Assembly: GCA_028280665.1 (NCBI GenBank)
Contig: JANQLJ010000001.1
Span: 1 to 36,712 of the forward strand
Direction: 5' to 3'
Source: Alphaproteobacteria bacterium
GTDB taxonomy: Bacteria; Pseudomonadota; Alphaproteobacteria; JAJFIK01
DNA length: 36,712 bases
Shown here in pieces: positions 1-36,712 of this stretch. The translations under genes and the position numbers were made by a program. Below the pieces are notes generated by a model that searched no databases, was not told where the DNA came from, and saw only the letters and a program-made list of their open reading frames with translations. Position 1 is the first letter of the stretch, and each line of letters begins with the position of its first letter.

Positions 1-134
1 CCGAGGTCCAAGCCGCCGCCGCCGACACGGCGGTCGAGGCCGCGCGCAAACTGATCGCGGAAAAGATCGACGCGGGCGCCGACGCAAAGCTCATCGACAA
101 AGACATTTCCGAACTTGGCGGGAAGCTGAATTAG
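1..134 (+). CDS. atpF: F0F1 ATP synthase subunit b/b' (C-terminal end, partial)
   Basis: Only the last 43 codons are in the window; the first complete codon is at position 3 and the stop is TAG at 132-134. The visible peptide is alanine- and charge-rich and helical, with AARKLIAEKIDAGADAKLID followed by an ending in ELGGKLN. This matches the C-terminus of the peripheral-stalk b or b' subunit of F0F1 ATP synthase, which couples F0 to F1 through the delta subunit. The match is from memory of the family, and b cannot be separated from b'. If correct, the atp F0 operon lies to the left and ends here, because the next gene converges from the other strand only 43 bases away. Confidence 0.65.
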   Translation, partial: EVQAAAADTAVEAARKLIAEKIDAGADAKLIDKDISELGGKLN

Positions 135-177
135 GCCGCCACTCTTAGCCGTGTCACATGTTAGGCGGACTCTTTAA

Positions 178-1743
178 CTACTCCGCCGCTTCGGCGGGCT
201 GTTGAGGCTGTGTGTAGCGCAGCACCGGCTTCCGCGCCGCGCCCGTCTCGTCAAGCCGCGCGCGGGGGGCGAAGTAAGGCGCACCTTCAAAGCGCGTCTT
301 GTCGCCTGCCTTTGCTTGTTCGGTTAGCCCCCGCATGGTGCGGATGAAGCGGTCGAGGCTTTCCTTGGATTCCGACTCCGTTGGCTCGATCAGCATCGCC
401 CCGTGCACCACCAGCGGGAAGTACATGGTCATGGGGTGATAGCCCTCATCGATCATGGCCTTGGCAAAATCGAGCGTGGTAACGCCGGTCCCGTCGAGGA
501 ACTTGTCGTCGAACAGCGCTTCGTGCATGCACGGGCCCTCGAACGAGGCACTCATGACATCTTTGAGGGATGCGAGAATGTAATTGGCGTTGAGCACCGC
601 ATCTTCCGCCGCCTGGCGGAGCCCATCGCCGCCGTGGCTCATCATGTAACTAAGCGCGCGCACGAACATGCCCATCTGCCCGTGGAACGCCACGAGCCGC
701 CCAAAGGGGTTTTCGCCTTTGGTCTGGCTTTCGTCTTCCACCAGCTCAAAGCCATCGCCCGCGCGGCGCACGAAGGGAAGCGGCGCGAAAGGCGCAAGCG
801 CCTCGGACAGCACCACCGGCCCCGCCCCGGGGCCCCCGCCGCCGTGAGGCGTCGAGAAGGTCTTGTGCAAATTGATATGCATGGCATCGACACCGAGGTC
901 GCCCGGCCGCACCCGGCCCATGATGGCGTTCAAGTTCGCGCCGTCGCAGTAGAAATAGCCGCCCGCATCGTGCGTTGCCTCGGCGATCTCGATGATGTCG
1001 CGCTCAAAAAGTCCGCAGGTGTTCGGGTTCGTCAGCATGATGGCGGCAACGTCGGGGCCGAGCTTTTCCCGGTAAGCGGCCAGGTCGACGCGGCCGTCCG
1101 CGGTGGCGGGAATCTCGTCCACCTCATAGCCGATGGCGGCGGCGGTGGCGGGATTGGTGCCGTGCGCGGATTCAGGCACCAGCACGCGGGAGCGCTTGTC
1201 GCCTTTGGCCTCGAGCGCCGCGCGGATCGCGATAAGCCCGCAAAGCTCCCCATGGGCGCCCGCCTTGGGCGAGAGCGCCACCCCCGGCATGCTGGTAATC
1301 GTCGTCAGCCAGTGCGCCAGCTCTTCCATCAGCTCAAGCGCGCCTTGCACGGTGGAGACAGGCTGGAGCGGGTGAATGTCGCCAAAGCCGGGCAGCCGCG
1401 CCATCTTCTCGTTAAGCCGCGGGTTGTGCTTCATGGTGCACGAGCCGAGAGGGTAAACCCCAAGATCAATGGCATAGTTTTTTTGTGAAAGCCGCACGAA
1501 ATGGCGAACCACTTCGGGCTCGGAAACCCCGGGCAGGCCGATGGCGCCATCCCGTTCCAGACCGCCAAGGCGAGACACAATACCTTTATCGGGCGCGGGC
1601 AGATCGACGCCGCAGATACCGTCCCGGCCAATCTCGAAAAGCAGCGGCTCGTCCTGCTCCAATCCCTTGTTGCCGGAAAAGGTCTCGGGCGCGGCGGAGG
1701 GGCTGGGCGCGCCGGCACTGGTGGGCCGTCCTTGGCGGTTCAT
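178..1743 (-). CDS. gcvPB: Glycine dehydrogenase (decarboxylating) subunit 2, P-protein beta half
   Basis: This 521-residue protein is the C-terminal half of the split P-protein of the glycine cleavage system. Together with GcvPA it decarboxylates glycine and passes the aminomethyl group to the lipoyl arm of GcvH in the cytoplasm. The PLP-binding lysine is K294 in [17 protein letters not shown], followed by the glycine-rich loop typical of the family. The motif [16 protein letters not shown] near residue 97 is another P-protein signature. The ATG at 1741-1743 overlaps the gcvPA stop by 4 bases (ATGA type), so the two halves are probably translationally coupled and made in equal amounts. The first 30 residues are low-complexity and variable in the family. 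The two-gene form is normal in many bacteria and is not a broken gcvP. Confidence 0.97.
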
Positions 1744-3095
1744 TGCAGCACCTCCCGCAAGGCAGCGGCGAAGGCCGCGCGGTCCGCATCGGTGTTTGTT
1801 TCCGTCGATGCGACAATCAAAAGGTCCGCAACGCTGTCATTGTCGGGCATGAGGCGCGATGCGGGCACCCCGCCCAGAACGCCCTTGCCCGCCAGGGCCT
1901 CAACAACCTCGCCCGCAGGGTTTGCCAGCCGCACAGTGAATTCGTTGAAGAAAGATGGTGTCAGCACATCCACGCCCGGTATGCCTTCAAGCGCTTCGGC
2001 GGTCTTGACTGCGCTTTCGTGATTGAGCTTTGCCAGCCGCGTAAAGCCCTCCTCGCCCAACAGCGCCATGTGGATGGTGAAGGCAAGACAGCAAAGGCCT
2101 GAATTGGTGCAAATGTTCGAGGTCGCCTTTTCCCGCCGGATGTGCTGCTCGCGTGTCGACAGCGTCAGCACATAGCCGCGCTTGCCGTTCGCATCCACGG
2201 TTTCGCCCGAAAGGCGTCCCGGCATTTGCCGCACGTATTTTTGGCGCGTGGCGAAGAGCCCGAGATAAGGCCCGCCGAAGCTGAGTGCATTGCCGATCGA
2301 CTGGCCCTCCCCCACCACGATGTCGGCGCCCATTGCGCCGGGGGACTTGAGGAGCCCCAGCGACACCGCCTCGGGCACCACGACGATCAGAAGCGCGCCC
2401 TTTTCATGGGCCGCGCGGCCAAGGGCGGACAAATCTTGAATGTCGCCGAAGAAGCCCGGGTTCTGCACCACAACGCAAGCTGTTGTGTCGTCTATTTTGC
2501 CGATCAGGTCTTCCGCGCCACCGATGACGGGCGGGCAGACGACCAGCTCGTTATCCGCGTCGGCATCGAACCGTTCCATGGTCTCGACCACCGCGCGGTA
2601 ATGGGGGTGAAGCCCGCCCGAGAGGATTGCCTTCTTCCGTTTGGTGATGCGGAACGCCATCAACACCGCTTCGGAACACGCGGTGGACCCGTCATACATG
2701 GAAGCGTTCGCCACCTCCATGCCGGTCATCAGCGCCACCTGGGTTTGAAACTCAAAAAGCGCTTGCGTGGTCCCCTGGCTGATCTCCGGCTGATAGGGCG
2801 TGTAGGCGGTGAGAAATTCAGAGCGCTGGATCAGATGATCGACCGTCGCGGGCACGTGATGGCGGTAAGCGCCCGCGCCGATGAAAAAGGGCACCGACCC
2901 GGCGGCGACATTCTTGGCCGCCATTGCCGAAAGCCGCCGCTCCACCTCCAGCTCGCCAGCGTGGTTCGGCAAATCGACGGGGCTTTTGAGCCGTGCCGCC
3001 TGGGGCACATCTTTGAACAGCTCATCGATACCGCCCGCACCGATCACGTCCAACATGTTGGCCCGGTCCGCGGGCGTGAGGGGAAGGTAACGCAT
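1740..3095 (-). CDS. gcvPA: Glycine dehydrogenase (decarboxylating) subunit 1, P-protein alpha half
   Basis: This 451-residue protein is the N-terminal half of the split glycine decarboxylase. It starts [19 protein letters not shown], close to the usual GcvPA opening, and contains [22 protein letters not shown], a strong signature of the N-terminal P-protein domain. It has the PLP-transferase fold but supplies no Schiff-base lysine; that residue is in GcvPB. The length is typical of the family. It lies 3 bases after gcvH and overlaps gcvPB by 4 bases, as the third gene of the riboswitch-led gcvT-gcvH-gcvPA-gcvPB operon. Confidence 0.97.
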
Positions 3096-3098
3096 GGC

Positions 3099-3473
3099 TT
3101 ACTCCAGTCCAGCCACAAAGTCCTTGTAGGCCGCTTCGTTCATTAGCTTGGCAAGCTCGCCTTCGTCCGCGAGTTTGATTTTAAAAAACCACCCGTCCCC
3201 GTCGGCGCTTTCGTTCACAAGCGCAGGGTTTCCTTCAAGGGCGTCGTTGACGGCAATGATCTCACCCGAGACGGGCGCATAAACCTCGCTCGCCGCCTTG
3301 ACTGATTCCACCGTCGCCGCTTCGTCGCCCGCCTTGAAAGTCTTGCCCACCTCGGGCAGTTCCACATAGACCACATCGCCGAGCTGCTCGGCGGCATAAG
3401 GCGAAATACCCACCGTTGCCTCACCGCCCTCGACGCGCGCCCATTCATGATCTTCCGTATACTTCACAGTCAT
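3099..3473 (-). CDS. gcvH: Glycine cleavage system H protein
   Basis: This 124-residue lipoyl carrier shuttles the aminomethyl intermediate between the P, T and L proteins. The lipoylation site is K59 in [19 protein letters not shown], which is essentially the family consensus, and the start [16 protein letters not shown] is equally typical. It lies 31 bases downstream of gcvT and 3 bases upstream of gcvPA. No lipoyl ligase or L-protein gene is in the window, so lipoylation and dihydrolipoamide dehydrogenase must be supplied from elsewhere. Confidence 0.98.
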
Positions 3474-3504
3474 CGGTCTCAGGTCTCCCTACCTTTGAAA
3501 CTCA

Positions 3505-4638
3505 CTATTTCTCGTAACGCTTCTGAATGAACGGCATTTTGGCAACGCGCGCGCTGCGCACCTTGCCGCGCACATCGAGGCCCACGGGCGTATCCAGCTT
3601 GGCGTATTCCGCCGCCACATAGCCCATGGCGACCGGCGCGCCGACGCTGGGGCCGAAGGTGCCCGAAGTCACCTCGCCGATCTCATCGCCCGTTTCGTTC
3701 AAGATCACGGTCCCCTCGCGCGCGGGGGCGCGGGTCCCGAGCACCAGGCCCACGCGCTTGCGCGGGGCCCCGTTTGCAATTTGATCGAGGATTTTTTCCG
3801 CGCCGGGAAAGCCGCCTTCTTCGCGCCGGCGCTTGCCGATGGCCCAGGTGAGCGCAGCTTCGACCGGGGTGGTGCTTTCGTCAATGTCGTGGCCGTAAAG
3901 GCAAAGCCCCGCTTCGAGGCGCAGGCTGTCGCGCGCGCCAAGGCCGATGGGTTCCACATCCGGGCTGTCGAGCAGCGCGCGGGCCAGCGCCTCGGCCTGA
4001 TCGCCGGGCACGGAAATCTCAAAGCCGTCCTCGCCCGTATAGCCAGAGCGCGAGACGATGCAGCCCTCGATGCCCACCACTTCCATGCGGCGGCCGTTCA
4101 TGAAAGAAAGGTCTGCCACCTCCGGCGCAAGTTTGGAAAGCACCTCCACAGCTTTCGGGCCCTGCAGGGCGAGCAACGCTTTTGAGTCCGCGATGTCAAG
4201 CTCAAGACCACCTGGCAGGTGCGCATTGATATGGGCAAAGTCCGCATCCTTGCAGGCGGCGTTGACGACAATGTAGATCCAGCCCGCGTATTCTTCCGAG
4301 CCCGCGCGGGTGATCATCAAATCATCGAGAATGCCGCCCTCATCATTGAGCAGCATGGAATAGCGCATGCCCCCGGGCGCGAGGCCCACAATGTCGCTGG
4401 GCACGAGGGTTTCCAGAAATCTGGCGGAGGTTTCGTGATCCGGGCCGATGATAAAGGCTTGACCCATATGAGAGACATCGAACAGCCCCGCCGCCTCGCG
4501 CACCTGAGTATGTTCGGCCAGGATACCCTTGAACTGCACCGGCATTTCGTAACCGGCGAAGGGCACCATCTTGCCGCCGCATTCAAGGTGCAGCGCATGG
4601 AGCGGCGTTTTCTTAAGGCTGGCCGGCGTTTCGCCCAT
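3505..4638 (-). CDS. gcvT: Glycine cleavage system aminomethyltransferase (T protein)
   Basis: This 377-residue protein transfers the methylene group from aminomethyl-lipoyl-GcvH to tetrahydrofolate, releasing ammonia. Family signatures include TPLHALHLECGGKMVPFAGYE at the N-terminus, AGLFDVSHMGQ near residue 50, RSGYTGEDGFEI in the middle and GLGARDSLRLEAGLCLYGHD. The start ATG at 4636-4638 has a purine-rich AAGGGACGAGAGAA stretch just upstream that can serve as ribosome binding site. It is the first gene of the operon and sits directly behind the tandem glycine riboswitch, so gcvT translation or transcript elongation should respond to glycine. Confidence 0.98.
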   Translation of the reverse strand: MGETPASLKKTPLHALHLECGGKMVPFAGYEMPVQFKGILAEHTQVREAAGLFDVSHMGQAFIIGPDHETSARFLETLVPSDIVGLAPGGMRYSMLLNDEGGILDDLMITRAGSEEYAGWIYIVVNAACKDADFAHINAHLPGGLELDIADSKALLALQGPKAVEVLSKLAPEVADLSFMNGRRMEVVGIEGCIVSRSGYTGEDGFEISVPGDQAEALARALLDSPDVEPIGLGARDSLRLEAGLCLYGHDIDESTTPVEAALTWAIGKRRREEGGFPGAEKILDQIANGAPRKRVGLVLGTRAPAREGTVILNETGDEIGEVTSGTFGPSVGAPVAMGYVAAEYAKLDTPVGLDVRGKVRSARVAKMPFIQKRYEK

Positions 4639-4699
4639 TTCTCTCGTCCCTTACGACACAGGTTGGCAAGGCGTCCCGGATACATCCGTTCCGCGCTCG

Positions 4700-4892
4700 C
4701 GCCCCCTCTGTCATGGGACCTGAGAGATTTCGTTGCGGCCAAACAAAGCCGCACACTTACCCCTTCGGTGGGACAGGACCCCCGTCCGCTTTCCAGAGAT
4801 GCGTGTCCCCCTCGCGGTCCTTTTGCCTGAGAGTTTCCGGGGCGGTTGCTCCTTCGGCGCCGGATTTGATCCGGTCTCTCCCGCGGGGGAGT
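4700..4892 (-). promoter_or_regulatory. Tandem glycine riboswitch (gcvT element, two aptamers)
   Basis: Read on the minus strand, the leader carries two consecutive glycine aptamers. Aptamer 1 (about 4806-4890) contains GGGAGAGACCGG, CCGAAGGAGCAACC and ACTCTCAGGCAAAAGGACCG. Aptamer 2 (about 4704-4805) contains CTCTGGAAAGCGG, CACCGAAGGGGTAAG and AATCTCTCAGGTCC, then a closing AGAGGGGG. These are the conserved blocks of the glycine riboswitch family. The paired aptamers are followed by about 60 bases to the gcvT start. I see no clear intrinsic terminator in that stretch, so translational control is plausible. In this family glycine normally turns on the glycine cleavage genes. Confidence 0.95.
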
Positions 4893-4942
4893 GGCAGTTG
4901 CATATCGTGCTTCGGGCCGAACTCAAAGCCCTTGGTAGAGGG

Positions 4943-4970
4943 ATGGTACGGGGGGCGGGGCGAGAGTCAA
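4943..4970 (-). promoter_or_regulatory. Probable promoter of the glycine cleavage operon
   Basis: On the minus strand there is TTGACT (4965-4970), a 16-base spacer and TACCAT (4943-4948). The -35 is near the sigma-70 consensus and the -10 is moderate. Transcription would start near 4936, about 45 bases upstream of the first riboswitch aptamer, and 17 bases past the argS stop there is room for it. The assignment is by pattern only. Confidence 0.5.
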
Positions 4971-4986
4971 TCGCGCGCCTAAGCCC

Positions 4987-6723
4987 TTACATTCGTTCAG
5001 GAATTTCAATGCCCAGGAGGCCGAGCACCAGCTCAAGCTGCCGCAGGGTAAGACGGCAAAGGGCAAGGCGGCTCGCGCGCACGGCACTCTCTTCTTCGCG
5101 CACCACCGGGCAAGCGCTGTAAAAGCCCGAGAAGGCTTGCGCGATGCCATAGACATAATCACACAGGATATGCGGCGCGCGTTTGTCGTAGGCGCCTTGA
5201 AGCACTTCATTGAGCCCGGAGAGTGCAAGCACGAGCGCGCGTTCTTCGTCCGCGCCGATTTTGACGGGGCCTTTTACGTCGCGGTTTTGTTCTTGGGCGC
5301 GCTTAAGGATCGATTTAATCCGTACTGCCGCATATTGAAGATAAGGCCCCGTCTTGCCCTCAAAGGCTGCGAAGCGGTCGAGATCGAAGATGTAATCAGT
5401 CATGCGGTAGTTCGAAAGATCCGCGAACTTGACCGCCGCAAGACCCACCTGCCGCGCAATCCCGGCACGCTCAGCTTCAGGGTATTCCGCCGCAAGGCCC
5501 GCTTCTTCCAGCCGTTTGCTGGCGGCATCCGTTGCCATGCGGATGAGTTCTTCGAGCCGCATGACACCGCCTTCGCGGGTCTTGAAGGGCTTGCCGTCGG
5601 GCCCGTTCATGGTGCCGAACCCGATGTGCTCCATCTCCGCCTTGCCGCTCAGCCCGCCCTTGCGCGCCGCGCGGAAGACTTGCTCGAAATGCAAGTGCTG
5701 ACGTTGGTCCACCACATAGAGGATCAAATCAGGATCATGGCTGCGCACCCGGTCGACAATGGTGCCAAGGTCGGTGGTCGCGTACATGGCCGCGCCGTCG
5801 GATTTGAGCAGGATAAGCGGCGGTATCTCAGACTTGTCGTCGTTCCGTTTGACGTGGACGACAAGCGCCCCTTCACTTTCTTGCGCGACCGCATCTTTTT
5901 TGAGTTTGTCGATCATGGCGGGAATGAAAGGTGCGGCGTCCGCTTCTCCCTTCCATTCATCGAACTGGGCGCCGAGCGCATCGAAGCCTTGCTTGATCGC
6001 CTCGACCGAGACCGCGCGCACCTTGCGCCACAGACCGTAGTGGGGCTCGGCGTGTTCCTGCAGCGCCGCGGTGATTGCGCGGCATCCTTCGAGCACTTTT
6101 TCATCCGCCTTCGAGGCGGCGCTGACGGCCGGGTATATCTGTTCAAGCTCCTCAAGGCTCGGGATGCCCGTCACGGGAACGCCGCCCACATCCGGATGCT
6201 CAAGGCCATAAAGTACCTGGCCCATCTGAAGGCCCCAGTCGCCTAGATGCACATCAGAGGTGACCTCATCGCCCATAAAACGGAAGAGCCGCTGCAGCGC
6301 ATCGCCGATAATGGTCGAGCGCAAATGCCCCACGTGGAGCGGCTTGGCCACATTGGGCCCGCCAAAATCAATCAAAACCGTCGATGAGGGATCGCGGGGT
6401 GCAACGCCCAAACGCTCGTCGTCCGCGACCTCATTGAGGCTCGCTTCGAGAAACTCGTCCGTAAGCGTCAGATTGATAAAGCCAGGCCCGGCAAGTTCCA
6501 CCTTGGCGAAGACCGGGTCTGTCTCGATCCGGTCTTTGACCCTTCCCGCAACGGCGCGCGGGTTTTCCTTTGCAGCTTTGGCCGCCGCCATGGCGCCGTT
6601 GCACTGAAACTGCGCCAGATCGGGCCGGTCGGAGACCCGCACTTGGCCCAAGCCCACATCAAGCCCCTCGGCGGCGAAAGCCGCCCCCAGCTTCGCGCTC
6701 AAAAGATCAAGCAGGCCGGACAT
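4987..6723 (-). CDS. argS: Arginyl-tRNA synthetase
   Basis: This 578-residue class I aminoacyl-tRNA synthetase charges tRNA-Arg in the cytoplasm. The ATP-binding HIGH motif is HVGH at residues 130-133 in GGPNVAKPLHVGHLRSTIIG, the hallmark of ArgS. A KMSKS-like position is seen around FKTREGGVMRL, consistent with ArgS, where this motif is degenerate. The C-terminal part (YLQYAAVRIKSILKRA onwards) is the anticodon-binding helical domain. It starts 7 bases after the stop of the upstream lipoprotein gene, so the two are probably cotranscribed. Confidence 0.97.
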   Translation of the reverse strand: MSGLLDLLSAKLGAAFAAEGLDVGLGQVRVSDRPDLAQFQCNGAMAAAKAAKENPRAVAGRVKDRIETDPVFAKVELAGPGFINLTLTDEFLEASLNEVADDERLGVAPRDPSSTVLIDFGGPNVAKPLHVGHLRSTIIGDALQRLFRFMGDEVTSDVHLGDWGLQMGQVLYGLEHPDVGGVPVTGIPSLEELEQIYPAVSAASKADEKVLEGCRAITAALQEHAEPHYGLWRKVRAVSVEAIKQGFDALGAQFDEWKGEADAAPFIPAMIDKLKKDAVAQESEGALVVHVKRNDDKSEIPPLILLKSDGAAMYATTDLGTIVDRVRSHDPDLILYVVDQRQHLHFEQVFRAARKGGLSGKAEMEHIGFGTMNGPDGKPFKTREGGVMRLEELIRMATDAASKRLEEAGLAAEYPEAERAGIARQVGLAAVKFADLSNYRMTDYIFDLDRFAAFEGKTGPYLQYAAVRIKSILKRAQEQNRDVKGPVKIGADEERALVLALSGLNEVLQGAYDKRAPHILCDYVYGIAQAFSGFYSACPVVREEESAVRASRLALCRLTLRQLELVLGLLGIEIPERM

Positions 6724-6730
6724 AGAGTTC

Positions 6731-7300
6731 TTAGGTTTCTTCTCGGCGGCGGTTGTAGTCGAGCTGATCGGGGGTCAACTCGAACCCAACGATGATTTCA
6801 TAAAAGCCGCCATCGGCAACGGTCTCCACTGGGATGGCGATACGGTCGATCGAATCCTCAAGGCTTACGGAACGGCGGCTGGGGTCAAAGGGTGCCCGCA
6901 GCGTATAAACTTCTTTGACGAGGATCGTCTGCGTCATGCGCTCCACCACCGCCACGAAATAAGGAATCTCGACCGGGTCGGGGCGCGCCGCCGAACCCAA
7001 CCGCGCAGTGACATCTAGCCGCACCCGCGAATAGACGTAGCGCTGGCCGCCCGCCCGGCCATAGTCGCAGTCCGCGCGCGCGTCATTGATCTCGGCGGAA
7101 TAGCGGATATCTGGCAGATCGCGGCCCTGGCTGTAGAAGCTGGTCATACGGTGGGCATCGGCGAGTATGCCGATAAGGGGGCACGCCCCTTGGCGCGATT
7201 CGAAAAGGTTGCCGCCCGCATTGCTCACCGCCCGGCCGGCCCCGCACGCCGATAACGCAAGCGCGGAGATCAAAACAAGTATATGAGCCAGTCGGTGCAT
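6731..7300 (-). CDS. Putative lipoprotein upstream of argS (hypothetical)
   Basis: This 189-residue protein begins MHRLAHILVLISALALSAC, a lipoprotein signal peptide with the lipobox LSAC and lipidated Cys at residue 19. I chose ATG 7300 because it gives this signal and has GAGGACG 3 bases upstream; the longer open frame to 7378 adds a non-signal extension. The mature part has scattered acidic and arginine-rich segments and beta-like stretches (VYSRVRLDVTARLG, GFYEIIVGFELTPDQLDYN) but no motif I can name. It is probably anchored in the cell envelope. Similar small lipoproteins occur in alphaproteobacteria without assigned function. Confidence 0.75.
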   Translation of the reverse strand: MHRLAHILVLISALALSACGAGRAVSNAGGNLFESRQGACPLIGILADAHRMTSFYSQGRDLPDIRYSAEINDARADCDYGRAGGQRYVYSRVRLDVTARLGSAARPDPVEIPYFVAVVERMTQTILVKEVYTLRAPFDPSRRSVSLEDSIDRIAIPVETVADGGFYEIIVGFELTPDQLDYNRRREET

Positions 7301-7349
7301 GAACGTCCTCGCGGGGTGCAGGGGGTGAAAACGGCAATCGAGGGGGCGG

Positions 7350-7378
7350 ACTGTAGCGGCGGCGCCTCTTGCTCGCAA
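7350..7378 (-). promoter_or_regulatory. Probable promoter for the lipoprotein-argS unit
   Basis: On the minus strand there is TTGCGA (7373-7378), a 17-base spacer and TACAGT (7350-7355). Transcription would begin near 7343 and give a leader of about 43 bases before the lipoprotein ATG. The spacing is ideal for sigma-70. The -35 also lies in the small inverted repeat CTTGCTCGCAAG (7368-7379). This is pattern evidence only. Confidence 0.5.
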
Positions 7379-7440
7379 GGGAGCCCATAAGGCGTCTTGC
7401 GCGGGTGGACCTTTGGGGCCGAAAACGCCACATTCCGTTC

Positions 7441-8382
7441 ATGACCGCGCCCGTGAAAATCAGGCTTGCCGCCCCGCGCGGGTTTTGCGCCGGGGTGGAC
7501 CGCGCCATCCGTATCGTCGAACTATCCCTCGAACGCTTCGGCGCGCCGGTCTATGTGCGCCACGAGATCGTCCATAACCGGTTTGTGGTGGAGCGGCTCG
7601 AACGGCTCGGCGCCGTCTTCGTGGACGAGCTGGATGAGGTGCCCGAGGGCGCGCGGGTGATCTTCTCCGCCCATGGCGTTCCCAAATCCGTGCCCGCCGA
7701 GGCCGAGCGGCGCGAGCTTTTCTATCTCGACGCCACCTGCCCCCTCGTTTCCAAGGTGCATGTGGAGGCCGCCCGCCATCACGACCGGGGGCTTGAAATC
7801 GTCCTTATCGGTCACGCGGGCCACCCGGAGGTGATCGGTACCATGGGCCAACTGCCCGATGGCGCGGTCAGCCTGGTGGAAACGGTTGAGGACGTGGCGG
7901 TCTTTTCCCCGCGGGACCCTGCCCTGCTCGCCTACATCACCCAGACCACGCTTTCGGTGGATGATACGACCGGCATCGTCGCGGCGCTCAAGGCGCGGTT
8001 CCCGGGAATCGTCGGCCCCCACAAGGAAGACATTTGCTATGCCACCACGAACCGGCAACTTGCGGTCAAGGAGATCGCCAAGGGCTGCGACGCGGTGCTG
8101 GTGATCGGCGCGCCTAATTCGTCAAACTCCATGCGGCTTGTAGAGGTGGCGGAACGCGAGGGCTGCCCTTACGCCGCGCTGGTTCAGCGGGCGGACGATA
8201 TCGCCTGGGAGCACGTAAGTGGCGCGCGCGTCGTGGGCGTCACCGCCGGTGCTTCCGCGCCTGAAGTATTAGTCGAAGAAGTGATCGAGGCGTTTCGCGC
8301 GCGCGGGCCCGTCGAAATCGAGGAGGTGCGCGTCGAGGACGAGGACATCGAGTTCAAACTTCCCCGGGCGCTGACGGTCTGA
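7441..8382 (+). CDS. ispH: 4-hydroxy-3-methylbut-2-enyl diphosphate reductase
   Basis: This enzyme makes IPP and DMAPP from HMBPP in the last step of the MEP isoprenoid pathway. With the ATG at 7441 it is 313 residues long, the family norm, and starts [20 protein letters not shown]. The three [4Fe-4S] cysteines are C16 (GFCAGVDRA), C100 ([12 protein letters not shown]) and C199 ([11 protein letters not shown]). Other active-site residues are in FSAHGVP and [10 protein letters not shown] longer frame from a TTG at 7369 has no family support. There is no clear ribosome binding site before 7441. It leads the ispH-thrB-rnhA cassette, 3 bases before thrB. Confidence 0.96.
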
Positions 8383-8385
8383 GCC

Positions 8386-9345
8386 ATGGCAGTTTACACC
8401 CATGTCAGCCGCGCTGAGCTTGACGCCTTTATGGGGCCGTTCAACATTGGCCGGGTCGAGCGCTTCGCAGGGATCGCCGAGGGAGTGGAGAACTCCAACT
8501 ACCTTGTCGAGGCGGGCGGTACCAAATACATCCTGACGCTTTTTGAAAAACGCGTCCGCGCGGACGACCTGCCGTTCTTTCTTTCGCTTATGGAGTTTCT
8601 CGCGGTGCGCGGCGTTAAAAGCGCCCAGCCCATTGCGGCAAAGGATGGCGCGGCCTTGCACACCCTTTGCGGCAGGCCCGCGGTATTGATCGAGTTTCTC
8701 GCGGGTAAATCTACAGACAATCCGTCCCTCACCCAGGCGCGCAATGCGGGCGCCGCGCTGGCAGAGCTGCACCTGGCGGGCGCCGGTTTCAGCAAAACGC
8801 GGGCCAATGATCTTGGACCCGAAGCATGGCCCGTGCTGTTTGAGGCGGTGGCGGACCGCGCGGACAGGGTTCAGGAAGGCCTTGAAGATTTGCTGCGCCG
8901 CGAGCTTGCCACGAGCTTGGACGGCTGGCCCGCCGGGCTTCCCAGAGGGGTGATCCACGCGGACCTTTTCCCCGATAACATCCTTTTTGAGGGAGACGAA
9001 GTTTCCGGGCTGATTGATTTCTATTTTGCGTGTACGGATCAGTTTGCCTACGATTTAGCGGTAATGATCAATGCCTGGTGCTTTACAGGCGACGGCGCGT
9101 TTATCCCTGAGCGGTCCGCAGCGCTTGTGGAAGGCTATGCGCAATCAAGAGCGTTGTCGGATGAGGAGCGCGCGGCCCTGCCGCATCTTGCGCGCGGCGC
9201 GGCGCTGCGATTCATATTGACGCGCCTTAACGATTGGCTCGATCATGATCCCGCAGCGCTGGTCACCCCCAAAGACCCCCGCGCGCTCTTGCCTCACTTG
9301 CGCTTTCATGCCAAGGCGGGGTCACCATCCGTTTACGGAGCATGA
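8386..9345 (+). CDS. thrB: Homoserine kinase (APH-fold, ThrB type II)
   Basis: This 319-residue protein phosphorylates homoserine on the way to threonine. It is the aminoglycoside-phosphotransferase-fold type found in alphaproteobacteria, not the GHMP-kinase type. The start [20 protein letters not shown] and [19 protein letters not shown] are characteristic. The catalytic loop [14 protein letters not shown] has the HxDxxxxN pattern, and [19 protein letters not shown] holds the metal-binding Asp. The ATG follows the ispH stop by 3 bases, and its own stop overlaps rnhA by 4 bases. The product is used by ThrC, encoded at 17091-18488. Confidence 0.95.
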
Positions 9346-9788
9346 GCGTGGCGAAGGTCGAGATTTATACGGACGGCGCGTGCAAAGGAAACCCCGGCCC
9401 TGGCGGGTGGGGCGCGCTCTTGCGCTGGAACAGCCACGAGAAGGAACTGTTCGGCGGTGAGGCCGAGACCACCAATAACCGCATGGAGCTGATGGCGGCC
9501 ATCATGGCCATCGAAGCGCTCAAAGGCGAAGCGGAGGCTGCGCTCTATACCGACTCAAAATACCTGCGCGACGGCATTACCGAGTGGCTCCCCCGCTGGA
9601 AACAGAATGGCTGGAAGACGGCGAAAAAAAAACCGGTAAAGAATGACGACCTGTGGCGGCGGCTCGATGAGGCACTCAGCCGCCACCGCATCAGTTGGCA
9701 CTGGGTTAAGGGACATGCGGGCCACCCGGACAACGAGCGCGCCGACCGGCTTGCCAATCTGGGCCTTGAAGAAGCGCTGGGCCGCTAG
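9342..9788 (+). CDS. rnhA: Ribonuclease HI
   Basis: This 148-residue cytoplasmic enzyme degrades RNA in RNA-DNA hybrids. The DEDD catalytic residues are all visible: D11 ([17 protein letters not shown]), E49 (NNRMELMAA), D71 ([12 protein letters not shown]) and D135 (NERADRLAN), with the catalytic loop His at 125 in KGHAGH. The length is typical. The ATG overlaps the thrB stop (ATGA). The basic protrusion region ([10 protein letters not shown]) is encoded in part by nine consecutive A residues near 9629. The stop codon TAG shares the palindrome CTAG with the stop of the convergent peroxiredoxin gene. Confidence 0.97.
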
Positions 9789-10267
9789 ATCGCCTCGAGC
9801 ATGGTTTCGGCGCTGGAAACCTCAAGCCCCGAGCCCGGCTCCACATTGAGCGCCTTCACAACACCGTCCTCCGCATAAAGCGCATAGCGTTGCGAGCGCA
9901 GGCCCATGCCGAAGCCGCTGCCGTCCATCTCAAGGCCGACGGCTTTGGTGAAATCACCGTTGCCGTCACCCACCATGGTGACTTTGCCGCCCGCGTTTTG
10001 ATCCTGGCCCCAGGCGTCCATGACGAACGCATCGTTTACGGAAAGGCACACCACGTCATCAACGCCTTTGGCCTTGAATTGATCGATATGATCGACAAAG
10101 CCGGGCAAATGCTTGGCCGAGCACGTGGGCGTGAAGGCCCCCGGCACAGCGAACAACACGACCTTCTTGCCGCCAAAAAGCTCACCGGTGGTCACCGGTT
10201 TGGGGCCCTCGCCGGTACCGATCATAAGGTTTGCGTCGGGGAGTTTGTCGCCAACGGAAATGGTCAT
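9785..10267 (-). CDS. Peroxiredoxin, Prx5/AhpE-like redoxin family
   Basis: This 160-residue thiol peroxidase starts [19 protein letters not shown] and carries the peroxidatic cysteine C49 in [17 protein letters not shown], the classic Prx5 motif. A second cysteine, C74 ([10 protein letters not shown]), is the usual structural one. No C-terminal resolving cysteine is seen, so an external thiol such as glutathione or glutaredoxin would reduce it. The ATG at 10267 was chosen for family alignment and for the TAGGAG ribosome binding site 7 bases upstream; the frame extends upstream without support. It is cytoplasmic and probably reduces organic peroxides. It lies downstream of the DsbD-like gene, separated by 109 bases. 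Confidence 0.93.
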
Positions 10268-10376
10268 GGGAAGGCTCCTAGAAGTTGGGAACGGTATTCC
10301 CGCACTCTCTAGCAGGTCGCCCCGTGAAATGGGACCACAAATTCTTTGCGGGTATTCGGCGTAGCAGCCAAACGGT

Positions 10377-11297
10377 TTATGGCGCGGCGGCGAGACTGTC
10401 GTGGCCGTCCACGGCAACAATGGCGTCCAATGTGAACTCCGCGGGGAGGACCCCGCCAATCAGTGTAACAACCACGGCCTCGCCGATGGGCGCGGCGGCC
10501 CCTTCATCGCGGGCCACGGGGATGATGGCATCGAGCAGGTGGCTCCCGCCGCTGAGCGTCAAGGCGGGGCGCCCAAAAGTGACGCCCTTGGGCCCTTCGA
10601 CGATGAGATAAGGCTCATCGAAGGCCGTCTCCGATTGAAGCGAGAGCCGCAAGACGTGGGAGCCGTCTTCAAGGCGCGCGAGTTCCGCGGGCGGCGGCGT
10701 AAGCCCGGCGCTTTCAAGATCGCGGACGGGCACACGCGCGAGCGCCCCATGGATCCAATCGCGGTAGGCAAGTTCCGCCTGGCTCGCGGTCTCTTCCTCC
10801 GGCAATCTCAGCGACAAGAACCCAAGCGCAGGGATGCAAACGGCTTCGCAAACCGCATAGCCCACCGCCAGATTGATTTGCGCCGGGGCGCCGGGGGCGT
10901 CACGGGTAACGAGCATGGGCAGTAAAAGCCGGTCGTAATAGCCGTAGGCCTCGTAGTCGCCGTAGGCGATGTACTGCGGAACCGGCCATTCAATGTCCAC
11001 GCCGCGCACATTCTGCGAGCCTTCCCAGTTAAAAGTGGGTGGCAGGCCCGCGACGCCGGGACTGCGCCAATAGGTGTGCCAGCCCTCGTCCAGCTCAATA
11101 ATCAAGGCGACAAGGTCCCGCCCGTCCTCCGCAAGGCCGCCGCGGACGAGGCGCACGCGGGAATGCGCCGCCGCGTGCCAATGCGACGATGCTTCGCGCG
11201 AGGTGGCCGGATGGTCTTGCCCGGCCTCGATTGCCGGTGCGGCAAGCAGAAGCACCGCCCCAAGCCCGGACGCCCAAATGAAACGGATCATGCTCAT
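10377..11297 (-). CDS. Secreted DsbD-alpha-like (DsbC/DsbD N-terminal domain) protein
   Basis: The protein has an N-terminal signal (MSMIRFIWASG, then GAVLLLAAPAIEA) and a periplasmic domain resembling the N-terminal domain of the disulfide reductase DsbD. Features seen are LIIELDEGWHTYWRSPGVAGLPP, the aromatic stretch YGDYEAYGYYDRLLLPML and the cysteine pair in GYAVCEAVCIPA. No membrane electron-transfer domain or thioredoxin domain follows, so this is the stand-alone form. Stand-alone copies in alphaproteobacteria are usually annotated only as DsbD domain-containing. I chose ATG 11297 (306 residues) because a -10 element overlaps the upstream ATG at 11309; 11291 is also possible. It may receive electrons from a membrane partner encoded elsewhere. 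Confidence 0.82.
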   Translation of the reverse strand: MSMIRFIWASGLGAVLLLAAPAIEAGQDHPATSREASSHWHAAAHSRVRLVRGGLAEDGRDLVALIIELDEGWHTYWRSPGVAGLPPTFNWEGSQNVRGVDIEWPVPQYIAYGDYEAYGYYDRLLLPMLVTRDAPGAPAQINLAVGYAVCEAVCIPALGFLSLRLPEEETASQAELAYRDWIHGALARVPVRDLESAGLTPPPAELARLEDGSHVLRLSLQSETAFDEPYLIVEGPKGVTFGRPALTLSGGSHLLDAIIPVARDEGAAAPIGEAVVVTLIGGVLPAEFTLDAIVAVDGHDSLAAAP

Positions 11298-11306
11298 AAG
11301 TTCAGC

Positions 11307-11334
11307 CATATAGGCGATTGCGCCCCATGTCGAA
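11307..11334 (-). promoter_or_regulatory. Probable promoter of the DsbD-like gene, near-leaderless
   Basis: On the minus strand there is TTCGAC (11329-11334), a 16-base spacer and TATATG (11307-11312). The predicted start of transcription is around 11300, only about 3 bases before the ATG at 11297. The -10 overlaps the alternative upstream ATG at 11309, which argues against that start. Confidence 0.4.
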
Positions 11335-11399
11335 AGCTTCCGGCGCTATGGGGACGCTCAGAAGTCCGTGAATGCCAATAAGTTGCACCAAAGCCATAT

Positions 11400-11428
11400 T
11401 TGGCCGTCCCCCGAACACAAGATAGACT
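11400..11428 (+). promoter_or_regulatory. Probable promoter of yqgE giving a leaderless transcript
   Basis: TTGGCC (11400-11405), a 17-base spacer and TAGACT (11423-11428) stand immediately before the yqgE ATG at 11435. Only 6 bases separate the -10 from the start codon, which places transcription start at or next to the A of ATG. The six bases are all C, with no ribosome binding site. Confidence 0.5.
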
Positions 11429-11434
11429 CCCCCC

Positions 11435-12025
11435 ATGACCTTGGACGATTTTCAGAACGGACCGGATGAAGGCGGCAATCTTGCCGGTCAGATGCTCGTG
11501 GCCATGCCCGGCATCGGCGATCCGCGCTTCGACCGCACCGTCATCTACCTTTGCGGCCATTCCGACGACGGCGCCATGGGGCTGATCATCAACAAGCCGG
11601 TGGATGACATCACCTTTCCCGAGCTACTCGAACAGCTGGGGATCGAGGGCGGCGCCGGCCGTCAAATCCGCGTGCTCTTCGGGGGGCCGGTGGATACCGG
11701 CCGCGGCTTTGTGCTTCACAGCACCGACTACAACGTGACCGGATCGACCTTGCAGGTAAGCGACGACATCGGACTGACCGCGACCATCGAGATTCTCGAA
11801 CAAATTGCCAATGGCGAGGGGCCGGCGCGGTCGCTGCTGGCGCTCGGGTATGCGGGCTGGGCGCCGGGCCAGCTTGAAGAGGAAATCATGTCCAATGGCT
11901 GGCTTCACTGCCGCCCCAGTTCGGAGTTGCTGTTCGGAACGTCTGACGAAACCAAATGGGAACGCGCCCTGGCCGAGCTGGGGATCGACCCCGCTCAGCT
12001 CTCGGGCGATGCGGGCCGGGCCTGA
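11435..12025 (+). CDS. yqgE: YqgE/AlgH family protein
   Basis: This 196-residue protein belongs to the widespread UPF0301 (YqgE/AlgH) family. Signatures are LAGQMLVAMPGIGDPRFDRTVIY, CGHSDDGAMGLIINKP, LFGGPVDTGRGFVLHS and ALGYAGWAPGQLEEEI. The family was named from a Pseudomonas alginate regulator, but its biochemical role is not established. No signal peptide is present. It is a single plus-strand gene between two minus-strand units, and its last 31 bases overlap the 3' end of the convergent EAL-domain gene. The lack of a ribosome binding site fits a leaderless mRNA. Confidence 0.95.
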   Translation: MTLDDFQNGPDEGGNLAGQMLVAMPGIGDPRFDRTVIYLCGHSDDGAMGLIINKPVDDITFPELLEQLGIEGGAGRQIRVLFGGPVDTGRGFVLHSTDYNVTGSTLQVSDDIGLTATIEILEQIANGEGPARSLLALGYAGWAPGQLEEEIMSNGWLHCRPSSELLFGTSDETKWERALAELGIDPAQLSGDAGRA

Positions 12026-15000
12026 TTTTCTTCCCCCGGTTCGGGCGCTATGGCAGCTTCTTCAAGCGCCGCGTCTTCAAGCGCCTCTTGTTCGGGCGCC
12101 ATCTGTTCAGCCGCCCCATGCCCCGCCGCCTTTTCGTGCAGCGGTTCTTCATACGGCACCTCTTGTGGCGGCTCTCCTTCTATCGGCGCGCTTTCGTATG
12201 GTCCCTCTTCGGGTGGCACGCCATGGGCTTCGCCCGGTTCCGCAGCCATTGGAACCTCAGCGCCGCTGCCTTCCATCCGCACTTTTTGATCCTCAATGAT
12301 CATGCGCTCGGCTTCCGCGGCGGACATGGGCATGCCGAACATATAGCCTTGCGCGCAGTCGCACCCAAGCTCGTGCAGAATACGCAACTGCTCTTCGTTC
12401 TGGACCCCTTCGGCGACAACCACCTGACCCAGATCGTTAGCAAGACCGATAACCGCCCGCACAATGACCCTGGCGCTTTCGTCGTCCGTCACGGCTTCGA
12501 TAAATTCGCGGTCGATCTTGAGGGCATTGAAGGAAAACCGTGCCAGATGGCTGAGCGATGAATAGCCCGTGCCGAAATCGTCAAGCGCGAGGCCCAACCC
12601 CTCGCCGCTGAGCGCATAAAGGCGCCGCGCGGCAAGCTCGGGGTTTTCCATCACCATGGACTCGGTGACTTCGACAACGAGCGTGCGCGGTGCGGGATTG
12701 GTGTGCGCGAGGATTTGCTTCACGTCGCCCGCCAGATCGTGATGCAGGATTTGCCGTGCCGAAAGATTGACCCCGACAAACAAGGGCGGATCGCGCTGGT
12801 AGATGGTCTGCCACGCGACAAGCTGGGCCGCGGCAATCTCGACCACGTAACGGCCAAGCGGCACAATGGCGCCGGTGTCTTCGGCCAAGTCAAGGAACTG
12901 ATCGGGCGACAGTTGACCGCGCTCGGGATGGTTCCAGCGCATCAGCGCCTCAAACCCCACAAGGCGCCCGTCCGCCACGGTGAAGACAGGCTGATACAAA
13001 AGCTCGATCTCACGGCGTTCGAGAGCCCGGTTAAGGCCGGTCTCAAGCGAAAGAAGCTCGCCTTTCCGCTTGGCGAATTCAGGCCGGAAGGATTCGATGC
13101 GCGCGCCGCCCGAGCGTTTGCCGTGATACATGGCGACCCCGGCGCGCCGCAGAAGCGGCAGCTCCCCTTCGCCCGAGCTGCCCGCAAAGGCGATGCCGAA
13201 CGAAAGCGCCGGGAAAATTTCCTCGCCTTCGATTTCCAGCGGCTCGCACAAAATATCGCGGATGGTTTCGCAAAGATCGTGGACCTGGCCGGGATCGGTA
13301 TTGTCTTCAACGATAACGCCGAATTCATCCGCCCCAAGACGGCCCGGAAAGGCCCGCTTGGGGACAGCACCTTCGAGACGGCGGGCAAGAACGATCAGCA
13401 GCGTGTCCGCGCCGCCATGCCCCACCCCGTCGATGACCGACTGAAAGCGGTCCACATTTGCGACAACAACAGCGGGCGGGCGGCCATCGCGGCCGCGTTC
13501 TTCCGCTTGCATCAACCGGTCCATAAAAAGCGCGCGCCCGGCAAGTCCGGTGAGCGGATCGTTGAGCCCATCGCCGCCGCCCATGCTGGATCTTGCGTGT
13601 TCGGCGGTGACATCCGATAACAGACCCACCACCCGCGCGCCGGTATTGGTGGTCCCGCCGGTAACCTCCGCTTCAAGGCGCAGCCAGCGATAGGTTCCGG
13701 ATTCATTCATGACCCGCATGTCGTGCTTGAAGTGACCCGAGCCCCGGTCGATTTCCGTGCGCAGTTTATTGCGGTAGGCGTCTTGATCGTCGCCGTGCAC
13801 ACGCGCGAAAAAGGCTTCTTCTTTTCCTTCGCCGCCTTGCGAGGGGAAACCCAAAAGCGTCATGGCGCTGCCCGAGAGATAAAGCCGGTCGCCGTGGATC
13901 TTCCAGTCCCACACGCCCTTGCGCGCGCCGGTGATGGCTTGCACCACACGATGGTCTGGCCCGCGAGCCGGTTCAGGTTCGCTCGCGGGCGCAAGCGCGC
14001 CTGCCATGGGGATTGTGGTCAATCTGCCAATGGAAAGCGTCGTGGCGAGAGCGCCCGCAACAAGAAGGCCGTGGACGAGAAGCGTGCCCTCGGCCGTTAC
14101 CCGCGGGGCGCCAAAAAGGGCGAAGCCCGCCGCCGAAATCCCTGCGATGACAAACAAGAGCCAAGGCCCAAGAATGAGCTTCGGCCCGTCCACGTTCTGG
14201 CGTGTGCCTTCAATGACCACGACACCGGTTACGAGCGCGGCAAGAACGGCAAGCGGCGCGGTCACCGCGGTTATGGGCGGCGAGGCAAGGGACGCGGCGC
14301 CCAGCGCCAATGCCAAGAGAATGAACAAAAGCCCCACGCGGTTGGGCATGGGGCTCAAGTATTTAAGCTCCATGGCGCGGCGGGCAAAGTCGAGACCAAA
14401 GGCCACCAGGACCATCAAGGCGGCGCCCTTGGCGCCGTCAAAGCCGCCGGGCTCAGGCTCGAGCCATGCCACATGCCAGCCCGCATTGGTGACGATGGTC
14501 CCCGCAAGGCCCAGGGTGAATAGAAAGCCCGAAAAGTAGAGCCACTTGCGGTTCAGAAGCGTCTGGCCAAACATAAATGCCAAGAGCAGCAAAACAGCGC
14601 CGAATGTGACGCCGCGAAGCCGCGCCTCGCGCGCCAATTGCGCGGCAAACCCATCGGGCGTCGCAAGCGCCACCGCCAGCCGCCCGCTGCCCGGCGCAAC
14701 GCCAATGGCAATGCGCACGGGCTCGTTGGCGGGCAGCATCAAATCCGCCGCCCAGCGACCGCCGAGCGCGCGGGTTGCCAACGGGTCGGTCATCGAAGGA
14801 TCGGTCGCCGCGCCGCTGCTGTCTTGCGGAAGGCGGTAAACCACTGGCGCGGTATCCATCTGACGGCCATAGGCAAAGAGCCCGCCGCCGAACGTGCGCG
14901 CGGGCGCAATAACCAGCATGGCCGCCGCGGCTTCGCGGCTTGAGCGGACCTCAACCCCGCGCCAGGTCACGTCGTCGCCTTCGTCGATGGCAAGCTCAAG

Positions 15001-15183
15001 GGGGCGGAGGTCGCTGCTCACGTCTTGAATGCCGCCTGCCGCGGCCAGGTCGATCCGCGTGGCGCGGACCCTTTCGTTTTGCGCCAGCACCGGAACGGCA
15101 ATGCCAATCGCCGCCGCCAGGATGGCCAGGGCCGCCAACCAGTGCATCGTTCGCCTACGGAGCAATGAGCGTCCTATCGCCAC
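11995..15183 (-). CDS. Membrane-bound PAS-GGDEF-EAL cyclic-di-GMP phosphodiesterase candidate
   Basis: This 1062-residue protein has an N-terminal signal or first membrane segment (13-33), an extracytoplasmic region (35-185) and about seven membrane segments (190-390), as in 7TM sensor proteins. A PAS/PAC domain follows (412-530), then GGDEF (541-695), EAL (705-960) and an acidic Pro/Glu/Ala-rich tail (971-1062). The GGDEF site reads GADEF (617-621), so cyclase activity is doubtful. The EAL site looks complete: E744-A-L, N806, E839, D868-D869 in DDFGTGYSS, K889, E925 and Q945. It should therefore degrade c-di-GMP in response to an external or redox signal. The GTG start at 15183 overlaps the GNAT stop by 10 bases and has GAGGA upstream. 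The tail overlaps yqgE. Confidence 0.9.
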   Translation of the reverse strand: MAIGRSLLRRRTMHWLAALAILAAAIGIAVPVLAQNERVRATRIDLAAAGGIQDVSSDLRPLELAIDEGDDVTWRGVEVRSSREAAAAMLVIAPARTFGGGLFAYGRQMDTAPVVYRLPQDSSGAATDPSMTDPLATRALGGRWAADLMLPANEPVRIAIGVAPGSGRLAVALATPDGFAAQLAREARLRGVTFGAVLLLLAFMFGQTLLNRKWLYFSGFLFTLGLAGTIVTNAGWHVAWLEPEPGGFDGAKGAALMVLVAFGLDFARRAMELKYLSPMPNRVGLLFILLALALGAASLASPPITAVTAPLAVLAALVTGVVVIEGTRQNVDGPKLILGPWLLFVIAGISAAGFALFGAPRVTAEGTLLVHGLLVAGALATTLSIGRLTTIPMAGALAPASEPEPARGPDHRVVQAITGARKGVWDWKIHGDRLYLSGSAMTLLGFPSQGGEGKEEAFFARVHGDDQDAYRNKLRTEIDRGSGHFKHDMRVMNESGTYRWLRLEAEVTGGTTNTGARVVGLLSDVTAEHARSSMGGGDGLNDPLTGLAGRALFMDRLMQAEERGRDGRPPAVVVANVDRFQSVIDGVGHGGADTLLIVLARRLEGAVPKRAFPGRLGADEFGVIVEDNTDPGQVHDLCETIRDILCEPLEIEGEEIFPALSFGIAFAGSSGEGELPLLRRAGVAMYHGKRSGGARIESFRPEFAKRKGELLSLETGLNRALERREIELLYQPVFTVADGRLVGFEALMRWNHPERGQLSPDQFLDLAEDTGAIVPLGRYVVEIAAAQLVAWQTIYQRDPPLFVGVNLSARQILHHDLAGDVKQILAHTNPAPRTLVVEVTESMVMENPELAARRLYALSGEGLGLALDDFGTGYSSLSHLARFSFNALKIDREFIEAVTDDESARVIVRAVIGLANDLGQVVVAEGVQNEEQLRILHELGCDCAQGYMFGMPMSAAEAERMIIEDQKVRMEGSGAEVPMAAEPGEAHGVPPEEGPYESAPIEGEPPQEVPYEEPLHEKAAGHGAAEQMAPEQEALEDAALEEAAIAPEPGEENQARPASPES

Positions 15184-15761
15184 GGATCGTCCTCAACCAG
15201 TGCAAAGAGAATGTGATCCTGCCACATTCCGTTGATCTTCAGGTATCTACGGGCATGACCTTCTTCGGTAAATCCGGTCCCCGCAAGCAGCCGTTTTGAC
15301 GCTTCATTGGTGGGGATGCAAGCGGCCTCCAGCCGGTGCAGCTTCAGCGTATCAAAAACGTAAGGAAAAAGCGCTTTTACGGCGGCGCTCATATAGCCCT
15401 TCCGCGCGTGGCGCTCGCCCACCCAATAGCCAAGCGAGCAAGCTTGGGCCACGCCGCGGCGGATGTTTGAAATGGTCGCCCCGCCGATGAAGGCGTTGTC
15501 CTCAGCCCGGAACACGAAAAACGGATAGGCCAGGTCTTCCTTAATATCGTTTGCGTAACGCCGAAGCCGCCGCCGGAAGGCGATGCGCGTAAGGTCGTCC
15601 GGCGGCCAGGTTGGCTCCCACGGCTCGAGAAAGCCGCGGCTTTCTTCCCGGACCTCAGCCCAAGCCGCGTAGTCCGCCTGTTGGGGGTAGCGGAGATAGA
15701 CCGCCCCGCCCCGCAAGACAGGGCCCACACTCGACCAGTCCGTGTTACGCAGTACAGCCAT
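15174..15761 (-). CDS. GNAT family N-acetyltransferase, RimJ/RimL-like
   Basis: This 195-residue protein has the GNAT fold. VYLRYPQQADYAAWAEVREES is the usual RimJ-type opening, FIGGATISNIRRG is motif D/A, YWVGERHARKGYMSAAVKAL is the acetyl-CoA loop (R/Q-x-x-G-x-A/G pattern) and LHRLEAACIPTNEASKRLLA with GFTEEGHARRYLKING is the RimJ/RimL C-terminal signature. RimJ acetylates the N-terminus of ribosomal protein S5; the substrate here cannot be fixed from sequence. A ribosome binding site GGAGGG precedes the ATG. The gene lies 24 bases after the M16 peptidase and overlaps the EAL gene, in a gene order common in alphaproteobacteria (thrC - M16 - GNAT - EAL). Confidence 0.92.
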   Translation of the reverse strand: MAVLRNTDWSSVGPVLRGGAVYLRYPQQADYAAWAEVREESRGFLEPWEPTWPPDDLTRIAFRRRLRRYANDIKEDLAYPFFVFRAEDNAFIGGATISNIRRGVAQACSLGYWVGERHARKGYMSAAVKALFPYVFDTLKLHRLEAACIPTNEASKRLLAGTGFTEEGHARRYLKINGMWQDHILFALVEDDPWR

Positions 15762-15785
15762 CGGCCGTGGATCCCTCCCCAGGGC

Positions 15786-17060
15786 TCAGGTGGGTTTTGG
15801 CGTCCCGAACATTGCCGCAAGGCCCTCATAAGATTCAAGGCCGCCGGTGGGCCCAACCGAGGCGCAGCTTAGCGGCGCAGCCAGTATGGCGGCCGCCGCG
15901 CGTTTTACGTCCTCGCCGCTGATCGCTTCAATCCGGGCGATCACCTCCTCAGGCGGGACCCACCGTCCATAATGAAGGAAATCGGTGGCCAGGGCATCAG
16001 CCACCGCCGCGGGCGATTCAAGCGCCATCAGCACCGAGGCCTTCACCTGCGCTTTGGCGCGGGCGAGTTCGGCAGGGGTGACGTTCCCGCTGAGGTCCAC
16101 AAGCTCGCCCGCGCTGCGCGCCGCCACTTCTTGGGCGTCCTCGCTCGCGGTGCCCGCGTAGATGACGAGGGTGCCCGCCGCCGGATAAGCCCGGTAGCTC
16201 GAATGGATGGCGTAGACGAGCCCGCGCTCCTCGCGGATTTCCTGAAAGAGCCGCGAGGACATGCCGCCCCCGAGAATCTCGCTCAGGATCCAGGTCTCGT
16301 AATAACCCTCCGCCATGGCCGCAGGCGCTTTGAACCCGAAGGCAAGATGGGCCTGTTCAAGGGGCCGGTCCTGGCGCCGCTCACCGCCTTTATAGTGTGG
16401 CGGCGCGGGCGCCTCAGTAGTGCGCGTGGGCGGCAGATCGCCGAAATGCGCTTCCGCAAGATCGACAAGCCGGTCATGGTCCACATCGCCCGCGGCGGTA
16501 ATGATCATATACGGTGCGGCGTAATGATCGGCCAAGAACCCGCTCAGGTGCTCGCGCCGCACCCGCGCAAGACTCTCGGCGCGCCCCAACACGGGCCGGC
16601 CCATAGGCTGGTCGGGAAAGGCTGCTTCTTGCAGCATGTCGAACACAACATCGTCGGGCGCGTCCTCCGCGGCGCCGATTTCTTGCAGCACGACACCGCG
16701 CTCGCGTTCGATCTCGCTTTCGTCGAACAGCGAATTGCACAGGAGATCGGAAATCACGTCGAGCCCGAGGGCAAGATGTTCCGACAGCGAGCGCATGTAA
16801 TAGCTCGTCATCATGCGCCCGGTGAAGGCGTTGAGATCGCCGCCGACCGCTTCCACCTCCTCGGCGATGGCGCGGGCGGAACGGCGCCCGGTTCCCTTGA
16901 ACGCCATGTGCTCCAGCAAGTGAGCGAGCCCGTTGAGCGCGGCCGGTTCATTCACCGCGCCCGCAGCAACGCTCGCGCCGAACGCAACGCTGTGCAGGTG
17001 CGGCATGGTCACGCTGGCAACGCGCAGGCCCGAAGGCAGTGTGGTGACGTCCGGCTTCAA
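15786..17060 (-). CDS. M16 family zinc metallopeptidase (insulinase/processing-peptidase-like)
   Basis: This 424-residue protein has the inverted zinc motif HLLEH at 47-51 (NGLAHLLEHMAFKGTGRRSA), where E50 is the catalytic glutamate and the third ligand is a glutamate in the ERERGVVLQEI region about 76 residues later. This is the catalytic-type subunit of the PqqL/mitochondrial processing peptidase-like group. No signal peptide is seen, so it is likely cytoplasmic. The start is a TTG at 17058-17060 with GAGG 6 bases upstream, which gives the usual N-terminus VTTLPSGLRVASVTMPHLHS. It follows thrC by 30 bases. Its substrate is unknown. Confidence 0.93.
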   Translation of the reverse strand: MKPDVTTLPSGLRVASVTMPHLHSVAFGASVAAGAVNEPAALNGLAHLLEHMAFKGTGRRSARAIAEEVEAVGGDLNAFTGRMMTSYYMRSLSEHLALGLDVISDLLCNSLFDESEIERERGVVLQEIGAAEDAPDDVVFDMLQEAAFPDQPMGRPVLGRAESLARVRREHLSGFLADHYAAPYMIITAAGDVDHDRLVDLAEAHFGDLPPTRTTEAPAPPHYKGGERRQDRPLEQAHLAFGFKAPAAMAEGYYETWILSEILGGGMSSRLFQEIREERGLVYAIHSSYRAYPAAGTLVIYAGTASEDAQEVAARSAGELVDLSGNVTPAELARAKAQVKASVLMALESPAAVADALATDFLHYGRWVPPEEVIARIEAISGEDVKRAAAAILAAPLSCASVGPTGGLESYEGLAAMFGTPKPT

Positions 17061-17090
17061 ATTGAACCTCGATGCGGTTTGCGCGCCTGT

Positions 17091-18488
17091 TCAGATGCGG
17101 GCGCGAACATAGGACATGATCGCCGCCTCGTCAGGGGGCAATCGGTCGAAACGCTCGGGCGCCGTAAGGCGCGCGGCAAGCGCCGGGGGGACCTCCAGGG
17201 TCTTGCCGGTTGCACTTTGAACGGTCCCGGCAAACTTGGCGGGATGGGCGGTGGCAATGACCACGCGGGGGAAGCCCACGTCCTTAAGAACCGAACGCGC
17301 GGCATAAAGGCCCACCGCCGTATGGGGATCCACCAGAACGCCATGCGCATCAAAGGTGCGGCGGATCTCCGCAAGGGTTTCTTCATCGCTCACCCCGCAA
17401 CTGCGGAAGACGGCGCGCATGGCGGCAAGCACCTGCTCAGGCAAAACAAGCTCGCCGGTCTTGGCAAAGCCCTCCATCAGGCGCGCAAGGGATGCTGTGT
17501 CCCGGTCCAGGCACTCAAACAACAGGCGTTCGAAGTTCGACGCGATCTGAATGTCCATTGCCGGTGAAAGCGTCTGCCGGGCGGTCTCGGATTTGTAAAC
17601 GCCGGTACTGAGCGCGCGGTGCAGAATGTCGTTCACATTGGTGGCGATAGCGAGGGGGCCCAGCTCCGCCCCCATCTTGCGGGCAACAAAGCCGGAAAAG
17701 ATGTCGCCGAAATTGCCCGTGGGAACAGCGAACGCCGCGGGGGCCCGGAGCCGCGCAAGGGCCCACAGGTAATAAGCGCATTGCGCCATGATGCGTGCCC
17801 AGTTGATGGAATTGACCGCGCCCAGCGAGACCTCGTCACGAAAGCCCGCATCGGCAAAAAGCGATTTGAGGATGCGCTGGCAATCATCGAAGGTGCCGCC
17901 CACCGCAATGCTGTGAATGTTCTCCGCCTCAATCGCCGTCATTTGCCGCCGCTGGGCATCGGAGATGCGCCCCTCGGGGAACAGCACAAACAGGTTGATC
18001 CGCTCCCGCCCGGCGAAGGCCTCGACCGCCGCCCCGCCCGTGTCGCCGCTGGTGGCGACGATGATCGTACGCCGTGCGTTCTGCTTCTGCAGCGCGATCT
18101 CGAAAAGATGCGCGAGCACCTGCATGGCGAAGTCTTTAAACGCAAGCGTCGGCCCGTGAAAAAGCTCAAGCAGAAAAAGCCCGGGCTCAAGTTCCCGCAG
18201 CGGTGCGATGTCAGGGTGGTCAAAGGGCGCATAGGCCTTGCGGATGGCGGAGCGAAGCTCGTCCTCGCTGATACTCGCGCCGGTAAAGGCCCTGGCGGCC
18301 AGCAGTGCGAAGTCCTGAAATGATGCCCGCTTCATTTCCGATTGCCAGTCCGCGGGAAGTTTCGGCCACGTCTCCGACATGTAGAGCCCGCCATCGGGCG
18401 CAAGACCTTGCAGCAGGGCCTCGTCGAAGGGAACCGCCGGCGCGGCGCCCCGGGTGGAGATGTAGTTCAGGACGGGCCTCTCCTTCAC
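17091..18488 (-). CDS. thrC: Threonine synthase
   Basis: This PLP enzyme converts O-phosphohomoserine to threonine. The PLP lysine is K118 in LFHGPTLAFKDFAMQVL, and IIVATSGDTGGAAVEAFAGR and GNFGDIFSGFVA are further signatures. The start is uncertain. The coordinates use the GTG at 18486-18488, which overlaps the upstream carboxypeptidase stop as GTGA. Orthologs normally begin MxYISTRG, and here that methionine position is a CTG at 18468-18470 preceded by AAGGAG at a 9-base distance, so true translation may begin there and give 459 residues. Further in-frame upstream sequence lies inside the carboxypeptidase gene and is not supported. Confidence 0.95.
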   Translation of the reverse strand: MKERPVLNYISTRGAAPAVPFDEALLQGLAPDGGLYMSETWPKLPADWQSEMKRASFQDFALLAARAFTGASISEDELRSAIRKAYAPFDHPDIAPLRELEPGLFLLELFHGPTLAFKDFAMQVLAHLFEIALQKQNARRTIIVATSGDTGGAAVEAFAGRERINLFVLFPEGRISDAQRRQMTAIEAENIHSIAVGGTFDDCQRILKSLFADAGFRDEVSLGAVNSINWARIMAQCAYYLWALARLRAPAAFAVPTGNFGDIFSGFVARKMGAELGPLAIATNVNDILHRALSTGVYKSETARQTLSPAMDIQIASNFERLLFECLDRDTASLARLMEGFAKTGELVLPEQVLAAMRAVFRSCGVSDEETLAEIRRTFDAHGVLVDPHTAVGLYAARSVLKDVGFPRVVIATAHPAKFAGTVQSATGKTLEVPPALAARLTAPERFDRLPPDEAAIMSYVRARI

Positions 18489-19993
18489 GCCGCGTCCGAA
18501 AGGTAGCGGCGGCGCAAGTGGGCAAGGAACGGCGCAGCGGTCAGCGGCGCACCCGTGGCGTGCTCGATCAGCCCGTCGGGTGTGAACCGGCAACCCAGGC
18601 CGTGCACGTTCTCGCGAAGCCAGCCCAGCAGAGGCGCCCAGTCGCCATGTTCGATCTTTGCAAGCACATCGGGCACATCGCGCCGCAAGGCCGTGAAGAT
18701 TTGCGCGGCAGTCATGGCGCCCAAGGTATAGGTCGGAAAGTAACCGAAAATCCCCTCGTACCAATGGACGTCCTGCATCACGCCATCCGCGTCGCTGGGT
18801 GGGCGAATGCCGAGCAGGTCTTCCATCGCCTCGTTCCAGGCGGCGGGCAAGTCGCCGACCTCGATCTCACCTTCAATCAGCGCTTTCTCGAGCCGGTATC
18901 TAAGCATCACGTGCAGGGGATAGGTCACTTCGTCCGCATCGACGCGGATGAGGCTGGGCTCCACGCGCTGATAGAGGCGCGTGAGATTTTCCGTATCCCA
19001 ACCATCCCCTTCCCCCGCAAGCTCGGCGCGGGCGATGGGCGCAAGAAAAGAAATGAACTCACGGCTGCGGGCCGCCTGCATTTCGAAAAGCAATGACTGG
19101 CTCTCATGCAGCGTCATGCCGCGGGACCGGCCCACCGGCTGATAGGCCCACGCCTCGGGAAGGCCAGATTCATACTGCGAATGACCGGTCTCGTGGATGG
19201 TGCCCATGAGCGCCTTGGTAAAGTCCGTCTCGTCATAGCGCGTGGTGATGCGCCGGTCGCCGGTGGCACCCCCCGAGAAGGGATGCGCGCTTACGTCAAA
19301 GCGGCCCTGGTGGAAATCGAACAGCAGTATCCGCATGATCTCCTCGCCCAGGCGGCGCTGGCGCTCGACCGAAAACTCCCCCGTCAGCGCAAGGGGCGCG
19401 GGGCCTTTTGACTGGACTTCAAGTACTTCTTTAAGAAGCGCCGGTAACTCCCGGGCAAGCTCATCGAACAGCGCGTCGATCTGCGCGGACTTGCGGCCCG
19501 GATCGTATTGATCGACCAGGGCATCATAAAGCGGCAGCCCAAGACCGTCCGCCTTTGCCTTGGCCGCCTCACGGGCGAAATCCACGAGTTTGGAAAGCGC
19601 TGGCACCACGGCCTTCCAGTCGTTTGCCGGGCGCGCCTTGCGCCAGGTGCGCGCGCATTCTGACCGGGCGTGCTGCATGGGCTCGACGAGCTCCGGCGGC
19701 AGCGCGGTCGCATGGGCGTAATCGTGGCGCATCTCGCGCACATTCGCGGCTTGCCATTCGTCGAGGGATTCGCCTTCGGCGGCATCCAGAAGCGCGCGCC
19801 ATTCAGGATCGGTTTCGAACTCGTGGATGACTTTGGCCATGGTCGCCATTTGCATGGCCCGGCCCGGGCTTGCGCCGTCGGGCATCATCACCTCTTGGTC
19901 CCAGGCAAGAATGCCGAGCCCGTCGCCGAGCGCCGATATGCGCCGCGCCCGCGCTTCCAGTTCCGTGTACGCCCTGTTTGTCTTAGCCGTCAT
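18485..19993 (-). CDS. Carboxypeptidase M32 (Taq carboxypeptidase family)
   Basis: This 502-residue cytoplasmic zinc carboxypeptidase removes residues from peptide C-termini. The zinc motif is HETGH (267-271) in GTIHETGHSQYESGLPEAW, with the third ligand E in LHESQSLLFE. The M32-specific stretches VSAHPFSGG and DRRITTRYDETDF are present, as is the N-terminal AWDQEVMMPDGASPGRA. The length is the family norm. The ATG overlaps the SURF1 stop (ATGA), and its stop overlaps the next gene's possible GTG start, so it is embedded in the cox-to-threonine transcription unit. It has no obvious functional link to its neighbours. Confidence 0.96.
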   Translation of the reverse strand: MTAKTNRAYTELEARARRISALGDGLGILAWDQEVMMPDGASPGRAMQMATMAKVIHEFETDPEWRALLDAAEGESLDEWQAANVREMRHDYAHATALPPELVEPMQHARSECARTWRKARPANDWKAVVPALSKLVDFAREAAKAKADGLGLPLYDALVDQYDPGRKSAQIDALFDELARELPALLKEVLEVQSKGPAPLALTGEFSVERQRRLGEEIMRILLFDFHQGRFDVSAHPFSGGATGDRRITTRYDETDFTKALMGTIHETGHSQYESGLPEAWAYQPVGRSRGMTLHESQSLLFEMQAARSREFISFLAPIARAELAGEGDGWDTENLTRLYQRVEPSLIRVDADEVTYPLHVMLRYRLEKALIEGEIEVGDLPAAWNEAMEDLLGIRPPSDADGVMQDVHWYEGIFGYFPTYTLGAMTAAQIFTALRRDVPDVLAKIEHGDWAPLLGWLRENVHGLGCRFTPDGLIEHATGAPLTAAPFLAHLRRRYLSDAA

Positions 19994-20721
19994 GTCCCGC
20001 TCCGCCGCAGGCCAAGACGGCCCGCCCCAATGTGGACGGCAATGTAGACCGCGAGCAAAGCCCCCGCCAACCCGTACCAGGTGAGCGCATAGGCCAGATG
20101 AGGATTGCGGAAACTCACCCTCGTTTGCCCCCCCAGGGGCCAGCCGCCGGGATTGGGTGCGGGGCCCGCGTCGACAAAAACAGGCGCGACGGAAGGCTCG
20201 TCCAAATGGGCGGCCATCTCATCAAGGTTCGCCACGAACCACTCGTTCGCCTCCGGGCGGTTTGCGGGCTGAAAGGGCGCGGGCGCGCGCGAGGTGCGCA
20301 CAAGACCGGTGACGATCACCGCGCCGCTCACCTGCCCCTCGGGCCGGGTGGCCGGGTCTTTGAGGGGCATGGGCACGAACCCGCGGTTTACAATCACGGC
20401 CGCGCGGCCCTCGCGGGTGAGCAGTGTATAAACGAAATATCCGGGCACGCCATTCAAGTCTTGTCCAAAGACGTGAATCTCCGAAGCGTGGCTAAATTCA
20501 CCGTGCACCTCGACTGGCGTATAGGCGATGTCCTCGGGCGCGGCCCCGGAAAGCGCCTCGTCAAGCGGCACCGGCGGCAATTGGCTGCGCGCTTCAACTT
20601 GAGCAATCAAGTCTTCCTTCCACGCAAGCCGCCGCATCTGCCAATTGCCCAGCGCCACAAGCACGATGAGCGCCAAAATCGAGGCGACGGTCATAACCGG
20701 GTAGGGCCGGAGAAAGAGCAT
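19990..20721 (-). CDS. SURF1 family cytochrome oxidase assembly protein
   Basis: This 243-residue inner-membrane protein assists heme a insertion into subunit I of aa3 oxidase. It has an N-terminal membrane helix (VMTVASILALIVLVALGNWQ followed by MRRLAWKEDLI), a periplasmic domain with YTPVEVHGEF, GYFVYTLLTREG and VNRGFVP, and a C-terminal helix (YALTWYGLAGALLAVYIAVHI). This is the SURF1/Shy1 topology. ATG 20721 places the first helix correctly; the frame extends upstream over the DUF983 gene without support. There is no obvious ribosome binding site, so coupling to the DUF983 gene (stop 11 bases upstream) is likely. Confidence 0.93.
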   Translation of the reverse strand: MLFLRPYPVMTVASILALIVLVALGNWQMRRLAWKEDLIAQVEARSQLPPVPLDEALSGAAPEDIAYTPVEVHGEFSHASEIHVFGQDLNGVPGYFVYTLLTREGRAAVIVNRGFVPMPLKDPATRPEGQVSGAVIVTGLVRTSRAPAPFQPANRPEANEWFVANLDEMAAHLDEPSVAPVFVDAGPAPNPGGWPLGGQTRVSFRNPHLAYALTWYGLAGALLAVYIAVHIGAGRLGLRRSGT

Positions 20722-20732
20722 TGTCTTAAAGG

Positions 20733-21107
20733 CTATTCTTTGAAGCTCGCTTCGGCGGCATTGTGCACAAACTGCTGGGCCACCATCCATGACTTGATGG
20801 GCCGCAACAGCGCCAGCGCCCACGCAACCGTCCAGGGCAGCCACAGCGCCGCATGGATCCAGTAAGGCGGGCGGTAAGCAAGCTCCACCGCCAAGGCGGG
20901 GATCACCACCAGAAACCCGACAATGAACATAACAAAGACGGCGGGCCCGTCCGCTTGATCGTAGGCGGTAAGATCAAGGCCGCAGCTCCCGCACTTGGGC
21001 GCAAGTTTCAGATATCCCGCATAGAGCCGCCCCTCCCCGCATTTGGGGCAACGGCCCTTGAGCGCTGCCCTATGGGGGGACGGTGCCGCGGGCTCAGGCA
21101 AGGACAT
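20733..21107 (-). CDS. DUF983 family protein, small zinc-ribbon membrane protein
   Basis: This 124-residue protein has two CxxC pairs (C20/C23 in RCPKCGEGRLY and C39/C42 in KCGSCGLDL), which look like a zinc ribbon. Two membrane helices follow (AVFVMFIVGFLVVIPALAVE and WIHAALWLPWTVAWALALL). DUF983 proteins are encoded next to ctaE and SURF1 in alphaproteobacteria, and an oxidase-related role is inferred from position only. It lies 17 bases after ctaE. No good ribosome binding site was seen before ATG 21107. Confidence 0.92.
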   Translation of the reverse strand: MSLPEPAAPSPHRAALKGRCPKCGEGRLYAGYLKLAPKCGSCGLDLTAYDQADGPAVFVMFIVGFLVVIPALAVELAYRPPYWIHAALWLPWTVAWALALLRPIKSWMVAQQFVHNAAEASFKE

Positions 21108-21124
21108 GTCTCATGGGTTTCGGC

Positions 21125-22063
21125 CTAGTGGGCGATGGTGCCGCCGCTCGAGCCCCATACGTAAATGGAGGCAAAGAGGAACAGCCACACCACGTCGACA
21201 AAGTGCCAGTACCAGGCCGCCGCTTCAAAACCGAAATGCTGCTTGGGGGTAAAATCGCCCGCAAGCGCGCGCAACAGGCAAACCACCAGGAAGATCGTCC
21301 CAACAATCACATGGAAGCCGTGAAAGCCCGTCGCCATGAAGAACGTGGCGCCGTAGATGTTGCCGCCAAACTCGAACGGCGCGATTGAGTACTCGTAAGC
21401 CTGGATCGCCGTAAAGACGAGCCCAAGGACGATAGTCAGCACCAGGCCCCACTTGAGGCCCTGGCGGTCGCCATGGATGAGCGCATGGTGCGCCCAGGTC
21501 ACCGTCGTACCCGAGGTGAGCAGGATAACCGTGTTGATCAGCGGGAAGTGCCAGGGGTCGAGAACCTCGATCCCCGCCGGCGGCCACTCAGCGCCGGTGA
21601 AATAGTTGCGCGCGACTTGGCCACCCTCCATCACAACGCCTTCGAGATAGCCCGCGGTCAGGGCCACGTCGCCGGTAAGCGCCTCGCCCCCTGAAAGCAT
21701 GAAGGCCTGACCGCCCGCTTCGGGATAAAGCGCCGCGCCGAAGAACGCCCAGAACCAGGCAACGAAGAACATCACCTCCGAGGCGATGAACAGCACCATG
21801 CCATAGCGGTAGTGAAGCTGAACCACCGGCGTGTGGTGGCCCTCGTGCGCCTCCTTGATGACATCGCGCCACCAGCCGAACATGGTGTAGAGCACGATGG
21901 CGAGGCCGAGGAGAAAGATAGTGGGACCGCCGCCGAGAAAAATATCGTGCATCCAATTGATGAGGCCAATGGCCATAAGGAACCCGCCGGTTGATCCCAC
22001 CAGCGGCCAGGGGCTGGGGTTCACCAGGTGATAGTCATGCTGTTGAGCGTGCGCGCCGGACAT
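21125..22063 (-). CDS. ctaE: Cytochrome c oxidase subunit III
   Basis: This 312-residue integral membrane protein has seven helices. Signatures are DYHLVNPSPWPLVGSTGGF near the N-terminus, VMFFVAWFWAFFGAALYP, GTTVTWAHHALIHGDR and GFHGFHVIVGTIFLVVCLLR, ending in FVDVVWLFLFASIYVWGSSG. Subunit III binds lipid and supports proton uptake and stability of the aa3 oxidase. The sequence is slightly longer than the common 260-280 residues because of an insertion around 120-150 (GGEALTGDVALTAGYLEG). The ATG has AGAGG upstream. It lies 47 bases after ctaG. Confidence 0.97.
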   Translation of the reverse strand: MSGAHAQQHDYHLVNPSPWPLVGSTGGFLMAIGLINWMHDIFLGGGPTIFLLGLAIVLYTMFGWWRDVIKEAHEGHHTPVVQLHYRYGMVLFIASEVMFFVAWFWAFFGAALYPEAGGQAFMLSGGEALTGDVALTAGYLEGVVMEGGQVARNYFTGAEWPPAGIEVLDPWHFPLINTVILLTSGTTVTWAHHALIHGDRQGLKWGLVLTIVLGLVFTAIQAYEYSIAPFEFGGNIYGATFFMATGFHGFHVIVGTIFLVVCLLRALAGDFTPKQHFGFEAAAWYWHFVDVVWLFLFASIYVWGSSGGTIAH

Positions 22064-22110
22064 GGCGGTACCTCTTTATCTCTCGCAAGCGAGCCCTCAC
22101 GGCAGGCCGC

Positions 22111-22740
22111 TCAATCCCCTTCTGATCCGGGCTCCGTGTGCCCCATATTCGTATCCAATGCAACGGACGCAACGTCGCGCTCGCCTTCGTCCGTCCACGC
22201 CGTCTCGATCGGAAAGAACGTGTAAGACAAGGTAATCGTGGTGATGTCGTCGAGGGTGGCGCGGCCCGCGATGTCCGGATCGACATAATAGTAGACCGGC
22301 ATTTGCGCCGTCTCGCCCGGCGCCAGGGTCTGCTCGTTGAAACAGAAGCACTGAATCTTGCTGAAATAGAGCCCGGCGTCCTGGGGCGTCACATTAAAAG
22401 TGGCGATGCCGCTCGTCAGCTGATCGGTAACGTTGGTCGCGGTGAAGAAGGCAAGCCCCACCTCGCCCACGCGCAAGGTCTGGCTCAACTGGCTCGCTTC
22501 AAACTCCCACGCGAGGCCTTGCGAAATGTTGGTGTCAAAGCGGACCGTCATCTCCCGGTCGAGGATTACCTCCGGTGCGCCGCTTGCGGTTTGTGTCGTG
22601 CCGCCATAGCCGGTCACCTGGCAAAATAACTGATAAAGCGGGACGGAAGCGGCGGTCAGCCCGCCCATGACCATAAGCGCGCCAAGGCATAGGAGCGCAA
22701 CGCGCATGTTCCGTTGATCCATGGGAGTGGCGTTGCTCAT
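22111..22740 (-). CDS. ctaG: Cytochrome c oxidase assembly protein CtaG (Cox11)
   Basis: This 209-residue copper chaperone delivers copper to the CuB site of subunit I. It has one N-terminal helix (VALLCLGALMVMGGLTAASV) with YQLFCQVTGYGGTT, then the periplasmic immunoglobulin-like domain with the copper-binding CFCF motif in FSKIQCFCFNEQTLAPGE, followed by MPVYYYVDPDI. All these are Cox11 hallmarks. ATG 22740 was chosen for its GAGGGG ribosome binding site 4 bases upstream; a GTG at 22752 overlapping the coxF stop is an alternative. Confidence 0.97.
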   Translation of the reverse strand: MSNATPMDQRNMRVALLCLGALMVMGGLTAASVPLYQLFCQVTGYGGTTQTASGAPEVILDREMTVRFDTNISQGLAWEFEASQLSQTLRVGEVGLAFFTATNVTDQLTSGIATFNVTPQDAGLYFSKIQCFCFNEQTLAPGETAQMPVYYYVDPDIAGRATLDDITTITLSYTFFPIETAWTDEGERDVASVALDTNMGHTEPGSEGD

Positions 22741-22748
22741 CCTGCCCC

Positions 22749-22907
22749 TCACATCGGCCGGTCAAGCACGCCCGGGCCCAGGCGCACAATGGTGATCACG
22801 AAAATCAAAACGACAAACGCCGCCAGCGAAAGCGCGATGGCAAGGTTGCGGGCCTTGCGGTTCTTTTCGAACTCGGGCGCCCGGGTCACGTTTTGGCTAT
22901 CGGTCAT
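22749..22907 (-). CDS. Small cytochrome c oxidase assembly-cluster protein (CoxF-like)
   Basis: This 52-residue protein starts [20 protein letters not shown] and has a single membrane helix ([20 protein letters not shown]) with an RLGPG ending. A small gene of this kind sits between ctaB and ctaG in many alphaproteobacteria and is often called CoxF. Its function is not established. Its ATG overlaps the ctaB stop (ATGA) and it ends 8 bases before the ctaG ATG, so it is translationally locked into the cluster. The longer open frame upstream lies within ctaB and is not real. Confidence 0.88.
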
Positions 22908-23851
22908 AGGAGCCACCCCGCAACACGCTCGGCCAGAAGCGCAAAGAACAGAATGAAAAGATAAAAGATGGAATAGGCAAAAAGCCGCCGCGCGGCGCGG
23001 TCCGCGCGCTGCTCGTCCTTGCGGCCCAGGCGCCACACCTCGCCCGCAAGGCTTACAAAGATGGCGCTCACCGCTGCAGCCGTAACGCCATAGGCAAGCC
23101 CCGCAAAACCGAGGAACCAAGGCATCAGGGTAATAGGCGCCAGCAGCAGCGCATATAGAAGGATCTGCGCGCGCGCCGATTGCTTGCCCGCCACCACTGG
23201 CATCATGGGCACGCCGGCTTTTTCATAATCGCCATTGCGGTAGAGCGCGAGCGCCCAAAAATGCGGCGGGGTCCACATGAAAATAATGAGAAAGAGCACC
23301 AGCGGCTCGACCGATACCGTGCCCATCACCGCTGCCCAACCAATCACCGGGGGAAGCGCGCCCGCTGCGCCGCCAATCACGATGTTCTGGGGCGTGCGGC
23401 GCTTGAGCCCCATGGTGTAGATGAAAAGATAGAACGCAATCGTAAAGCCGAGCAGCGTGGAAGCCGCAAGCCCCACCGCGAGCCACATGATGAGCACCGA
23501 AGCTACTGACAAGATCACGCCGAAGAACAGCGCATCTTCGCGGGCGACGCTGCCGCGCGGAATGGGGCGCTTCCGGGTACGGATCATTATGGCGTCGATA
23601 TCGGCGTCGTACCACATGTTAAGACAACCCGCGGCGCCCGCGCCCACGGCAATGGCCAGCAGCGCAACCGCGCCCAGCAGCGGATGAATTGCACCAGGCG
23701 CCAACACCATCCCCACGAGCCCCGTGAAGATCACCAGCGACATGACGCGCGGCTTTAAAAGCTCCACATAGTCGCGCCAGCTCGGCGCGGCGGCGTATGC
23801 GCCCTCGCCGAGGTGTTTGCCATCTTGCACATGGACCGAAAGGTCGGTCAC
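22904..23851 (-). CDS. ctaB: Protoheme IX farnesyltransferase (heme O synthase)
   Basis: This 315-residue polytopic membrane prenyltransferase converts heme B to heme O, the precursor of heme A for subunit I. The substrate-binding motif [20 protein letters not shown] holds the first Asp-rich site, and [20 protein letters not shown] is a strong heme O synthase signature, as is [10 protein letters not shown]. The N-terminus ([19 protein letters not shown]) is typical. The start is GTG at 23849-23851 with GGAGCGGG upstream. It lies 35 bases after ctaD and overlaps coxF by 4 bases. Confidence 0.97.
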
Positions 23852-23886
23852 GGGGCCCGCTCCTCTTTATCCCTTACTCTTTTTCC

Positions 23887-26369
<2,483 letters not shown>

Positions 26370-26721
26370 CCTCCTTGAAGAAATTGGGAGAAAGGCAGGC
26401 TTTCCGCCCTCTTCCCCCCGCGCGCGGTAGAGATAAACCAGGCGTCCGCGCCCGGCCATGGACGTATTGACGCAGGAAATCCCTCCCGTCAACAGAGCCC
26501 CTGAAGAGAGATTGGCGGCCTCGATCCGCGCCCTATCCGCTTGCCCCGGCGGGCAAGGATCATCGCCCTTGTTTCATTGAGGAAATTCAAAAAAAGAGCC
26601 GCTTTCCCGCTGGATCGGCGGGCCCCCGCGGCTATATTCATGCGCTCCGGTTCGGAAGATATACCACTGGGCGCGAATCGGGACCGCATATCAAGCGGCG
26701 GGCGAAATTCAGGAGACCGGC
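26370..26721. other. Divergent regulatory region between ctaC and tldD
   Basis: These 352 bases hold no convincing gene. They contain the ctaC ribosome binding site (26371-26376), a candidate minus-strand promoter (26465-26492), the perfect 6-bp inverted repeat TTGCCC-CGGC-GGGCAA (26541-26556) and an A-rich stretch with seven consecutive A (26590-26596). An AT-rich GCTATATTC (26631-26639) and GATATACC (26658-26665) could be tldD -10 elements, but neither has a good -35. AGGAG at 26711-26715 is the tldD ribosome binding site. Confidence 0.6.
26465..26492 (-). promoter_or_regulatory. Candidate promoter of the cytochrome oxidase operon
   Basis: On the minus strand there is TTGACG (26487-26492), a 16-base spacer and TCAATA (26465-26470). 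The -35 is near consensus and the -10 is weak. It would give a leader of about 90 bases before ctaC. A weak -10 would fit an activator-dependent promoter, but no known operator was recognised. Confidence 0.4.
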
Positions 26722-28152
26722 ATGGCACATCAGGCGGACGATCTTTTTTTCACGCGGACCGGCATGGACCGGGCCCGCGTCGAATCGCAACTGGGCGAGA
26801 CCCTGAAAGACGCCGACGATGGTGAGCTTTATCTCGAATACGCCCAAAGCGAGAGTTTCGTCTTCGACGACGGGCGGCTCAAGAACGCGAGCTTCGACAC
26901 GGCGCAAGGGTTTGGCCTGCGCGCTGTTGCGGGCGAGGCGACCGGCTTTGCCCATTCATCGGAGCTTTCCGAAGACGCCCTCAAACGCGCAAGCGATGCG
27001 GTGGGCGCGGTTACCGCCGGGCACACAGGCACCTGGGCGGACGCGCCTGCGAAGACCAACCGCCATTTTTACACGGACGAAAGCCCCCTTCAGAGCACGA
27101 GCTTCGAGGCCAAGGTCAAACTGATGCAAGACATCGACGCCTACGCGCGCGGGCTCGATGCCCGGGTGCGGCAGGTCTCCGCCTCTCTCTTTGGCGAGTG
27201 GCAGGCCATCGAGATCATGCGTGGCGACGGCGAGGCGGTGCGCGACATTCGCCCGCTTGTGCGCCTTAATGTTTCCGTGGTGGTGGGCGAAGGCGACCGG
27301 CAGGAAACCGGAAGTCACGGCGCGGGCGGGCGCGGCGCTTTCGATCTTTACATGCAGCCCGATCACTGGCAGCGCCAGGTGGACGAAGCCTTGCGTCAGG
27401 CGCTGGTGAATCTTGAAAGCGTAGACGCGCCCGCGGGCGTCATGGACGTGGTGCTTGGCCCCGGCTGGCCCGGCGTGATGCTGCACGAGGCGGTGGGCCA
27501 CGGCCTTGAAGGCGATTTCAACCGCAAAAAGACTTCCGTGTTCTCAGGCCTCCTCGGCGAACGGGTCGCCTCCCCCGGTGTGACTGTGGTCGATGACGGC
27601 ACCATCCCCGACCGGCGCGGCTCGCTGACCGTGGACGATGAAGGCACGCCCACGGCCGAGACCGTGTTGATCGAGGACGGCATCTTAAAAGCCTACATGC
27701 AGGACCGGTTGAACGCCCGGCTCATGGGCGTCGCGCCCACCGGCAACGGGCGGCGCCAGTCCTTCGCCCACGCGCCCATGCCGCGCATGACCAACACTTT
27801 CATGCGCGCCGGAAACGACGATCCCGCCGAGATCATCGGTGCAGTCAAGAACGGCGTTTATATGGTCAATTTCGGTGGCGGCCAGGTGGACATCACCAAC
27901 GGCAAGTTCGTCTTTAGCTGCACCGAAGGCTACTTGATCGAAGACGGCAAGATCGGCGCGCCGGTCAAGGGCGCGACACTGATCGGCTCGGGCGCCGAAG
28001 CGCTTACACAAATCAAGATGATCGGCAACGACCTCGCCCTCGACGAAGGCACCGGCACCTGCGGTAAGAACGGCCAGGGCGTGCCTGTGGGCGTGGGCCA
28101 GCCCACCTTGCTCATCAGTGGACTGACGGTCGGGGGCACGGCGGCGGCCTGA
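26722..28152 (+). CDS. tldD: Metalloprotease TldD
   Basis: This 476-residue protein is the catalytic subunit of the TldD/TldE (PmbA) heterodimer, a zinc protease that degrades unfolded or modified peptides and matures some peptide natural products. The zinc motif HEAVGH is at 255-260 in GVMLHEAVGHGLEGDFNRK. Other signatures are GRRQSFAHAPMPRMTNTFM and the C-terminal GKNGQGVPVGVGQPTLLISGLTVGG. The ATG has AGGAG 6 bases upstream. TldE is not encoded in the window. The stop lies 6 bases from the convergent patatin gene's stop. Confidence 0.97.
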   Translation: MAHQADDLFFTRTGMDRARVESQLGETLKDADDGELYLEYAQSESFVFDDGRLKNASFDTAQGFGLRAVAGEATGFAHSSELSEDALKRASDAVGAVTAGHTGTWADAPAKTNRHFYTDESPLQSTSFEAKVKLMQDIDAYARGLDARVRQVSASLFGEWQAIEIMRGDGEAVRDIRPLVRLNVSVVVGEGDRQETGSHGAGGRGAFDLYMQPDHWQRQVDEALRQALVNLESVDAPAGVMDVVLGPGWPGVMLHEAVGHGLEGDFNRKKTSVFSGLLGERVASPGVTVVDDGTIPDRRGSLTVDDEGTPTAETVLIEDGILKAYMQDRLNARLMGVAPTGNGRRQSFAHAPMPRMTNTFMRAGNDDPAEIIGAVKNGVYMVNFGGGQVDITNGKFVFSCTEGYLIEDGKIGAPVKGATLIGSGAEALTQIKMIGNDLALDEGTGTCGKNGQGVPVGVGQPTLLISGLTVGGTAAA

Positions 28153-28158
28153 CCCGCT

Positions 28159-29172
28159 CTACGCCCCCAGGATACTGGCGAGCTTTTCAAGCTGCGCCTT
28201 TTCCTTTCGCGCCAAGCTCACCCCAAGCTTTTTCAAGGCGGCGAGACTTTTCTCGTCCGCGTCGTCCATGTCCTTGGTCTCGTCCGTAAGAGGCGATTGG
28301 AAGCGGAAATAAGTCTGGGGCCTTGCGGGTTTGGCGTGCGCGCTATCCACCAAAATTTGTTGCAGTTGGTGATCAACCGTGTCGGCCACCCCGTCCATCA
28401 TAATGTTGATGGCGGGCCGGGCCCAGCCGATCACGCCCCAACCCTTGGCTTTTGTATGTTTGTATTTTTGCCAACTTGCGGGCTTGCCCATATCCTCATC
28501 CCCCGTCCCCAACGAAACAATCAGAATGTCTTGCAACGGTTTTTTCAGTTTCATGGCTTCGGCATAGGCGCACATGGCGGGGTTGTTGGCGAAGACGCCG
28601 CCATCCACCAGGCTTTTCGCGGGCGCCGAAGGCGGCCCTTGCATCTGGTGCGGCTCAAAATAGGTGGGCGCGGCGGAGGTGGCGCGGGCAACCTCCCACA
28701 AGGGATGATCCCGCCTGGGCGCATCGGCTTTCGCTTTGGAGCGTTTGAAAAAATAAGGTTTGCCCGCGTGAAGGTCATAGCTCGTGACCAGAAGTTCCGT
28801 CAGCGCGTCTTTCAGCCTCGCCTCGCTAAGTTTTTTCTTCAGTATCTTTTGCAAGGGCTTGTGGTCGTATTTGCGCTCCACAAGATCGTCGAGATGGCTG
28901 AGGCGCTTGTAAACCGGCGAATAGAAAATCGCGCCACCGTCATTCATGTAGAGGTCCACAAGGTCCCCCGCGGAAAAAGCCGCCCCCCCGCCGCCGGGCG
29001 CGGGCGCCGTAAGGCCCACCGCGATGATGCCGCCGGTCGAGGTGCCTGCGATGAGATCGAACTGTTTGTGAAGCGGGCCCACCAGGGCTTCTAACTTTGC
29101 CAGAACCAGCGCCGGGATCAGCCCGCGAATGCCGCCGCCGTCAATGGAAAGAACCTTGAAATAACCGGCCAT
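28159..29172 (-). CDS. Patatin-like phospholipase, CapV-like
   Basis: This 337-residue protein is built around a patatin lipase domain. The oxyanion-hole motif GGGIRG is at 12-17, the nucleophile S45 is in GTSTGG and the catalytic D190 is in VDGGVFANNPA, so the Ser-Asp dyad is complete. It has no signal peptide. The sequence KVLSIDGGGIRGLIPALVLA with FDLIAGTSTGGIIA resembles the CapV/RssA-like soluble group rather than outer-membrane patatins. CapV enzymes act in CBASS defence, but no cyclase or ubiquitin-like gene is nearby, so that role is not supported. The expected activity is phospholipid or lysophospholipid hydrolysis. The ATG has GGAGG and GGAAGG upstream, and it has its own promoter. 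Confidence 0.92.
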   Translation of the reverse strand: MAGYFKVLSIDGGGIRGLIPALVLAKLEALVGPLHKQFDLIAGTSTGGIIAVGLTAPAPGGGGAAFSAGDLVDLYMNDGGAIFYSPVYKRLSHLDDLVERKYDHKPLQKILKKKLSEARLKDALTELLVTSYDLHAGKPYFFKRSKAKADAPRRDHPLWEVARATSAAPTYFEPHQMQGPPSAPAKSLVDGGVFANNPAMCAYAEAMKLKKPLQDILIVSLGTGDEDMGKPASWQKYKHTKAKGWGVIGWARPAINIMMDGVADTVDHQLQQILVDSAHAKPARPQTYFRFQSPLTDETKDMDDADEKSLAALKKLGVSLARKEKAQLEKLASILGA

Positions 29173-29232
29173 GCCGCCTTCCTCCCCGGAAACACTCTGA
29201 TGGTCAAAGCGGTACGCGCCGTGCCACCATCG

Positions 29233-29261
29233 AGTTTAGGGGAAAGCTGCAAGGTCTACAA
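29233..29261 (-). promoter_or_regulatory. Probable promoter of the patatin gene
   Basis: On the minus strand there is TTGTAG (29256-29261), a 17-base spacer and TAAACT (29233-29238). It lies in the 106-base gap between the cupin stop and the patatin start and would give a leader of about 55 bases. The spacing and both hexamers are good by eye. Confidence 0.5.
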
Positions 29262-29278
29262 TCTGAAATTGAAGCGGC

Positions 29279-29776
29279 TCAATCTTTCGCCAGCCATTCC
29301 GACAGCTTGCGCACCTCGCCGCCTTCCAGGTCGTGAAAGGTCATGCCGCCTTCATACTGGATCGCAACCTTGCCCAGTTCGGGGAAAGTGGCCACTTCGG
29401 TTGAAGTGCGCTCGCCGCCCATCAGGCACACAAGATCTTCGGTACCCGTATTACGCAACGCGTGCGGCGTGCCATCGGTGGGAAAACCAAGATAGTCGCC
29501 GGGGCCGACAGCCACATCCTGATCGCCGATGCGCGCGGTCCCTTTGCCCGACAGGACAAACACATATTCCTCCTGCAAGGCGTGGCTATGCACCGGAAAG
29601 GCAATCTTGCCAGGGGGCACGCGCGCGAGGTTTAAGTGCGCCCGCACCATGCCGACCCCACTGCTAAGGGGCGTCCAATAAACTTCCGCATCCTCCTGCA
29701 TGGGATGGCGAATGTGATAGCCGCCCTCCCGGCCTAAGCCGGACGTGCGAACCAAGTGTTTAGAGCTATCCGCCAT
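29279..29776 (-). CDS. Cupin domain protein
   Basis: This 165-residue protein has a single cupin barrel. Motif 1 is PVHSHALQEEYVFVLSGKG, with the HxHx4E metal ligands, and motif 2 is GDYLGFPTDGTPHALRN, with the distal histidine. The metal site is therefore intact. Such proteins include sugar isomerases, dioxygenases and ligand-binding regulators, and the sequence does not say which. The ATG has a strong GGGAGG ribosome binding site. The upstream 80 bases are rich in inverted repeats. It stands alone between gshA and the patatin gene. Confidence 0.85.
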   Translation of the reverse strand: MADSSKHLVRTSGLGREGGYHIRHPMQEDAEVYWTPLSSGVGMVRAHLNLARVPPGKIAFPVHSHALQEEYVFVLSGKGTARIGDQDVAVGPGDYLGFPTDGTPHALRNTGTEDLVCLMGGERTSTEVATFPELGKVAIQYEGGMTFHDLEGGEVRKLSEWLAKD

Positions 29777-29797
29777 GAAACCTCCCTGCCATTTCAG

Positions 29798-29857
29798 CCA
29801 ATCGCCGCTAGCGATGGGATTGGTGCCGTAAACCCTGCGGGTTCTATTAAGTAATAG
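29798..29857. repeat. Cluster of three inverted repeats upstream of the cupin gene
   Basis: Three dyads fall within 60 bases. CCAATC (29798-29803) pairs with GATTGG (29818-29823) and encloses the palindrome CGCTAGCG (29806-29813). AACCC-TGC-GGGTT lies at 29831-29843. CTATTA-AG-TAATAG lies at 29844-29857. The first starts 22 bases before the cupin ATG and could be an operator. The second and third could be a weak hairpin terminator of gshA transcription or a second operator. Confidence 0.4.
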
Positions 29858-29860
29858 GGC

Positions 29861-29938
29861 TTAACCGTCTTCCGCAAGCCGCTCGAAAATGCGTTGTCCC
29901 ATCACCGCGTGGCGCGGGGTATCGGGGAGGTTGCTCAT
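29861..29938 (-). CDS. Possible 25-residue small protein after gshA
   Basis: An ATG 3 bases after the gshA stop opens a frame of 25 codons, MSNLPDTPRHAVMGQRIFER plus a short acidic end LAEDG, closed by TAA at 29861-29863. The composition is that of a soluble, partly helical peptide. There is no clear ribosome binding site, so expression would depend on coupling to gshA. I do not recognise it. It may be chance. Confidence 0.25.
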   Translation of the reverse strand: MSNLPDTPRHAVMGQRIFERLAEDG

Positions 29939-29941
29939 CGG

Positions 29942-31303
29942 CTAAAAGAACGCCCGTTCTTCGAAGATGGGTTCGATGGACCCGCCCCATTCGTTATGGA
30001 ACTTGCCGAGCAGAACCTCGGCGGGGGTCAGGCCGCTTTCGACAATTGTGCGGAGGGGCAGAAGAAAGCCCGTCTCGTCGGCGCTGACGTCCGCCCGGCC
30101 ACGGGCAACGAGGCCGTCCCAGGAAAGATCTACAAGTTCGCGGGCGATGTCCTGAACGCTCCGCCCACGGATTTTTGCCTTAAGCCCCTCCTTCGCCACA
30201 CCCCGGCGTAAAGTTTCGCGCTCCTCTTCCGTCCAGTCCTTGGCAATGTCCCAGGCCGCATCGAGCGCCGGGCGGTGATAAATAAGCCCCACCCAAAGCG
30301 CGGGAAGCCCGCAGATATTGTCCCACGGGCCGCCGTCCGCGCCGCGCATTTCTATAAAGTTCTTGACCCGCGCCTCGGGGAAGATGGTGGTCAGGTGGTC
30401 GGCCCAATCGTCAAGCGTCGGCTTTTCCCCCGGCAAGACCGCGAGCCTGCCATCGAGAAAATCGCGGAAGGAAAGGCCGGAGGCGTCAATGTATTCACCA
30501 TCGCGGTAAACAAAATACATGGGCACATCGAGCGCGTAGTCCACCCAGGCCTCATACCCGAACCCATCTTCAAAAACAAAGGGCAAAAGCCCCGTGCGGT
30601 CCGGGTCCGTGTCGGTCCAGATGTGGGCGCGGTAGGAGAGATAACCGTTAGGCTTGCCGTCCAGGAACGGCGAGTTGGCAAAAAGCGCGGTGGCGATGGG
30701 CTGGAGTGCTAGACCGGTGCGCAGTTTCCGCACCATGTCCGCTTCGTTCTCAAAATCGAGATTGACTTGAATAGTTGCCGTACGGAACATCATGTCGAGG
30801 CCGAGGCGGCCCTTCTTTTTCATATAATCCATCATGATGCCGTAGCGGCCCTTGGGCATGACCGGGGTTTCATCGCGCGGCCATTTGGGCGAGGCGCCAA
30901 GGCCCATGAACCCGACGCCCAGTTCTTCGGCAACCTCACGAACCTGCGCAAGGTGGGTGTGAACCTCGTCGCAAGTTTGGTGCAAATCATCGAGGGGCGC
31001 GCCGGAAAGCTCGAACTGCCCGCCGGGCTCAAGGCTGATGGACGCGCCTTCGAGCGAAAGCCCGATAATGTTCTCGCCTTCATAGACCCCTTCCCAGCCA
31101 AAGCGCTTGAGCCCTTCCAGCATGGCACGCACCGAAGCGGGCCCGTCGTAAGGCAGCGGCTTGTTGCCTTCGACGATAAACCCAAATTTTTCGTGCTCGG
31201 TGCCGATCTTCCACGCGCTCATGGGCTTTTCGCCCTGGCGCAGGAAGCCGACGAGATCGTCGTAGGACTCTATGGGGCCGCCGCCTTTTTGGGGAATGGA
31301 CAT
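29942..31303 (-). CDS. gshA: Glutamate-cysteine ligase
   Basis: This 453-residue enzyme makes gamma-glutamylcysteine, the first step of glutathione synthesis. It is the plant/alphaproteobacterial type, not the E. coli type. Signatures are WKIGTEHEKFGFI, SLEPGGQFELSGAPL, MDYMKKKGRLGLDMMFRTA, IQVNLDFENEADMVRKLR and NFIEMRGADGGPW. The ATG at 31303 gives the family N-terminus; upstream frame extensions are not supported. The purine-rich GAAGGATTGAAG is about 6 to 17 bases upstream. The gene lies 144 bases after rsmE and has its own promoter. The product could supply glutathione to the MAPEG protein and the peroxiredoxin. Confidence 0.96.
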   Translation of the reverse strand: MSIPQKGGGPIESYDDLVGFLRQGEKPMSAWKIGTEHEKFGFIVEGNKPLPYDGPASVRAMLEGLKRFGWEGVYEGENIIGLSLEGASISLEPGGQFELSGAPLDDLHQTCDEVHTHLAQVREVAEELGVGFMGLGASPKWPRDETPVMPKGRYGIMMDYMKKKGRLGLDMMFRTATIQVNLDFENEADMVRKLRTGLALQPIATALFANSPFLDGKPNGYLSYRAHIWTDTDPDRTGLLPFVFEDGFGYEAWVDYALDVPMYFVYRDGEYIDASGLSFRDFLDGRLAVLPGEKPTLDDWADHLTTIFPEARVKNFIEMRGADGGPWDNICGLPALWVGLIYHRPALDAAWDIAKDWTEEERETLRRGVAKEGLKAKIRGRSVQDIARELVDLSWDGLVARGRADVSADETGFLLPLRTIVESGLTPAEVLLGKFHNEWGGSIEPIFEERAFF

Positions 31304-31381
31304 GGACGCTTCAATCCTTCGGGCCGGCCTTAGGCACGCTAGGCGCGCGCGGCATGTGCATGGCGGCGCACCTGTTCCGCC

Positions 31382-31410
31382 CATTTAACCAGCCAGGATG
31401 GGGCGGGCAA
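31382..31410 (-). promoter_or_regulatory. Probable promoter of gshA
   Basis: On the minus strand there is TTGCCC (31405-31410), a 17-base spacer and TAAATG (31382-31387). It sits in the 144-base gap between rsmE and gshA, giving a leader of about 72 bases. This supports separate expression of gshA, though readthrough from rsmE is possible. Confidence 0.45.
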
Positions 31411-31447
31411 GCGGGAATGCGCTCAATTCTTGGTAAAGCGGACAACC

Positions 31448-32200
31448 TCACCAATCGCCCAGCTGCGACTGCCACAAGCTCAAGGCGGCTATGGCGGCGG
31501 TATCGGCGCGCATGATGCGCGGGCCCAAGCTGACCGCGACAACCCTGTCCTGCGCCTGAAGCATGGCGCGCTCGGCGGGTTCAAAGCCGCCCTCGGGGCC
31601 AATGAGGACGGCCCAGGCCCCGCGAGATTCGCCTGTCAACGCCGCGCGGGCGGGCGGCGCGTTCCCCCCTTCATCGCAGAACAAGAGCTTGCGCTCACCT
31701 AGCCTCGAAAGCGCCTCGGCGAGATCCAATGGCGCGAGCACATCGGGGACGGTAAGGCGGCCGCATTGTTCCGCCGCTTCGATAACGGTTGCCCGTAAGC
31801 GGTCTTCGCGGACCTTTGTTGCTATAGTGCGCCTCGTCAGCACAGGCCGGATGGCAGCGGCCCCAAGCTCGGTTGCCTTTTGCACAATCGCATCCGTGGC
31901 CGCACGCTTGACCGGCGCAAACCAGAGCTCGAGGTCGGGCACATAGTCTTGCTCTCTCGTCTGTGTACGGAGGGATAGGACGCAGACCTTCTTTCCGGTT
32001 TTGACGATTTCTGCCCGCCATTCCCCGTTCCGTCCGTTGAAGAGAAGAACCGCGCCGCCTTCCTTCACGCGCATGACATTGAGGAGGTAGTGGCTTTGTT
32101 CCCGCGTAAGCGCGACCTCCGCGCCCGCTTGCAGCGGCGTTTCCACATAAAGCCTGATCTTGCCCGTGGCGCAGGCGGGGTTTTCGTCTTGATCGCCCAT
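31448..32200 (-). CDS. rsmE: 16S rRNA (uracil-1498-N3)-methyltransferase
   Basis: This 250-residue SPOUT methyltransferase modifies U1498 of 16S rRNA using S-adenosylmethionine. The N-terminal PUA-like domain begins KIRLYVETPLQAGAEVALT and is followed by SHYLLNVMRVKEGG. The knotted SAM-binding part has AVLIGPEGGFEPAE and SLGPRIMRADTAAIAAL, where the more usual sequence is LGPRILRTETA. The middle has WFAPVKRAATDAIVQKATELG, a strong RsmE signature. The ATG is 24 bases from the divergent ubiA start, a tight divergent pair. Confidence 0.96.
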   Translation of the reverse strand: MGDQDENPACATGKIRLYVETPLQAGAEVALTREQSHYLLNVMRVKEGGAVLLFNGRNGEWRAEIVKTGKKVCVLSLRTQTREQDYVPDLELWFAPVKRAATDAIVQKATELGAAAIRPVLTRRTIATKVREDRLRATVIEAAEQCGRLTVPDVLAPLDLAEALSRLGERKLLFCDEGGNAPPARAALTGESRGAWAVLIGPEGGFEPAERAMLQAQDRVVAVSLGPRIMRADTAAIAALSLWQSQLGDW

Positions 32201-32224
32201 GGATTGAGGGATAGGCCTTTAGCC

Positions 32225-33166
32225 ATGGCAGCGCAATCGTCTCCCAAGTCGAAAATCATCAAGGACGCGAGACCCACCAATTGGGTTGACCGCTCGGCCC
32301 CCGCCTTCGCAAGACCGTACTTGAAGCTCATGCGAGCGGACCGGCCCATTGGCGTGTGGCTTTTGCTGTGGCCGTGCTGGTGGGCGCTGGCCATGGCCTC
32401 CCCCGCCTTCGAGGGGCCGCTTCTTTCTCTTCTCGGCATGTTCGCGCTCTTTGCCGTGGGCGCTTACGTCATGCGCGGGGCGGGCTGTACCTATAACGAC
32501 ATTGTGGACCGCGACTTCGATGCCAAGGTGGACCGCACCGCGCGGCGGCCGCTTCCTTCCGGGCAAGTGACACTGTGGCAAGCCATTGCGTTCCTGGCGC
32601 TGCAACTCCTCATCGGATTTTTGGTACTGGTGCAGTTCAATCTCTTCACCATCTGGCTGGGCGTGGCGTCGCTTGGCTTCATTGCGCTTTATCCCTTCAT
32701 GAAGCGGTGGGTGTGGTGGCCGCAAGCCTTTCTCGGTCTCACCTTTAACTGGGGCGCACTCATGGGCTGGACGGCAATTACGGGGGAACTCGCGCCCGCG
32801 CCGGTTCTTCTTTTTGTTGGCGCGTTCTTCTGGACCCTCGCCTACGACACCATCTACGCCCATCAAGACAAAGAAGACGACGCGCTGATCGGCGTTAAAT
32901 CCTCGGCAAGGGCGCTGGGCGAGAAGACCATGCCGTTTCTTGCCGTCGCCTACACGCAGGCGGTGGTGCTGTTCGGTTTGGCCGGGTACTTCGCGGAAAT
33001 GGACTGGATCTTCTACATCTTCCTGGCCTTCTTCGCCGCCCATCTCGCCTGGCAGGTGCGGCGGGTGAAGATCGACGATCCCGTGATATGCTTGTCCGTG
33101 TTCAAATCGAATCGGGACGCGGGCGCCATTTTGTTTATCGCATGGTTCCTCGGTGCCGTCCCTTAG
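32225..33166 (+). CDS. ubiA: 4-hydroxybenzoate polyprenyltransferase
   Basis: This 313-residue membrane prenyltransferase attaches the polyprenyl tail to 4-hydroxybenzoate in ubiquinone synthesis. The first Asp-rich motif is NDIVDRDFDAKVDRTARRPL (91-110) and the second is DTIYAHQDKEDDALIGVKSS, both standard. The opening KLMRADRPIGVWLLLWPCWW and about eight hydrophobic helices fit the family. ATG 32225 has AGGGATAGG upstream; a longer frame runs back across the divergent rsmE start without support. UbiD, which acts later in the pathway, is encoded 3 kb downstream. Confidence 0.97.
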   Translation: MAAQSSPKSKIIKDARPTNWVDRSAPAFARPYLKLMRADRPIGVWLLLWPCWWALAMASPAFEGPLLSLLGMFALFAVGAYVMRGAGCTYNDIVDRDFDAKVDRTARRPLPSGQVTLWQAIAFLALQLLIGFLVLVQFNLFTIWLGVASLGFIALYPFMKRWVWWPQAFLGLTFNWGALMGWTAITGELAPAPVLLFVGAFFWTLAYDTIYAHQDKEDDALIGVKSSARALGEKTMPFLAVAYTQAVVLFGLAGYFAEMDWIFYIFLAFFAAHLAWQVRRVKIDDPVICLSVFKSNRDAGAILFIAWFLGAVP

Positions 33167-33201
33167 TCCCCCATCCTTTAGAAAAACGGAAGGCACATAT
33201 C

Positions 33202-33624
33202 ATGTCTGCCCCTCTCGTCTCTCTTGTATGGTTTGCCCTTTGGGCCGTCCTTCTTGTGATCGTCGTCGTCGGCTGGCGCGTTGCCGATGTCATGCGCGGC
33301 AAAGCCAAGGCCGACGGGTTCACGCCCGGTGAAAAGCATGGGTCCGACGCCTATTGGCGCGCCAACCGGGCGCAGTCCAATGCGCTCGAAAACCTGCCCA
33401 TCTTTGGTGCGCTGGTGCTGGCCGGGGTTGCCAGCGGCGTCGATACGGGCACGTTTTCCATGCTCTGTGTCGTCGTCGTCATTGCCCGGATCGTGCAGTC
33501 GGTCATCCACCTTTCCTCAGGCTCGGTGACTGCGGTCAATTTCCGCTTTGCGGCTTACGCGGTGCAGCTCGTCTGTTTTGTCTGGATTGGCTTGCATCTG
33601 CTGCTTCACTTCTACGGCATGTAG
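33202..33624 (+). CDS. MAPEG family membrane protein
   Basis: This 140-residue protein has four membrane helices and the MAPEG signature RANRAQSNALENLPIFGALV near residue 55. MAPEG proteins include microsomal glutathione transferases and eicosanoid enzymes, and bacterial members are mostly uncharacterised. The ATG at 33202 has GGAAGG upstream. It follows ubiA by 35 bases and is 3 bases before the amidohydrolase, so the three genes are probably one operon. Confidence 0.9.
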   Translation: MSAPLVSLVWFALWAVLLVIVVVGWRVADVMRGKAKADGFTPGEKHGSDAYWRANRAQSNALENLPIFGALVLAGVASGVDTGTFSMLCVVVVIARIVQSVIHLSSGSVTAVNFRFAAYAVQLVCFVWIGLHLLLHFYGM

Positions 33625-33627
33625 GGC

Positions 33628-34644
33628 GTGGCGAAACCCCAGGACACAATCGAAGGCCATCGCGCCTGGCTGGCGCAAGTCACCGAGCCCACCATCGATG
33701 CGGACCGGCCCATTGTCGATCCGCATCATCATTTGTGGCGTCACAAGACGAAACCCTATCTCCTGGAACAGCTTTGGGAGGACACGGAAACCGGCCACAA
33801 TATCGAGGCCACCATGTTCATGGAATGCGGCAGCGAATACCGCAAAGACGGCCCCGAACACTTGCGCAGCGTGGGCGAAACCGAATTCGTGGCAAACCTC
33901 GCCGATGAGGCGGCGAAGGACCCTAGTAAAGCGCAGATCATTGGCATTATCTCGTGGGCCGATTTGCGCGATACGCGCCTTGACGAAACCCCCAACGCGC
34001 ATGAGGAAGCCGCCGGCGGGCGCTTCCGCGGTATCCGCCACCGCGCGCCTTATGATCCGCTGATCGAGGAGCCCCATTCAAAGCGCCAGAGCGAGCCTGA
34101 TCTTTACACGGACGAAAAGTTTCTTGCCGGCTTAAGACATCTGGGCACGCGCGGGCTCACCTTCGACTTCTGGTGCTATCATGTGCAAATCCCGCAAGTG
34201 ACGGCGGCGGCCCGCGCGGCGCCGGAGACCGCCATCATTTTCGATCACTTCGGCGGGCCCCTGGGCATCGGGCCTTACGAAGGCCGCCATGACGATTATT
34301 TCGATGAGTGGAAAGCCCACGTGAGCGAGCTTGCCCAATGCGAGAACGCCTTTGCCAAGATCGGCGGCATGGCCATGACCATCAACGGCTTTGGCTGGGA
34401 CAAGCGCGCGGCCCCCGCCACCTCGGACGAATTCGTTGCCGCGCAGCGCGATTGGTACATGCATGTCATCGATTGCTTCGGCCCCGCGCGCTGCATGTTT
34501 GAAAGCAACTTTCCCATGGACCGGCAATCGATCTCCTACCCGGTGCTGTGGAACGCCTTTAAAAAACTCGCGGCGGATTTTTCCGAAGACGAAAAAGACG
34601 CCCTGTTTCAGGGAACGGCGAGGCGGGTTTACTCTTTGGGCTAG
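33628..34644 (+). CDS. Amidohydrolase family protein (Amidohydro_2, TIM-barrel)
   Basis: This 338-residue protein has the metal-binding opening RPIVDPHHHLWRHKTKPYLL and the barrel strands TMFMECGSEY, GGRFRGIRHRAP, IIFDHFGGPLG and NAFAKIGGMAM, with MFESNFPMD near the C-terminus. This is the COG3618-type hydrolase or decarboxylase group, which acts on lactones and related substrates. The substrate is unknown. The start is GTG at 33628, 3 bases after the MAPEG stop, with TAGGGC just upstream as a weak ribosome binding site. Confidence 0.9.
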   Translation: MAKPQDTIEGHRAWLAQVTEPTIDADRPIVDPHHHLWRHKTKPYLLEQLWEDTETGHNIEATMFMECGSEYRKDGPEHLRSVGETEFVANLADEAAKDPSKAQIIGIISWADLRDTRLDETPNAHEEAAGGRFRGIRHRAPYDPLIEEPHSKRQSEPDLYTDEKFLAGLRHLGTRGLTFDFWCYHVQIPQVTAAARAAPETAIIFDHFGGPLGIGPYEGRHDDYFDEWKAHVSELAQCENAFAKIGGMAMTINGFGWDKRAAPATSDEFVAAQRDWYMHVIDCFGPARCMFESNFPMDRQSISYPVLWNAFKKLAADFSEDEKDALFQGTARRVYSLG

Positions 34645-34687
34645 TAGTGCGGTGAGACTAGCGTTCCCCTGCGTTAGACGCGCCCGC

Positions 34688-34716
34688 TTCGCCTTGCCCG
34701 GCGCATTTGCTATACT
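34688..34716 (+). promoter_or_regulatory. Probable promoter of the desaturase gene, possibly leaderless
   Basis: TATACT (34711-34716) is a strong -10 element, 17 bases after a weak TTCGCC (34688-34693). Seven bases separate it from the ATG at 34724, so the transcript would start at or next to the start codon. The bases between, CCCACCC, contain no ribosome binding site. Confidence 0.45.
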
Positions 34717-34723
34717 CCCACCC

Positions 34724-35668
34724 ATGCTCAAGGAAGCTCAAGGCATATTGACCCCCGAGGAGCTGGCCGCCGTGCGCAAGCGGTCGGACCTTATGGGCCT
34801 GTGGGGCGCCCTATCCTGCTGGGGGATCATCTTCGGCGCCATGGCGCTTTTTGCCTATTGGCCGAATCCGCTCACGTTCCTCATCGGCGTCGTGGTGATC
34901 GGCGGGCGGCAGCTCGGCCTTGCGGTGCTGATGCATGACGCCGCCCACGGCATCATGTGCAAGACAAAGGGGCTTAATGACTTTCTGGGCAAGTGGCTGT
35001 GCGGCAATGCCATCGGCGTTTCCATCGACGGCTACCGCGACTATCACCTCAAGCACCATTTGCACACCCAGCAGCCCGAAGACCCCGACCTTGTGCTCTC
35101 GGTGCCCTTTCCCATCACCAAGGCCTCACTCCGGCGCAAGATCATCCGTGATCTGACGGGGCAGACGTTCTGGAAGCAGCGCAAGGCGCAATTCCTGGGC
35201 GGCATTGGCGAACACGGCATGCCCATCGCTCAGCGTGCGGACTATGCGCGCACGCGGCTTGGCTCATACATTCTGGTGAACGGCATTTTGTTCGTGAGCC
35301 TCGCGCTTGCCGGATACTGGTGGCTTTATCCGGTCATGTGGCTTCTGCCCATGGCCACCTTCAACATGCTGATCACGCGCATCCGCAACATCGCCGAGCA
35401 CGCCGTAGTGCCCGATAATGACGATGTGTTCCGCAACGCGCGCACCACGCTGACGGACCCACTGACCGCGCTCCTGATCGCGCCCTACGGCGTCAACTAC
35501 CACGTGGAGCATCACCTCTTCATGTGGGTGCCGTGGTACAATCTGGCGAAGCTGCACAAAATCCTGCTTAAGAAGGGCTATGGCGAACGTATGGAAATCC
35601 AGCCCAACTATCTCGAAGTGCTGAAGCTCGCCACCGCGAAGCCCGAAGCTGCCCCTACAGCAGCGTGA
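34724..35668 (+). CDS. Fatty acid desaturase family protein
   Basis: This 314-residue membrane protein has the three histidine boxes of di-iron desaturases: HDAAHG (71-76), HLKHHLHT (108-115) and HVEHH in YHVEHHLFMWVPWYN (260-264), plus the EH pair in RNIAEHAVVPDND. It has three to four hydrophobic helices before and between them. The desaturated substrate could be a fatty acid, carotenoid or sphingolipid precursor and cannot be set from sequence. The ATG gives the expected N-terminus; the longer frame upstream lies inside the amidohydrolase gene. The last 14 bases overlap the small antisense gene at 35655-35747. Confidence 0.93.
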   Translation: MLKEAQGILTPEELAAVRKRSDLMGLWGALSCWGIIFGAMALFAYWPNPLTFLIGVVVIGGRQLGLAVLMHDAAHGIMCKTKGLNDFLGKWLCGNAIGVSIDGYRDYHLKHHLHTQQPEDPDLVLSVPFPITKASLRRKIIRDLTGQTFWKQRKAQFLGGIGEHGMPIAQRADYARTRLGSYILVNGILFVSLALAGYWWLYPVMWLLPMATFNMLITRIRNIAEHAVVPDNDDVFRNARTTLTDPLTALLIAPYGVNYHVEHHLFMWVPWYNLAKLHKILLKKGYGERMEIQPNYLEVLKLATAKPEAAPTAA

Positions 35669-35747
35669 ATCCACCCCATAGCGCCGCCGCCAAGGCGGCG
35701 AACACCGCCGCATAGAGCAGCAGCAATAATCCGTTGCGCCGCATCAT
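35655..35747 (-). CDS. Candidate 30-residue single-pass membrane peptide
   Basis: On the minus strand an ATG at 35747 (or the next codon, 35744) starts a 30-codon frame, MMRRNGLLLLLYAAVFAALA followed by AALWGGFTLL, closed by TAG at 35655-35657. The peptide is one hydrophobic helix after a positively charged start. Its ribosome binding region, GAGGGACGGAAG just upstream of the ATG, is good. It overlaps the desaturase 3' end by 14 bases. The region also contains the perfect stem CGCCGCC-AA-GGCGGCG (35685-35700), which may simply reflect alanine codons. I do not recognise a family; it is not CydX-like in sequence. Confidence 0.5.
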   Translation of the reverse strand: MMRRNGLLLLLYAAVFAALAAALWGGFTLL

Positions 35748-35922
35748 CTTCCGTCCCTCGCCCGTCCCTTTTGCCCGCATCGCGGCGGACAAACTTCAAG
35801 TCTAGCCACGGCACCGGGCGGCGGGAGCACAAAACGGACGCGCCTTTTTGCTGGTGCTTGGGCGCAATGCAGAACCCCTGTGACGCATCGCGCCTTAAGG
35901 CTGTTCGGGCCAAAATCTCTGC

Positions 35923-35928
35923 TATAAG
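35923..35928 (+). promoter_or_regulatory. Possible -10 element of ubiD
   Basis: TATAAG at 35923-35928 lies 23 bases before the ubiD ATG. The matching -35 is weak (CTGTTC at 35901-35906, 16-base spacing). AAGGGAG at 35940-35946 is the ubiD ribosome binding site. Confidence 0.3.
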
Positions 35929-35951
35929 AGCGCGGCACCAAGGGAGCGGAC

Positions 35952-36712
35952 ATGGCCTACAGGTCGTTACGGGAATTTATCGGCAAGCTGGAAGCGGCGG
36001 GGGAGCTTGTGCGCGCCGCCGAGCCCGTCTCCTCCGTGCTTGAGATGACCGAGATTCAGACCCGCCTTCTCGCCGAGGGCGGCCCCGCGGTTTTGTTCGA
36101 GAACGTGACCCGCGCGGACGGCGCACCCTCGCCCATGCCGGTGCTTGTGAACCTTTTCGGCACGGTCCGCCGCGTCGCCATGGGGGTGACCGCCGACGGC
36201 AAGGAACGCATCACCGCCCACGATTTGCGCGAGGTGGGCGAGGTGCTCGCCTTCCTGCGCCAGCCCGAACCGCCCAAGTCGCTGGGCCAGGCGAAAGACC
36301 TTCTGCCCCTTGCCAAAACCGTCATGGACATGCGCCCTTCGACACGCGGCAACGCCCCCTGCCAAGAGGTGGTGCTGACGGGCGGCGAAATCGACCTTGG
36401 TGAGTTACCAGTGCAGACCTGCTGGCCGGGGGAGCCCGCGCCGCTCATCACCTGGCCGCTGGTGGTGACCAAGGGCCCAGGCGAGAGCGCGCTCGATGAC
36501 TACAATCTCGGCATTTACCGCATGCAGGTGATTTCCAAGAACCAGACGCTTATGCGCTGGCTCAAACATCGCGGCGGCGCGCAACACCATCAGCGCTGGG
36601 CCAAGGAAAAGCCCGAGCCCCTGCCCGCCGCCGCCGTCATCGGCGCGGACCCGGGCACGATCCTCGCCGCCGTCACGCCGGTGCCCGATACCTTGAGCGA
36701 GTATCAGTTCGC
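35952..36712 (+). CDS. ubiD: UbiD family decarboxylase (partial, runs off the right edge)
   Basis: The first 253 codons are present and open to the window end. The start MAYRSLREFIGKLEAAGELV is the classic UbiD opening. The prenylated-FMN binding region is seen in DDYNLGIYRMQVISKNQTLM followed by RWLKHRGGAQHHQRW. UbiD removes the carboxyl group from polyprenyl-4-hydroxybenzoate in ubiquinone synthesis and needs the flavin prenyltransferase UbiX. With ubiA 3 kb upstream, a ubiquinone role is the best inference, though the wider family decarboxylates other aromatic acids. The catalytic Glu residues lie beyond the edge. Confidence 0.93.
   Translation, partial: MAYRSLREFIGKLEAAGELVRAAEPVSSVLEMTEIQTRLLAEGGPAVLFENVTRADGAPSPMPVLVNLFGTVRRVAMGVTADGKERITAHDLREVGEVLAFLRQPEPPKSLGQAKDLLPLAKTVMDMRPSTRGNAPCQEVVLTGGEIDLGELPVQTCWPGEPAPLITWPLVVTKGPGESALDDYNLGIYRMQVISKNQTLMRWLKHRGGAQHHQRWAKEKPEPLPAAAVIGADPGTILAAVTPVPDTLSEYQF

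Follow-up and report, generated by a model that had tools for sequence, protein, structure and literature searches.

Whether a 30-residue open reading frame lying between a desaturase gene and a ubiD gene encodes a protein, and what such a protein would act on, is the question raised by the locus described here. The window, i.e., the whole stretch of DNA analysed, comprises 36,712 nucleotides of an alphaproteobacterial genome (G000), and it was compared with two relatives of the same genus (G001 and G002). Our analysis argues that the frame is a genuine protein-coding gene, whose product would be a 29-30 residue single-pass inner-membrane protein restricted to the genus in the genomes searched, and we give this reading a probability of about 0.8.

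The reading frame and its setting

The features of the locus in the window are as follows.

35655-35747, minus strand: probable small membrane protein gene (translation; kept in G001 and G002; coding-type substitutions; AlphaFold helix)
35748-35759, minus strand: putative purine-rich ribosome binding region GAGGGACGGAAG, the 12 bases immediately 5' of the ATG (duplex energy -8.1)
34724-35668, plus strand: gene of the fatty acid desaturase superfamily (314 aa), convergent with the peptide gene (PF00487, E = 4.8e-44)
35952-36710, plus strand: UbiD-family decarboxylase gene, truncated at the end of the window and reading away from the peptide gene (PF01977, PF20695)

The frame translates as MMRRNGLLLLLYAAVFAALAAALWGGFTLL followed by a TAG stop, and the product would have 30 aa from the ATG at 35747 or 29 aa from a second ATG at 35744. 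The frame, its basic start and its hydrophobic helix are present as given in a preliminary description made from the letters alone, which had also called the frame antisense to the desaturase 3' end and said that it fills the gap between two plus-strand genes. The antisense claim was overstated: the desaturase stop codon occupies 35666-35668, the overlap with the peptide frame amounts to only 14 bases, and in the relatives there is none, the lowest base of the frame being the 4th (G001) or the 33rd (G002) past the desaturase stop. The frame does lie between the desaturase and ubiD genes, where it occupies 79 of the 283 bases that separate them. It is mainly intergenic and convergent with the desaturase gene, not antisense to it. 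The desaturase is 74% identical in each of the two relatives, and UbiD is 85% (G001) and 79% (G002) identical. A guanitoxin enzyme label for the desaturase was not adopted (score 112.8 against a cut-off of 380), and no solved structure was found near it by sequence (best E = 0.69).

The plausible ribosome binding region noted earlier was also recovered. Duplex energies to the 16S tail, computed with what we take to be its sequence, were -8.1 and -8.2 for the two G000 ATGs, -8.3 for G001 and -6.0 for G002; of the ATGs in the window, 1212 in all, 7% have an energy at least as favourable as -8.1, and the ribosome-site energy is supportive and not decisive. In G000 the frame is open in the 5' direction as far as the in-frame ATG 35780 and TTG 35792. 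Because G001 has a stop codon four codons ahead of the peptide ATG, and in G002 the stretch from the upstream stop to the peptide ATG lacks ATG, GTG and TTG, the conserved protein start would be 35747 or 35744. The second Met (35744) is the alignment partner of the G002 ATG, and GGAAG stands 3 bases upstream of both; from this alignment and shared spacing, the 29-residue product appears at least as likely as the 30-residue one. No promoter was recognised for the peptide gene by a sigma-70 scan, and a terminator scan at the peptide locus gave no terminator-like site. Since both flanking genes are on the other strand, the gene presumably has its own promoter in G000.

A mean hydropathy of at least 2.2 over 19 residues was reached by 2 of the 144 window frames of 25-60 aa taken from the first ATG, namely the peptide frame (there read from ATG 35780) and a frame beside ctaG. 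What raises the predicted gene above chance is its conservation. Directly before ctaG/cox11 and near COX3 lies a second short single-helix frame (22749-22907, minus strand; 52 aa, hydropathy 3.03, no Pfam match), and the gene position suggests a small product that helps to assemble cytochrome c oxidase or is accessory to it.

Conservation within the genus

The relatives searched comprised 59 genomes, among which G001 and G002 are the only others of the genus; the three genus genomes are also the sole members of their order among the genomes searched (G001 is listed as 8% contaminated and G000 as 91% complete). In both relatives a peptide frame is present in the position and orientation seen in the window, encoding MDIKNAMLLVCYMAVFVALGAALWSGFTII in G001 and MFKTVYLVLCYVTVFAGVGAAFYVGATAV in G002. 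Each product is a Lys-containing, single-helix peptide of 29-30 aa with an ATG start, a purine-rich site and a stop, and the identity to the window peptide is 57% (G001) and 38% (G002), with 9 columns invariant across the three. A Lys or Arg near the N terminus, the hydrophobic span, the frame with its start and stop, and the locus beside the desaturase gene are kept in all three genomes. A check of synteny between the desaturase and ubiD had been proposed in the preliminary description, and it came out in favour of the gene: two of two relatives keep both neighbours together with the frame, start, stop and hydrophobic helix, and a loss of conservation beside these neighbours was seen in neither.

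The whole G001 genome, when searched with the G000 peptide, gave two matches, and the sole one with E < 1 (2.5e-6) starts 16 positions beyond the end of the desaturase match; against the G001 syntenic stretch alone, the match showed 59% identity over 27 residues (E = 7e-8). The G002 copy was missed by the G000 peptide alone in a whole-genome search. A profile built from the G000 and G001 peptides placed the syntenic spot of G002 first of the 3 matches listed (26 candidates scored), with E = 0.039 as against 0.56 for the next, and this match is weak unless its position is counted in. The much stronger values of the three-peptide profile in G000, G001 and G002 are circular, as their own peptides built the profile. 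There is one significant peptide copy in each of the three genomes, at a fixed place.

The substitutions that separate the three predicted peptides are coding-like, being mostly synonymous or conservative. The comparison of synonymous with nonsynonymous change that had been asked for earlier gave pS of 0.73, 0.70 and 0.82 and pN of 0.35, 0.44 and 0.38 for G000/G001, G000/G002 and G001/G002, respectively, i.e., 0.70-0.82 against 0.35-0.44. Differences at codon positions 1/2/3 numbered 11/9/19, 10/13/20 and 13/9/19 in the three pairs, and the residues shared by a pair, the initiator Met excluded, carried synonymous changes in 11 of 16 (G000/G001), 6 of 10 (G000/G002) and 8 of 11 (G001/G002) cases. 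The observed similarity was reached by none of 20000 column shuffles (codons 3-30) and by none of 1702 stop-free shuffles. The reading-frame score was 206 for the peptide frame, which is the only one open in all three genomes, and -7 to 87 for the other five frames, each of which has stops in at least one genome. Nucleotide identity was 0.505-0.605 in the frame and 0.41-0.45 in the stretch upstream of it (134 positions compared). The pN of the desaturase was 0.18-0.21 and that of a MAPEG-like neighbour 0.23-0.31; the peptide value is about twice the former and above the latter, so the constraint on the peptide is looser than that on the neighbouring genes. No single face of the helix gathers the invariant residues to a significant degree (as much clustering occurred in 4397 of 20000 random sets), and the sequence therefore gives no sign of a specific binding face.

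By translated comparison, the gene order common to the three genomes is an RsmE-like gene, ubiA, a MAPEG-like gene, one or more variable genes, the desaturase gene, the peptide gene on the opposite strand and ubiD, where the RsmE-like and MAPEG-like names are those that we presume. A 95-aa gene between the RsmE-like gene and ubiA is found only in G001. An amidohydrolase gene precedes the desaturase gene in G000 and G001 (66%) and is absent from that place in G002, and extra genes of 240 aa in G001 and 136 aa in G002 were each matched in neither of the other two stretches. Between the peptide gene and ubiD, both relatives carry a PGPGW-type membrane protein gene (PF09656; 39% identical, the G002 copy scoring below the curated PF09656 cut-off) and a phosphotransferase gene (PF04655 in G001; the G002 copy is 45% identical), located as follows.

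Relative locus L076, 12438-12719, minus strand: PGPGW-type membrane protein gene
Relative locus L076, 12838-13668, plus strand: phosphotransferase gene
Relative locus L077, 11620-11922, minus strand: PGPGW-type membrane protein gene
Relative locus L077, 12023-12877, plus strand: phosphotransferase gene

Neither of these two genes was matched in the window, and the G002 PGPGW-type protein was not found in the whole G000 genome, which is 91% complete (best E = 0.78). The genes on both sides thus change while the desaturase and peptide genes stay neighbours, and the desaturase gene is the sole neighbour directly adjacent to the peptide gene in three of three genomes. An operon with the PGPGW-type gene was considered and not adopted: in the relatives it precedes the peptide gene on one strand with it, at distances of 175 (G001) and 260 (G002) bases, and it was not found in G000. 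A leader peptide was rejected because what follows downstream of the frame is desaturase antisense sequence. In all three genomes the desaturase-superfamily gene stands between ubiA (about 32228-33166 in the window) and ubiD, and it is possible that this desaturase is tied to quinone or prenyl lipids rather than to fatty acids.

Searches outside the genus

A comparable peptide frame was found beside none of the 21 more distant desaturases examined. Thirteen of these loci (L043-L055, from Reyranella and others; desaturases 53-56% identical) were scanned up to 700 bases downstream, or 527 for L053, for frames with an 18-residue hydropathy above 1.6; the other eight (L005-L012; desaturases 35-55% identical) were scanned up to 600 bases downstream at the same hydropathy for frames of less than 80 aa from the first start. 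The desaturase loci L013-L031 and L056 were left out of this count. At L012 an unrelated 68-aa frame lies beside the desaturase gene.

The profile searches took in 385 genomes of the class and 398 of the phylum, genus included, both samples being drawn from larger groups; in neither did the matches outside the genus exceed the number that chance would give. In the class sample, 18 of 382 genomes outside the genus gave a match at E <= 0.05, where about 19 are expected by chance, and the best of these matches is interrupted by a stop codon (E = 2.8e-4, for which about 0.1 would be expected across the 382). The phylum sample gave a match at E <= 0.005 in 1 of 397 other genomes, where about 2 are expected, and it lies inside a 194-aa frame. 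None of the three peptides matched Pfam, NCBIfam, PADLOC or PHROGs at E up to 10, a range in which the HMMER filters remove most matches above about 0.1. The profile matches among solved structures were three ZnuA-like zinc-binding proteins (best E = 0.0027), aligned over 13 residues near their N termini, and these are taken as a probable reflection of signal-peptide-like composition. As far as the genomes searched show, the peptide appears restricted to one alphaproteobacterial genus, and the predicted small membrane protein has no detected relatives outside that genus in these genomes.

Predicted structure, candidate partners and competing readings

The 18-residue hydropathy maximum is 2.47 in G000, 2.46 in G001 and 2.11 in G002. 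AlphaFold predicted one helix over residues 2-29 with a mean pLDDT of 86.2 (76.9-86.2 over five models); such a single-helix model is to be expected for a hydrophobic 30-mer and is silent on any partner. By its length and its one hydrophobic span, the peptide belongs with the bacterial small single-pass membrane proteins (at most about 50 aa), which are a class of size and topology and not a homologous family. In the mechanism that we propose, the basic N terminus would be kept in the cytoplasm by its Lys/Arg, a helix of about residues 6-30 would span the membrane with no outer domain, and the peptide would serve as a small accessory subunit or regulator by packing against some larger protein of the membrane. 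CydX and KdpF, small accessory subunits of membrane enzymes, are likewise about 30 aa with a single helix, and genes of this type usually lie within the operon of their enzyme; the window gene differs in standing on the strand opposite the desaturase gene, and no Pfam or NCBIfam model matched any of the predicted products. Among the small membrane proteins of Escherichia coli are YohP (27 aa) and YkgR (33 aa), and YohP is reported to be inserted by SRP together with SecYEG or YidC (PMC7549839). Both resemble the window peptide in size class and in having essentially one transmembrane helix, and the route of YohP offers a plausible model for its insertion; they belong to another organism, and no sequence relation is claimed.

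A partner encoded elsewhere is more likely than the desaturase. We consider it somewhat better than an even chance that the frame encodes a real small membrane protein acting with another membrane complex (a transporter, an oxidase or a protease) or on the lipid bilayer itself, which is a form of our main explanation, so that its probability is not to be added to the value of about 0.8. Among the bacterial small membrane proteins characterised so far, many have a partner whose gene lies at another locus, the convergent orientation means that no transcript is shared with the desaturase gene, and a comparable neighbour is absent beside all 21 more distant desaturases examined. What speaks against a distant partner is that the desaturase gene alone stays directly adjacent in all three genomes, and the desaturase is the first candidate partner, at odds well short of even. 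This partnership is held so low because the peptide is encoded on the opposite strand and related desaturases have no comparable gene. Similar odds are given to the full proposal of a microprotein peculiar to the genus, encoded convergently with a bacterial membrane desaturase and dedicated to it as a subunit or regulator. We know of no bacterial accessory microprotein of a membrane desaturase, and a narrow literature search found none by title among the matches listed.

A type I toxin, i.e., a membrane-damaging hydrophobic peptide silenced by an antisense RNA, is improbable here. The size, the basic start and the single hydrophobic helix would fit such a toxin, and the convergent arrangement has room for an antisense RNA. 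Type I toxins are often multicopy and patchy, and the peptide gene, in contrast, occurs as a single significant copy in each genome, always at the same spot; it also has no Rfam match, no match to a protein family (Pfam, NCBIfam, PADLOC, PHROGs) and no clear conserved RNA structure in a consensus fold of the three sequences. In that fold the summed covariation term was unfavourable (+1.22), and in 35 of the 78 predicted pairs at least one sequence had both bases changed with the pairing retained, three sequences being too few to judge. DinQ (PMC3567139) and TimP (PMC7667032) are described as toxic membrane peptides opposed by small RNAs. They are short membrane-acting peptides, and DinQ has one helix, as the window peptide is predicted to have; the opposing small RNAs are a feature of theirs, and the window gene is single-copy at a fixed place.

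Less probable again is a chance open frame in GC-rich intergenic DNA, in which Ala and Leu codons mimic a helix, a possibility raised in the preliminary description. The frame is indeed short and strongly Ala/Leu, no promoter-like site was found, its ribosome energy is reached by 7% of the window ATGs, and the sequence match in G002 is weak. Against this stand the syntenic frames in both relatives, the coding-type substitutions, the 20000 shuffles that never reached the observed similarity, the whole-genome match at the syntenic spot of G001 (E = 2.5e-6) and the higher conservation of the peptide frame than of the adjoining upstream DNA. The chance reading is disfavoured. Least probable of all is that the conserved thing is an RNA, for instance a terminator working in both directions or an antisense RNA that regulates the desaturase from its 3' end, with the frame incidental: the position where two transcripts converge, an inverted repeat (GCCGCC...GGCGGC) seen by eye inside the G000 frame and the 35 of 78 pairs kept in the consensus fold would favour it, but the repeat was not seen by eye in G001 or G002, no terminator-like site or Rfam match was found, third codon positions hold the largest share of the differences, and the covariation term is unfavourable.

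As a probable protein-coding gene, the frame is a further conserved, lineage-specific gene so short that annotation cut-offs would be expected to drop it, and it shows that a gene of 30 residues can be supported from as few as three draft genomes. Taken as a bare conserved small membrane protein, its product would be one of many. Binding to the desaturase, should it occur, would suggest that in bacteria a microprotein can control a membrane lipid enzyme post-translationally.
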